From contig MAGU01000086.1 in assembly GCA_001717025.1 (NCBI GenBank), positions 1 through 38,611 of the forward strand: DNA of 38,611 bases, written 5' to 3'. Both the position numbers and the translations under genes were made by a program. Shown here piece by piece: positions 1-38,611 of the stretch. Numbering within the stretch: the stretch's first letter is position 1; every line of letters begins with the position of its first letter. This DNA comes from Candidatus Methanomethylicus oleisabuli. GTDB taxonomy: Archaea > Thermoproteota > Methanomethylicia > Methanomethylicales > Methanomethylicaceae. The notes beneath the pieces were generated by a model that ran no database searches, was not told the DNA's origin, and saw nothing but the letters and a program-made list of their open reading frames with translations.

Positions 1-1
1 G

Positions 2-20
2 AGATGTGTATAAGAGACAG
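2..20. other. Nextera/Tn5 mosaic-end adapter at contig end
   Basis: These 19 bases are identical to the Tn5 mosaic-end sequence used in Nextera libraries. The sequence sits flush with the start of the window, so it is untrimmed sequencing adapter and not genomic DNA. A reading frame starting at base 4 begins Met-Cys-Ile-Arg-Asp-Arg, a spurious peptide typical of adapter-contaminated contigs. True genomic sequence therefore begins at about base 21, and the window starts at a contig end. Confidence 0.96.
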
Positions 21-849
21 GGTTGAGCCATATGAGGAAGAACGACAGCGCCACCACGAGCAGCCCGGACCATGTCATGGCGGCGGGGTGCGAGTCCGAG
101 ACCCTCCCGGCGATTATCCGCAGCATGAGGCTCGCAACCGCCTGTATGCTGACGAAGAGGCCTATCTCGAGGTCGCCGTAGCCTATGACCTTCAGGTAAG
201 CGGAGAGGAAGGTGAGGATTCCCATCCACGCTATTGAGTATACCACAAGGCTGGTGGTCGCGAGCACGAAGTTCCGCTCCTTTAGCCCCTCAAACGAGAC
301 GCCCTTGTCCACGGTTACCCGCCGGGGCTCCCCGAAGACGGCGAACGGGATCAGGAGGCAGATGAGGGCGGCTGAAATCCCGAAGGTGGATCGGTACCCG
401 AAGCTCTCGGATAGGAAGCTGCCCAGCGCTGGCCCTACGGAGAAGCCTATGCCCACCATGAGGCTCCTCCAGCCCAGCGCCTACCCCACCTTCCCCTCGG
501 GCGCCATGTCCACGGCGCTTGCCATCGAGGAAGGGACGAAGAGGGCTATGCCAATGCCCTCGAGCAGCCGACCCACTATGATGGCGTTGATGCCGGCGAA
601 GGCGTACAGGACGGCGTACGCGACCACGCCGAATGCCATCCCAAGCAGCATCATCTTCGACCTCGACCACCTGTCGCTCGCTATCCCGGAGAGCGGCCGC
701 AGCACCAGCGCAGACACGGAGATGCTCGAGACGGCTATGCCTATCATGAACGGCTCGGCGCCCACCTCGAGGGCGTAGCGGGGTATCAGCGGCACCACCA
801 CCTGGAGGAGCATGAAGAAGAGCATTGTCACTATGTTTATCCGCCACAT
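21..849 (-). pseudogene. MFS transporter, in-frame TAG stop, 3' end missing
   Basis: The minus strand encodes a major facilitator superfamily permease from an ATG at 849. Its first 122 residues show several hydrophobic segments and the typical MFS loop after TM2 (RPLSGIASDRWSRSK). Codon 123 is TAG (481-483). The same frame then continues without another stop to the contig end for about 150 residues of clear MFS sequence (VGIGFSVGPALGSFLSES, then further membrane segments), so a single substitution separates it from an open gene. The C-terminal half lies beyond the contig edge. A TATA-like CTATAAATG lies upstream at about 909-917. The stop could be a real nonsense mutation, a sequencing error near a contig end, or, less likely, readthrough. 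TAG is an ordinary terminator for many genes here (DUF99, DP1, SRP54, L21e), which argues against amber decoding. Confidence 0.75.
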
Positions 850-1065
850 CTTTGAGGTCAGAGAGCTCGCCCCCGCCTGTTGGGTTTGTTTTTTGATTGA
901 TCGATTTCATTTATAGAGTTATAGAGCCTCATCGCTTCGAGGTAAGTCGGAATCGGGGCGGCACTTAATAATCCTTCGGTATGCTGCGCAGTATAAGCAT
1001 AAGAAAGCGAACGTCTCTGGCATTGGAATGAATCATTCGTTCGTTTCAAGGCTCCAAAGCGGTGG

Positions 1066-1079
1066 AAAACAGATGTTTT
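1066..1079. repeat. Inverted repeat upstream of orc1
   Basis: AAAACA-GA-TGTTTT forms a perfect 6-bp inverted repeat, preceded by GGTGG. The GTGGAAAAC stretch vaguely resembles half of an archaeal origin recognition box. It lies about 0.4 kb upstream of orc1, between divergent genes, where an archaeal origin is often found. An origin role is inference; no full ORB consensus or repeated array is visible. A direct repeat GAATGCCA (1096-1103 and 1109-1116) lies just downstream. Confidence 0.3.
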
Positions 1080-1113
1080 GCCTCAAAATGCGCACGAATG
1101 CCACGCCGGAATG

Positions 1114-1126
1114 CCAAAGTTTATAT
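1114..1126 (+). promoter_or_regulatory. BRE/TATA promoter of the candidate ncRNA
   Basis: CCAAAG followed by TTTATAT (TATA 1120-1126) is a good archaeal BRE plus TATA element. Transcription would start about 25 bases downstream, near 1148, exactly where a compact stem-rich sequence begins and where no reading frame is open. Confidence 0.55.
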
Positions 1127-1147
1127 CTGCATGGAGCATCAGGCAGA

Positions 1148-1345
1148 GTGGTAGCCGGTTAAATCCTGATTATGGCTTGAAAGCCAAGCCAAGTTAAGTC
1201 AGGGTTAGCGAGCTTGGGAGGGTTCATATCAGTGAGTTGGAATCCGAAGACCCTAAGCAGAGGATTCCCAACAGACTGGAAGAACGGAACCGATCTGAGC
1301 TGAGCTGAATGGAATGGCTCAGAACTGAACCCTCCCTAGCGGATT
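1148..1345 (+). ncRNA. Candidate structured non-coding RNA, family not recognised
   Basis: No plausible protein gene lies here, but the sequence folds strongly. (a) AATCCTGAT (1162-1170) pairs with GTCAGGGTT (1198-1206), enclosing GGCTT/AAGCC (1174-1178 with 1186-1190). (b) A perfect 11-bp stem joins GGGAGGGTTCA (1216-1226) to TGAACCCTCCC (1326-1336) and is extended across a U/U mismatch by GCT/AGC (1212-1214 with 1338-1340). (c) Inside it are two hairpins: GTTGG-AATCC with GGATT-C-CCAAC (1236-1272) and CTGAGC with GCTCAG (1295-1322). A TATA element lies 25 bases before the presumed 5' end and a T-run (1371-1375) follows. I checked it against SRP RNA, RNase P RNA, 5S rRNA and tRNA and found none of their signature motifs. 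Ends are approximate; the strand follows from promoter and T-run. It could also be an origin-associated structure. Confidence 0.5.
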
Positions 1346-1370
1346 ACTTTACGGGCATATTATAAAAGCG

Positions 1371-1376
1371 TTTTTC
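1371..1376 (+). terminator. T-run after the candidate ncRNA
   Basis: GCG-TTTTTC follows the 3' side of the structured segment, as expected for archaeal oligo-T termination. The sequence just before it (ATTATAAAAG, about 1359-1368) is itself TATA-like and could be an extra promoter reading toward orc1. Confidence 0.35.
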
Positions 1377-1411
1377 TTAGGCGGCAGGCTCGACGGGGGC
1401 GCCCCCAGCTC

Positions 1412-1433
1412 CATCGCCTGGTGGCAGGCGATT
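1412..1433 (+). repeat. GC-rich hairpin in the orc1 leader region
   Basis: ATCGCCTG-GTGG-CAGGCGAT is a perfect 8-bp stem with a 4-base loop, preceded by the palindrome GGGGGCGCCCCC (about 1395-1406). Both lie between the ncRNA T-run and the orc1 TATA box. They could be a second terminator or origin-proximal structure; no function is assigned. Confidence 0.35.
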
Positions 1434-1451
1434 CCCCGCGGTCGCAAGAGG

Positions 1452-1458
1452 TTTATAT
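1452..1458 (+). promoter_or_regulatory. TATA box of orc1/cdc6
   Basis: TTTATAT at 1452-1458 predicts transcription from about 1481. That excludes the longest possible reading frame (GTG at 1421) and favours the TTG at 1505. A Shine-Dalgarno-like GGAGGGTG (1493-1500) ends a few bases before that TTG. Confidence 0.6.
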
Positions 1459-1504
1459 CGATAGAGCGACCACTATTTCAAGTGCATCCTGTGGAGGGTG
1501 GGGA

Positions 1505-2704
1505 TTGAAGGATCTTGACGACCTGTTTGAGAAGGTCATGTCGGCGAACATATTCGTCAACAGGGATATCCTGAGGCCGGACTTCATACCAGACGACCTG
1601 CCCCACCGCGAGGAGCAGATCAGGAAGCTCGCTGAGATAATGGCGCCGGCACTCAAGGGCTCTAGGCCCTCCAACGTCTTCATCTACGGCGTCCCAGGCA
1701 CCGGCAAGACCGCCGTGACCAAGTACGTGCTCGGCAAGGTCGACGCGGAGGGGAGGAAGAAGGGACAGACGCTCAACGTGGCGTTCATCAACTGCAAGCA
1801 GGACGACACGAACTACAGGGTGATAGCCGACCTCTGCGAGGCTATAGGCGAGAGGGTGCCGTTCACGGGGCTCTCGACTTCTGAGGTGCTCCGGCGATTC
1901 ATAAGCATCATCGACAGGTCTGACAGGTCGCTCTTCGTGGTGCTTGACGAGGTCGACACGCTGGTCAAGAAGACCGGCGACGACATGCTCTACAAGCTCA
2001 CGAGGATCAACGACAAGCTGAGCAGGACGAGGATATCGATCGTGGGCATCACGAACGACCTCAAGTTCACCGAGTACCTCGACGCCAGGGTAAGGAGCAG
2101 CCTTGGCGAGGAGGAGCTAATATTCCCGCCTTACAACGCGGCGGAGCTGGAGGACATCCTGACGAGGAGGGCGCAGGGCGGGTTCCAGAGGGGCAGGCTC
2201 GACGGGGGGGTCATCAAGCTCTGCGCCGCCCTTGCAGCCAAGGAGCACGGAGACGCGAGGAGGGCACTTGACCTGCTCAGGATAGCAGGGGAGCTCGCGG
2301 AGAGGGGCGGGGACCAGAAGGTCTCCGAGGTCCACGTCAGGAAGGCGCAGAGGGAGATCGAGAAGGACAGGGTGGTTGAGGTGGTGAGGACGATGCCGCT
2401 CCACTCGAAGATCCTCATACTGAGCCTTCACATCCTTTCGAGGCAGAGCTCGAAGGGCGGCACGACGGGCGAGGTGTACGACCTATACTGCGACGTGGCG
2501 AAGAAGTTCGGGCTAGAGCCGCTCACGCAGAGGAGGGTCAGCGACCTGATAAACGAGCTCGACATGCTAGGCATCGCCAACGCGAGGGTCGTCAGCAAGG
2601 GCAGGTACGGCAGGACGAAGCTGGTCGCGCTCAGCATATCGGACAGGAACCTCCGGGATGCCCTGCAGGGGGATGCCGGGATGAGCTCTATGATTGGGAA
2701 GTGA
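1505..2704 (+). CDS. orc1: Orc1/Cdc6 replication initiator AAA+ ATPase
   Basis: ATP-dependent origin-binding protein that marks replication origins and helps load the MCM helicase. From the TTG start it has 399 residues, the normal family length. It shows Walker A GVPGTGKT (residues 62-69), Walker B LFVVLDEVD (about 143-151), a lid with the Orc1-type EHGDARRALDLLR sequence, and a C-terminal winged-helix domain after about residue 290. The N-terminus (KDLDDLFEKVMSANIFVNRD) is typical of archaeal Cdc6. An upstream GTG at 1421 would add 28 unconserved residues containing a TATA box, so it is rejected. The gene overlaps the following DUF99 gene. Archaeal orc1 genes are often beside the origin they recognise, which makes 850-1504 a candidate origin region. 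Confidence 0.95.
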   Translation: MKDLDDLFEKVMSANIFVNRDILRPDFIPDDLPHREEQIRKLAEIMAPALKGSRPSNVFIYGVPGTGKTAVTKYVLGKVDAEGRKKGQTLNVAFINCKQDDTNYRVIADLCEAIGERVPFTGLSTSEVLRRFISIIDRSDRSLFVVLDEVDTLVKKTGDDMLYKLTRINDKLSRTRISIVGITNDLKFTEYLDARVRSSLGEEELIFPPYNAAELEDILTRRAQGGFQRGRLDGGVIKLCAALAAKEHGDARRALDLLRIAGELAERGGDQKVSEVHVRKAQREIEKDRVVEVVRTMPLHSKILILSLHILSRQSSKGGTTGEVYDLYCDVAKKFGLEPLTQRRVSDLINELDMLGIANARVVSKGRYGRTKLVALSISDRNLRDALQGDAGMSSMIGK

Positions 2705-3278
2705 GAGGGTGCCCCTCAAGCGCGTGGTTGCCGTCGGGGGAGGCGCGATCAGGCGGGGAGGTGCCGGCGGGATGGCCCCCATGGCGCTCCTGCTGGCGAG
2801 GGGCACGATCCCGGAGCGCCTCAGGATACTGGACGTCCAGGAGGATGGGACTGACGCCACCCCCCGGATCGTGGAGTTCGTGAGGTCCTGCGGGGCGGCG
2901 GTCGATGCGCTCATGGCGAGGAGCGTGCCGATAGCCGGCTTCAACTACATCGACGCGAGGGCGGTGCTCGAGGAGTGCGGGGTCCCCTCGGTCTTTGTCC
3001 TTGGGGAGGAGCCGGACATGGCTGCCGTCGGCAGGGCGCTCATGGGTCACTTCCCGGACTGGGAGGCGAGGCTGCGCGCGATAGAGGGGGCTGGCCCGGT
3101 CCACGCGGTGCGGCTGTGGGGCGGCGATGGGGAGGAGGGGCGCATGCTGATCGAGTGCGTCGGGATCGGCGTGCGCGATGCAGTCGCCCTGGCGATGGGT
3201 TTCACGGTCTTCGGCAGGGTCCCGGAGCCTGTGAGAGTTGCATTGATGGCCGCGAGGGCGGTCGGTGAGGTTGCATAG
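2694..3278 (+). CDS. DUF99/UPF0215 family protein (endonuclease V-like fold), lacking the N-terminal Asp pair
   Basis: DUF99 proteins are archaeal relatives of endonuclease V with no established function. The family core is clear: DGTDATPRIVEFVR, SVPIAGFNYIDARAVLEECGVPSVFV, PDMAAVGRAL, FPDWEARLRAIEGAGPV, and PEPVRVALMAARAV near the C-terminus. Its 194 residues fit the family. The odd point is the N-terminus: family members usually carry a GxDDG-type strand there, whereas this protein reads VVAVGGGAIRRGG, so the acidic pair expected in an endonuclease V-type active site is replaced by glycines. It may be catalytically dead or have shifted function. The start is TTG at 2694, inside orc1; a GTG at 2709 is an alternative. 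Coupled to orc1 by overlap. Confidence 0.82.
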   Translation: MGSERVPLKRVVAVGGGAIRRGGAGGMAPMALLLARGTIPERLRILDVQEDGTDATPRIVEFVRSCGAAVDALMARSVPIAGFNYIDARAVLEECGVPSVFVLGEEPDMAAVGRALMGHFPDWEARLRAIEGAGPVHAVRLWGGDGEEGRMLIECVGIGVRDAVALAMGFTVFGRVPEPVRVALMAARAVGEVA

Positions 3279-3281
3279 TTT

Positions 3282-3345
3282 ACCCCTGCATTCGTAGGCA
3301 TTGCTCGCCTATGTTGCACTGACGCCTAAGTAGTAGCAGGGGTTA
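3282..3345. terminator. Inverted repeats between convergent DUF99 and DP1 genes
   Basis: ACCCCTGC and GCAGGGGT form the outer arms, and TAGGC/GCCTA makes an inner hairpin (about 3294-3311). The element lies where two genes converge and includes the last codons of DP1. A bidirectional transcription barrier is plausible; there is no long T-run. Confidence 0.35.
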
Positions 3346-5050
3346 CTGCCGGCGGTCGAGGGTCTCCCGGCGTGAAGGGTGGAGTAGGGAAGTTGAAGTT
3401 CATCTCGATCACCTTACCACTCATCAGGTCGAGTATCGGGGCTATGCATGGCTTCGGCACGATGCCGGCGGAGAGCTGGAACTTCGTCTGGGCCTGCCAC
3501 GTCCCGGAGTTCACGACGGTGATGCCGCGGTAGTTCGCTACGCCCTCGACGTGCACGTGCCCCGCGTGGAAGACGTCAGGGACCGGGTCGATGATTAGCC
3601 GGTCTGAGGCCTCAGGCGCCAGCGGCGTCTTCTCGCCGAAGCTCGGGGCGAGGTGCCTCGACTTCAGCAGCTCCACCATGGCGTTCTGCGGGGTCTTGAA
3701 GTCGCAGCCGGGCAACAACGGTATCGCATCGTCGAGGCTGCGCCCGTGCGTGAGAAGGAATGTCGTGCCTTCTATATTGACGGTGGCGGGGTCGCCGAGC
3801 ATCACCACGTTCTTCAGGTCGTAGACGGGCTGTGCGTACTCCCGGTACATCGGCGGCGTCGGGAGAGTGGGGCGGCAGGCGTCGTGGTTTCCCGGGATGA
3901 CGATGATCCGGATGCGCTCTGGGACCATGGCCAGGTATTCGGCTGCCTGCTCGTACTGCGCGTTGAGGTCAGAGATAAAGAGCTCCTCCTCCTGGTTGGG
4001 GTAGATGCCGACGCCGTCCACCAGGTCGCCGGCTATTATGAGGTACTTCACCTGCTCTGCCAGGCGCACGGACCTTCCCTCACCCTCCTCGCAGTTGAGC
4101 CACCTCAGGAAGCTCTCGAAGTTCTCCCTCATGAACGTCTTGCTGCCGATGTGTATGTCCGAGGTCAGGACGGCGTAGGCTGGGGCGTCCATATGCACGG
4201 AGCGCTGCCTGTACGAGACGTCGGGCCAGATGACGTCATTGGCGATTATCGTCCTGCCTGTCTTGGTGGCGCCCGAGATGCAGACCACCTCGTCGTTGAG
4301 AAGCCGGGTGACCTTCTTCTTTAGGGCATCGTCCGACTTGAAGGAGACCCTTACAGAGTCGCGGGTGTCCTCGAGCTCGACCACGGAGGAGCCGTCCTTG
4401 AAGTCCCTCTTCGAGGCGACCATGCCTATGACCTTCACCTTCTGCCAGCGCTCCCCATGGGGCAGGTTCGAGACGCTGGTGGCGTCCCGGAGGTCGGCCC
4501 TCTGGCGGAGTATCGACTCCATCCGGCTGTACCGGTCGAGGAAGTACTGCTTGAAGTCTTCGATGGTGCCGCCGATGCGCCGGTCCTCGCTTCCGGAGAT
4601 CACGGCAACGTTGCCCCCGAAGAAGGTAGAGGGGCGGGGTGGCGAGTGCGAGGGGGAGGCGGAGCAGGGGGAGATGGTTGGAGGTTGAGCAGGTGCGGGC
4701 ATTGTGGCCTGCCTTCGTGTCGGCGCCCGCAGCCTCGCGGAGCCGGTGCCGCCCCTCTTGGACGGCCAGGAGTAGGACCCCGCTGGGGTGTTCGGAGCCG
4801 CATCCTTCTGGGGCGCGGCGCCCTCCATCGGCGCGGATCGGTCTTGCGCAGCCTGCCGGTCGAGGAGCGGCCTGAGGTGGGAGGCTTCTATCGCTATCGG
4901 CTTGGAGCTGGAGACCTCGAAGGACGACAGCAGCGAGTCGATCGCCGCTGCGGGGTCTCCGAAGTGCCCCAGCAGCTCGAATGCCTCCGGCGTTAGCTGG
5001 TAGCCCGAGACGAGCGCCCTCTCGACCGCGCCCTTGATTGACGGTGACAA
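3326..5050 (-). CDS. DNA polymerase D small subunit DP1 (3'-5' exonuclease)
   Basis: Small subunit of the archaeal replicative polymerase PolD; it proofreads as an MRE11-like 3'-5' exonuclease with the large subunit DP2, which is not in this window. The 574 residues comprise an N-terminal helical domain (about 1-60), a long Pro/Ala/Ser-rich linker (about 65-145), an OB fold (about 203-275, VKVIGMVASKRDF) and a calcineurin-like phosphoesterase domain. Metal-binding motifs are intact: TSDIH (296-300), GDLVDG (341-346), GNHD (387-390), THGR (434-437) and GHVH (497-500). The start is TTG, preceded by a GGGGGA ribosome-binding site. Presence of PolD argues against a classical Crenarchaeota host. 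Confidence 0.95.
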   Translation of the reverse strand: MSPSIKGAVERALVSGYQLTPEAFELLGHFGDPAAAIDSLLSSFEVSSSKPIAIEASHLRPLLDRQAAQDRSAPMEGAAPQKDAAPNTPAGSYSWPSKRGGTGSARLRAPTRRQATMPAPAQPPTISPCSASPSHSPPRPSTFFGGNVAVISGSEDRRIGGTIEDFKQYFLDRYSRMESILRQRADLRDATSVSNLPHGERWQKVKVIGMVASKRDFKDGSSVVELEDTRDSVRVSFKSDDALKKKVTRLLNDEVVCISGATKTGRTIIANDVIWPDVSYRQRSVHMDAPAYAVLTSDIHIGSKTFMRENFESFLRWLNCEEGEGRSVRLAEQVKYLIIAGDLVDGVGIYPNQEEELFISDLNAQYEQAAEYLAMVPERIRIIVIPGNHDACRPTLPTPPMYREYAQPVYDLKNVVMLGDPATVNIEGTTFLLTHGRSLDDAIPLLPGCDFKTPQNAMVELLKSRHLAPSFGEKTPLAPEASDRLIIDPVPDVFHAGHVHVEGVANYRGITVVNSGTWQAQTKFQLSAGIVPKPCIAPILDLMSGKVIEMNFNFPTPPFTPGDPRPPAVTPATT

Positions 5051-5114
5051 ACGCGAATCCCCCTGAGAGAATGGCGCCGCCGGATTATTAACTATTTTTG
5101 GGCAAGTTTAATGA

Positions 5115-6137
5115 ATGGAGTGCCACCAGATAGAGTGTTGTGGGGCATCTCTCATGGAATACCGCAGGCTTCAGATGAGCAAGGGAGGGTCGTTCCTGAT
5201 CTCGCTCCCCAAGGAGTGGGTGAAGGCCAACGGGCTGACGGGCGGCGCCGTCCTGAGGCTCGAGGCAGGGGAGGGGGGAGAGCTGACTATAAAGGCGGAG
5301 TCCGCAGCCGAGGTCGGGAGGGGAATAACGGCGGTCATCAGGGGCGGCGATGGGCTGGAGAGGCAGATCAGGGCGAACTACCTCTACGGGGCAGACACGA
5401 TAGTCATCGAGCTCGGCAGGAGCATGACCCCAGACGCCAGGGAGGAGGTCAGCACAGCCATACGCAAGCTCGTCGGGCTGGAGATAGTGGAGGAGGACGC
5501 GACGAGCATGACGGTCCAGTCGCTACTCCAGCCGGCTTCCATGCCGGTCAAGAGCACGCTGAGGAGGGCATATGCCCTAGCGGCGAACATGCACCGTGAG
5601 GCCGAGGTGGCGCTCGTCCGCAGGGATGCGGATCTGGCGGTCTCGGTCGAGAGGCGGGACGACGAGGTCGACAGGCTCTACTTCCTGATGGTGAGGCAGC
5701 TCAGGCTTGCGCTCAGGAAGCCTAGCATGACGGAGAGGCTCGGAATAAAGCCCGCCGAGTGCTTGGAGCTGAGGATGGCGGCCAAGTACGTCGAGACCAT
5801 AGCGGACTACGCGGGGGCGGTCGCCGCCAGCGTGCCCAAGCTGGCCAGCGAGGACCCTGGCAAGGATACGATGGATGCCATCGCGAGGCTTAGCGGTGTC
5901 GCCTACAGGGTCCACAACAACGCGGCCCAGGCGCTCTTCAGGCAGGACGTAAAGCTCTCTGAGGCGGTGCTTGCGGAGAACAGGCAGCTGGGACAGGCAC
6001 TCGCTGCCGTGAACGAGCTCCTCACGACAATGCCCCCGAGGCTCGCCGCGCTGCTGGACTCGATAGCGATCTACTTCTACCAGATAGGGGAGCAGGGCAT
6101 AGACCTTGCGGAGCTCGTCAGCGGCGCCACTGTGTGA
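5115..6137 (+). CDS. AbrB-type DNA-binding domain fused to PhoU domains
   Basis: Archaeal PhoU-like regulator. The N-terminus (MEYRRLQMSKGGSFLISLPKEWVKANGL) is a SpoVT/AbrB swapped-hairpin DNA-binding domain; residues from about 130 to the end are helical PhoU repeats with the acidic metal-binding pattern seen in PhoU (ERRDDEVDRLYFLMVRQLRLAL). Such proteins are thought to sense phosphate status or regulate transporters; the target is unknown because no pst genes are nearby. Two starts are possible. ATG at 5115 (or 5111 in another frame) is about 25 bases after an ATTATTAA TATA-like element (5084-5092), which suits leaderless translation. ATG at 5154 gives the usual family N-terminus. Convention favours 5154; promoter spacing favours 5115. 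Confidence 0.85.
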   Translation: MECHQIECCGASLMEYRRLQMSKGGSFLISLPKEWVKANGLTGGAVLRLEAGEGGELTIKAESAAEVGRGITAVIRGGDGLERQIRANYLYGADTIVIELGRSMTPDAREEVSTAIRKLVGLEIVEEDATSMTVQSLLQPASMPVKSTLRRAYALAANMHREAEVALVRRDADLAVSVERRDDEVDRLYFLMVRQLRLALRKPSMTERLGIKPAECLELRMAAKYVETIADYAGAVAASVPKLASEDPGKDTMDAIARLSGVAYRVHNNAAQALFRQDVKLSEAVLAENRQLGQALAAVNELLTTMPPRLAALLDSIAIYFYQIGEQGIDLAELVSGATV

Positions 6138-6153
6138 AGGAAAACCATATTTG

Positions 6154-6167
6154 AGAAGGGCACTTCT
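6154..6167 (+). promoter_or_regulatory. Short hairpin in the speD leader
   Basis: AGAAG-GGCA-CTTCT forms a 5-bp hairpin about 25 bases before the speD ATG, between a TATA-like CATATTT and the GGAGGGA ribosome-binding site. It may be an operator or leader hairpin; there is no direct evidence of regulation. Confidence 0.25.
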
Positions 6168-6193
6168 TTTGATAGGATAGCGGAGGGAAGCAC

Positions 6194-6556
6194 ATGCAGG
6201 AGCTCGGGAGACACTTCATTTTGGAGCTGTTCGGATGCAGCGTCAAGGCGCTCGACGATCTTGAGGGCATAAGGAAGGCAATGCTCAAGGGAGCGGTTGA
6301 GGCTGGCGCCACGGTAGTGGGCGAGGTCTTCCACAGGTTCTCTCCGCAGGGAGTGACGGGCGTCGTCATAATAGCCGAGTCACACTTCTCGGTCCACACA
6401 TGGCCAGAGTACGGCTATGCAGCAGTGGACCTGTTCACATGCAGCTCCACTACAGATCCTGACAAGGCGTTCAAGAGGATAGACGCGTTCCTGAAGCCGA
6501 AATCATCTACGGCCATTGAGCTCAAGAGAGGAATGTTTGCGGAGGGTAAGCAATGA
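6194..6556 (+). CDS. speD: S-adenosylmethionine decarboxylase proenzyme (pyruvoyl type)
   Basis: Makes decarboxylated AdoMet, the aminopropyl donor for polyamine synthesis. This is a 120-residue class 1b (bacterial/archaeal) proenzyme. The self-cleavage site AES-HFS-VHTWPE is intact: Ser63 would become the pyruvoyl cofactor, with His68 and Cys83 as the conserved processing and catalytic residues. A strong GGAGGGA ribosome-binding site precedes the ATG. Its last codons overlap the start of speE by 4 bases, so the two are translationally coupled and act in consecutive steps. Confidence 0.95.
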   Translation: MQELGRHFILELFGCSVKALDDLEGIRKAMLKGAVEAGATVVGEVFHRFSPQGVTGVVIIAESHFSVHTWPEYGYAAVDLFTCSSTTDPDKAFKRIDAFLKPKSSTAIELKRGMFAEGKQ

Positions 6557-7464
6557 GCATGGGATGGAAATGGTTTATAGAGTATCAGACTCCCCACAGC
6601 GCGCATATGCACGGCATCAAGGAGGTAATCCACAGCCGGAAGACCGATTACCAGCAGATCGACATTGTTGATTCAGAGGAGTACGGCAGGATGCTTCTGC
6701 TGGACGGAAAGGTCCAGTCCACGGTGAAGGACGAGTACTTCTACCACGAATGCCTGGTCCACCCGGCACTGCTGTCCCACCCTGAGCCGAAGGACGTGCT
6801 CATAATAGGCGGCGGCGAGGGAGGCACGTTGAGGGAGGTGCTGAAGCACCCCAGCGTCAGAAGGGCAGTTATGGTCGACATCGATGAGGGGGTTGTAGAG
6901 GCATCCCGGAAGTATATGCCAGATCTCTCCAAGGGAGCGTTCGACGACAAGAGGACGGAGCTCGTGATAGGTGACGGCAGGAAGTATGTCGAGGAAGGCA
7001 AGGGCAGGTTCGACGTCGCAATCATGGACCTGACTGACCCGCTCGAAGGTGGGCCGGGGGCGCTGCTCTACACGAGGGACTTTTACAAGATGGTGCGCAA
7101 GATGATGACGGGCGCTGGGATAATAGTCACACAAGCCACGTCGACCTACTACAGCAGCTACTGCTTCGCCACGCTGCACAACACCATGGCGGACGCGTTC
7201 GGGAGGGCAGGAGGGTACCATGTTTGGGTGCCGGCGTACGACTCCATGTGGGGGTTCACCTACAGCGCTTTGGGGCGCGACCCGAAGTCGATGACGGCGA
7301 CGGAGATCGATACGGAGCTGGAGAAGAGGGGGATCAAGGACCTCAGGTATCTGGATGGAAAAATGTACAGGACCCTCTTCGTGTTGCCGAAGGACCTCCT
7401 GAAGGAGATTGCAGGGTGCAGAAGAATAGCCACGGACGCTGACCCGACGTTCATGCCGATCTGA
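6553..7464 (+). CDS. speE: Spermidine/thermospermine synthase-type aminopropyltransferase
   Basis: Transfers the aminopropyl group from decarboxylated AdoMet to a polyamine acceptor. It has 303 residues with the SAM-fold motif IIGGGEGGTLREV, the substrate-gating DGKVQSTVKDEYFYHE region, and the catalytic loop. In this loop typical spermidine synthases have D-S-T/S-D-P; here it reads MDLTDPLEGGPGALLYT, and the LxDPxEGGP form is what thermospermine synthases carry. Product specificity (spermidine, agmatine-derived, or thermospermine) is therefore open. The ATG start overlaps the speD stop. Confidence 0.92.
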   Translation: MSMGWKWFIEYQTPHSAHMHGIKEVIHSRKTDYQQIDIVDSEEYGRMLLLDGKVQSTVKDEYFYHECLVHPALLSHPEPKDVLIIGGGEGGTLREVLKHPSVRRAVMVDIDEGVVEASRKYMPDLSKGAFDDKRTELVIGDGRKYVEEGKGRFDVAIMDLTDPLEGGPGALLYTRDFYKMVRKMMTGAGIIVTQATSTYYSSYCFATLHNTMADAFGRAGGYHVWVPAYDSMWGFTYSALGRDPKSMTATEIDTELEKRGIKDLRYLDGKMYRTLFVLPKDLLKEIAGCRRIATDADPTFMPI

Positions 7465-7556
7465 GCGGCATTTAGCCTTTTGTTTACCGCGAGGATGCTG
7501 TTGCGTCGAGGCGCGTCGGCACTGCATGGTTGACCGAAAAAATTCAAAAAGACCAG

Positions 7557-7594
7557 AGCCCAGCGAGATCTCGACGGACCAATGCGGCTGGGCT
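7557..7594. repeat. 8-bp stem-loop between convergent speE and the coiled-coil gene
   Basis: AGCCCAGC (7557-7564) pairs with GCTGGGCT (7587-7594); a GAGATCTC palindrome lies in the loop. It lies in the 180-base gap between convergent genes and is probably a transcription barrier, though no adjacent T-run marks it as a classical terminator. Confidence 0.3.
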
Positions 7595-7624
7595 TGACCG
7601 CGGCAATCCCCTACCGAAGCAGAA

Positions 7625-7643
7625 AGGGCGCGTGATGCGCCCT
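7625..7643 (-). terminator. Hairpin directly after the coiled-coil gene
   Basis: AGGGCGC-GTGAT-GCGCCCT is a perfect 7-bp stem immediately after the stop codon at 7645; on the minus strand it is followed by TTTCTGC. It is a likely terminator or mRNA 3'-end stabiliser. Confidence 0.45.
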
Positions 7644-7644
7644 A

Positions 7645-7968
7645 CTACAGCTTCTTGAGCTTCTCTTTACCTTCGTTCAGCTTTCCCTTCAGCTTCTCGT
7701 TTTCTTCCTTTGCCTTATCTTCAAGCTCTTTGTTCTCTTCCTTCCACTTCTCGCGGTCTTCCTTGGTCTTCTCCTTTAGCTTCTCGTGCTCCTCCTTCCA
7801 CTTCTCCTTGAACTTTTCGTGGTCCTCTTTCGCTTTCTCTTTCAGGTCCTTGTGCCCTTCCTTGAACTTCTCGTGCTCTTCTTTTCCCTTCTCCTTTAGC
7901 GCTTTGGATTCTTCCTTGAGCTTCTCTTTGCTTTCCTTTGCCTTTTCCCTCAATTCTTTGAAAGCCAC
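7645..7968 (-). CDS. Lys/Glu-rich helical repeat protein (coiled coil or single alpha-helix)
   Basis: A low-complexity protein that is almost entirely Lys, Glu, Asp, His and Leu/Phe/Trp, with no Cys, Pro or membrane segment. Blocks repeat in alternating 18 and 22 residue lengths, giving a 40-residue double unit: KEKGKEEHEKFKEGHKDL, then KEKAKEDHEKFKEKWK plus EEHEKL, then KEKTKEDREKWKEENKEL, then a weaker copy. Regular i to i+4 Lys-Glu spacing predicts a long stable helix, either a single alpha-helix rod or a coiled coil through the L/F/W positions. A TATA element (about 8005-8012, minus strand) predicts transcription from about 7982, favouring GTG at 7968 over TTG at 7998. Function unknown; a spacer, nucleoid or surface-associated rod are all possible. 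Confidence 0.7.
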   Translation of the reverse strand: MAFKELREKAKESKEKLKEESKALKEKGKEEHEKFKEGHKDLKEKAKEDHEKFKEKWKEEHEKLKEKTKEDREKWKEENKELEDKAKEENEKLKGKLNEGKEKLKKL

Positions 7969-8085
7969 ATGAATCGCCTGATAAGATATTGTCCGCAACG
8001 GATAAAAACTATTAGTTCAACTCGGATAGGGGCCGTCGCTGGGTCGAGCGTAAAGGAATTCGGAACGGCAAGCTATCCTAAAAAG

Positions 8086-8094
8086 CTTTTAAAG
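8086..8094 (+). promoter_or_regulatory. TATA box of tRNA-Ser
   Basis: CTTTTAAAG centred 29 bases before the mature tRNA 5' end is a standard archaeal tRNA promoter position. Confidence 0.55.
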
Positions 8095-8118
8095 TAATCA
8101 AATATTAGTCTCATTAAA

Positions 8119-8228
8119 GCCGAGGTGGCTGAGCGGTTAAGGCGCCGGCCTTGAGTTCCGGCGGTCCCGGGCAGGCAAGCCGGTTCCCTTTTGGGGGAGC
8201 AAGGGTTCGAATCCCTTCCTCGGCGCCA
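8119..8228 (+). tRNA. tRNA-Ser(UGA) with a 22-nt intron, CCA encoded
   Basis: The acceptor stem GCCGAGG/CCTCGGC is perfect, the D-loop (GCTGAGCGGTTAAGGC) and the T-arm (AAGGG-TTCGAAT-CCCTT) are canonical, and CCA is encoded. The sequence is too long unless an intron at the standard 37/38 position (8156-8177) is removed. This leaves anticodon stem CCGGC/GCCGG and loop CTTGAGA with anticodon TGA (8152-8154). The long variable arm and discriminator base G73 agree with serine and exclude leucine. The intron itself pairs with exon sequence (CCGGC versus TTCCGG) in the manner of a bulge-helix-bulge splice site. Confidence 0.9.
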
Positions 8229-8270
8229 CCCGTTTAGTCTGGAGGAGGGTCTGAAGAGGGCGGCGCCCAA

Positions 8271-9791
8271 CTAATTCTGTTTGTCAGGGAGCCTTATCGT
8301 GAATGTCGTCCCATTCCCCACGGCGCTCTCCACGTTGATCGTGCCACCTTGCAACTCGACCATCTTCTTGACCACGACCAGCCCCATGCCCGTCCCATTC
8401 GCCTTGGATGTGAAGAGCGGTTTGAAGAGGTTTGTCATCGCATTCGCGCCTATGCCGCAGCCGGTGTCTGAGACGCTTATCGTGACCGCCCCGTCCTCCC
8501 TGTCGGTCGATATCTTCAGCGTCCCCCCGCCCGGCATCGCCTGGATAGCGTTGCTGACCAGGTTGGAGACGGCCCTCATCAGCATGTTGCCGTCCGCGAA
8601 GATGCTCTTCGCGCGGAGGTCGGTCACCACTTTGATATTATCTGGGATCTCGGAAGGGAAGGAGTCGGTTATGATTTGACATAGGTCGGATGTGGCAGGC
8701 ATCGGCACCATATTCCTTGCGAAGTCCTGCAGGTCCGAGACGATCTTGTTCATATAGGCGAGCTGGCGCCGGATCGTCTCGATGAGGGCCGGCAGCCCCA
8801 TCATCTTGGCGGTCTCCTGGAACTCCCTCGGCGCGCGCTTCATCTCCATCTCACAGATGTAGAATGCGTTCACGATAGCTTGGAGAGGGTTGCGGAGGTC
8901 GTGGCCCACCATCGTAGCAGTCTCGCCTATTGCCGCCAGCCGCTCCTTCTCGCGCAGCTGCGCCGTCCTCTCCTCCACCGTCCTCTCAAGCTCCTTGGAG
9001 TAGCTCACCAACTCAGCCTTTGCCTTCTTCTGGAGAGTGATGTCCCTCACCAATCCGATGATCGAGCGAGAGCCACTGCCGTCCTCGATTGCAGATGCGG
9101 ATATGTTGGCTTCGAATGTCGAGCCGTCCTGGCGCTTCAGCTCTACCTCAAAAGAGAGGGGGAACTTGAACGCGGATTGCCCGGCTGCGAAGGCGCGGTC
9201 TGCCAGTTCGCGGATCCTTTGCGCATCGTTGCCGGAGACTAGGTCGAAGGCGCTCGTGCCGATGATCTCTGACGGGTCTCCAAAACCTGTGATCTCGGCG
9301 GCCCGGTTGTTCGCGAGGAGGATCTCCCCGGTGGGGCTGACATGGAATATAGCATCGGGGCACATTTCTATCAGAAGGCGGCAATTTTTCTCGCTCTCTG
9401 CTAGGCGCCTCTCGATCATCTTGTAATGGGTGATGTCCCTGCTGATTCCGAGGATCGCCACGACCCCCCCATCCAGAATTATTGGGGCCTTTATCGTCTC
9501 GAAGAATCGTTCACGCCCGTTTGCGGTTTCGCGCTCCTCGACCTTGATCGGCGCCCCCTTCTGGAGGACCAGCTCATCGCTGGCCAAGCAGGCATCCGCC
9601 AGCGACGGGGACAGGAGCTCCGCGTCGGTCTTACCTATAACGGACTCCTTAGGGAGGGAGAGGAAGTCGCAGTAGGCGCTGTTCGCGAAGACGTGGATGC
9701 CCCGACTGTCCTTCGCATACACTAAATCGGGTAGCGCGTCAAGGATCTTCAGTGCGCCCCAATCAACAGACGTGTTCCTTGCCCCCAGCAA
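8271..9791 (-). CDS. Soluble histidine kinase with two PAS domains
   Basis: Sensor kinase that autophosphorylates on His. It has 506 residues: PAS 1 (about 12-122), PAS 2 with PAC-type C-terminus (about 135-255), a coiled linker (about 255-285), a HisKA domain with H297 in MVGHDLRNPLQAI, and an HATPase domain with N-box NLVSNAIQAM (N414), G1 DTGCGIG (442-448) and G2 GTGMG (466-470). No transmembrane segment is visible, so it senses a cytoplasmic signal, perhaps redox or a small ligand through PAS. No response regulator lies next to it, making it an orphan, as is common in archaea. TTG start with GGTGATGG upstream. Confidence 0.93.
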   Translation of the reverse strand: MLGARNTSVDWGALKILDALPDLVYAKDSRGIHVFANSAYCDFLSLPKESVIGKTDAELLSPSLADACLASDELVLQKGAPIKVEERETANGRERFFETIKAPIILDGGVVAILGISRDITHYKMIERRLAESEKNCRLLIEMCPDAIFHVSPTGEILLANNRAAEITGFGDPSEIIGTSAFDLVSGNDAQRIRELADRAFAAGQSAFKFPLSFEVELKRQDGSTFEANISASAIEDGSGSRSIIGLVRDITLQKKAKAELVSYSKELERTVEERTAQLREKERLAAIGETATMVGHDLRNPLQAIVNAFYICEMEMKRAPREFQETAKMMGLPALIETIRRQLAYMNKIVSDLQDFARNMVPMPATSDLCQIITDSFPSEIPDNIKVVTDLRAKSIFADGNMLMRAVSNLVSNAIQAMPGGGTLKISTDREDGAVTISVSDTGCGIGANAMTNLFKPLFTSKANGTGMGLVVVKKMVELQGGTINVESAVGNGTTFTIRLPDKQN

Positions 9792-9864
9792 TGTGCCATC
9801 ACCATGCCACTTTCACGCCCCCGACCGAGGCTGGGCTGCATTGTAGTACATTATGATCATAGGC

Positions 9865-9879
9865 AACTGTTGCACAGTT
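9865..9879. promoter_or_regulatory. Inverted repeat upstream of the histidine kinase
   Basis: AACTGT-TGC-ACAGTT is a perfect 6-bp inverted repeat about 75 bases upstream of the kinase start, near the palindrome TATGATCATA (about 9852-9861). It looks like a binding site for a dimeric regulator; the regulator is unknown. Confidence 0.35.
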
Positions 9880-9989
9880 ACTGCCAGCTCAAGAAGATTA
9901 ATCAATCATAGCACTATTTAATTTTTTCTAATTTAAAATTACAATATGCATCTGATTCCCATTGGCGGGAGAGGTAGGCGCTCGGTTAC

Positions 9990-10009
9990 GGCTAGGGCTA
10001 GGGCTAGGG
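9990..10009. repeat. Telomere-like GGGCTA tandem repeat
   Basis: About 3.3 copies of the hexamer GGGCTA directly downstream of the lysS stop codon. The array is short, intergenic and G-rich on the plus strand. It could fold as a G-quadruplex or act in lysS 3'-end formation. No other copies were seen in the window. Confidence 0.6.
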
Positions 10010-10015
10010 TCCGGC

Positions 10016-11644
10016 TCACAGGGTGGACCTGAGGCGCGAGATCGCCCATTCCCGGTCCAGCGCCATCAGCAGCGGACCGAGCCTAGGGCCCCTCTCCGAC
10101 CCCAGGAGGGCGCGGTAGACGGCGGAGAATGCCCTGCCCATATCGAGGTTGAGCGACCTTGCGGTGTTGAAGACCTCGTTCTGCATGTCGTCCTCGTTCA
10201 TGTCGCGCTCGAGCATCGAGATCACCGCCTCGATGAAGCGCCGCTCGGTCTCCGATGACGCCCGGTATGAGGGGGCTGCTGACGAGATCTGGAACTTGAG
10301 GCGCGGCGGGGCGTAGGATGCAACCCAGTTCTTCGCCATCGAGAGCCTTGCCTTCAGGTCGCCCAGCTCGGCCTCCGTGAGCGACCCCCGCGAGTATAGC
10401 CTTGCGGCGTAGGACGCCGACTTTGAAACGACCTTGCCCCACCCGAGGAGCGGCTCTAGCTGGCACGTGGTGACTGCGAAGCGGTACGGGAGGCGGGCGG
10501 GGAGCGACTCTGGCCGGCTGCCCACAGTGCACATCGCGTATAGGTCCTCAAGGTAGGCGCGCGTCTCAACCCCCGCAGGCTCCTCGGCGCGGTAGGCGAT
10601 CCGCTCCAGCCTGTCGAAGTTGTCAACTATGTCCGGGATCCGGTCTGGCAGGAAGGCAATGTGGCGCATCGGGTCGACTGAGAGTATCATGTACCTAAGC
10701 GCCTCAGGCGGCGCCACCCTCAGCCACTCCATCGGCGTGAACGTGATGCCCTTGTGGGTCTTCATGGCGTGCTCCCCAAGGGTGAGCCACTCGTAGGAGA
10801 CGCGCAGCGGGCCCCGGTAGCCGAATATGCGCTGGCAGACCGCGAGCCCCATGTCGTACGCGCCGTCCTTGACGCAGTGGTCCTTTCCGGCAGGCTCGCA
10901 CGTGACCTTGAAGACGGCCCACTTGGCGGTCCAGTCGACGCGCCAGCTGAGCTTTAGCCTTAGGTCTGAGATCCTGCCGGTACCCTCGTAGCCGCAGCTC
11001 GTGCATGAGTAAGAGATCTCGTCCCTGTCGAGGTCCCACGCCGCGACCCTGTTCGGGGCGACGTCCTTCTTCTTTGAGGCTATCTTGCCGCACCGCTCGC
11101 AGACGACCATCACCGGGTTCCAGACGTCGGTGGAGCCCTCCTCGTCATCCGACTGTATGAACTCCCTCCTTATTGCGCGCAGGTCATCGAGCCTCCGCAG
11201 GACGGTCCGCACCGCGCCCTTCATCTCCGGCTTCGCGTAGAGCTCGTGGGAGTAGATGATGTTGGGCGAGAGCCCGAGCCTCTCCTGGCATGCGATGAAC
11301 TCCTCGGCGAAGTGGTGGGCGTAGCTGGCGTGGCAGCCGAACGGGTCCGGGACGTCGGATAGGGGCTTTCCGATGTGCTCCTCGAAGCCCTTGGGGACCT
11401 GCAGCCCGGCGGGTATGGACTTGATCGGGTCGAATGAATCGACTATGAAGTTGAACGTCGAGTCGTAGCCGCGCCGCCTTAGCTCGCGCTCGATGGCGCT
11501 GCAGATGAACTGCTCCCTCTCGGCGCCTATGTGTATCGGTCCTGACGGCGTCTTCCCGGTGTGGATCACTATGCGCTCGTCATTGCGCGCAAGGATCTCG
11601 TCGACGACCCCCCTTATCCAGTGGCCGCCCTCCAAGGAGGACAC
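10016..11644 (-). CDS. lysS: Lysyl-tRNA synthetase, class I
   Basis: Charges tRNA-Lys using the class I fold found in most archaea. It has 542 residues. The HIGH-type motif is present as HTGKTPSGPIHIG near residue 29-41, followed by a zinc-ribbon-like insert with Cys pairs (CERCG, CTSCG) and a C-terminal helical anticodon-binding part. The KMSKS loop is unusual: where KMSxSKG is expected, this protein has AMKTHKG before ITFTPMEWLRVAPPEALRY. The second Lys is kept but the Ser residues are lost. The GTG start directly follows the TGA of the upstream HD-domain gene, so they are cotranscribed. Confidence 0.92.
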   Translation of the reverse strand: MSSLEGGHWIRGVVDEILARNDERIVIHTGKTPSGPIHIGAEREQFICSAIERELRRRGYDSTFNFIVDSFDPIKSIPAGLQVPKGFEEHIGKPLSDVPDPFGCHASYAHHFAEEFIACQERLGLSPNIIYSHELYAKPEMKGAVRTVLRRLDDLRAIRREFIQSDDEEGSTDVWNPVMVVCERCGKIASKKKDVAPNRVAAWDLDRDEISYSCTSCGYEGTGRISDLRLKLSWRVDWTAKWAVFKVTCEPAGKDHCVKDGAYDMGLAVCQRIFGYRGPLRVSYEWLTLGEHAMKTHKGITFTPMEWLRVAPPEALRYMILSVDPMRHIAFLPDRIPDIVDNFDRLERIAYRAEEPAGVETRAYLEDLYAMCTVGSRPESLPARLPYRFAVTTCQLEPLLGWGKVVSKSASYAARLYSRGSLTEAELGDLKARLSMAKNWVASYAPPRLKFQISSAAPSYRASSETERRFIEAVISMLERDMNEDDMQNEVFNTARSLNLDMGRAFSAVYRALLGSERGPRLGPLLMALDREWAISRLRSTL

Positions 11645-12334
11645 TCAGACCATCCCCGAGAACCTGCGCTTCACCTCGCCGCAGCCGCCCTCCTTCTTCG
11701 CGGCAACGACCTTGAACGGCGAGACCTCCAGGGGCAGGGTCTGCACCTCGACGCCCATGCAGTCGCGGAGTATGTCCTTCGCGGCGAAGAGGACCTTGTC
11801 GCTCATGGTCGCGTCGGTGCTGTCCGCGAGGTGGACGGCGAGCGCCTCTAGCGTCTGGGGCGCGATCGGGCCGTTGTCCCCGTGATGCGCCGCGACGGCG
11901 TGGATGACGTCGAGCGGGAACCGCCTAGCGTAGAGCTCGCCTATTATGAGCGACATGTGGTCGAGGCGCTCCCCCAGGCGTGAGGTCGTGTACTTGCCGG
12001 GGTAGACCTCGTTATATGTGACGTGCTTGAAGAGGTCGTGCAGCAGCGCCGCCGCGATGACCGTGTCCCGGTCGACCTTGACGCCATATACCTCCTCGAT
12101 GATGTCTGAGAGGCAGAGCGCGATCTTCGCGGTCGAGTAGGTGTGCACCACGAGCCCGTTCTCGTAAGAGTGGTGCCGCCTCTTGCTGGCCGGGGACTTG
12201 GCGAATGCAGTGTACTGAGAACCCTCGGTTTCGATCATGGAGAGCCTGGGGTCACGCAGCATGGCGACGACCTTCTCCCGGAGTTCAGCGTCCTTGATTC
12301 CGCCGGCGATGGCGAGCAGGTTATCATCTTTCAC
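11645..12334 (-). CDS. HD-domain phosphohydrolase, MptB-like
   Basis: Metal-dependent phosphohydrolase of 229 residues. HD-family metal ligands are visible: HHSYENGLVVHT, LLHDLFK, the later DHMSLIIGELY, and AAHHGDNGP. The N-terminal layout (KDAELREKVVAMLRDPRLS, then SPASKRRHHSYENGL) resembles the archaeal dihydroneopterin cyclic phosphate phosphodiesterase MptB of methanopterin biosynthesis, but this is by memory of the family pattern and other HD phosphohydrolases fit too. GTG start. It is immediately upstream of lysS in the same direction, with a TATA-like TTTAAATA (about 12372-12380) in front. Confidence 0.7.
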   Translation of the reverse strand: MKDDNLLAIAGGIKDAELREKVVAMLRDPRLSMIETEGSQYTAFAKSPASKRRHHSYENGLVVHTYSTAKIALCLSDIIEEVYGVKVDRDTVIAAALLHDLFKHVTYNEVYPGKYTTSRLGERLDHMSLIIGELYARRFPLDVIHAVAAHHGDNGPIAPQTLEALAVHLADSTDATMSDKVLFAAKDILRDCMGVEVQTLPLEVSPFKVVAAKKEGGCGEVKRRFSGMV

Positions 12335-12439
12335 CTATGTCACGACCTTCACCATTGAATTACGCGGGTTGTATTTAAATTTGAGACGGTAGCGTTAGAT
12401 TTATCTATTTAATCGTGCGCCTATTATAAAAGCGGAAGC

Positions 12440-12527
12440 GCGGGGATTCCCAAGCCAGGTCAAAGGGGTAGGACTGAGGCTCCTATGTCGAAGGACTTCG
12501 AGGGTTCAAATCCCTCTTCCCGCACCA
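12440..12527 (+). tRNA. tRNA-Leu(GAG), CCA encoded
   Basis: The acceptor stem GCGGGGA/TTCCCGC includes a G-U pair. The anticodon stem TAGGA/TCCTA carries loop CTGAGGC with anticodon GAG. A long variable arm, T-arm GAGGG-TTCAAAT-CCCTC, discriminator A and encoded CCA complete the class II leucine tRNA. There is no intron. It lies at the left edge of a decayed, integrase-bearing island, and tRNA genes are common integration targets. Confidence 0.93.
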
Positions 12528-13278
12528 TTCTCCGGATGCCATCAAAAGGCCATCAGACCGGCATTTTTGTGGTTCCGGTTACAGTATAAATTGAAGAGAT
12601 GCCTGCCGCAATAACCTCGAACGCCGTTGCTTTATCGAATAGTGTTCCGAGATTTATCAGGTCCTTGAAATTTGAGGGAAAATCTTCGCCACCATCTAAA
12701 GTTGATTGTGGTGAAACAACATGCTGGGAATTGTGGCGGCTAATGGATGTAACTAAGCTTTTATTATGCAGGAATGTTGGCTGGCCGCATCAACTTCAGC
12801 TGAACCCTGAGGGGTAGTTGCAATAGGGGAGAGTCTGTTAGGATATAAGTGGCGCGGCATTCTATAGTAATGCCGCAGTTGAGACCGGAAATGGCCTGAA
12901 ACGGCAAATAATGGAGGCTTTGGGCGGAACGAACCCGAAAGGGGGAGGGAAGCTCAGGGAATCTGTTTGTCGCAACGGCAGGATGCAAGGATGGGAATGA
13001 TCCAGAGTGCCTGGAATAATTTGGGCGCTGCGATCCGCGGAAAGTCTTTGCATGGGATTGATGTAGGACGATAGTCCACCATGGATGGATGTTCGGAAGA
13101 CGTCGTTCTCCCTAGAATTCGGTTTCAATTGTGGTATTTTTCCATTTTCAAGAATCCATAAGCTCTTGTCAGTTGCAGTAAAAACTGTTGAGCGCCTTTA
13201 AACGTAATCGGAGCAATAAAAAGACTAATCCGGATGAGCTTTAGTACTGATTTTGAAGTCTAACAATTGTACATGATA
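12528..13278. other. 750-base stretch with no recognisable gene
   Basis: Only short, uncharacteristic reading frames occur here. Visible structure: a TATA-like GGATATAAG (12841-12849) and a perfect 8-bp hairpin GCGGCATT-CTATAGT-AATGCCGC (12854-12876), followed by a purine-rich, possibly structured segment to about 13000. It could hold an unrecognised small RNA or be remains of an integrated element between tRNA-Leu and the AT-rich gene. I see nothing that decides between these. Confidence 0.5.
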
Positions 13279-14046
13279 TTAAAGGAGTTCACTAATCTTC
13301 TTACCAGCTTCATATAACTCAACATTAGTTACGCCACTCTTCCCTGTTAAAAATCTGTCAAACCATATTGCTTTAAAGCCGATAAATTCGCCTAAGTGCA
13401 CATTGAGCTTTTTATTTACTTTCAAAGTGCTTTGGCTTGTAAATTGGATGCCCTCGATCAGAGGTGGTTCCATGAGTATCGATCTGAAACATGCCCCATT
13501 GATGAATACCCCCTTAGGCTTGCATCGTCTTATCAATTCGCAGAGAGTAAGGAGATAGGGCATTATCAAGGCTTGACGTTCATCAGAGCCAATGTGCAAC
13601 TTAATCCCTGAAGAGTGGTAGGGAATCAGATCAACATTCACTAAATGCTTCGACAATAGTTCAAATCTGGCATTCCTATTAAGAGGGAAGTCGCTCCCAA
13701 CCATTCCAGCTAGGAAGACCGCAAATCTTGAGTAGTATGGGCTTGCTATGCGACTCTTGCCAAACCATTCAAAGAATTTGAGGTATGTTGACTCCCATCC
13801 TAACTTATTGTAAATGGCACGTTCAATTTGGTCTCTCCCTTCGGTAAACCCCGGATTTATGCCCAATAGACAAAAATCAGCCTTTTCTATATCACCTGCA
13901 AAGAAGCATGGCGGATAATCTGAAATCAATGGCTTATCGAGAGCAAATATCTTACTAAATTTTTCAGCATTCATGCAAATGTTGTTTTCAGTAAAGTACG
14001 CATACTCTTCTGCGACTAGTTTAGGCCATTTTTGGGAAACAGGCAT
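13279..14046 (-). CDS. Hypothetical protein with a uracil-DNA-glycosylase-like GINPG motif
   Basis: This 255-residue protein (ATG at 14046; a TTG at 14055 is alternative) has a CFFAGDIEKADFCLLGINPGFTEG segment. A hydrophobic strand ending in GINPG is the active-site strand pattern of the MUG/TDG branch of uracil-DNA glycosylases, and the later hydrophobic strand GVFINGACFRSI could be the second conserved strand. The rest is not recognised and the assignment is tentative. The gene is visibly AT-richer than its neighbours and lies between tRNA-Leu and a broken integrase, so it is probably horizontally acquired cargo. DNA repair, base-modification control or defence roles are possible. Confidence 0.5.
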   Translation of the reverse strand: MPVSQKWPKLVAEEYAYFTENNICMNAEKFSKIFALDKPLISDYPPCFFAGDIEKADFCLLGINPGFTEGRDQIERAIYNKLGWESTYLKFFEWFGKSRIASPYYSRFAVFLAGMVGSDFPLNRNARFELLSKHLVNVDLIPYHSSGIKLHIGSDERQALIMPYLLTLCELIRRCKPKGVFINGACFRSILMEPPLIEGIQFTSQSTLKVNKKLNVHLGEFIGFKAIWFDRFLTGKSGVTNVELYEAGKKISELL

Positions 14047-14209
14047 AGTTACCAAAATAGGATGTGCTTTTTCAACTAGATAACTTCTTTTTTTACAGTC
14101 GTTCTCAACGCTTTCAACCGCAATAACTCGTATAATCCAACCTTATTTATATCAAGTTTTCTACAATTAAATATAAATCTACATTACTGATATAATATAT
14201 AGATGACAG

Positions 14210-14700
14210 ATGCTGAAAGGGATTGGTTTCCTGAAGACGCATTCATGCGAACTTACCCGGCAGCAATACCAGTACATCATCGCCTCCTTCTTATCGTCGG
14301 TCAACGGCTCGGAGATAAAATCCAGCCAGCTTGAGGAACCGGCAGAGCGCTACTTCCAAGGGAACCGCAATTACCAGTCGGATGTAGAGAATTACTTCAC
14401 GACGATGGTGGGAAGGCCTCCAAAGTCTGTCCAGAACCATCTGGCAGTGATACGGACCTTCCTTGTCGAGAACGAGGTCGAACTCCCACTCCGCTTCTGG
14501 AAGAGCCTCAACCGGAGGAGAAGGGGAGCCGCGCATTGACGATCGACCGGGTCCCGACGACAGAGGAGCTTAAGCGGATAATCCAGCACCTTCCTCTCAA
14601 CGGAAAGGCACTGCTGATGGTCCTCGCGTCCTCCGGCATGCGGATAGGTGAGGCAACCCAGCTCAAACTCTCCGATGTTGACCTTACCAGAAACCGCCTT
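14210..14700 (+). pseudogene. Tyrosine recombinase/integrase, frameshifted and truncated
   Basis: Archaeal XerA/integrase-type gene. An N-terminal SAM-like core-binding region (YFQGNRNYQSDVENYFTT, then PKSVQNHLAVIRTFLVENEVELP) runs to about 14525. The frame then shifts by one at a GGGG run. In the second frame it continues as GSRALTIDRVPTTEELKRII and SSGMRIGEATQLKLSDVDL, which carries the first catalytic Arg. Sequence similarity stops near 14690, where the oppositely oriented neighbour ends, so the HxxR and Tyr parts of the active site are missing. This is a relic of a mobile element. AT-rich upstream DNA includes TATA-like sequences at about 14140-14195. Confidence 0.8.
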
Positions 14701-15079
14701 TCGCCATCACCGCAACCTGTGCGTTGACGTCAAAACTGCCCGCCCAAAACGTGAAGTTGTAATCGCCGGGCTGCAGTAGCATCCATCCGCTGTTGTATGT
14801 CGTCTGCCCTCCTTGGGCAGCGTCGTGGATCCACAGCGTGCTGTTGCCGGAAATGATGGAGGCTCGCCAAATTGCGTTCCCGCCACTGACTGTTATGACG
14901 ACCTGAACTTGGCTATCAAGCGCCGGGACCGTGAATTGCTGTTCCTTTACGTCGGCGCCGATCGTGAAGGATACCGGGAAGCTCACCACATTTCTTGGAT
15001 AAGTCCATGCGGCGTATGCACCCACCGCAACAACGATCACTGCGACGATCGCCAATGCAGTAGCCTTGCTTGATGCCAT
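14684..15079 (-). CDS. Small exported or membrane-anchored protein of unknown function
   Basis: A 131-residue protein: one N-terminal hydrophobic helix (ATALAIVAVIVVAVGAYAAW, about residues 6-26) after MASSK, then a polar, beta-rich domain (TFTIGADVKEQQFTVPAL and later strands ending in YNFTFWAGSFDVNAQ) with no Cys. It looks like a signal-anchored extracytoplasmic beta-sandwich. A good GGAGGT ribosome-binding site and a TATA-like TTTATAATC precede the ATG, so the gene appears intact. Its 3' end abuts the truncated integrase. Family not recognised. Confidence 0.65.
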   Translation of the reverse strand: MASSKATALAIVAVIVVAVGAYAAWTYPRNVVSFPVSFTIGADVKEQQFTVPALDSQVQVVITVSGGNAIWRASIISGNSTLWIHDAAQGGQTTYNSGWMLLQPGDYNFTFWAGSFDVNAQVAVMAKGGFW

Positions 15080-15315
15080 TTAATTACCTCCAATAAGCAG
15101 TATTTGGATAGATTATAAATTCGTTTCTATTGGGATAGCGATTTTCGACGAATGCGAATCGCCGCCGCCATTGGAATTTGACTTCGCTAAGCTGGCTGGG
15201 GAAGATTGCGCAGTACTGTGAGGCGCGACGGGGGTCAACAAAGGTCAAGTTTTTGATGCAATAACTTAATGAAAACGGGATGCTGTTTAAGAAGATGGAC
15301 TTTTAACGAGCCCCT

Positions 15316-15335
15316 GTCACATCTTTAGCAGTGAC
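15316..15335. promoter_or_regulatory. Inverted repeat in front of the SDR relic
   Basis: GTCAC-(10)-GTGAC lies between a TATA-like CTTTTAAC (about 15299-15306) and the ATG at 15341. It is possibly an operator left from when the gene was functional. Confidence 0.3.
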
Positions 15336-15340
15336 TTTTC

Positions 15341-15980
15341 ATGTTTGGCTCTGAGGGTGGTCTGCGACCCATCGGCGAGCTGATCTCGCTGAAGGGGAAG
15401 AGGGCGCTGATAACCGGCTCCGCCGCCGGCATCGGGAGGGCGATGGCGTACAGGTTCGCGGAGGCAGGGGCGAGGAGCCGGACGTCCTGATCAACAACGC
15501 TGGGGTCTACCCGGTAAGGGACTACCTTGAGGTCGACGAGGAGTTCCTCAGAAGGGTCTTCGACATCAACTTCAACTCGGTCTTCTGGATGTGCTAGCGC
15601 ATGATCAAAGCGAGGCAGGAGCAGGGCGGCGTCATAGTCAACATCGGCTCCATCGAGGCCATCCTACCGTTCAAGGAGGGGCTCGCCCACTACACGACCT
15701 CGAAGGCCGGCGTCATAGCGCTGACGAGGGATTTGGCGAGGAGTACGGCAAGAGGTTCAGGGTCAATGTCATAGTGCCCGGGGGGATCGTCACGGAGGGG
15801 ACCAAGAACGTCGCGAAGGACCTCCTGAAGCTCAAGGTCGGCATCACAGGGGACGGGGTCAAGTTCAACGCCCGGCTGCCTATCGGGAGGTTTGGGAGGC
15901 CCGACGAGGTGGCGCTCGTGCTCTCCAGCTACGTCAACGGCGCCATCGTCGCCGTGGACGGCGGATTCCTCTCGTCGTGA
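15341..15980 (+). pseudogene. Short-chain dehydrogenase/reductase, multiply disrupted
   Basis: NAD(P)-dependent SDR relic. The cofactor motif GSAAGIGRAMAYRFAEAGA is intact, then the frame breaks at about 15475. The next recognisable part, DVLINNAGVYPVRDY, follows immediately, so roughly 45-55 residues were deleted with a frame change. An in-frame TAG lies at 15595-15597 inside NFNSVFWMC-stop-RMIKARQEQGG. The active-site region IVNIGSIEA and YTTSKAG is preserved. A one-base loss near 15735 (GGCG-GAGG to GGCGAGG) shifts the frame again before GEEYGKRFRVNVIVPGGI and the C-terminus ending VDGGFLSS. At least three lesions show genuine decay. Confidence 0.88.
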
Positions 15981-16137
15981 TCCCACGCTCCGGCGCGCTT
16001 CCGCAAGGGACGCGATTGGTGCATGAGCGATAGCTAGGATGGATTGTTGGACCTGATCGCGCGGTGGTTGAAGCAATACAAAAACATATTATAGAGGGAT
16101 TGAGAGCAGGATTGCTTGTTGTTGGTGTCTGCTGTTT

Positions 16138-17253
16138 ATGGCTACCGTTAAGCCACTTAGGTTGATGTACCTCGATGCGTTAAGGGGCGTCGCGATATTA
16201 GTGATGATACCGCTGCACCTGTTCCTGTTCGGCGGCGGGCTCGTCGAGATGTTTGGAGGCGGAGGCGGGGGAGGGGGCTTAAGCACGATCGCTTTGCCGC
16301 CGCCGGTAGATCTGAAGAACCCGCTCTCCACCGGCATAATCCTCTTCTTCTTCGTCACCGGCTATTCTCTCGTAGAGTCGATGTTCAAGAGGGAGGGCAA
16401 GCAGAGCATCCTCCAGATGGAGAAGCATATCGTAACAAGGTACGGGATATACGTGCTGATTGGCGTAGCCGCCGAGCTCCTGCTGAGATGTTACAACAGG
16501 GGCACCATAGACCTCGTGGTAGAGCTACAGAAGATATTCGGGCTGTCATTCCTGAGCGTCTCCCAGCCTATAATCGGGCTCGCCATAGCCGCCATAATCG
16601 CATTCCCGGTAATGCGCTACATCTCATGGAAGAAGCTCCTCGCCCTCTCCCTTGTCTTGGGGGCAGCTGAGGGGCTGTTGATATACACCGTGGCACTCCC
16701 CAATGAGCTCTTCTTCAGGCTCCTCTTCACAAATTCGTTCGCAGTGATGAAGGGCGTCCCGATGATACTCTTCGGCGGGGCTGTGGGGAAGGCGCTGCAC
16801 GAAGGCAAGAGGATAGGCAAGAAAACATTTGGCGCGGCCCTGGCGGTAGTGCTCGCTTACGCCGTAGCCCCATTCTTCCTTGGGACCGGCGGGCTTCACC
16901 TCCTCCTGGTACTGTGGTCGTACCCGTATGCCATGACGTTCGTCGCCGCATTGGGCATCGTCGCGCTCTGGGCATTCATCGAGCTCGACGGGCGCGGAAC
17001 CAACCTGTCGGCGTTCACCGTGCTCGGCAGGTCCTCGTTTGCGGTGTACTACGGCCACTTTGCCATACTCTTTGTCGTGATGGGGCTGCTGTCATACCTT
17101 GGAGTGACGGCGGCGCTGCCGATAGTGCTCGCCGAGATGGTCATAGCCACGATTGCGATATGGGTAATCATATACTTCGTCAGCAAGCGCATGTGGGGAG
17201 ACCCGGCGATGTGGTATGCAAGGGCGGGAGGGGCAAGCCTGCGCGGTCACTGA
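16138..17253 (+). CDS. Multi-pass membrane protein, acyltransferase/DUF1624-like
   Basis: A 371-residue integral membrane protein with about ten hydrophobic segments. The N-terminus YLDALRGVAILVMIPLHLFLF matches the D-x-x-R-G...H signature at the start of the heparan-alpha-glucosaminide N-acetyltransferase/DUF1624 and acyltransferase-3 families, which move acyl groups onto envelope sugars. A Gly-rich loop (eight consecutive Gly) follows TM1 and is unusual. Start ATG 16138; a TATA-like CATATTATAG lies at about 16087-16096 and no clear ribosome-binding site is seen. Substrate unknown. Intact, unlike the SDR relic upstream. Confidence 0.65.
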   Translation: MATVKPLRLMYLDALRGVAILVMIPLHLFLFGGGLVEMFGGGGGGGGLSTIALPPPVDLKNPLSTGIILFFFVTGYSLVESMFKREGKQSILQMEKHIVTRYGIYVLIGVAAELLLRCYNRGTIDLVVELQKIFGLSFLSVSQPIIGLAIAAIIAFPVMRYISWKKLLALSLVLGAAEGLLIYTVALPNELFFRLLFTNSFAVMKGVPMILFGGAVGKALHEGKRIGKKTFGAALAVVLAYAVAPFFLGTGGLHLLLVLWSYPYAMTFVAALGIVALWAFIELDGRGTNLSAFTVLGRSSFAVYYGHFAILFVVMGLLSYLGVTAALPIVLAEMVIATIAIWVIIYFVSKRMWGDPAMWYARAGGASLRGH

Positions 17254-17361
17254 AGTATCGGAGGCGGCAGCAAGCCAGCGCGCGACAGGGCCCTGAAGAG
17301 GGGGCTGGAGTCAACCTTTTTATTTCCCGTCCATAATCAGATATGGGAGAGGCAGTCAGTT

Positions 17362-17919
17362 TTGGAGATCAGATCAGTAGAGGAGATAATGAAGGAGGTC
17401 GCCGAGGGCTACAACAGGCGCCCCAAGGGATGGCAGATCGCCTCTGACGGACGGGGGAATGCCCTCGTCGTTGGCCCAGAGATCGGCTTCAGGCTGAAGC
17501 TCATGATGGTGAGTCCGGAAGAGACCATAGGGGTCGGCGCGAGCATAGACGACGTCGAAGAGGTCAGGAGGGGCATAGGCATAGGCATAGGCGTAGGCAC
17601 AGGCGATGGCGCCAGACCGTCGTGCGGGTTCAGGCCCCTCTCGGAGGGCGACGCTAAAGCGATAATGGAGGGCATGAGGAGTGCCTCGGCGGTCGCGAGG
17701 GGGCAGGAGATGGTCAGGCGCATAATGGCGACGGATCCGGTGCCTACGTGGAGGCTGCAGGAGGATGAGATGGGCGCGGTAATGAGCGGCCCCTACATAG
17801 CCCATCCGGACCTGAGGTTGGTCTCGAAGAGCCAGTCCGAACTCGATGCGAGGCTCTCGACCGAGGTCGACAGGGCCTTCAGGGCTAGGTTCCCGATGAG
17901 GGCGTCGATCTACAGGTGA
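17362..17919 (+). CDS. Hypothetical protein with a Gly-Ile/Val repeat
   Basis: A 185-residue soluble protein, family not recognised. It opens with EIRSVEEIMKEVAEGYNRRPKGWQIASDGRGNALVVGPEIGFRLK, followed by a GIGIGIGVGTGDG stretch (about residues 72-84) encoded by a tandem hexanucleotide (GGCATA, about 17574-17600) that could expand or contract. No Cys pairs or membrane segments were noticed apart from one lone Cys. TTG start with GGGAGAGG upstream and a TTTTTAT TATA-like element at about 17317. Confidence 0.55.
   Translation: MEIRSVEEIMKEVAEGYNRRPKGWQIASDGRGNALVVGPEIGFRLKLMMVSPEETIGVGASIDDVEEVRRGIGIGIGVGTGDGARPSCGFRPLSEGDAKAIMEGMRSASAVARGQEMVRRIMATDPVPTWRLQEDEMGAVMSGPYIAHPDLRLVSKSQSELDARLSTEVDRAFRARFPMRASIYR
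17574..17605. repeat. GGCATA hexanucleotide microsatellite inside a gene
   Basis: Three perfect copies of GGCATA followed by degenerate GGCGTA and GGCACA. Copy-number change would be in frame (two residues per unit). Confidence 0.7.
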
Positions 17920-17968
17920 AATGCTATTAAGGGCGCGACTCGAAAAGCAGTTGTGGGGGGCGAAGTCG

Positions 17969-18250
17969 ATGGAGAAGATGGTTCTTTATAAGTCATCGTC
18001 GTGCACGAGGTGCCCCATAGCGAAGTTCATCCTCTCGAGGGTGCTAACCGCCAAGGGGCTGAGCTACGAGGATGTCGTGGTCGAGAGGGACGTCGAGAAG
18101 GATCCGGAGGCGATGGCGGAGCTGCTCATGCTCGGCGCGATGCAGACCCCTGTATTGAAGGCAGGCAGCACAGTGGTGAAGGAGGAGGATGCGCTCATGG
18201 AGGGCGTCGTCAAGAGCGCCGTCGAGAAGTGGATGGCACCCAACGTGTAG
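17969..18250 (+). CDS. Glutaredoxin/thioredoxin-fold protein
   Basis: A 93-residue thiol-redox protein. After a first beta strand (MVLYKSSSC) comes C-T-R-C-P, a CxxC active site, then a helix, EDVVVERDVEKDPEA, and a cis-Pro motif MQTPVLKAG, as in glutaredoxins. The C-terminal helix finishes at WMAPNV. The ATG at 17969, preceded by GTGGGGGG, is chosen over an upstream in-frame ATG at 17921 because a TATA-like CTATTAAG at about 17924-17932 would place transcription after that ATG. Partner unknown. Confidence 0.78.
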   Translation: MEKMVLYKSSSCTRCPIAKFILSRVLTAKGLSYEDVVVERDVEKDPEAMAELLMLGAMQTPVLKAGSTVVKEEDALMEGVVKSAVEKWMAPNV

Positions 18251-18303
18251 AGGGCTTAACCGCCAACTAGTCTCTATCACGATTCTCCAAGGAGCAAGTT
18301 TGC

Positions 18304-18450
18304 ATGAAGTGTAAGGAGTGCGACAAGTGGTACGGCGCCGAGGATGATGACTACGGACCCTGCAGCATAAAGCATGCCAGGGGGGACAAGAAGTTCATCA
18401 CCCACGGGGAGCACGTCTGCGAAGAGGCGGTCCAGAATCGGGGGAGGTGA
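18304..18450 (+). CDS. 48-residue Cys/His-rich small protein
   Basis: A short gene that is easily missed: ATG 18304, stop TGA 18448-18450, with a GGAG ribosome-binding site 8-11 bases upstream. The protein has CKEC near the N-terminus, a further Cys (YGPCSIKH), two His (THGEH) and a Cys (VCEE), which suggests binding of one zinc or an iron centre. The stop overlaps the GTG start of the GNAT gene by 4 bases, supporting real translation. Family not recognised with certainty; small proteins with this CxxC...C...H...C layout occur in anaerobic archaea. Confidence 0.6.
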   Translation: MKCKECDKWYGAEDDDYGPCSIKHARGDKKFITHGEHVCEEAVQNRGR

Positions 18451-19229
18451 GGGCGTTGGAGATAGGGACTGCGTCGCCCAAGGACTTTCCGGCGCTAGTC
18501 CGGCTGACCTCCCAAGAGGGGTGGAACTACGCAGTGGAGGACTTCAATAGGCTCTGGTCGACAGGGTGCATGGAGACCGTTGTGGCGCGCGACGGGGCAT
18601 CCGGGGTCGCGGGGATGGTAACTGTCCTCGACTATGGCGAGGTGGCATGGCTCTCCAACGTCGTCGTGAGGCGCGACCTCAGGGGCATGGGCATCGGGAG
18701 GGCGCTCGTGGGCGAGGCGGTCTCGCGAAACCGGCGTAAGAGGACGATCTCGCTCCTGTCCTACGGCGACATGGCGGGGTTCTACAGGAGGCAGGGCTTC
18801 TCGGAGGCGGGCGACCTTGAGCTGGTCAGGTACACCGGTGGGGCGGGCGGCGAGGCCAAGGAGGGGGCGGGCGGCGAGGACCTCGCCCTCGACGGCGTGT
18901 GCTTCGGGTACCGACGCCCCCGGTTCCTTGAGATGATGGCGAGGGAGCACCTGACGCTCTCCCCGACTAGTGGCAGGGGCTTCGCGTTCGTGAGGGCCGA
19001 CCCTGTGGAGCCAATGGTAGGCCCGGTCGTCGCGGAGGATAGGGAGGCGGGGCTGGGGCTGCTCTACGCCGCGCTTGGCAGGGGGGGCGTGGGCTGCGGC
19101 GCGGTCACGCCCCACAGGGGGCTCGAGAGGACGGAGGCGGTCGCCCGCGTGGTCAGGCTATACATCGGCGAGAGACCCATACTGGATGCCGGCAGGGTCT
19201 ATGCCCTGACAGGGCTGGAGCTGGGGTGA
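18447..19229 (+). CDS. GNAT acetyltransferase with C-terminal YitH-like domain
   Basis: A 260-residue acetyltransferase. The N-terminal GNAT domain carries the acetyl-CoA loop VVVRRDLRGMGIGRALVGEA (about residues 72-91) and YGDMAGFYRRQGF. From about residue 145 a second domain (DGVCFGYRRPRFLEMMA, GFAFVRADPVEPMVGPVVAED, ending ALTGLELG) matches the Acetyltransf_18/YitH type. Substrate unknown. The GTG start overlaps the small protein upstream (GTGA) and the stop overlaps cysS, so three genes are translationally coupled. Confidence 0.82.
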   Translation: MRALEIGTASPKDFPALVRLTSQEGWNYAVEDFNRLWSTGCMETVVARDGASGVAGMVTVLDYGEVAWLSNVVVRRDLRGMGIGRALVGEAVSRNRRKRTISLLSYGDMAGFYRRQGFSEAGDLELVRYTGGAGGEAKEGAGGEDLALDGVCFGYRRPRFLEMMAREHLTLSPTSGRGFAFVRADPVEPMVGPVVAEDREAGLGLLYAALGRGGVGCGAVTPHRGLERTEAVARVVRLYIGERPILDAGRVYALTGLELG

Positions 19230-19234
19230 GGCGG

Positions 19235-20464
19235 ATGCAGCTCTTCAACTCTAAGTCAGGTGTCGTGGAGGGGTTCATCCCGCAGCAGCCGGGCGTGGTG
19301 AGGGCTTACGTCTGCGGCCCCACAGTGTATGACCGCTGCCACATAGGGCACGCCAGGACATACGTAAACTTCGACGTGCTGAAGAGGTACATGACGGCTA
19401 GTGGCTTCGAGTTCCTCCACGTCCAGAACTTCACGGATGTCGACGATAAGATAACGTTGAGGGCTGCCGATGACGGCTTGACGCCGCTGGCGCTGGCGGA
19501 CAGGTTCATCGAGGAGTACTTCAGGGACATGGATGCGCTGAACGTGCGGAGGGCCACCGTGTACGCCAGGGCATCGGACTACATACCGAAGATCGTTGGC
19601 ATAACGGAGGAGCTCCTCAGGAAGGGGGTGGCTTACAGGTCCGGGAACACGGTATTCTTCGACGTGGAGGGGGCGGGCGGCTTCGGCGAGCTCGTAAAGG
19701 ACGTCGAGGGCGCCGTCATGGACAAGCTGGAGAGGAGCGGCAAGAGGGGACCGTTCGACTTCGTGCTGTGGAGGCAGGCGGGGGAGAGGGAGCAGGCGTG
19801 GGAGAGCCCCCTCGGCAGGGGGAGGCCCGGCTGGCACACCGAGTGCGTCGCGATGGCGCTCACCAACCTGGGCGAGACGCTGGACATACACTGGGGCGGG
19901 AAGGACCTGATATACCCTCACCACGAGTGCGAGGCCGCCATAGCCAAGGCTCTGACCGGCAAGACATTCGTCAGGTACTGGCTCCACAACAACTTCGTGC
20001 TCATGACCGGCAGCAAGATGTCCAAGTCTACCGGCAAGCTCGTCTACATCAGGGACGTCCTCAAGAGGCACTCCCCGGATGCGCTGAGGCTCTTCATACT
20101 CTCGAAGAACTACAGGGAGCAGATCGAGTACTCGGAGGAGCGCCTCGCGGCAGCCGAGGAGTCGCTCGAGGCCATAAGGAGTGGGGCGGAGGCGGCTAGG
20201 GGCGGCAGGAGGGGGCCGGAGATGAGCGGCTGCGTGAAGGAGTATACCAGCATGTTCTTCAACGCCCTCGACGACGACCTGCAGACGGGGCAGGCGCTGG
20301 CGCTCCTGGAGGTCCTGTCTCGGGAGATCACCGGGGGGAGCCCTAGGAAGGACTTCACGGGTGCCGCCAGGATATACGACGCCGCAGAGGAGATACTCGG
20401 GATAAGGCTCGGCGGAGGATCTGCCGGCGGATCCGCCCACGAGCGCTTGCAGCGGTCAAAGTGA
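19235..20464 (+). CDS. cysS: Cysteinyl-tRNA synthetase
   Basis: Charges tRNA-Cys. From ATG 19235 it has 409 residues; an in-frame GTG at 19226 overlaps the GNAT stop and may be the true coupled start. Motifs are complete: VCGPTVYDRCHIGHARTYV (first zinc Cys and HIGH), HTEC and HHEC (remaining zinc ligands), and KMSKST. The length is about 50 residues below the bacterial type because the C-terminal anticodon region is short. The 3' end overlaps the convergent moaE by 9 bases. Confidence 0.95.
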   Translation: MQLFNSKSGVVEGFIPQQPGVVRAYVCGPTVYDRCHIGHARTYVNFDVLKRYMTASGFEFLHVQNFTDVDDKITLRAADDGLTPLALADRFIEEYFRDMDALNVRRATVYARASDYIPKIVGITEELLRKGVAYRSGNTVFFDVEGAGGFGELVKDVEGAVMDKLERSGKRGPFDFVLWRQAGEREQAWESPLGRGRPGWHTECVAMALTNLGETLDIHWGGKDLIYPHHECEAAIAKALTGKTFVRYWLHNNFVLMTGSKMSKSTGKLVYIRDVLKRHSPDALRLFILSKNYREQIEYSEERLAAAEESLEAIRSGAEAARGGRRGPEMSGCVKEYTSMFFNALDDDLQTGQALALLEVLSREITGGSPRKDFTGAARIYDAAEEILGIRLGGGSAGGSAHERLQRSK

Positions 20465-20893
20465 CGCCCAGTGGCTGCCGTCCGACGAGTGCTCCTTCTT
20501 CCAGATGGGCAGCTCATGCTTTATCCGGCTTACCGCGAGGCGGAGAGTCTCCAGAGCGGCGCCGCTGTGGTCAGCAGCGATGGCGACGTACAGAACCTCC
20601 TCCCCGGGAACGAATGCGCCGTGCTTGTGGCAGATCACAACGTTCTTTACTCCCTCGGCGGCAGCCAGCGACTCTGCCATGCCCTGTATCGACTCCCTTG
20701 CGACCTCCTCGTAGACCTCATAGTCAAGGTGGTCGACTGGAGAGCCCCCGGCGGTCATTCCCCTGACGACGCCGGTGAAGGTCACTATGGTGCCGTAGTC
20801 GGTGGAAGCAAGCCCCCCTTTCAGGATGCCTATTATTTTGGGGAGGTCGACGTCATCCTCCCGCTTAGCAAGCAGACCGGTTGGCACTATCAT
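20456..20893 (-). CDS. moaE: Molybdopterin synthase catalytic subunit MoaE
   Basis: Inserts sulfur into precursor Z during molybdenum/tungsten cofactor synthesis. It has 145 residues with the typical sequence GTIVTFTGVVRGMT, LDYEVYEEVA, CHKHGAFVPGEEVLYVAIAADHS, and the catalytic Lys region LPIWKKEHSSDGSHW. The ATG at 20893 is chosen because upstream in-frame residues would be encoded upstream of the expected transcription start (TATA-like CTATTTATT about 20918-20927). It shares an AT-rich promoter region with the divergent rRNA methyltransferase-like gene. Confidence 0.92.
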   Translation of the reverse strand: MIVPTGLLAKREDDVDLPKIIGILKGGLASTDYGTIVTFTGVVRGMTAGGSPVDHLDYEVYEEVARESIQGMAESLAAAEGVKNVVICHKHGAFVPGEEVLYVAIAADHSGAALETLRLAVSRIKHELPIWKKEHSSDGSHWASL

Positions 20894-20962
20894 CACGCAA
20901 TCCAATAGACCGGACAGAAAAATAAATAGATTCCCTCCAATTTGCAACTGTGGTGCTGCGGA

Positions 20963-22123
20963 ATGGGGGCTGCCGGATTTACGCCTGAGCTGGAGGTCGG
21001 AGCTGGGCTTGAGGCGGTCCTCCGCAGGGCATACGGCGGCAGGCTGGGGGCGGTCCTCCGGGCACTCGCTAGGCCCCCCTCGGAGTATGCATTAAGGGTC
21101 AACACGCTCAGGTCGTCGGCGGAGGAGGTCGTTGCAGAGTTCGCCGCCATGGGGGTCGGGTGCCGCAGGTCCTCGGTCCTGGACGAGGCGGTGGTGATCT
21201 GCCCCGGGGAGCCGCGGACGGTCGAGCGGCGCGGCAAGATGGTCGTAGTCGACAAGTTCGCGGCGGAGAGCGTCATGCTTGGGAGCAAGCTCTACGAGCC
21301 GGGCATACTCAGATCCGAGAGGGTGGAGCCTGGCGACGAGGTATTCATGGTCGACCCCAGGGGGCACGTCGTCGGGACAGGGATAGCCAGGTTCTCCTCG
21401 GCGAGGAGGCATACCACAGGCATAGCGGTCGATACGAGGGAGTCGGTTTACCGCCTACCGCCGATACGCGAGTCGAGGCTCTTTGAGGAGGGCAAGATCC
21501 AGGAGCAGAGCCTCCCGGCCATGGTGACGGCTAGGGTGCTTGACCCGCAGCCCGGCGAGGTCATCGTGGACCTCTGCGCAGCGCCCGGCAACAAGTGCAC
21601 CCACATAGCGCAGCTCCAGGGAGACGCGGGGCTGATCTACGCGTTCGAGCACTCCCCGAAGAGGATGGGCAGGATGAGGGGCGAGATCAGGAGGCTGGGG
21701 ATAAGGTCCATCAGGACGGCTCAGAGGGACTCGCGCTACATCGACGTGGACCTGCCAGACCTGAGGGCGGACAGGGTGCTCGTCGACCCGCCCTGCACGG
21801 CGCTTGGCGTCAGACCGAAGCTCTACGAGGAGACGGACCCCGCAGAGGTCGGCTCTTGCGCCGCTTACCAGAAGCAGTTCCTGAGGGCGGCGTCAAGGAT
21901 GGTGAAGAGCGGGGGGACGGTCGTCTACTCGACTTGCACGCTCACGCTCGAGGAGGGCGAGGAGGTCGTCGCTTACGCCCTTGAGGAGCTTGGGCTTGAG
22001 CTTGACGGGCAGGCGCCGGTCGTCGGCGGACCGGGCATCGGAGGCATCGGACCGGTTCAGAGGTTCGACCCTGACCTGATCGAGACGCCCGGATACTTCA
22101 TCGCGAAGTTCGTCAGGACGTGA
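20963..22123 (+). CDS. NOL1/NOP2/Sun-family RNA cytosine-C5 methyltransferase with PUA domain
   Basis: AdoMet-dependent RNA m5C methyltransferase acting on rRNA or tRNA. From ATG 20963 it has 386 residues. An N-terminal RNA-binding part contains a PUA-like segment (GKMVVVDKFAAESVMLGSKLYEPGI...VEPGDEVFMVDPRGHVVGTGIA). The catalytic domain has DLCAAPGNKCTHIAQL (AdoMet), VDPPCTALG (motif IV, release Cys) and VYSTCTLTLEEGE (motif VI, catalytic Cys). The C-terminus RFDPDLIETPGYFIAKF is typical. Divergent from moaE; an in-frame start at 20942 is also possible. Confidence 0.9.
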   Translation: MGAAGFTPELEVGAGLEAVLRRAYGGRLGAVLRALARPPSEYALRVNTLRSSAEEVVAEFAAMGVGCRRSSVLDEAVVICPGEPRTVERRGKMVVVDKFAAESVMLGSKLYEPGILRSERVEPGDEVFMVDPRGHVVGTGIARFSSARRHTTGIAVDTRESVYRLPPIRESRLFEEGKIQEQSLPAMVTARVLDPQPGEVIVDLCAAPGNKCTHIAQLQGDAGLIYAFEHSPKRMGRMRGEIRRLGIRSIRTAQRDSRYIDVDLPDLRADRVLVDPPCTALGVRPKLYEETDPAEVGSCAAYQKQFLRAASRMVKSGGTVVYSTCTLTLEEGEEVVAYALEELGLELDGQAPVVGGPGIGGIGPVQRFDPDLIETPGYFIAKFVRT

Positions 22124-22128
22124 GGCGG

Positions 22129-22671
22129 TCACTGCTTGCGGCTGCCGGACTCGGTCGGGATGTTCTTCTTGCTGTAGACCTTTCGCCTGAGCTGATGGCC
22201 GCAAACCTGGCACTCCGTAGCCTTTATGGAGTGCTCGTATGTCGCGCCGCACGCCGGGCAGAAGAGGAACCACCAGAACTCCTGTGAGATGCCCTTGGTC
22301 ATCATCGGCTTGAACTCGATCCCCAGCATCCTGCATAGGTTCTGCAGGCTGTAGTCGTCGCTGACGACGATGGGCGGGGAGCCCTCCTCCGCCAGCTGAA
22401 GCGCCAGTGCCGCCACCTCCAGGTCGGTCTCTGAGAGGACGGAGAGGTCCCCCGAGGAGCCGGCGCGGCTCTTGACGATGGTGCGGTACTTGTCCGCCGG
22501 AGACCGTATCTTGAGCCGCCCTGATGAGAGGTATAGGTCGGTTATAGTGCGGGTCTTCCTCCCGAAGAGCTCGGACTCGACGAGCGGCGTTATGTAGTGG
22601 TCGCCGTCGACCAGCTGAGGGTTGAAGCCGTAGATTATGGCCGAGGTGTCGAGGACGTAGGTCGTAGCCAA
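22129..22671 (-). CDS. nob1: Endonuclease Nob1 (PIN domain plus zinc ribbon)
   Basis: Cleaves the 3' end of pre-16S rRNA during small-subunit maturation. The PIN domain has acidic residues in YVLDTSAIIYGF, ESELFGR, ETDLEVAALAL and VSDDYSLQNL; the C-terminal zinc ribbon has CPACG and CQVCG. At 180 residues it is of normal archaeal length. It lies five bases downstream of nadK in the same direction, probably one transcript. Confidence 0.93.
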   Translation of the reverse strand: MATTYVLDTSAIIYGFNPQLVDGDHYITPLVESELFGRKTRTITDLYLSSGRLKIRSPADKYRTIVKSRAGSSGDLSVLSETDLEVAALALQLAEEGSPPIVVSDDYSLQNLCRMLGIEFKPMMTKGISQEFWWFLFCPACGATYEHSIKATECQVCGHQLRRKVYSKKNIPTESGSRKQ

Positions 22672-22676
22672 CTTGA

Positions 22677-23513
22677 TCAGCCCCCTAAGCCGAGATTGAC
22701 CTTCTGGCTTATGCGCCTGTAGAAGTCAGGGCCGCCAAGCCTCACGAATGCCGCCGGACTGCCGGACCGCTCTATGACGACCGGGGAGGAGGGCTCGACC
22801 TCGAAGGAGGACTGGCCGTCTAGGACGCACAGGGCATGCGGACCATCGCTGCCTGCGTCTACCTCGACCCTGCTGGACGTGGGGATGAGCATCGGCCGGA
22901 GCCCTGCAGCGAGCGGGCATATGAAGTTGACCTGCACCACGTCCACCTGGGGGTCGATTATGGGGCCCCCCGCAGAGAGGGCGTAGGCAGTCGACCCGGT
23001 CGTCGTAGAGACCATCACACCGTCAGCCCTCCCCCTGTGCAGCAGCTCGCCGTCCTTGGAGACCGAGAGCGAGAGTATCTTGGAGGGCTTCCCGGTGGTT
23101 ATGAGCGCCTCGTTCAGGACGTCCGAGTAGACCGTGCCCCGGTGTGAGACGCTGAGCCTCGTCCTGTACTCGAGGTAGAACCGCCCTGAGACCACCCTGT
23201 CGACTGCCTCCTGCCAGGCGTCTGGCGCCGCTTCGCAGAGGAAGCCGATCGCCCCGACCTTTATTCCAAGGACCGGGACATTCCCCATTGCCTGGACCGT
23301 GCGTAGGACCGTCCCGTCGCCGCCGACGACGATCGCCATGTCGGCGCCGGCTGCCTCGAGCTGCACGCCCTTTGTGCCCGCCGCCTCGGCGAGGGCGCCC
23401 GAGTATGCTACCTTGATGCCGCTGGACGAGAGGCGAGAGGCGATATTGAGGGCGATCTCGGCGGCCTCCCCGGATTTGATCTTAGAAACTACCACAACGC
23501 GCTTGACATTCAC
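22677..23513 (-). CDS. nadK: NAD(+) kinase
   Basis: ATP- or polyphosphate-dependent NAD kinase making NADP. It has 278 residues with the signature GGDGTVLRTVQ, the NE/D-type motif in SDVLNEALITTGKP, and the GRADGVMVSTTTGSTAYALSAGGPIIDP block. GTG start with GGAG upstream. Cotranscribed with nob1. Confidence 0.95.
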   Translation of the reverse strand: MNVKRVVVVSKIKSGEAAEIALNIASRLSSSGIKVAYSGALAEAAGTKGVQLEAAGADMAIVVGGDGTVLRTVQAMGNVPVLGIKVGAIGFLCEAAPDAWQEAVDRVVSGRFYLEYRTRLSVSHRGTVYSDVLNEALITTGKPSKILSLSVSKDGELLHRGRADGVMVSTTTGSTAYALSAGGPIIDPQVDVVQVNFICPLAAGLRPMLIPTSSRVEVDAGSDGPHALCVLDGQSSFEVEPSSPVVIERSGSPAAFVRLGGPDFYRRISQKVNLGLGG

Positions 23514-23616
23514 GGCTCCAGACCTCCTGATACGACTTGTGCCTCTGGGATATTAACCACTTCGCTTGCCGGCGGCGACGGCGGCGGACCGGCTCAGGCA
23601 GGCGGGTTCGGACAAG

Positions 23617-23624
23617 TTTTAATA
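23617..23624 (+). promoter_or_regulatory. TATA box of the methyltransferase-corrinoid operon
   Basis: TTTTAATA, about 40 bases before the ATG at 23663, predicts a start near 23645 and a short leader containing GAAGGTG as ribosome-binding site. Confidence 0.5.
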
Positions 23625-23662
23625 ATTCGTCCATTCATTACAGAGGTACTGAAGGTGTTGAT

Positions 23663-24688
23663 ATGGGTGAAATGACACCGCGCAAACGTGCCCTTCTTTG
23701 TGTAACAGGCAACAAGCGCAAGGCTGACAGGATTAGCTGCTTGGATACCCTGACGACGTGTACCGTGGACCAGATGAACGCCGTCAAGGCGCCGTTCCCG
23801 GAGGCAAACAGGGATCCAGAGCTCGCGTTCAGGCTTGCCGCAGCTGCTTGGGAAGTAGTTGGGCTTGAAGGATTCAAAATGCCGTTCGACCTCTGCGTAG
23901 AGGCGGAGGCGCTTGGCTGTAAAATCAACTGGGGAAGGATCGACAGGCATCCCAGCGTCGAGACGCATGTCTTCAACGACCTGAAGGACCTGAAGATCCC
24001 AGAGGACATCATGGACCGCGGGAGGTTCCCGCTGAAGCATGATGTCGAGCTGAGGCTAATGAAGGAGTACGGCGACTACCTCCCTGTGGTGAACCAGGTG
24101 ACCGGCCCCTTCACGATCGCGGGGCACGTCTTCGGGATCGAGAGGTTCTGCATCTGGACTAAGAAGAGGCCGCTCGAGGAGGTAAAGGAGGCGCTCATGA
24201 CCATCTCCGAGATGAACATAGCGGACTGCAAGAAGGCGCTTAAGAGCGGGTCGGAGATAGTCTGCATCGCGGACCCGTCGGCTACCTCGGACATCCTCTC
24301 TCCAGTGTTCTTCAGGGACGTCATGGTGCCAGTCTACAGGAACATGGCCACCAAGATCGGCGCCCCAATAGTGCTGCACATATGCGGCAACACAACCGCT
24401 TACCTGCCTTATCTGCCCGACACCGGCGTCGACGCGTTCTCGGTGGACGCGCAGGTGGACATAGGCTTTGCAAAGGCGGTCGTAGGCAACAAGATAGCCA
24501 TAGTCGGAGGCGTGCCGACCATCACCGCGCTCCTATTCGGGACCCCACAGAAGGTCAGGGAGGCGGCCATCGATGCTATAAAGAAAGGCGTCGATGTCCT
24601 GATGCCGTCGTGCGGAATACCGCCAAGGGCACCGCTCGAGAACTTCAAGGCACTGGTAGAGGTTGCCAGATGCATGGTTTACCAATAG
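23663..24688 (+). CDS. MtaA/MtbA-type methylcobamide:CoM methyltransferase
   Basis: Uroporphyrinogen-decarboxylase-fold methyltransferase of 341 residues. Enzymes of this family move a methyl group from a methyl-corrinoid protein to a thiol such as coenzyme M. The zinc site is complete: His239-x-Cys241 (LHICGNT) and Cys317 (MPSCGIPPRAPLENF). The sequence resembles MtaA/MtbA more than HemE. The partner corrinoid protein follows nine bases later. Without mcr or a substrate-specific methyltransferase in view, the acceptor (CoM, tetrahydrofolate or methanopterin) cannot be fixed. ATG chosen by the GAAGGTG site; a longer frame from 23537 is Arg-rich and not conserved-looking. Confidence 0.85.
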   Translation: MGEMTPRKRALLCVTGNKRKADRISCLDTLTTCTVDQMNAVKAPFPEANRDPELAFRLAAAAWEVVGLEGFKMPFDLCVEAEALGCKINWGRIDRHPSVETHVFNDLKDLKIPEDIMDRGRFPLKHDVELRLMKEYGDYLPVVNQVTGPFTIAGHVFGIERFCIWTKKRPLEEVKEALMTISEMNIADCKKALKSGSEIVCIADPSATSDILSPVFFRDVMVPVYRNMATKIGAPIVLHICGNTTAYLPYLPDTGVDAFSVDAQVDIGFAKAVVGNKIAIVGGVPTITALLFGTPQKVREAAIDAIKKGVDVLMPSCGIPPRAPLENFKALVEVARCMVYQ

Positions 24689-24697
24689 GTGATTGAA

Positions 24698-25369
24698 ATG
24701 GCAACAAAAGAAGAGATTGTTAACGGATTCATAAAAGCCATAGTTGACGGCGACGAAGCTGCATCGGTGATGTGGGCCAAACAAGGCATAGATGCAAAAG
24801 TTGATGCCTACGAGCTGGTGACGAAGCACGGCGGTGATGCCATGAGCATAGTGAACTCCAAGTATGAGAAGAAGGAGTTCTTCGTGCCGGAGGTCCTGTG
24901 CTCGGCGAATGCGCTGAACGCGGCTGTCGATGTGCTTGCGCCTTATATGAAGGCGGACAAGGCGAGCGAGCCGGCGACGGTCATACTCGGCGTGGTCGAG
25001 GGCGACATACACGACATCGGCAAGAACCTGGTGAAGATCATGCTAAGCGCAGCTGGCTTCAGGGTTGTTGACCTCGGGAAGGACGTCCCGCTGATGCAGT
25101 TCGTGGATAAGACGAAGGAGCTCAAGGCAGACGTTGTCGGCATGTCGGCGCTGATGAGCACGACGATGCCTTCCATGAAGAAGGTGATACAGCTCCTGCA
25201 GGAGGCGGGCATCCGGGACAAGGTTAAGGTGATCGTCGGCGGCGGCCCGGTTACGAAGGAGTGGGCGCTATCGATCGGTGCCGACGACAGGCCCCACGAC
25301 GCCTCGTCTGCGGTGGGCGCCACCAAGGAGCTCGTTGCCAAGCTGAAGGCAGAGCGGGGAGCCTGGTAA
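24698..25369 (+). CDS. Corrinoid methyl-carrier protein (MtbC/MttC type)
   Basis: Carries a methyl group on bound cobamide between methyltransferases. It has 223 residues: a helical cap domain (about 1-90) and a Rossmann B12-binding domain with the base-off signature GDIHDIGKN (His105 as lower cobalt ligand), SALMSTTMPSMKKVI (Ser-x-Leu) and VIVGGGPVTKEWALSIGAD. ATG 24698 preferred; a GTG at 24689 directly abuts the methyltransferase stop. Forms a two-gene operon ending in a hairpin plus T-run. Confidence 0.92.
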   Translation: MATKEEIVNGFIKAIVDGDEAASVMWAKQGIDAKVDAYELVTKHGGDAMSIVNSKYEKKEFFVPEVLCSANALNAAVDVLAPYMKADKASEPATVILGVVEGDIHDIGKNLVKIMLSAAGFRVVDLGKDVPLMQFVDKTKELKADVVGMSALMSTTMPSMKKVIQLLQEAGIRDKVKVIVGGGPVTKEWALSIGADDRPHDASSAVGATKELVAKLKAERGAW

Positions 25370-25373
25370 GTCA

Positions 25374-25420
25374 GAGGCGGCAGCCTCAACATTAACATCC
25401 CCTTTTTTTATTTTATTTGT
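25374..25420 (+). terminator. Hairpin plus T-tract after the corrinoid gene
   Basis: GAGGC-GGCA-GCCTC (25374-25387) followed by CCTTTTTTTATTTTATTTG (from about 25401) is a strong terminator and shows the operon has no third gene downstream. Confidence 0.7.
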
Positions 25421-25592
25421 CCTTTGTCTTCTCTGCCTTGGTGCGCCACACCTTAGTGTTTGCGCATCGCCCTACAGCCGAGGGCGCCCGACCTTGCCCC
25501 CGCCAGTTGTTTGGCAAAGTTCTGACAAGATGTCCAGTCAACAAGTGATAAAAAGTTGGCTAATCAAGGGTCACGCAAGCAAGTGACACGAG

Positions 25593-26510
25593 TTGGCTAT
25601 AGACATCAACTCACTTCACACGGTATTGAAAGATCCCACGAGAAGGAAGATGCTCGCCGCCCTCAACGACAAAGGGGCCATATCTTATGTCGAGATGCTG
25701 GACTTGCTCGAGATAGAGCATACAGGGAAACTGAACTATCACCTGAAGCAGCTGCGAGACCTGATTTCGAAGGACGGCGATGGCAGGTACGGACTCACAG
25801 AGAAGGGCAAATTGGCCTGCCAGGTCATGTCGAGATTCCAGCCAGATCAGCCCAGTGGAGGATGGATTTCGCACCTGATGAGCCGAACGAGTTTAGGGAA
25901 GCTGCTGATTGTCCTGTCGATTCCATCGGCGATCCTTTCGATAACGCAACTCTCAGGGGATTACCTGCTGGCAACAAGGATGTCAGTCGTATTGGGGATC
26001 ACCACGATCCTGCTTCTCTTTTTTGGTTTGATGCAGCTCATGCCGAGCGTTCGATCAGGTGGCGGCTTCGCCTCACTGCGCCAAATAACCGCCTATGGCG
26101 CCTTGGAACTCGCCATCCTGATGGCGATAGGCCTCATCTCCATGCATGCGGAGATGGGAGGTTTGGGCGTGATAATTCCACTCTGGATATCGGATTGGCA
26201 ATGGAATGCGTTCACGATCTACCATCCAGTCATTCCCGGCGGCCTGACGTGGTTTGCAATTGCGTTTAGATCGCCGGCAGGCAGTTTCAAGGAGGTCCTG
26301 AAGGTGCCGCTGGTCGCAACGGCCATCCTGCTCATCGGGGAGTTTGTAATTATAAACGTCGATTCGCTCTTCTTCTCTCCGAAGGTTTCCACCATCGAGA
26401 TATTTCTTTCAGGAATCATCCCAAGCATCCCCATGGTTGCGTTTCTATTCATTGGCTTCGTGGTTGCTGAAGGATTCTACAGATTCGTCCAGTGGAACGG
26501 TATTAAATGA
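25593..26510 (+). CDS. Winged-helix regulator fused to a multi-pass membrane domain
   Basis: A 305-residue protein. Residues about 5-85 form an ArsR-like winged helix (LKDPTRRKMLAALNDKGAISYVEMLDLLEIEHTGKLNYHLKQL, then a wing DGRYGLTEKGKLA). From about residue 100 there are about six to seven hydrophobic segments. Membrane-bound one-component regulators of this build are common in archaea and are assumed to sense an envelope or lipid signal; the ligand is unknown. TTG start, nearly leaderless after a TATA-like GATAAAAAG (about 25547-25555). Confidence 0.75.
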   Translation: MAIDINSLHTVLKDPTRRKMLAALNDKGAISYVEMLDLLEIEHTGKLNYHLKQLRDLISKDGDGRYGLTEKGKLACQVMSRFQPDQPSGGWISHLMSRTSLGKLLIVLSIPSAILSITQLSGDYLLATRMSVVLGITTILLLFFGLMQLMPSVRSGGGFASLRQITAYGALELAILMAIGLISMHAEMGGLGVIIPLWISDWQWNAFTIYHPVIPGGLTWFAIAFRSPAGSFKEVLKVPLVATAILLIGEFVIINVDSLFFSPKVSTIEIFLSGIIPSIPMVAFLFIGFVVAEGFYRFVQWNGIK

Positions 26511-26559
26511 GCGGATACGGCGATTGTGCCGCGCGTGCTGATGGCGCATGCGCATAAGG

Positions 26560-26919
26560 TTAGGGAGGGCGCCCATGCCTCTCCCTGTAGATCAGGATGA
26601 CGGCCCACAGCGCGGAGATGGTAGCCACAAAGAACGCAGGGTAGAGGGTGGCATCGGAGACCTGCAGCGGAATGAGCCGCGCCATGTCGTAGAAGACGTA
26701 GATGGCGAAGGTCAGGAATATCCCGTAGCCGAAGAGCCTCTTCTGGCGGACTGCGATCAGCAGCCCGGCCGCGGCGATCCCGCTCTCCATGATTATGGCG
26801 AGGTACTGCAGCGGCCTCATGGCGCCCTCAGACAAGCCCGCATAGAGCCCGGACCAGACGGGTAGCGAGCCCACCAGCAGAACCGACAGCAGGATGACGA
26901 GCAGGACCGGGAAAACCAT
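26560..26919 (-). CDS. Small four-helix membrane protein, unknown
   Basis: A 119-residue protein with four hydrophobic segments (FPVLLVILLSVLLVGSL; a second around YLAIIMESGIAAAGLLIA; FGYGIFLTFAIYVFY; FFVATISALWAVILIY). No catalytic motif. The ATG at 26919 is taken because upstream in-frame residues are charged and unlike a membrane protein N-terminus. Not recognised. Confidence 0.5.
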   Translation of the reverse strand: MVFPVLLVILLSVLLVGSLPVWSGLYAGLSEGAMRPLQYLAIIMESGIAAAGLLIAVRQKRLFGYGIFLTFAIYVFYDMARLIPLQVSDATLYPAFFVATISALWAVILIYRERHGRPP

Positions 26920-27162
26920 GCGACTCTTGTTAATTACAAATCCCCTCTTCCAACGGGCTTCACATAATTTTGATCGGACATGCCTAATATCGTTTGCCGC
27001 CGGCGGGAAGAGGGCGACCAGCATGCGGGCGGCGGTGGACGGGGGTGCTGGAGGGCGGCGACCAGCGGTAAATTTTTTTATCCTGCAGGAGTTTGTGACG
27101 TGTGTACATATGCCCCTCCATGTCAGGAAGAGGGGCGCCGAGAGAAATGGGGGTTGATCGAG

Positions 27163-27474
27163 ATGGACATAATAGCGGCTATGAACCTTGTTTTTTGCAT
27201 ACTGATAGTCATCCTAGGCTACGTGGGGTACAGGCAGAGCAGGAGGATAAGCAAGGTGCTGTACCGCCTGCCGCTCCTCATCGGCATGGCTTTCGGGCTC
27301 TTCGGGATCTCGCATTTCGTTACGGTTATAGGCATGGGGGGCGCGCTGGCGGACGTGTTGGTTGTGGTCAGGGCGCTCGGCTACATCGTGGTAATAGCAT
27401 CGATGGCATGGGCAATAGACGACTCAAAGAAATTGTACCGCCAGCATGCAGGCACAAGCCCGGAGGGGCGCTAG
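27163..27474 (+). CDS. Small membrane protein, unknown
   Basis: A 103-residue protein with three to four hydrophobic segments (MNLVFCILIVILGYVGY, LLIGMAFGLFGISHFVTVIG, ADVLVVVRALGYIVVIASMAW). ATG 27163. A TATA-like AATTTTTTTATCC (about 27071-27083) lies about 85 bases upstream. Pattern resembles short archaeal membrane proteins encoded near sensors, but I do not recognise the family. Confidence 0.5.
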   Translation: MDIIAAMNLVFCILIVILGYVGYRQSRRISKVLYRLPLLIGMAFGLFGISHFVTVIGMGGALADVLVVVRALGYIVVIASMAWAIDDSKKLYRQHAGTSPEGR

Positions 27475-27557
27475 GACTGCCCAGGCGGGAACTTTGCGCC
27501 GGCCCGCAAGAAAAGGAGGGGGCGCAGGCAGGCCATTGACCCGGGGATGCCGGTTGC

Positions 27558-27818
27558 CTAAACTACGCCTGCTTCCCTAATGGCATTCTTCATGGTCTGT
27601 TTTGACGGGCATACGCCGATGATCCTTACGTCTTTGTCTATGACGATGGCAGGGCTGACCTTTAGGCCGTACTCCTTCGCCTTGTCCGTAGGGCCCTTGA
27701 AGACTTCGATCTCGACCTTGTCGCCGTATTCTTTCTTGATTTGGTCCATCAGCCTCAGCACCATCCTCCCGCCGGAACACGGCGGCAGAGATGTGAAGAC
27801 CTCAATTTTCAGTGCCAT
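27558..27818 (-). CDS. Thioredoxin-fold protein, single Cys (arsenic-type cluster gene 6)
   Basis: An 86-residue thioredoxin-like protein: strand KIEVFTSLPP, then CSGG where a CxxC is normal, so only the first Cys remains; later VSPAIVIDKD carries the cis-Pro and GVCPS a second, distant Cys. A single-Cys active site suggests glutathionylation-type, binding or partner-thiol chemistry instead of free disulfide exchange. ATG 27818; it begins two bases after the preceding gene ends. Last gene of the run 30444-27558. Confidence 0.7.
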   Translation of the reverse strand: MALKIEVFTSLPPCSGGRMVLRLMDQIKKEYGDKVEIEVFKGPTDKAKEYGLKVSPAIVIDKDVRIIGVCPSKQTMKNAIREAGVV

Positions 27819-27819
27819 T

Positions 27820-28080
27820 TTACTCAACCCCCAATTCCAAGAAGCAGCCTGTAAGCGTCTCCATGTCAGGGCAGACGCCCATCAGCATTATCCGCCCTTC
27901 CTCGAAGACCGCTGCGGGAACCATCGTCAGCCCGTATTTCTCAAACTCGGGGCACGGTCCCACGTGCTTTATCACCTGGGCTTTTTTTGCATATTTTTTT
28001 GCGATCTCGTCAGCGGTTCTCAGCAGGTCCACGCAGCCAGCACAGGGCGGCTCCGCGACGAAGAATTCCACTTTAATCAT
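27820..28080 (-). CDS. Thioredoxin-fold protein with CAGC (arsenic-type cluster gene 5)
   Basis: An 86-residue thioredoxin-like protein with active site PPCAGC after strand IKVEFFVAE, extra Cys in GPCPEFEKYG, GVCPDMET and LTGC, and cis-Pro in LTMVPAAVF. The five Cys could include an arsenic- or metal-binding set. ATG 28080. Follows gene 4 with an 18-base gap. Confidence 0.75.
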   Translation of the reverse strand: MIKVEFFVAEPPCAGCVDLLRTADEIAKKYAKKAQVIKHVGPCPEFEKYGLTMVPAAVFEEGRIMLMGVCPDMETLTGCFLELGVE

Positions 28081-28098
28081 GTTCACCACCATTACAAA

Positions 28099-28359
28099 TC
28101 ATTTAAGCTCTTCTCGGAGGATCTTCTTTACGTCTTCTTTTGACGGCACCCTGCCCTTGACGACGACTTTCTCGTTAATCACGACCGACGGGGTCAGCAT
28201 TATGCCATACTTGTCTGCCTCGCCTGATAAGGCGGAGAGATGAACCACCTGGGCATCGAGGCCCATTTCCTTTACAGCCTCATTGAAAGCCCTCTCTACG
28301 TTCTTGCATTTTGCGCAGGGGGGCGATCCTCCAAATACTATAATTTTTTTTGTTGCCAT
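28099..28359 (-). CDS. Thioredoxin-fold protein with CAKC (arsenic-type cluster gene 4)
   Basis: An 86-residue thioredoxin-like protein with active site SPPCAKC, then VERAFNEAVKEMG, and cis-Pro in IMLTPSVVINEK. ATG 28359. The three consecutive thioredoxin-fold genes differ clearly from each other in active site, so this is not a recent tandem duplication. A supply of reducing thiols for As(V)/As(III) or organoarsenical chemistry fits the context. Confidence 0.78.
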   Translation of the reverse strand: MATKKIIVFGGSPPCAKCKNVERAFNEAVKEMGLDAQVVHLSALSGEADKYGIMLTPSVVINEKVVVKGRVPSKEDVKKILREELK

Positions 28360-28404
28360 GTCCAGATTCCCCATTTTCATATTATGCCCAATTTTATTTT
28401 AGAT

Positions 28405-29481
28405 TTACCTAAGCAGCGTTCCGAATGCCAGCGACGCCGCAGTGGCCAGCGCTATCACTAGGACAAAGTACGTTCCCGCCTTCTTGCCGCCTATGGTCCG
28501 CCATATCACGATCATGCTCGGGAAGCTGAGCGTAGGCCCCGTGAGGAGCATGGCCAGGGCAGGCCCCGATGCCATGATGCCGGCGGAGTACCCGAAGAGG
28601 TTCCCGACAATCGGCACCTCAAGCAACGTCGGCATGTAAAGAAAAGCGCCGGCGATCGAAGCTATGAGGCATGATAAGACGCTGTTTGTTCCGAACAGCA
28701 GCTTCAGGATCTCGACCGGGATCAAGGCGCCTATGACTCCGCTCGCAAAGCTGCCCAAGAGGAGTATGGGGAATATCTTCTTGAACAGGAACCAAGTCTC
28801 GTTGCCGAACTCTCGGATCTCTTCACGGGCGAATCGGCTGAAGAGGACATAAGCAGCCAGGATTGCCAGTCCGATCATGATGACTATCCTTATCAGAATG
28901 TCGATGTATGAGGCGGGCCCGATCAAGACCATGGCTGTCAGGAGCGCGATTAATACCAGCCTTATCGGGCTGGACGCGCCTGCCGTGCTGCCCTCCTGCA
29001 TTTTTGGTGTTTGCTTGGTTTTTATATCGCTCTTGAATATGCTGCCCATTATGAGGCCTACGAGTATGGCGGATGATACTGCAACTACCGCCCGCGCAAT
29101 TCCGATGTCATAGCCGAGAATGTTTGCAGTAATGGTGATCGCCATGATGCTTATTGCCGGCCCGGAGTAGAGGAACGTGATTGCAGGGCCCAGACCGGCG
29201 CCCCTCCGGCATATGCCCGTGAAGAGGGGCAGTATCGTGCAGCTGCAGACGGCCAATACGATGCCCGCAACGGCTGCCACGACGTATGATATTGATTTCT
29301 TCGCCTCTGCGCCCAGATACTTCATCACTGCCTCCTTTTTCAGCAGGGATGCGATTGCCCCTGCCAGAAAGAAAGCAGGGACTATCGAGAAGAGCACATG
29401 CGCAGATACATAATCTAGAAACGCGCTCCATCCGGCCAGCAGGGCGGAGACCAGCAGATCGTAGGGCATCGGAGACATCAT
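28405..29481 (-). CDS. arsP: ArsP/UPF0718 (DUF318) permease
   Basis: Membrane permease of 358 residues with about eight to nine hydrophobic segments. The conserved pair CSCTILPLFTGICRRGAGLGPAITFLYSGPAIS (first half) and AGAFLYMPTLLEVPIVGNLFGYSAGIMASGPALAMLLTGPTLS (second half) define UPF0718. Members called ArsP export trivalent methylarsenicals such as MAs(III) and aromatic arsenicals. The neighbouring arsM supports that role, but UPF0718 permeases of other function exist. The gene overlaps arsR by 4 bases. Confidence 0.82.
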   Translation of the reverse strand: MMSPMPYDLLVSALLAGWSAFLDYVSAHVLFSIVPAFFLAGAIASLLKKEAVMKYLGAEAKKSISYVVAAVAGIVLAVCSCTILPLFTGICRRGAGLGPAITFLYSGPAISIMAITITANILGYDIGIARAVVAVSSAILVGLIMGSIFKSDIKTKQTPKMQEGSTAGASSPIRLVLIALLTAMVLIGPASYIDILIRIVIMIGLAILAAYVLFSRFAREEIREFGNETWFLFKKIFPILLLGSFASGVIGALIPVEILKLLFGTNSVLSCLIASIAGAFLYMPTLLEVPIVGNLFGYSAGIMASGPALAMLLTGPTLSFPSMIVIWRTIGGKKAGTYFVLVIALATAASLAFGTLLR

Positions 29482-29825
29482 CCCTCAATGGCCTTTCTCA
29501 GGGCATCGACCGTCTCAGAGGCTGAGGCAAGGTCCTTCAGGTTCAGAGAGTCTGCGGCCTTCAAGAGCAGGAATATTTCCGGGTTCTTGATGCGGTAGAA
29601 GGTCTTCTTCCCGTCCTCCCGCTTGTCGAGGATGCCGGCCCTGAAGAGGATGCCAAGGTTCTTCGAGGTTGTGGACTGCGCCTTCCCTATGTAGGGGATT
29701 ATCTCGCAGACGCACCTCTCGCCGTCCTTTAGGTATTCTATTATTTCGAGGCGCGTGCTGTCAGACAGCGCCTTGAAGACCCTTTCCCTGAACCTTAGCA
29801 GGCCCCTGCTTATTTTGTCGCCCAT
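29478..29825 (-). CDS. arsR: ArsR-family metalloregulatory repressor
   Basis: A 115-residue winged-helix repressor. The metal-sensing alpha3-type site CVCEI (ERCVCEIIPYIG) is present, and TTSKNLGILFRAGILDKREDGKKTFYRI is the recognition helix and wing. It should bind As(III)/Sb(III) and release operator DNA. It sits between the corrinoid gene (one base gap) and the permease (4-base overlap). The obvious candidate operator is the divergent promoter region at 30459-30494. Confidence 0.9.
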   Translation of the reverse strand: MGDKISRGLLRFRERVFKALSDSTRLEIIEYLKDGERCVCEIIPYIGKAQSTTSKNLGILFRAGILDKREDGKKTFYRIKNPEIFLLLKAADSLNLKDLASASETVDALRKAIEG

Positions 29826-29826
29826 G

Positions 29827-30444
29827 TCAATCGCCCCGATCCTTCGGGCGGCCCACTATCCGGTCCAGCTCTTCAAGGTCGCTCGTTACGACATCCGCAC
29901 CGCAGTCCTTCGCCGCGGGACCGCCGGCAATCGTCATCACGTCTTTGCGCTTCTCCTTTACATGCTTTATGAAGTCCTTTGATGGGCCCTGGATGCCCGA
30001 CTCGATGCAGGATAGAACGACGAAGCGGAGCGCCGGGTCTGAAAGGGCATCGCCCGCGTCCTCAGGCCTAAGGCCCCTCAGCGTAGAGTATACCTTCAGC
30101 CCCTTCGACCGGAGCATCGTCGCGATAATGGCCTTCATGAGGACGTGGCCTTCCCCCAGAGCGGTGGCCACCAGGACAGAATACGGAGGGTTGGGGGCGG
30201 CCAGCCTTTCGTCGAGGATCTTCAGCACTTTCAGGGTCGCATTGAAGCAGCCAAGCCACGCCTTCAGCGACTCTTTCTCGTCCCGTTCGTACCATATGCA
30301 AAAATCAGACCATGCATTCAGGACGCCGTCCCTGATTATGTCATAAGGGCGCGTGCCGGACTCGACTGCGCCCAGCGTTGCGCCGGCGGCATCCGCTGCA
30401 TTTCCGGACAGTATTGCGTCAGATATTTTTTCTATGGCAGACAT
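29827..30444 (-). CDS. Divergent corrinoid (B12)-binding protein in the arsenic-type cluster
   Basis: A 205-residue protein with the two-domain layout of methyl-carrier corrinoid proteins: helical cap (EKISDAILSGNAADAAGATLGAVESGTRPYDIIRDGV) and a Rossmann-type B12 domain. The usual DxHxxG lower-ligand motif is ExHxxM here (ATALGEGHVLMKAII, His100), while the Ser of the S-x-L element (VVLSCIES, Ser145) and the GG (TIAGGPAAKDCGAD, 174-175) are kept. It may bind cobamide with altered ligation, bind another tetrapyrrole, or have lost the cofactor. First gene of a six-gene run with ArsR, ArsP and three thioredoxins, facing arsM. ATG 30444 chosen over a start at 30459. Confidence 0.75.
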   Translation of the reverse strand: MSAIEKISDAILSGNAADAAGATLGAVESGTRPYDIIRDGVLNAWSDFCIWYERDEKESLKAWLGCFNATLKVLKILDERLAAPNPPYSVLVATALGEGHVLMKAIIATMLRSKGLKVYSTLRGLRPEDAGDALSDPALRFVVLSCIESGIQGPSKDFIKHVKEKRKDVMTIAGGPAAKDCGADVVTSDLEELDRIVGRPKDRGD

Positions 30445-30458
30445 AGGATACCAGCACA

Positions 30459-30494
30459 ATTATATATCGAGATATTGGAATATGTCTATAAGTA
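30459..30494. promoter_or_regulatory. Divergent promoter and likely ArsR operator between the corrinoid gene and arsM
   Basis: Plus-strand TATA ATTATATATC (30459-30468) serves arsM; minus-strand TATA CTTATAGAC (about 30486-30494) serves the corrinoid-arsR-arsP run. Between them lies a perfect palindrome ATATT-GG-AATAT (30472-30483) within a longer A/T-rich symmetric tract, well placed for one ArsR dimer to block both directions. Confidence 0.6.
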
Positions 30495-30509
30495 TTTCGG
30501 TGGAAGCCT

Positions 30510-30581
30510 ATGATTTACTTGAAAAAAGTTAATGACCGCCTTTATTCCATAGAGCAGGTGATGAAGAGGGGGCAGGTATGA
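30510..30581 (+). CDS. 23-residue upstream reading frame coupled to arsM
   Basis: ATG 30510, preceded by CGGTGGAAG as ribosome-binding site, encodes MIYLKKVNDRLYSIEQVMKR plus three residues and stops at TGA 30579-30581, overlapping the arsM ATG as ATGA. It lies about 20 bases after the predicted transcription start. It could be a leader peptide that couples translation to arsM, or a small product. No family recognised. Confidence 0.45.
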   Translation: MIYLKKVNDRLYSIEQVMKRGQV

Positions 30582-31405
30582 GGGAGGACAGCGTGCGGAA
30601 GGCAGTCCGTAAGAGCTATGGAAGCATAGCCAAAGGAAAACAATCAGGCTGTTGCTCAAGCTCATGCTGCAATACGATCACTCCGGAAGAGGTCAGCAAG
30701 AAGATAGGATACTCCGACGAGGACGTCAACTCGATACCAGAAGGCGCGAATCTGGGCCTCGGATGCGGAAATCCGGTCGCCCTGGCGTCCCTTAAAGAGG
30801 GCGAGGTGGTGCTGGACCTGGGTTCCGGCGCGGGCTTCGATTCCTTCCTGGCAGCCAGGAGAGTCGGCCCGAAGGGCAGGGTGATAGGCGTCGATATGAC
30901 GCCGGAGATGCTCGAAAGGGCAAGGAAGAACGCCAAGAAGGGCGGATTTGAGAATGTTGAGTTCAGGCTCGGGGAGATCGAAAACTTGCCGGTTGCAGAC
31001 AATTCGATAGATGTGGTCATATCCAATTGCGTCATCAACCTCTCGCCAGAGAAGGGGAGGGTGTTCCGAGAAGCGTATAGGGTTCTGCGCCCCGGCGGCA
31101 GGATCATGGTATCGGACATCGTCCTGCTGGCGCCTCTGCCGGCATTCCTCAAGTCCACGGCGTCGCTTGTTGCCTGCGTCGGCGGGGCGGCGCTGAAGAA
31201 GGAGTATCTGAAGGCCATGGAAGGGGCAGGGTTCGCATGCATCAGAGAACTCGAGGAGTCGGTATATTCAATTGATTCGCTCATTGACCTTCCTGAAGTG
31301 AAAGAGGCCATCGGGGCAGGCAAGGTATCCATTGATCAAGCAAAAGGATATGCAAAGAATGTCGTCAGCATGAAGGTCATGGCAATCAAGCAGCCTAGTG
31401 ATTAA
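30578..31405 (+). CDS. arsM: Arsenite S-adenosylmethionine methyltransferase ArsM
   Basis: Methylates As(III) using AdoMet, giving mono-, di- and trimethyl arsenicals. It has 275 residues. The conserved arrangement GYSDEDVNSIPEGANLGLGCGNPVALA, VVLDLGSGAGFDSFLAA (AdoMet site about 79-92), VIGVDMTPEMLERAR and VISNCVINLSPEKGRVFREA is all present. Arsenic-binding Cys candidates are Cys63, Cys151 and Cys200 (VACVGGA); an extra N-terminal cluster CCSSSCC (25-31) adds four Cys. Start ATG overlaps the stop of the 23-codon frame. Divergent from the corrinoid-arsR-arsP run. Confidence 0.93.
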   Translation: MREDSVRKAVRKSYGSIAKGKQSGCCSSSCCNTITPEEVSKKIGYSDEDVNSIPEGANLGLGCGNPVALASLKEGEVVLDLGSGAGFDSFLAARRVGPKGRVIGVDMTPEMLERARKNAKKGGFENVEFRLGEIENLPVADNSIDVVISNCVINLSPEKGRVFREAYRVLRPGGRIMVSDIVLLAPLPAFLKSTASLVACVGGAALKKEYLKAMEGAGFACIRELEESVYSIDSLIDLPEVKEAIGAGKVSIDQAKGYAKNVVSMKVMAIKQPSD

Positions 31406-31606
31406 AAAACACATTGCGCACGACCCTCTCAATGCCACAATTACAAGCGCAATAAAAAGGTGGGGAGGGCACTAAGCCCCATACTTCACTTCCGACGCCG
31501 CCACAAGGTCCCAATACAAGATCCAATCGGTATGCTCATAATTCTCCTCCAGCGAGCCGGTCTGCGGGATCGATATTCCTGCTTCTCATAAGCCTGATCG
31601 CAATAC

Positions 31607-32014
31607 ATGCGCCTGAATGTGGGCATGGAGATGGCGCCATTGCGCGAGAGGCTGGCGGTGCATCCCCCATTCAGCGTTTACCTAGGCTGGATCACCATTG
31701 CGACTATTGCTGACGTGACCGTGACTTTGGTTGCTTTGAACTGGGGCGGATTCGGAATAGCGGCCGAAACATGGGGCCTTATCATCACGGTTGTAGCGCT
31801 ATTGATAGCGATGACGGTAATAGTCACAAGAAAGGACATAGGGCATGGGCTCGTCATAATTTGGGCTCTTGCCGGCATAGCCGTGAAGCAGATGCCGCAC
31901 CCCGCCATCCTGATGGCACTCGAGGCAGGCATAGTAATTATCGCAGTTGCCTTGATGGACACGGTCTTGATTTCTAGGTTATGGCACAGACCAGAGCAGG
32001 GTTCAAAGCATTAG
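31607..32014 (+). CDS. C-terminal half of a TspO-like (tryptophan-rich sensory) membrane protein, probably truncated
   Basis: The 135 residues match only the second half of a widespread membrane family related to TspO: HPPFSVYLGWITIATIADVT, WGGFGIAAETWGLIITVV, TRKDIGHGLVIIWALAGIAVKQMPHPAI, AGIVIIAVALMDTV. Full-length members have about 100-150 more residues with a WxxAW-type part that is absent. Just upstream (about 31571-31605) another frame reads IFLLLISLIAI, which is what should precede MRLNVG, so a frameshift is likely and the 5' half is lost. A TATA-like CAATAAAAAGG lies at about 31448. It is either a relic or a shortened product. Confidence 0.55.
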   Translation: MRLNVGMEMAPLRERLAVHPPFSVYLGWITIATIADVTVTLVALNWGGFGIAAETWGLIITVVALLIAMTVIVTRKDIGHGLVIIWALAGIAVKQMPHPAILMALEAGIVIIAVALMDTVLISRLWHRPEQGSKH

Positions 32015-32107
32015 TCTTCTAAACGCTATTGATTCATGGGCAACCGTATAATAACACTTATTTAGTTAATCTTGTTTTAGTCAGAACGTATTGGAAGGGA
32101 TGGACGA

Positions 32108-32503
32108 ATGTCGACAAAACCGGTTGAAATTGGCGCCCTCAGGGAGGGCAGCTTTGTTGTCATTGACGGCGTTCCGTGCAGGGTCGTCTCAATGGAGAAG
32201 TCCAAGCCCGGCAAGCACGGCTCCGCTAAGGGAAGGGTTGTTGCAGTGGGCATATTCGACGGCACTAAGAGGAACATCGTCGCCCCGGCGGACACGCGCG
32301 TTGACGTGCCGATGGTCGAGAAGAGGAACGCCCAGGTCATAGCAATAATGCAGGACACCGTGCAGGTCATGGACCTAGAGAATTACGAGACCTTCGAGAT
32401 AAAGAAGCCGAAGGATGAGACGCTTCTTGCCAAGCTTGCGAACGGCGCCGAGATAGAGTATTGGGACATCCTCAACGAGAAGCATATCATGAGGGTCAAG
32501 TGA
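32108..32503 (+). CDS. eif5A: Translation initiation factor aIF5A
   Basis: Translation elongation/termination factor modified to hypusine. It has 131 residues. The hypusine loop SKPGKHGSAK is complete and the C-terminal OB domain follows (RNAQVIAIMQDTVQVMDLENYETFE). Deoxyhypusine formation needs spermidine, which ties it functionally to speD-speE in the same window. Own TATA-like ACTTATTTAG (about 32057-32066). Confidence 0.96.
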   Translation: MSTKPVEIGALREGSFVVIDGVPCRVVSMEKSKPGKHGSAKGRVVAVGIFDGTKRNIVAPADTRVDVPMVEKRNAQVIAIMQDTVQVMDLENYETFEIKKPKDETLLAKLANGAEIEYWDILNEKHIMRVK

Positions 32504-32603
32504 TCCTCATCTTGCCATTTTATCCAAGGCAGCTGCTCCGCCCGCGGTGCGGCTAAAGGCTTTTTTAGTAAGTTCGCCGATTGATTTCTGAAGGTGTTTA
32601 CTG

Positions 32604-33947
32604 ATGGTGTTGGACGGTCTCAGCGGATCCCTAAGCAGCGCGATCAAGAAGATCCTCAAGGCGCCGGTGGTCGACGAGAAGGCAGTGAAGGAGCTGGTAA
32701 GGGACATCCAGAGGGCGCTGATACAGTCCGACGTCAATGTGAAGCTCGTGCTGGAACTCTCGAAGCGCGTCGAGAAGAAGGTGCTCGAGGAGGACCTCCC
32801 TCCCGGCATCACCCGCAGGGAGCTCACGATAAAGGTCGTCTACGACGAGCTCACGGCGCTGCTCGGCGGGGAGAAGGCCCAGCTGCAGAAGTACCCGAAG
32901 GGCAAGACGACGGTCATCCTCCTCGTGGGCATACAGGGCTCCGGGAAGACCACGAGCGCCTCGAAGCTCACATGGTACCTCAAGAAGCAGGGGTATACAG
33001 TGGGGCTGGTCTGCGCGGACAACTTCCGTGCGGGCGCCTACGACCAGCTAATGCAGCTCGCACAGAAGACCGGCGCCGAGTTCTACGGCGAGAGGGACAA
33101 CCCGGACGCGGCGGAGATAGCCAGCAACGGCGTCAGGCGCTTCAGGGAGAGCAGGACCGAGATCATACTGGTTGACACAGCAGGGAGGCACAAGAACGAG
33201 GCCGACCTGATAGACGAGATGAAGCGGATCGCGGAGGCGGTCTCGCCCAACGAGATCATACTCGTCCTCGACGGCACGATAGGGCAGCAGGCGATGCAGC
33301 AGGCAGAGGCTTTCAACAATGCGACGAAGGTTGGGACGATATTCCTCACGAAGCTTGACGGGTCGGCTAGGGGAGGGGGGGCGATCTCAGCCGTCGCCGC
33401 CACTAATGCCCCTATCAGGTTCATAGGGACCGGCGAGGGACCCGAGGAGATAGAGGTCTTCAGCCCGCCCCGGTTCGTGGGGAGGCTCCTCGGCATGGGA
33501 GATGTAGAGGCACTCGTCGAGAAGGTGAAGGAGGTCCAGGCGGTCCCCACGTCGAAGGACATGATGAGCGCGATAGCCTCCGGCAGGTTCACGCTCAAGG
33601 AGCTCTACGCGCAGATGCAGACCGTCAGGAAGATGGGGCCGTTCAGCAAGATCATCCAGTCGATCCCGGGCCTCGGCATGAACCTGCCGAAGGAGGCGAT
33701 GGACGTCTCCGAGGACAGGATGAAGAGGTGGATGGTGATAATGCAGTCGATGACCTCGGAGGAGATGGAGGAGCCGCACATACTCGATGGCTCCAGGATA
33801 AGGAGGGTGGCGAAGGGGTCTGGGACCACGCCGAAGGACGTGAGGGAGCTGCTCGAGCAGTACAAGATGAGCAAGAAGTTCATAAAGCAGATGGTCACGA
33901 AGCAGAAGAGGTTCCCAGGGGCGATGCCCAGCATGAAGCAGAGGTAG
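32604..33947 (+). CDS. srp54: Signal recognition particle GTPase SRP54
   Basis: Binds signal peptides and 7S RNA and targets ribosomes to the SRP receptor. It has 447 residues: N domain (about 1-90), G domain with VGIQGSGKTTSASKL, ADNFRAGAYDQL, VDTAGRHKNEADLIDEM, TKLDGSARGGGAIS and FIGTGEGPEEIEVF, and a Met-rich M domain (about 320-447, DMMSAIASGRFTLKELYAQMQ to AMPSMKQR). Cotranscribed with trmY, which starts 5 bases after its stop. A promoter-like GGCTTTTTTAGTAAG lies at about 32556. Confidence 0.96.
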   Translation: MVLDGLSGSLSSAIKKILKAPVVDEKAVKELVRDIQRALIQSDVNVKLVLELSKRVEKKVLEEDLPPGITRRELTIKVVYDELTALLGGEKAQLQKYPKGKTTVILLVGIQGSGKTTSASKLTWYLKKQGYTVGLVCADNFRAGAYDQLMQLAQKTGAEFYGERDNPDAAEIASNGVRRFRESRTEIILVDTAGRHKNEADLIDEMKRIAEAVSPNEIILVLDGTIGQQAMQQAEAFNNATKVGTIFLTKLDGSARGGGAISAVAATNAPIRFIGTGEGPEEIEVFSPPRFVGRLLGMGDVEALVEKVKEVQAVPTSKDMMSAIASGRFTLKELYAQMQTVRKMGPFSKIIQSIPGLGMNLPKEAMDVSEDRMKRWMVIMQSMTSEEMEEPHILDGSRIRRVAKGSGTTPKDVRELLEQYKMSKKFIKQMVTKQKRFPGAMPSMKQR

Positions 33948-33952
33948 TGGGC

Positions 33953-34489
33953 TTGCGCGAATTTGCGCTGCTCGTGCCCCCCGACGCGCTCTCCAGGGAT
34001 GCGGGTATCGTAACGAGGTTCGTCGTCGGCGCCCTGCTCGTATCGCATGGTGCTAGGCGCGACGCGCGCGTCAGCGTCTACTTCGGCGGCGACGGGGCGG
34101 TCACCTTCGACGGCGCCAGCATGAGGAACGTCAGACCCGACGAGCAGTCGCTCTCGGGCATCCTCAGGGCGGGGATCCGGCGGGTCAGGGAGGTGGGCGG
34201 GGGCAGGTTGATGCAGGGCATCTTTGCCAGCGAGTCCCGGCTGGAGGGCGAGGTGATGTGGGCAAAGGGGACCAGGGTCTACTACAGGGGGCATGGTGGC
34301 AGGGCGGTGAGCCTTGGGGGCGGCTTCTGCGCGGTATTCGAGCACCCCACGCTCTCCCCGTCCACGGAGGCGGCACTAGAGAGGGCGGGGTTCGTGGCGG
34401 TCAACCTCGGGGCGACGCCCATGACGGTAGACCAGGCGGCGGTGGTCGCCAACGTCAGGGCGGACAGGGGCGGCTGCTGGCAGGGATGA
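33953..34489 (+). CDS. trmY: tRNA (pseudouridine-54 N1)-methyltransferase TrmY
   Basis: SPOUT-class enzyme that methylates pseudouridine 54 in the tRNA T-loop to m1-pseudouridine. It has 178 residues beginning (L/M)REFALLVPPDAL, then RFVVGALLVSHGARRDARVSVYF, FDGASMRNVRPDEQSLSGILRAGI, and the knot region GGFCAVFEHPTLSPSTEAALERAGFVAVNLGATPMTVDQAAVVANV. TTG 33953 gives the family-typical REF start and follows a GAGGTAG site; GTG 33947 is an alternative. The next gene, pus10, makes the pseudouridine 54 it acts on. Confidence 0.88.
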   Translation: MREFALLVPPDALSRDAGIVTRFVVGALLVSHGARRDARVSVYFGGDGAVTFDGASMRNVRPDEQSLSGILRAGIRRVREVGGGRLMQGIFASESRLEGEVMWAKGTRVYYRGHGGRAVSLGGGFCAVFEHPTLSPSTEAALERAGFVAVNLGATPMTVDQAAVVANVRADRGGCWQG

Positions 34490-34556
34490 TGGCGCAGCAT
34501 GCGCCTTCAGACCGACATCGTTTTTAAGCAGGCGCCATGCTTCATCGTCACAAAGC

Positions 34557-35909
34557 ATGGAGGTTTGGCGGTTGATCCTCGAAAGCGCAAGGAAGATGAT
34601 CTCGAAGTACACGCTCTGCGACAGCTGCATGGGCAGGCAGTACGGCGGCCTCGCCAGGGGCGTGACCAACAGGGAGAGGGGGCGCGCCATCAAGCTGGTC
34701 CTTGCGATGGAGGGGCACGTGGAGTGCAGGAAGGGCGACCCTGAGGGGGAGGCGAAGGCGGACGGCGAGCGCCTCCTGCGTGCGCTCGCTGCGAACGGAG
34801 GGTTCCAGCCGGCTGCCAACCTGCTAGGCTCTGCGGGCGGAGAGGCGGGCGGCTGCTGCCACATCTGCGGCGGCACGCTCGATAGGATCCAGGATTACGC
34901 CGAGGGCGCTGCCAAGGCGCTCGAGGGCTATGGCTTCAACAACTTCCTGGTCGGCGTCCGGGTGGCGGGCGACATGGCAGAGAGGGAGGATGCACTCAAG
35001 ACGGAGTTCGCGATCGAGTTCGGCGAGTCGCTCAAGATGGAGGCGAGCAGGGAGATCGGCAAGGAGGTCTCGAAGATGCTGAAGAAGGAGGTGGAATTCG
35101 ATAGGCCTGAGATCGTCGTCACCATCGAGCTGCCGGGCCCGGGTTTCGAGGTGAGACCGATGCCCATGTTCATAGCCGGGAGGTACAGGAAGCTCGTGAG
35201 GGGGATCCCGCAGTCCAAGTGGAGCTGCGTCCACTGCGGCGGCAAGGGGTGCGAGATCTGCCACGGCACGGGGAAGATATACCCGACATCCGTCGAAGAG
35301 ATAATAACCGGACCGGTGCTCGCGGCGACTGGAGGGGCCGGGGCGAAGTTCCACGGGGCGGGCAGGGAGGACGTCGACGCGACGATGGGGGGCAACGGGA
35401 GGCCCTTCGTGGTCGAGGTGAAGGGCGCGAGGACCAGGTCCGTGGACCTCGCCGCGCTCGAGGCGGAAATAAACGCGTCCGGCGGCGGGAAGGTCGAGGT
35501 CGTCGACCTGAAGTACTCGGACAAGAGGAGGGTCAGGTCGCTGAAGGAGAGGGCTAAGGTCGCCGAGAAGACTTACAGGGCGCTGGTCGAGGTGGGATGC
35601 CCCGTCTCCGAGGAGGCGTTGAGGACGCTGGAGAAAAGCTTTAATGGGGGCGTCATAAATCAATTAACTCCGAACAGAGTACTGCACCGGCGAGCGGACA
35701 AGCTTAGGCTGAAGAAGGTGCACGAGATGATGGCCCGTGCGGTCGGTGACCGCATGATAGAGCTGGTCGTGCGCTGCCAAGGCGGGCTCTATGTGAAGGA
35801 GCTCATATCCGGCGACGGGGGCAGGACCAAGCCGTGCGTCGCGGATGTGATCGGGTGCAGCGCGCGGTGCGTCGAACTGGACGTGATTGCGGTTAACGAG
35901 GGTGCATAG
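34557..35909 (+). CDS. pus10: tRNA pseudouridine synthase Pus10
   Basis: Makes pseudouridine 54 (and 55) in archaeal tRNA. It has 450 residues. The N-terminal zinc/THUMP domain has CDSC and CHIC, a second zinc loop CVHCGGKGCEICHGTG (about residues 224-239), and the catalytic domain has GREDVDATMGGNGRPFVVEV with the catalytic Asp. The C-terminal part ends with ELISGDGGRTKPCVADVIG. A TATA-like GTTTTTAAGC (34520-34529) suggests a nearly leaderless ATG at 34557, though it also reads on from trmY. Two bases separate it from the L21e gene. Confidence 0.94.
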   Translation: MEVWRLILESARKMISKYTLCDSCMGRQYGGLARGVTNRERGRAIKLVLAMEGHVECRKGDPEGEAKADGERLLRALAANGGFQPAANLLGSAGGEAGGCCHICGGTLDRIQDYAEGAAKALEGYGFNNFLVGVRVAGDMAEREDALKTEFAIEFGESLKMEASREIGKEVSKMLKKEVEFDRPEIVVTIELPGPGFEVRPMPMFIAGRYRKLVRGIPQSKWSCVHCGGKGCEICHGTGKIYPTSVEEIITGPVLAATGGAGAKFHGAGREDVDATMGGNGRPFVVEVKGARTRSVDLAALEAEINASGGGKVEVVDLKYSDKRRVRSLKERAKVAEKTYRALVEVGCPVSEEALRTLEKSFNGGVINQLTPNRVLHRRADKLRLKKVHEMMARAVGDRMIELVVRCQGGLYVKELISGDGGRTKPCVADVIGCSARCVELDVIAVNEGA

Positions 35910-35911
35910 GC

Positions 35912-36208
35912 ATGAAGCATTCATTAGGATACAGAAACAGAACGAGAACACTGCTAAAGAAGAAGCCCAGGGAGAGGGGGCTCTCCCCAATCAACAGGAT
36001 CCTCAGGTCATACGAGGTGGGTGAGAAGGTCGTAGTGAAGATCGACCCGTCTACCCTCAAGGGCATGCCACACAGGAGGTTCCACGGCAAGACCGCCACG
36101 GTCTTAGGGAAGAGGGGCAGGGCATACGTCGTCAAGGCCCACATGGGCGGCTTCGAGAAGGTAATCATAGTAAGGCCGGAGCACATAAAACCACTAGAGG
36201 CAAAGTAG
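35912..36208 (+). CDS. rpl21e: Ribosomal protein L21e
   Basis: Large-subunit protein shared by archaea and eukaryotes. It has 98 residues with the basic N-terminus KHSLGYRNRTRTLLKKKPRERG and GEKVVVKIDPSTLKGMPHRRFHGKTATV. Directly followed by rpoF with no gap. Confidence 0.96.
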   Translation: MKHSLGYRNRTRTLLKKKPRERGLSPINRILRSYEVGEKVVVKIDPSTLKGMPHRRFHGKTATVLGKRGRAYVVKAHMGGFEKVIIVRPEHIKPLEAK

Positions 36209-36541
36209 ATGCCACGTGAGATCGTTAGCGAGGAGGAGGCGACCCTCCCCAAGGTGAAGATGCTGCTGGAGCAGAGGATGAAGGAGGGGGAGCTCAGCGA
36301 CTTCCAGAAGAGGACGTACGACTACGTGACGAAGTTATCCAAGCTTCCGGCCGACAAGGCGGACGAGCTCCTCAAGAGGCTCAAGGAGGACGGCATATCC
36401 CCCTTCATAGCGACGCAGATAGTGAATGTCATGCCCCAGAGCGTAGAGGAGCTGAGGATGATATTCATGGCAGAGTCGAAGCCGATGATCCCTTCTGAGC
36501 TTGAGAAGATCCTGACCGTGATCAACACATTCAGGGAATAG
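36209..36541 (+). CDS. rpoF: RNA polymerase subunit F (Rpb4 homologue)
   Basis: Forms the polymerase stalk with subunit E. It has 110 residues starting MPREIVSEEEATLPKVKMLLEQR, with the HRDC-like helical pattern in DELLKRLKEDGISPFIATQIVNVMPQSVEELRMIF. The ATG abuts the L21e stop. A T-rich GTTTATTTTTC follows the stop and may terminate some transcripts. Confidence 0.94.
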   Translation: MPREIVSEEEATLPKVKMLLEQRMKEGELSDFQKRTYDYVTKLSKLPADKADELLKRLKEDGISPFIATQIVNVMPQSVEELRMIFMAESKPMIPSELEKILTVINTFRE

Positions 36542-36554
36542 TTTATTTTTCATC

Positions 36555-36585
36555 CTTACTTATATTAGGTCATTAGGTAAGTAAG
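36555..36585 (+). promoter_or_regulatory. 8-bp inverted repeat flanking the DUF655 promoter
   Basis: CTTACTTA (36555-36562) and TAAGTAAG (36578-36585) are perfect complements, and a direct repeat ATTAGG sits between them (TATATTAGGTCATTAGG). A TATA element (TTATATTA) is inside the structure, so a regulator or hairpin could control this promoter, which is placed within an otherwise continuous informational operon. Confidence 0.4.
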
Positions 36586-36607
36586 TTACATTAAATGGTG
36601 TTTAGCG

Positions 36608-37201
36608 ATGCAGCCGAACAGAGTAGAACAGCCAAGGAAGTTCGAGGAGGTGGCTTATGTCCTAGAGCACCTGCCTTACGGGCACCCGAAGGACACTAGG
36701 CCGCTCTACCGGAGGGAGCCCATCGTCCAGGCGGTTGGCGAGGACTTCTTCACTCTGCTTGAGCTGATACCTGTCCCTGGCGCCCAGCTGAGGGCTGGAG
36801 ATCAGATAGCGATAGGAAGGTGGGGCCGGGACAAGATCGACCACGTGAAGAGGAGGATAGATTACGACGAGCTGACTCAGAACGCCAGGGATGTCCTTCA
36901 GGGGATCGTCGAGGAGCTCGTCACTAAGAACGAGAAGAGGTTCGTCAGCTTCTTCAACAACTCCGGCCCGGTGACGACCAGGATGCACGCGCTTGAGCTC
37001 CTGCCGGGTATAGGCAAGAAGGCGATGTGGCAGATCCTTGAGGAGCGCAAGAAGGGCCCCTTTGCTGACTTCAACGACATCCAGAGGAGGACCCACATAG
37101 CAGACCCGAAGAAGACCGTTATCAAGAGGATATTCGCAGAGATGCAGAACCAGGACAAGTACTACATCTTCTGCAAGCCCCCCTTGAAGAAGGAGATCTG
37201 A
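36608..37201 (+). CDS. DUF655 protein (OB-fold plus helix-hairpin-helix)
   Basis: Archaeal protein of unknown exact role, almost always next to rpoF/L21e and ksgA, so probably RNA-related. It has 197 residues: a PRKFEEVAYVLEHLPYGHP start, an S1/OB-like strand set (FFTLLELIPVPGAQLRAGDQIAIG) and a helix-hairpin-helix LELLPGIGKKAMWQILEERKKGPFADFNDIQRR. Own promoter region upstream. Confidence 0.9.
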   Translation: MQPNRVEQPRKFEEVAYVLEHLPYGHPKDTRPLYRREPIVQAVGEDFFTLLELIPVPGAQLRAGDQIAIGRWGRDKIDHVKRRIDYDELTQNARDVLQGIVEELVTKNEKRFVSFFNNSGPVTTRMHALELLPGIGKKAMWQILEERKKGPFADFNDIQRRTHIADPKKTVIKRIFAEMQNQDKYYIFCKPPLKKEI

Positions 37202-37204
37202 TGG

Positions 37205-38050
37205 TTGACAAGCCCGGAGATCCTGGAGCATACCAAGCGGGCGCTCCGTGATATCGGGCTGAGGCCGAGCCGTAGGCTCGGGCAGAACTTTGTCGTGGAC
37301 CAGTCCCTGATAGACCTCATGCTTGAAGCGGGGGAGGTTGGGCGGTCCGACACCGTGCTTGAGATCGGGGCGGGCATCGGGACGCTCACCAAGGCGATTG
37401 CTGGAAGGGCGGGGAGGGTCGTCGCAATCGAGAAGGATGAGGCGGCAGCGGAGTTCCTGGAGCGCGTGGTCCCGGGGAACGTTGAGGTGCTGCGCCGAGA
37501 TGCGCTCGAGTCGCCGCTGCCAGAGGCGGACAAGGTCGTCTCGAACCTCCCTTACTCGATCTCGACCCCACTGACGTTCAAGCTCCTCTCCGAGGGGCGG
37601 TTCAGGCTGGCGGTCCTGACTTACCAGAAGGAGGTTGCCGACAGGATGGTCGCCGCGCCCGGGGGGCCGGATTACTCCAGGCTGAGCGTCGCCTGCCAGC
37701 TCAGGGCAGAGGTCGAGGTCGTTGGAACGTTCCCGGAGAGCTCTTTCTTCCCAGCCCCGCGCGTGAAGAGCGCCGTGGTGAGGCTCAATCCCAGAGTGGG
37801 AGCCGTGGCAGGCTCGCAGTGGGCGCGGCTGGACGAGACGCTCAAGGCGTTGTTCTCGCAGAGGAGGAGGACGCTCAGGAAGGCGCTCTTTACGTACGGG
37901 AAGATGCTGCGCACAGGGTCCCCGAGCCGACCGCGCATAGATGAGGAGCTGATGCAGATGAGGGTCTTCGAGCTATCACCGCCGGACTTCCTGCACATAG
38001 CGGAGGAGCTCGGCAGGGTCGAAGTGAAGGGGGCTGGCGGGACTGCATGA
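37205..38050 (+). CDS. ksgA: 16S rRNA dimethyladenosine methyltransferase KsgA/Dim1
   Basis: Dimethylates two adenines in the 3' hairpin of 16S rRNA. It has 281 residues with RRLGQNFVVDQSLID, LEIGAGIGTLTKAIA, VVAIEKDEAAAEFL, the catalytic VVSNLPYSISTPL, and TYQKEVADRMVAAPGGPDYSRLSV. The start is TTG at 37205, three bases after the DUF655 stop, with GGAGA upstream; the nearby ATG is in another frame. Overlaps the next gene as ATGA. Confidence 0.95.
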   Translation: MTSPEILEHTKRALRDIGLRPSRRLGQNFVVDQSLIDLMLEAGEVGRSDTVLEIGAGIGTLTKAIAGRAGRVVAIEKDEAAAEFLERVVPGNVEVLRRDALESPLPEADKVVSNLPYSISTPLTFKLLSEGRFRLAVLTYQKEVADRMVAAPGGPDYSRLSVACQLRAEVEVVGTFPESSFFPAPRVKSAVVRLNPRVGAVAGSQWARLDETLKALFSQRRRTLRKALFTYGKMLRTGSPSRPRIDEELMQMRVFELSPPDFLHIAEELGRVEVKGAGGTA

Positions 38051-38611
38051 GGATCGAGGGGGCCGAGGTAGCGGTGCTCGAGGGGGTCTACCCGCCATCC
38101 GAGGACACTTTCCTGCTAATAGACGCGGTAAGGGGCGTCCGGTCCGCCAAGGCGCTGGAGGTCTGCTGCGGGACGGGGTTGGTCGGGATCATAGCTGCGC
38201 GCGGTGCGGGGTCGATACTGGAGGTCGACGCTAACCCGCGCGCTGTCGCGAACGCGCGGCTTAACTTCGAGAGGAATGGGCTCTTGAGAATGGCGGATTT
38301 CGTAGCGGGGGACCTCTTCACGTGCGTCCGCGGCAGGTTCGACCTTGTACTGATGAACCCCCCGTACCTGCCGGAGGGCGGCGGCGACGCGCCCGACATG
38401 GCTTGGAGCGGCGGCAGCCGGGGCAGGGCGGTGATCGACCGGTTCATAGATGGACTTGGAGGGGCCCTTGAGGCAGGCGGCAGGGCGTTCTTCCTGCAGT
38501 CATCGCTCAACGGCGAGGGGGAGACCATCGGCAGGCTGTCCAGGGCGGGGCTCGTGGGGAGGGTAGCTCTGAGGAGGCGGTTCCAGTTCGAGGAGCTCGC
38601 GGTCATAGAGG
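38047..38611 (+). CDS. HemK/Mtq2-type N5-glutamine methyltransferase, cut by window end
   Basis: AdoMet-dependent methyltransferase expected to modify the GGQ glutamine of release factor aRF1. The open frame from ATG 38047 reads YPPSEDTFLLIDAV, ALEVCCGTGLVGIIAARG, VDANPRAVANARLNFERNG, and the motif LVLMNPPYLP, with no stop before the window ends. The PPSEDT start and NPPY motif place it with HemK2/Mtq2. The start overlaps the ksgA stop by 4 bases. About 188 residues are visible. Confidence 0.9.
   Translation, partial: MRIEGAEVAVLEGVYPPSEDTFLLIDAVRGVRSAKALEVCCGTGLVGIIAARGAGSILEVDANPRAVANARLNFERNGLLRMADFVAGDLFTCVRGRFDLVLMNPPYLPEGGGDAPDMAWSGGSRGRAVIDRFIDGLGGALEAGGRAFFLQSSLNGEGETIGRLSRAGLVGRVALRRRFQFEELAVIE

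Follow-up and report, generated by a model that had tools for sequence, protein, structure and literature searches.

The intergenic region upstream of the replication initiator gene orc1/cdc6 in Candidatus Methanomethylicus oleisabuli contains a strongly folded element that, judged from sequence comparison among relatives, very probably represents a new RNA family restricted to the genus Methanomethylicus. We hold with high confidence that the element is a selected RNA structure. It would then be a new RNA family, backed by sequence comparison, from the little-studied methane-cycling archaea of the Methanomethylicota, and unexplained RNAs would still exist beside core replication genes. Among the papers searched, none covers both Methanomethylicus and non-coding RNA.

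The stretch of DNA analyzed here (38,611 nt, in the following the window) corresponds to contig 83 of a draft genome of an archaeon, 1.37 Mb in size. The element is located between an MFS gene on the minus strand (start at about 849) and the divergently oriented orc1 gene on the plus strand (about 1508), and an ORF scan of the window revealed no open reading frame of at least 60 amino acids covering it. The orc1/cdc6 product presents Cdc6 AAA+, lid and winged-helix domains and is 92% identical to the protein of Candidatus Methanomethylicus mesodigestus V1, which places the genome in Methanomethylicus. Beyond orc1, a DNA polymerase small-subunit gene (subunit B/calcineurin-like domains) follows.

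Fold, conservation and compensatory changes

The features of the element are compiled in Table 1. The sequence 1146-1370 folds with -83 kcal/mol, compared to -60.3 +/- 4.7 kcal/mol for dinucleotide shuffles (z -4.83, reached by 0 of 200), and 1216-1336 by itself yields z -4.75. The earlier note on this DNA had described a perfect 11-bp stem enclosing two hairpins, an additional 9-bp stem on its 5' side and pairing beyond chance; the enclosing stem is exact in the sequence and the shuffles bear out the pairing, while the 5' stem is present with a length of 10 bp. A repeat search lengthens the outer stem to 15 nt at 93% (1212-1226/1326-1340), and of the two hairpins within it a long one occupies 1236-1272 and one of 7 bp 1300-1322. 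In the modelled fold, the 3' tail may pair with GTGG at 1148-1151.

Table 1. Sequence and structure features of the element, in window coordinates
Feature	Position	Strand	Remarks
TATA-box-like TTTATATC	1120-1127	+	purine-rich BRE-like CCAAAG directly before; sequence reading
5' hairpin	1162-1206	+	AATCCTGATT (1162-1171) with AGTCAGGGTT (1197-1206), 10 bp; on top a 7-bp stem, 1173-1179/1185-1191; MFE and centroid structures
Outer stem, 5' arm GGGAGGGTTCA	1216-1226	+	partner 1326-1336; weaker extension from 1212; compensatory changes in relatives
Inner stem, 5' arm GTTGGAATCC	1236-1245	+	partner 1262-1272, C1267 bulged; 10 layers in 3/3 species
Loop GAAGACCCTAAGCAGA	1246-1261	+	GAA 1246-1248, GA 1249-1250, CCCTAAGCA, GA 1260-1261; alignments
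Inner stem, 3' arm GGATT-C-CCAAC	1262-1272	+	
3' linker AGACTGGAAGAACG	1273-1286	+	conservation moderate vs M. mesodigestus, poor vs G003
Second enclosed hairpin	1287-1326	+	CTGAGCT 1300-1306/GGCTCAG 1316-1322; short internal repeats
Outer stem, 3' arm TGAACCCTCCC	1326-1336	+	weaker extension to 1340
3' tail GGATTACTTTA	1341-1351	+	identical in M. mesodigestus; not kept in G003
TTATAAAAGCGTTTTTCTT	1360-1378	+	T-run 1371-1375; conserved in three species, 23/23/24 nt after the outer stem

In M. mesodigestus, the element is found at the same place upstream of orc1, with neither the 5' hairpin (about 1157-1199) nor the second of the enclosed hairpins (about 1287-1326). A third copy, again without both hairpins, lies upstream of orc1 in the Methanomethylicus genome G003, whose Orc1 is 73% identical. 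The element is thus present in both other Methanomethylicus genomes with an assembled orc1-upstream region; in the fourth genome of the genus (G001, 59% complete) orc1 was not found. No such element precedes orc1 in the family's other genera. A covariance model of the core, which was built from three sequences so that distant relatives could escape it, gave no match outside Methanomethylicus (three genomes) among 40 genomes of the class and 398 genomes of the Thermoproteota, and a plain DNA search of 151 relatives returned M. mesodigestus as the sole convincing match. Searches for the loop pattern with three mismatches allowed identified, apart from this locus and that of M. mesodigestus, matches at scattered, unrelated places, and the fold is absent in all four viral contigs that carry the loop motif. 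Within the genomes searched, the element is confined to the genus Methanomethylicus.

Identity between the window and M. mesodigestus is 84% in the RNA core and 70-71% in the flanks. The shorter elements of the relatives fold no better than usual (z about -1.7 and -1.05; G003 not better than shuffles), and the support that they provide is comparative, not energetic. As read from the alignments, the conserved core comprises one long stem, an inner stem of 10 layers and a loop that is near-invariant; two hairpins, the 5' one and the second enclosed one, are expansions specific to the window genome. The three-way fold is mostly a genome-specific expansion, and the three-way arrangement with its SRP resemblance, noticed earlier, is not supported as an essential part of the anatomy, given that only one of its three hairpins extends beyond the window genome. 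The second hairpin (1287-1326) contains short tandem units (TGAGC TGAGC; GAATG GAATG), which suggest that it grew by slippage.

Compensatory changes in the 1216-1226/1326-1336 stem, set beforehand as a check of the fold, were found in the relatives, in an alignment of three sequences of which two are close. The outer stem of G003 reads GAGAGGGCTC/GAGCCCTCTC in place of GGGAGGGTTC/GAACCCTCCC in the window, which amounts to two full compensatory changes, and the stem extension of G003 adds a change from C-G to U-A; the types observed in the outer stem are C-G to U-A, G-C to A-U and U-A to C-G. For the inner stem, compared layer by layer with the bulge placed by hand, three layers of G003 are altered with pairing kept (G-C to U-A, U-A to A-U and U-A to U-G) and two present A-A mismatches. 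Over both stems, 94% of cells are paired, a value that drops to 37-59% if the partner columns are slid, and five pairs are changed on both sides, a number reached by 3 of 500 shuffles. The loop AGACCCTARGCRGAGGA (AGACCCTARGC; AGACCCUARGC as RNA) is the same in the three species except for one purine and is unpaired in the predicted fold of the window RNA.

Strand and transcript ends

If the element is a selected RNA structure, it is probably transcribed from the plus strand, which is favored by its G-U pairs, the GA frame of the loop, the TATA-like box and the T-run. A flanking promoter and T-run had already been noticed from the sequence, and a TATA-like box and a T-run do flank the element. 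The TATA-like box is identical in M. mesodigestus and aligns with CTTATAAG in G003, and with the usual archaeal spacing the predicted RNA start would fall at about 1147-1152. The block at 1360-1378 reads TTATAAAA-GCG-TTTTTCTT; its T-run is read as plus-strand terminator, TTATAAAA (1360-1367) may alternatively provide a TATA box for the minus strand, or the block could have both roles.

The rival that survives best, unlikely as we consider it, is a minus-strand RNA that uses TTATAAAA as its TATA box, starts at the outer stem and runs toward the MFS gene, either as an sRNA or as the MFS 5' leader. A promoter at TTATAAAA suits the data because its distance from the stem is fixed in the three species (23, 23 and 24 nt, about right for a TATA box) while that of the plus-strand TATA box shifts (96, 55 and 41 nt), and the minus strand folds as well (z -3.74). 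However, the four G-U pairs that fit the plus strand would turn into A-C mismatches, with none gained the reverse way, no good T-run follows and the K-loop-like GA/GA frame exists on the plus strand only.

Less probable still is a protein-bound DNA element, i.e. an inverted repeat or cruciform of a replication origin beside orc1 that acts without an RNA. Orc1/cdc6 and the nearby DNA polymerase small-subunit-like gene suggest an origin, and compensatory changes would preserve an inverted repeat in DNA as well. Yet G-U pairs break DNA symmetry, the most conserved part is the loop, which would be dispensable for such a protein, and the element is flanked by promoter and T-run and does not occur ahead of orc1 in the remaining genera of the family.

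Comparison with known RNA classes

At the gathering threshold, Rfam 15 assigns no family to the locus or to its two relatives, in line with the earlier view of a folded RNA outside known families, and a relaxed search provided only sub-threshold C/D matches. These are sR12 (RF01147; 18.5 bits) and sR33 (RF01120; 11.7 bits) at 1273-1330, with gathering thresholds of 38 and 37. Both were rejected, as the similarity falls on the second hairpin, which is missing from the relatives, and box C is lacking: of the C/D hallmarks, which are box C (RUGAUGA), box D (CUGA) and terminal pairing, inspection by eye found no box C conserved in the three sequences.

In the window and M. mesodigestus the loop is framed as CC-GAA-GA-(9 nt)-GA-GG, in G003 as CC-GGA-GA-(11 nt)-GA-GG, so that the pattern CC-NNN-GA-loop-GA-GG of the K-turn or K-loop that H/ACA guides have within or atop the upper stem occurs in 3/3 species. 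Archaeal guide RNAs use an NNN-GA...GA K-loop layout to which L7Ae binds (PMC7991803, PMC4652768). By pattern, the frame can be assigned to the archaeal K-loop type, and binding of the RNA by L7Ae through this K-loop is conceivable, if tentative.

A pseudouridine guide of the H/ACA type, or an atypical H/ACA-like one, with its pocket between inner and outer stems and the K-loop above, is accordingly worth weighing, and we regard it as slightly less probable than the DNA element. Like archaeal H/ACA guide sRNAs, the element would be an independent gene with a hairpin of about 10 layers under NNN-GA...GA and an internal loop below. In such guides the GA stem comprises 8-11 layers, usually 10, from the pocket to the second G-A pair (PMC4652768), whereas here the 10 layers and two G-A pairs sum up to 12, although a shorter register is possible. 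In addition, the lower stem is too distant (14-22 nt on the 3' side), and no ANA box is common to the three species at 14-16 nt past the pocket-closing pair, where, by eye, the window reads GGA, M. mesodigestus AGA and G003 AAA; M. mesodigestus thus has an ANA box that the window lacks. Nine pocket registers compared with 16S and 23S rRNA yielded no uridine target common to the three species, and neither the H/ACA targets nor antisense matches of loop and tail to rRNA rose above random. A guide function toward rRNA is thus not supported by the sequences.

A diverged SRP RNA, RNase P RNA or other known housekeeping RNA, which the superficial branched fold with a long stem might recall, has practically no probability left and is refuted for the first two: archaeal SRP RNA (RF01857) gives no match here and is encoded elsewhere in the genome (G000:C79, 131 bits), as is archaeal RNase P RNA (RF00373; G000:C81, 208 bits), Rfam is negative, and the SRP helix 8 motif is, as noted before, absent from the element. 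As a general kind, archaeal intergenic trans-acting sRNAs are also among the closest systems, being likewise free-standing, lineage-restricted and structured with a conserved, exposed loop; there is no sequence relationship to a described family, and the target of the element is putative.

Proposed mechanism, a candidate partner and neighboring features

We infer an sRNA mechanism in which a free-standing plus-strand gene between the divergent MFS gene and orc1/cdc6 would produce a structured RNA some 225 nt long, shortened to about 150 nt in the relatives. The conserved outer and inner stems present the near-invariant loop, L7Ae would bind the K-loop-like frame, and the exposed AAGACCCUAARGC loop would base-pair with another RNA, with the two extra hairpins as tolerated expansions. 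Leaving the partner unnamed, we give this explanation as a whole about an even chance.

The best candidate for the partner was obtained by a genome search for the loop complement, in which, beyond the element's own locus, a perfect match of 12 nt lies just downstream of a glnK-like gene, whose C-terminus we take to be that of PII/GlnK. The match belongs to an element orthologous in the window genome and M. mesodigestus (about 1457-1570 of L189, G000:C49 near 3289, with its counterpart in L185), with a conserved inverted repeat ending in CTCCTTTTT. Its sequence reads GTCCGGGG...CCCCGGAC followed by CTCCTTTTT and includes the complement GCUUAGGGUCUU; the complementary segments of the two genomes are identical. 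This element folds with z -3.4, leaving the 12-nt complement partly exposed, has no Rfam match and was found in only these two closest Methanomethylicus genomes, not in G003 (78%-complete assembly) or other genera. The loop-partner duplex is predicted at -25.4 kcal/mol, which 1 of 300 partner shuffles reaches. Since another 12-nt complement match on contig C44 is not conserved and a genome-wide search of this kind has an estimated 0.2 chance matches per genome, the glnK-linked element is a lead only, and its being the loop's pairing partner is improbable on the sequences at hand. Similarly doubtful is the reading as a new family of archaeal RNAs whose K-loop hairpin pairs, through its 12-nt loop, with the single-stranded loop of a second structured RNA encoded directly after glnK; if true, this pairing would link a replication-origin locus to nitrogen regulation.

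Several further features of the window and of related loci can be recorded. Upstream of the RNA gene, at 1040-1100, AAGCGGYGGAAAACA is shared with M. mesodigestus and, by eye, loosely resembles archaeal origin-recognition boxes. Ahead of orc1, the stretch 1449-1507 contains TTTATATC and CTATTTCAAGTGCATCC-TGTGGAGG, which recur across the family and may represent a conserved orc1 promoter and leader, perhaps also an Orc1-binding site. Methanosuratincola-type genomes (L049, L055, L056, L057 and L064) present a different block upstream of orc1, composed of a TATA-like AATTTAAACC, GGATGTAAAAG and then CAACARAAGG...CCATGG, possibly another small RNA or origin element. At the contig end, an exact Nextera transposase adapter (AGATGTGTATAAGAGACAG, window 2-20) marks assembly contamination and truncates the MFS gene, which additionally carries an in-frame TAG stop at 481-483 on the minus strand where the M. 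mesodigestus frame is uninterrupted; the stop would reflect recent inactivation or a sequencing error. Finally, a tRNA of 107 nt at 8119-8225, matched by Rfam without an ARAGORN call, probably carries an intron.

Follow-up and report, generated by a model that had tools for sequence, protein, structure and literature searches.

The arsenic gene cluster and its neighbours

The window analysed here is a stretch of 38,611 nucleotides from Candidatus Methanomethylicus oleisabuli (contig MAGU01000086.1), a genome in which mcrA is present, and within it the gene for ArsM faces, across a divergent promoter, a run of genes for a B12-fold protein (Cor), ArsR, an ArsP_1 permease and the thioredoxin-fold proteins TrxC, TrxB and TrxA. 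The arsM gene (30578–31405, forward strand) encodes a predicted SAM-dependent arsenite methyltransferase of 275 aa, assigned to PRK11873 through NF008823 (345.9 bits, cut-off 263), and its product contains the stretches GLGCGNP, SNCVINLSP and VACVGGA, which we take to be the three-cysteine pattern of ArsM. All genes of the opposing run lie on the reverse strand. The first of them, cor (29827–30444, ATG start), encodes a divergent stand-alone B12-fold protein of 205 aa (PF02310, 35.3 bits, cut-off 32.1) and is separated by a single base from the gene for an ArsR/SmtB metalloregulator of 115 aa (29478–29825; NF033788, 76.4 bits, cut-off 55), whose CVC motif, within ERCVCEI in the DNA-binding region, places it in the CVC type of that family and is presumably its As(III) site. 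The arsR gene overlaps by 4 bases the gene for a 358 aa permease (28405–29481; PF03773, 207.7 bits, cut-off 32.3). As the ArsP_1 family PF03773 spans other permeases as well as ArsP organoarsenical exporters, this protein is a putative ArsP exporter by family membership; it falls below the curated cut-offs for the SO_0444 Cu/Zn exporter (90.6 bits against 300) and for SaoE (75.8 against 325).

The three small thioredoxin-fold genes follow after gaps of 24, 6 and 1 bases, respectively. TrxC (28099–28380) is a thioredoxin-like protein of the MTH895/ArsE family (TIGR00412, 68 bits, cut-off 62), and TrxB (27820–28092) and TrxA (27558–27818, with its ATG at 27818) match PF13192 with 31.4 and 26.8 bits (cut-off 24.8; the TrxA score was computed on 27558–27812). 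A CxxC motif is kept only in TrxB (CAGC) and TrxC (CAKC), the second active-site cysteine having been lost from TrxA (CSGG). The gene content and coordinates of the original prediction, made from the DNA letters, are therefore confirmed, and the close packing that it described (overlaps or gaps of 1 to about 40 bases) is borne out by one overlap of 4 bases and gaps of 1–24 bases. The permease resembles SaoE, and the thioredoxins TsoX, TsoC and SaoT, of the SAO/Tso selenoprotein systems, as far as these are described in the available text of PMC13188914, with low scores. Assignment to such an organometal system was rejected: besides the SaoE score given above, SaoT scored 17.8 bits against TrxA and 14.3 against TrxC (cut-off 65), all SAO/Tso scores lay below curated cut-offs, and no Sao-type partner was found among the cluster proteins scanned.

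The divergent promoter region (30445–30577) contains an imperfect palindrome at 30465–30490, a candidate ArsR operator, with 10 of 12 arm pairs matched around a 2-base spacer. The palindrome noted in the original prediction is thus present, but it is imperfect, and 20 of 200 dinucleotide shuffles produced one of equal quality; by itself it is not beyond chance, and we dropped it as strong evidence. The block is mostly identical in a genome of the same genus (G002), which fits an operator. When nine genes (the seven cluster genes together with a nearby MtaA gene and a nearby canonical corrinoid gene) were compared with their G002 counterparts, dN/dS ranged from 0.06 to 0.29, which marks these as genuine genes under selection. 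The highest value, 0.29, was that of cor (residues 24–205, 182 codons). The G002 copy of cor lies in two pieces where the gene meets a stretch of N, and the idea that it is broken was rejected, this being a scaffold gap and not decay.

The nearby pair consists of a gene for an MtaA/CmuA-type methylcobamide:CoM methyltransferase (23537–24688, forward strand; TIGR01463, 278.1 bits, cut-off 235.4) and one for a canonical corrinoid protein beside it (24689–25369, forward strand; PF02310, 101.2 bits). The block is common to G002 and to another member of the genus, G003, where it adjoins a different permease on a 6.9-kb contig without Cor, and it was not found in the 16-kb ars locus of a genome from a related genus (G005). 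We rejected it as a part of the cluster, outside which the two genes probably lie.

Distribution of Cor and its association with ArsM

ArsM, ArsR and an exporter are shared with ArsR-ArsP-ArsM and ArsR-Acr3-ArsM operons (arsRM-type arrangements, the latter found in G003), to which the present cluster adds the B12-fold protein and the three small thioredoxin-fold proteins. All 18 ArsP_1 matches were read with flanks of about 1.5 kb: Cor or ArsM was found in the flanks at none of the 16 other loci, and the permease, ArsR and all three thioredoxins occurred together at 2 of them. Modules of ArsR, ArsP_1 and small thioredoxins (MTH895/ArsE family) in G032 and G026, of the same class, share the ArsR, ArsP_1, TrxA, TrxB and TrxC homologues of our cluster but are without Cor and ArsM within these flanks. 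The ArsR–ArsP_1–thioredoxin export module is common, and the unusual part is Cor. Apart from this B12-fold protein, an odd relative of the vitamin-B12 carriers that lies beside arsM in two genera, the genes for methylating and exporting arsenic are ordinary.

The Cor family comprises 19 genes in 17 of 22 Methanomethyliaceae genomes and, among the genomes searched, which for the wider count were 300 evenly drawn from the phylum, was found only there; a contig scan with one peptide pattern, EGHxLM[RK][DE][IV], gave 13 loci in 12 assemblies, and plasmid and viral contigs gave no match. It seems to represent a branch of the B12 fold that has gone unstudied, marked by an ExHxxM motif and confined to one archaeal family among the genomes searched. 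Both the source genome (G000) and G005 carry two copies, which together with the tree suggests that a B12-fold protein specific to this family was duplicated to give rise to Cor. Three of the 19 genes, in G000, G002 and G005, sit in ars clusters, each time adjoining arsR; the other 16 have no recognised ars genes adjacent. Eleven of these 16 are preceded by an M29-type peptidase gene, and in the part of their neighbourhoods that was scanned none of the 16 had a recognised regulator gene as its immediate neighbour.

The three ars-linked Cor proteins form one clade (support 83/97), as do the ArsM proteins of the same genomes (90/92; the tree has 13 of the 14 ArsM matches and omits the split copy G006 C4). 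This agreement holds although the pump differs between the genera, being ArsP_1 with three thioredoxins in G000 and G002 and Acr3 in G005, and Cor therefore seems to travel with ArsM. In G005 the gene order has changed, Cor and ArsM are 51% and 65% identical to those of the source genome, and 19 window-gene queries at E 1e-5 found only ArsM, Cor and ArsR in the 16-kb locus. Of 71 ArsM matches listed, 30 had loci that could be read, some of them cut by contig ends, and a B12-fold protein lay near ArsM at 3 of the 30, exactly those of G000, G002 and G005. The linkage in these genomes may be one inherited event. The ArsR tree was mostly unresolved and was rejected as a test of whether Cor belongs with ArsR; in it the G005 protein did not group with those of G000 and G002, and the adjacency of Cor and ArsR may therefore be secondary. 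A weak TrxC-like ORF (16 bits, E 8e-4; L022:4153-4518) lies 0.65 kb past the flavin reductase gene of the G005 cluster.

These observations bear on the possibility that Cor plays no part in arsenic metabolism, its gene being a duplicate that entered an ars cluster accidentally and is maintained for its original function. Such an origin would suit the 16 copies outside ars clusters, the position of Cor at the top of the nine dN/dS comparisons, and G003, whose ArsR-Acr3-ArsM cluster is on a contig that stops shortly beyond the start of arsR and where Cor was found neither on that contig nor in the genome (a weak absence, the genome being 78% complete; absences in G001, at 59%, are likewise weak). 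Against it, the link has persisted in two genera through changes of gene order and pump, the Cor and ArsM trees agree, a dN/dS of 0.29 is well below 1, and Cor opens the operon next to arsR. We therefore regard a chance insertion as decidedly unlikely. The tie between a corrinoid-type protein and arsenic proposed in the original prediction is upheld by the two genera, their different pumps and the agreeing trees, but not by most of the family; occurrence of the homologue mostly in unrelated neighbourhoods had been named as grounds for abandoning that prediction, and this is partly what we found, with 16 genes lacking ars neighbours and 3 in ars clusters.

Fold and ligand site of Cor

Cor is a small protein predicted to be soluble. 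Its AlphaFold2 model (mean pLDDT 92.7) has the two-domain cap and Rossmann fold of methyltransferase-cognate corrinoid proteins, and its structural matches include MtmC (3ezx, Z 19.5, rmsd 3.3 over 200 residues), MetH (1bmt, Z 18.6), AerR (7te2, Z 17.3) and the SCHIC domain of AppA (4heh, Z 14.9). Such matches to a predicted model do not separate sensors from carriers, those to MtmC and MetH being as good as those to AerR and CarH. With the carriers MtmC, MtbC and MtaC (TIGR02370, NF041607) Cor shares the helical cap and Rossmann B12 fold, the axial His, an SxL-like Ser and the GG pair, but it scores far below the curated methyl-carrier cut-offs (TIGR02370, 31.9 bits against 215.3; MtbC, 36.4 against 350). 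The lower-ligand motif DxHxxG was found in none of the 19 members, all of which have ExHxxM in its place with the His kept. Also conserved in 19 of 19 are S145, G174, G175, F48, Y52 and W63 in addition to E98, H100 and M103, and a ligand pocket with an axial His is therefore kept in ars and non-ars copies alike. Cys146 is present in 18 of 19 members and is replaced by Arg in the ars-linked G002 copy.

With the stand-alone and DNA-binding B12 sensors AerR, CarH and the photocobilins Cor shares the same fold (Z 16–22) and aromatic residues in the helical cap. The CarH motif permits D or E before the axial His and G or P at the last position, in the available text of PMC9304148, so that the Glu of Cor has a counterpart there. 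Met103, replacing Gly or Pro, resembles neither the sensors nor the carriers and may disturb the nucleotide-tail pocket. The Wx9EH cap motif of CarH (PMC9304148, same portion) is absent from Cor, in which W51 occurs in 12 and K61 in 18 of 19 members and position 62 is variable, and the idea of Cor as a photoreceptor was dropped on this ground. AerR is free-standing and partners a transcription factor, being described in the accessible part of PMC9144470 as a stand-alone B12-binding co-regulator of CrtJ. Cor differs from these sensors as a group in lacking both Wx9EH and a DNA-binding domain and in its methanogen host, and ArsR as its regulatory partner is a guess.

The same portion of PMC9144470 describes SCHIC domains, in which the B12 fold has switched its ligand to haem, and with the AppA match this raises the possibility that Cor has left corrinoids altogether, the pocket of E98, H100, M103 and C146 binding a different soft ligand or an arsenical, with the protein serving as a chaperone or buffer for ArsM. 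The Met that all members have where the motif has Gly, and the near-invariant Cys146, would suit such a role. However, the residues of the pocket show the same conservation in the 16 non-ars copies and are therefore not arsenic-specific, Cys146 is Arg in an ars-linked copy, and the axial His, Ser145 and GG of a B12 site are kept throughout; a change of ligand thus seems unlikely.

Possible roles of Cor in arsenic handling

Of 35 canonical corrinoid genes in the 22 genomes, 15 have a gene for URO-D, MTTB or MtaB, the methyltransferase families counted, at a distance of no more than 2 kb, against 0 of 19 Cor genes (Fisher p 0.0004, with genes of related genomes not independent); within 8 kb such genes were found at 2 of the 19. 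The 35 are all genes in these genomes that reach E 1e-4 with the Cor query, excluding the canonical protein of the window itself, and several 2-kb Cor flanks are cut by contig ends (for example G000 C2, G006 C20, G010 C24, G011 C39, G018 C34 and G019 C140). This difference in neighbours makes Cor more probably a putative cobamide-binding accessory protein or sensor than a methyl shuttle of the classical kind.

This count weighs on the role that the original prediction had put forward, in which the corrinoid protein feeds methyl groups to arsenic or removes them. As a dedicated arsenic methyl carrier Cor would accept methyl from methylarsenicals, whether products of ArsM or imported compounds, and hand it on towards CoM, or would transfer it from methyl-Co(III) to trivalent arsenic. 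The full two-domain corrinoid fold with its axial His, the ArsM partner at 3 of 3 ars loci, a RACo C-terminal domain (reductive activase) in 22 of 22 family genomes, and an MtaA-type methyltransferase at a distance from Cor of 5.2 kb (G000) or 5.0 kb (G002) would all accord with this. So would the reported demethylation of dimethylarsenite by a methylotrophic methanogen isolate, for which the available text of PMC10579292 names no arsenic-specific enzyme, and the reported methylation of arsenic by MtaA and methylcobalamin as a side reaction (Thomas et al., 2011, as cited in the accessible part of the review PMC13262295). On the other side, partner methyltransferases of the counted families are missing within 2 kb at all 19 loci, DxHxxG is replaced and the carrier-model score is far below its cut-off, the nearby MtaA has a canonical corrinoid protein of its own in a pair not seen in the G005 locus, and ArsM retains its SAM-type domain and score. 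We consider a carrier possible but rather improbable, and the specific version in which a His-on ExHxxM site serves transfer from methylarsenicals to CoM, or donation in step with ArsM, is doubtful. If Cor were such a carrier, some H2-dependent methylotrophic methanogens would own a genetically encoded route between methylarsenic and methane. The proposed methyl-feeding or methyl-removing role has thus lost ground, the expected partner being missing and the lower-ligand motif altered, and the data speak at least as strongly for the alternative offered with it, in which the protein senses B12 or methyl status.

Our working hypothesis, to which we give a probability of about 40%, is that the arsenic detoxification cluster of this Methanomethyliaceae methanogen has two parts, an exchangeable export module and an ArsM–Cor pair, the module being ArsR with ArsP_1 and small thioredoxins here and ArsR with Acr3 in the related genus. 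In this view cobamide binding through His100 has most probably been retained, and Cor would act as a cobamide-responsive accessory protein or co-regulator of ArsM and/or ArsR, in a manner resembling AerR, the cobamide binding, the contact and the regulatory role all being inferred. Methylation and export of arsenic would in this way respond to the state of the methyl-corrinoid pool, on which the life of a methylotrophic methanogen depends; the family is presumably methylotrophic. Set against the co-regulator are the absence of the CarH cap motif, the lack of a recognised regulator beside the other 16 copies and the G003 ars cluster without Cor. B12 chemistry or B12 sensing may thus enter the arsenic handling of some methanogens, and the B12-fold protein beside arsM is a concrete candidate for demethylation of dimethylarsenite in methanogens or for a switch tying arsenic handling to corrinoid status.

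In the literature covered, from which subscription papers were mostly outside scope, we found no ars operon with a Cor-type corrinoid protein, including in the available text of PMC7438021, and no HgcA model appeared among the NCBIfam matches of Cor up to E 1. The assertion in the original prediction that no standard ars operon with a dedicated corrinoid carrier is known was nevertheless too strong: according to the same text, some putative mercury methylators have hgcA, which encodes a corrinoid protein of another family than Cor, next to or not far from acr3, arsC, arsR and arsM, so that hgcAB loci resemble the present cluster in having a corrinoid protein gene near arsR, acr3 and arsM.

The ars cluster and its export module

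All seven genes of the original prediction were found in the window, and the observation of the cluster is real: ArsM (30578–31405) is encoded on the plus strand and, on the minus strand, Cor, the divergent stand-alone B12-fold protein (29827–30444), ArsR (29478–29825), the ArsP_1 permease (28405–29481) and three small thioredoxin-fold proteins, TrxC (28099–28380), TrxB (27820–28092) and TrxA (27558–27818), with minus-strand spacing from a 4-base overlap up to a 24-base gap. When nine genes were compared with their counterparts in G002, a genome of the same genus, dN/dS lay between 0.06 and 0.29, that of Cor being restricted to residues 24–205 because a run of N interrupts the G002 gene. The palindrome claimed for the shared promoter (30465–30490) is present, in a block mostly identical in G002, but is imperfect (10 of 12 pairs) and was equalled by 20 of 200 shuffles. 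The window's genome, G000 (1.37 Mb, 95 % complete), contains mcrA and two RACo-type activase genes, yet no MtaB or MTTB match.

The export module (ArsR, ArsP_1 and thioredoxins) is ordinary. Permease matches, some of them fragments, occur in 17 of the 22 genomes of the window's family, probably Candidatus Methanomethyliaceae, including G000 and G002, and full-length matches outside these two are 36–44 % identical. When 18 ArsP_1 loci were read across the phylum, the flanks of the 16 outside G000 and G002 contained a TrxC homologue in 13 cases, ArsR in eight, Acr3 in two and Cor or ArsM in none. Two genomes of the same class, G032 and G026, have ArsR and the permease with homologues of all three thioredoxins, those of TrxA and TrxB being adjacent. 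In TrxA itself, CSGG replaces CxxC, although another Cys is kept in GVCPS (compare GVCPD of TrxB).

Cor as a branch of the B12-fold proteins

With Cor as query, 19 genes scoring at least 97 bits were found in 17 of the 22 family genomes, the two pieces of the G002 gene being taken as one. With a Cor profile, family members among 300 genomes of the phylum scored at least 239 bits, except for the G002 fragment (74), and those next in rank, which were canonical corrinoid proteins wherever looked at, reached at most 73. A scan of genome contigs with one Cor peptide pattern gave 13 loci in 12 assemblies, all Methanomethyliaceae, Methanosuratincola, Methanomethylicales or Methanomethylicota, and no matches were found in plasmids or viral contigs. 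Cor belongs to a family-restricted and apparently unstudied branch of B12-fold proteins. Residues E98, H100, M103, S145, G174, G175, F48, Y52 and W63 are invariant in all 19 and C146 is kept in 18; DxHxxG, replaced in Cor by ExHxxM, was read in an alignment of four local canonical proteins and in five PDB relatives. AlphaFold2 gave a confident model of Cor (mean pLDDT 92.7), and because this model matches both carriers and sensors (photocobilin, Z 21.6; MtmC 3ezx, 19.5; MetH 1bmt, 18.6; AerR 7te2, 17.3; CarH 5c8d, 16.2) the fold is of B12-binding type and does not tell the two apart.

Linkage of Cor to arsenic genes

Three of the 19 Cor genes lie in ars clusters: that of the window (C83), that of G002 (contig C81), with the same gene order, and that of G005, from a related genus (contig C23), where ArsR is divergent from Cor–Acr3–ArsM–flavin reductase, Acr3 being assigned by TIGR00832 (437 bits; cut-off 282.8). 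The pump differs between the two genera. The three Cors form one clade (support 83/97), as do the three ArsMs (90/92; 13 of the 14 ArsM matches included); the ArsRs are not united. The linkage possibly had a single origin.

The window's ArsM, ArsR, ArsP and Trx were also searched for in the loci of the other 16 Cor genes, and none was found bar a sub-cut-off SAM methyltransferase (L023:5267-6031), which scored 38 of 263 bits for ArsM and 45 of 180 for CpaM ('corrinoid protein-associated methyltransferase') and whose gene lies upstream of the second Cor copy in G005, at a distance of about 1.9 kb. Among the Acr3 matches listed, the nearest on the same contig as one of these genes was about 20 kb off. 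An M29-type peptidase gene directly precedes Cor in 11 of the 16, including L025:8486-10220, where the two genes overlap by 20 bases, and QueC, DJ-1, MFS and other genes lie near many. In genus g5 a carboxymuconolactone-decarboxylase/AhpD-like gene (L026:4512-4832), weak for the arsenosugar-associated peroxidase-like model (25.4 of 120), lies near the peptidase–Cor pair. G000 and G005 each carry one ars-linked and one non-ars copy.

That 16 of 19 Cor genes have no recognised ars genes beside them would suit a protein without an arsenic role, but this reading ranks last in probability. Only ArsM, Cor and ArsR, of 19 window genes used as queries, were found in the 16-kb G005 locus (E 1e-5), so that the linkage is more than general synteny. 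The predicted corrinoid–arsenic link is real but narrow, extending to three genomes in two genera. Among the 14 ArsM matches of the family, three have Cor beside them, and in the phylum a B12-fold protein flanks ArsM in three of 30 loci read (of 71 matches), those of the same three genomes. In the same-genus genome G003, ArsR–Acr3–ArsM lies at the end of a contig, and Cor was seen neither there nor in the rest of the 78 %-complete sequence; Cor is therefore probably not obligatory to the ArsM cluster. Our literature search found no description of a Cor-type corrinoid protein inside an ars operon, although hgcA is placed near ars genes in some genomes in a passage of PMC7438021; what we describe is a known kind of ars operon, newly found with an added Cor.

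Possible roles of Cor

A methyl carrier requires a methyltransferase partner. URO-D, MTTB or MtaB lay within 2 kb of none of the 19 Cor genes in the 22 family genomes, whereas 15 of the 35 canonical corrinoid genes there had one of them that close (Fisher p 0.0004, related genomes not being independent). Methyl carriage, one of the two roles originally predicted, is accordingly not favoured and, as our second-ranked reading, is rather unlikely, even with the axial His kept in 19 of 19 Cors, a reductive activase in 22 of 22 genomes (no copy being on C83) and an MtaA homologue within 8 kb of two Cor genes (G000 and G002), for this MtaA has its own canonical corrinoid protein, encoded directly after the MtaA/CmuA-type methylcobamide:CoM methyltransferase gene (the pair spanning 23537–25369). 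Arsenic methylation by MtaA with methylcobalamin is mentioned as a side reaction in a review (PMC13262295).

A changed ligand, ranked third, seems less probable still: the pocket is equally conserved in ars-linked and other Cors, which points to a common ligand, and this would most simply be a cobamide rather than an arsenical. In the relevant passages, CarH is described as permitting Glu before the axial His, with a last motif position that is not strictly Gly (PMC9304148), and AerR as a free-standing B12-binding co-regulator (PMC9144470). Given these precedents, the shared pocket and the lack of a URO-D, MTTB or MtaB partner close by, our first-ranked reading, at a probability of roughly 40 %, is that Cor may have a cobamide-responsive accessory or regulatory role.

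The window, G002 and G003 have in common a block in which NAD kinase and a PIN protein accompany the MtaA–corrinoid pair. Near this block G003 has a different ArsP_1 permease (L133:1-527; 38 % identity over 159 aa), much as the window has the ars cluster there, and the site is possibly an exchange hotspot for metal exporters. Elsewhere in the window, Rfam gave a 107-base tRNA (8119–8225; 50.8 bits), absent from the ARAGORN output, whose length suggests that it contains an intron.
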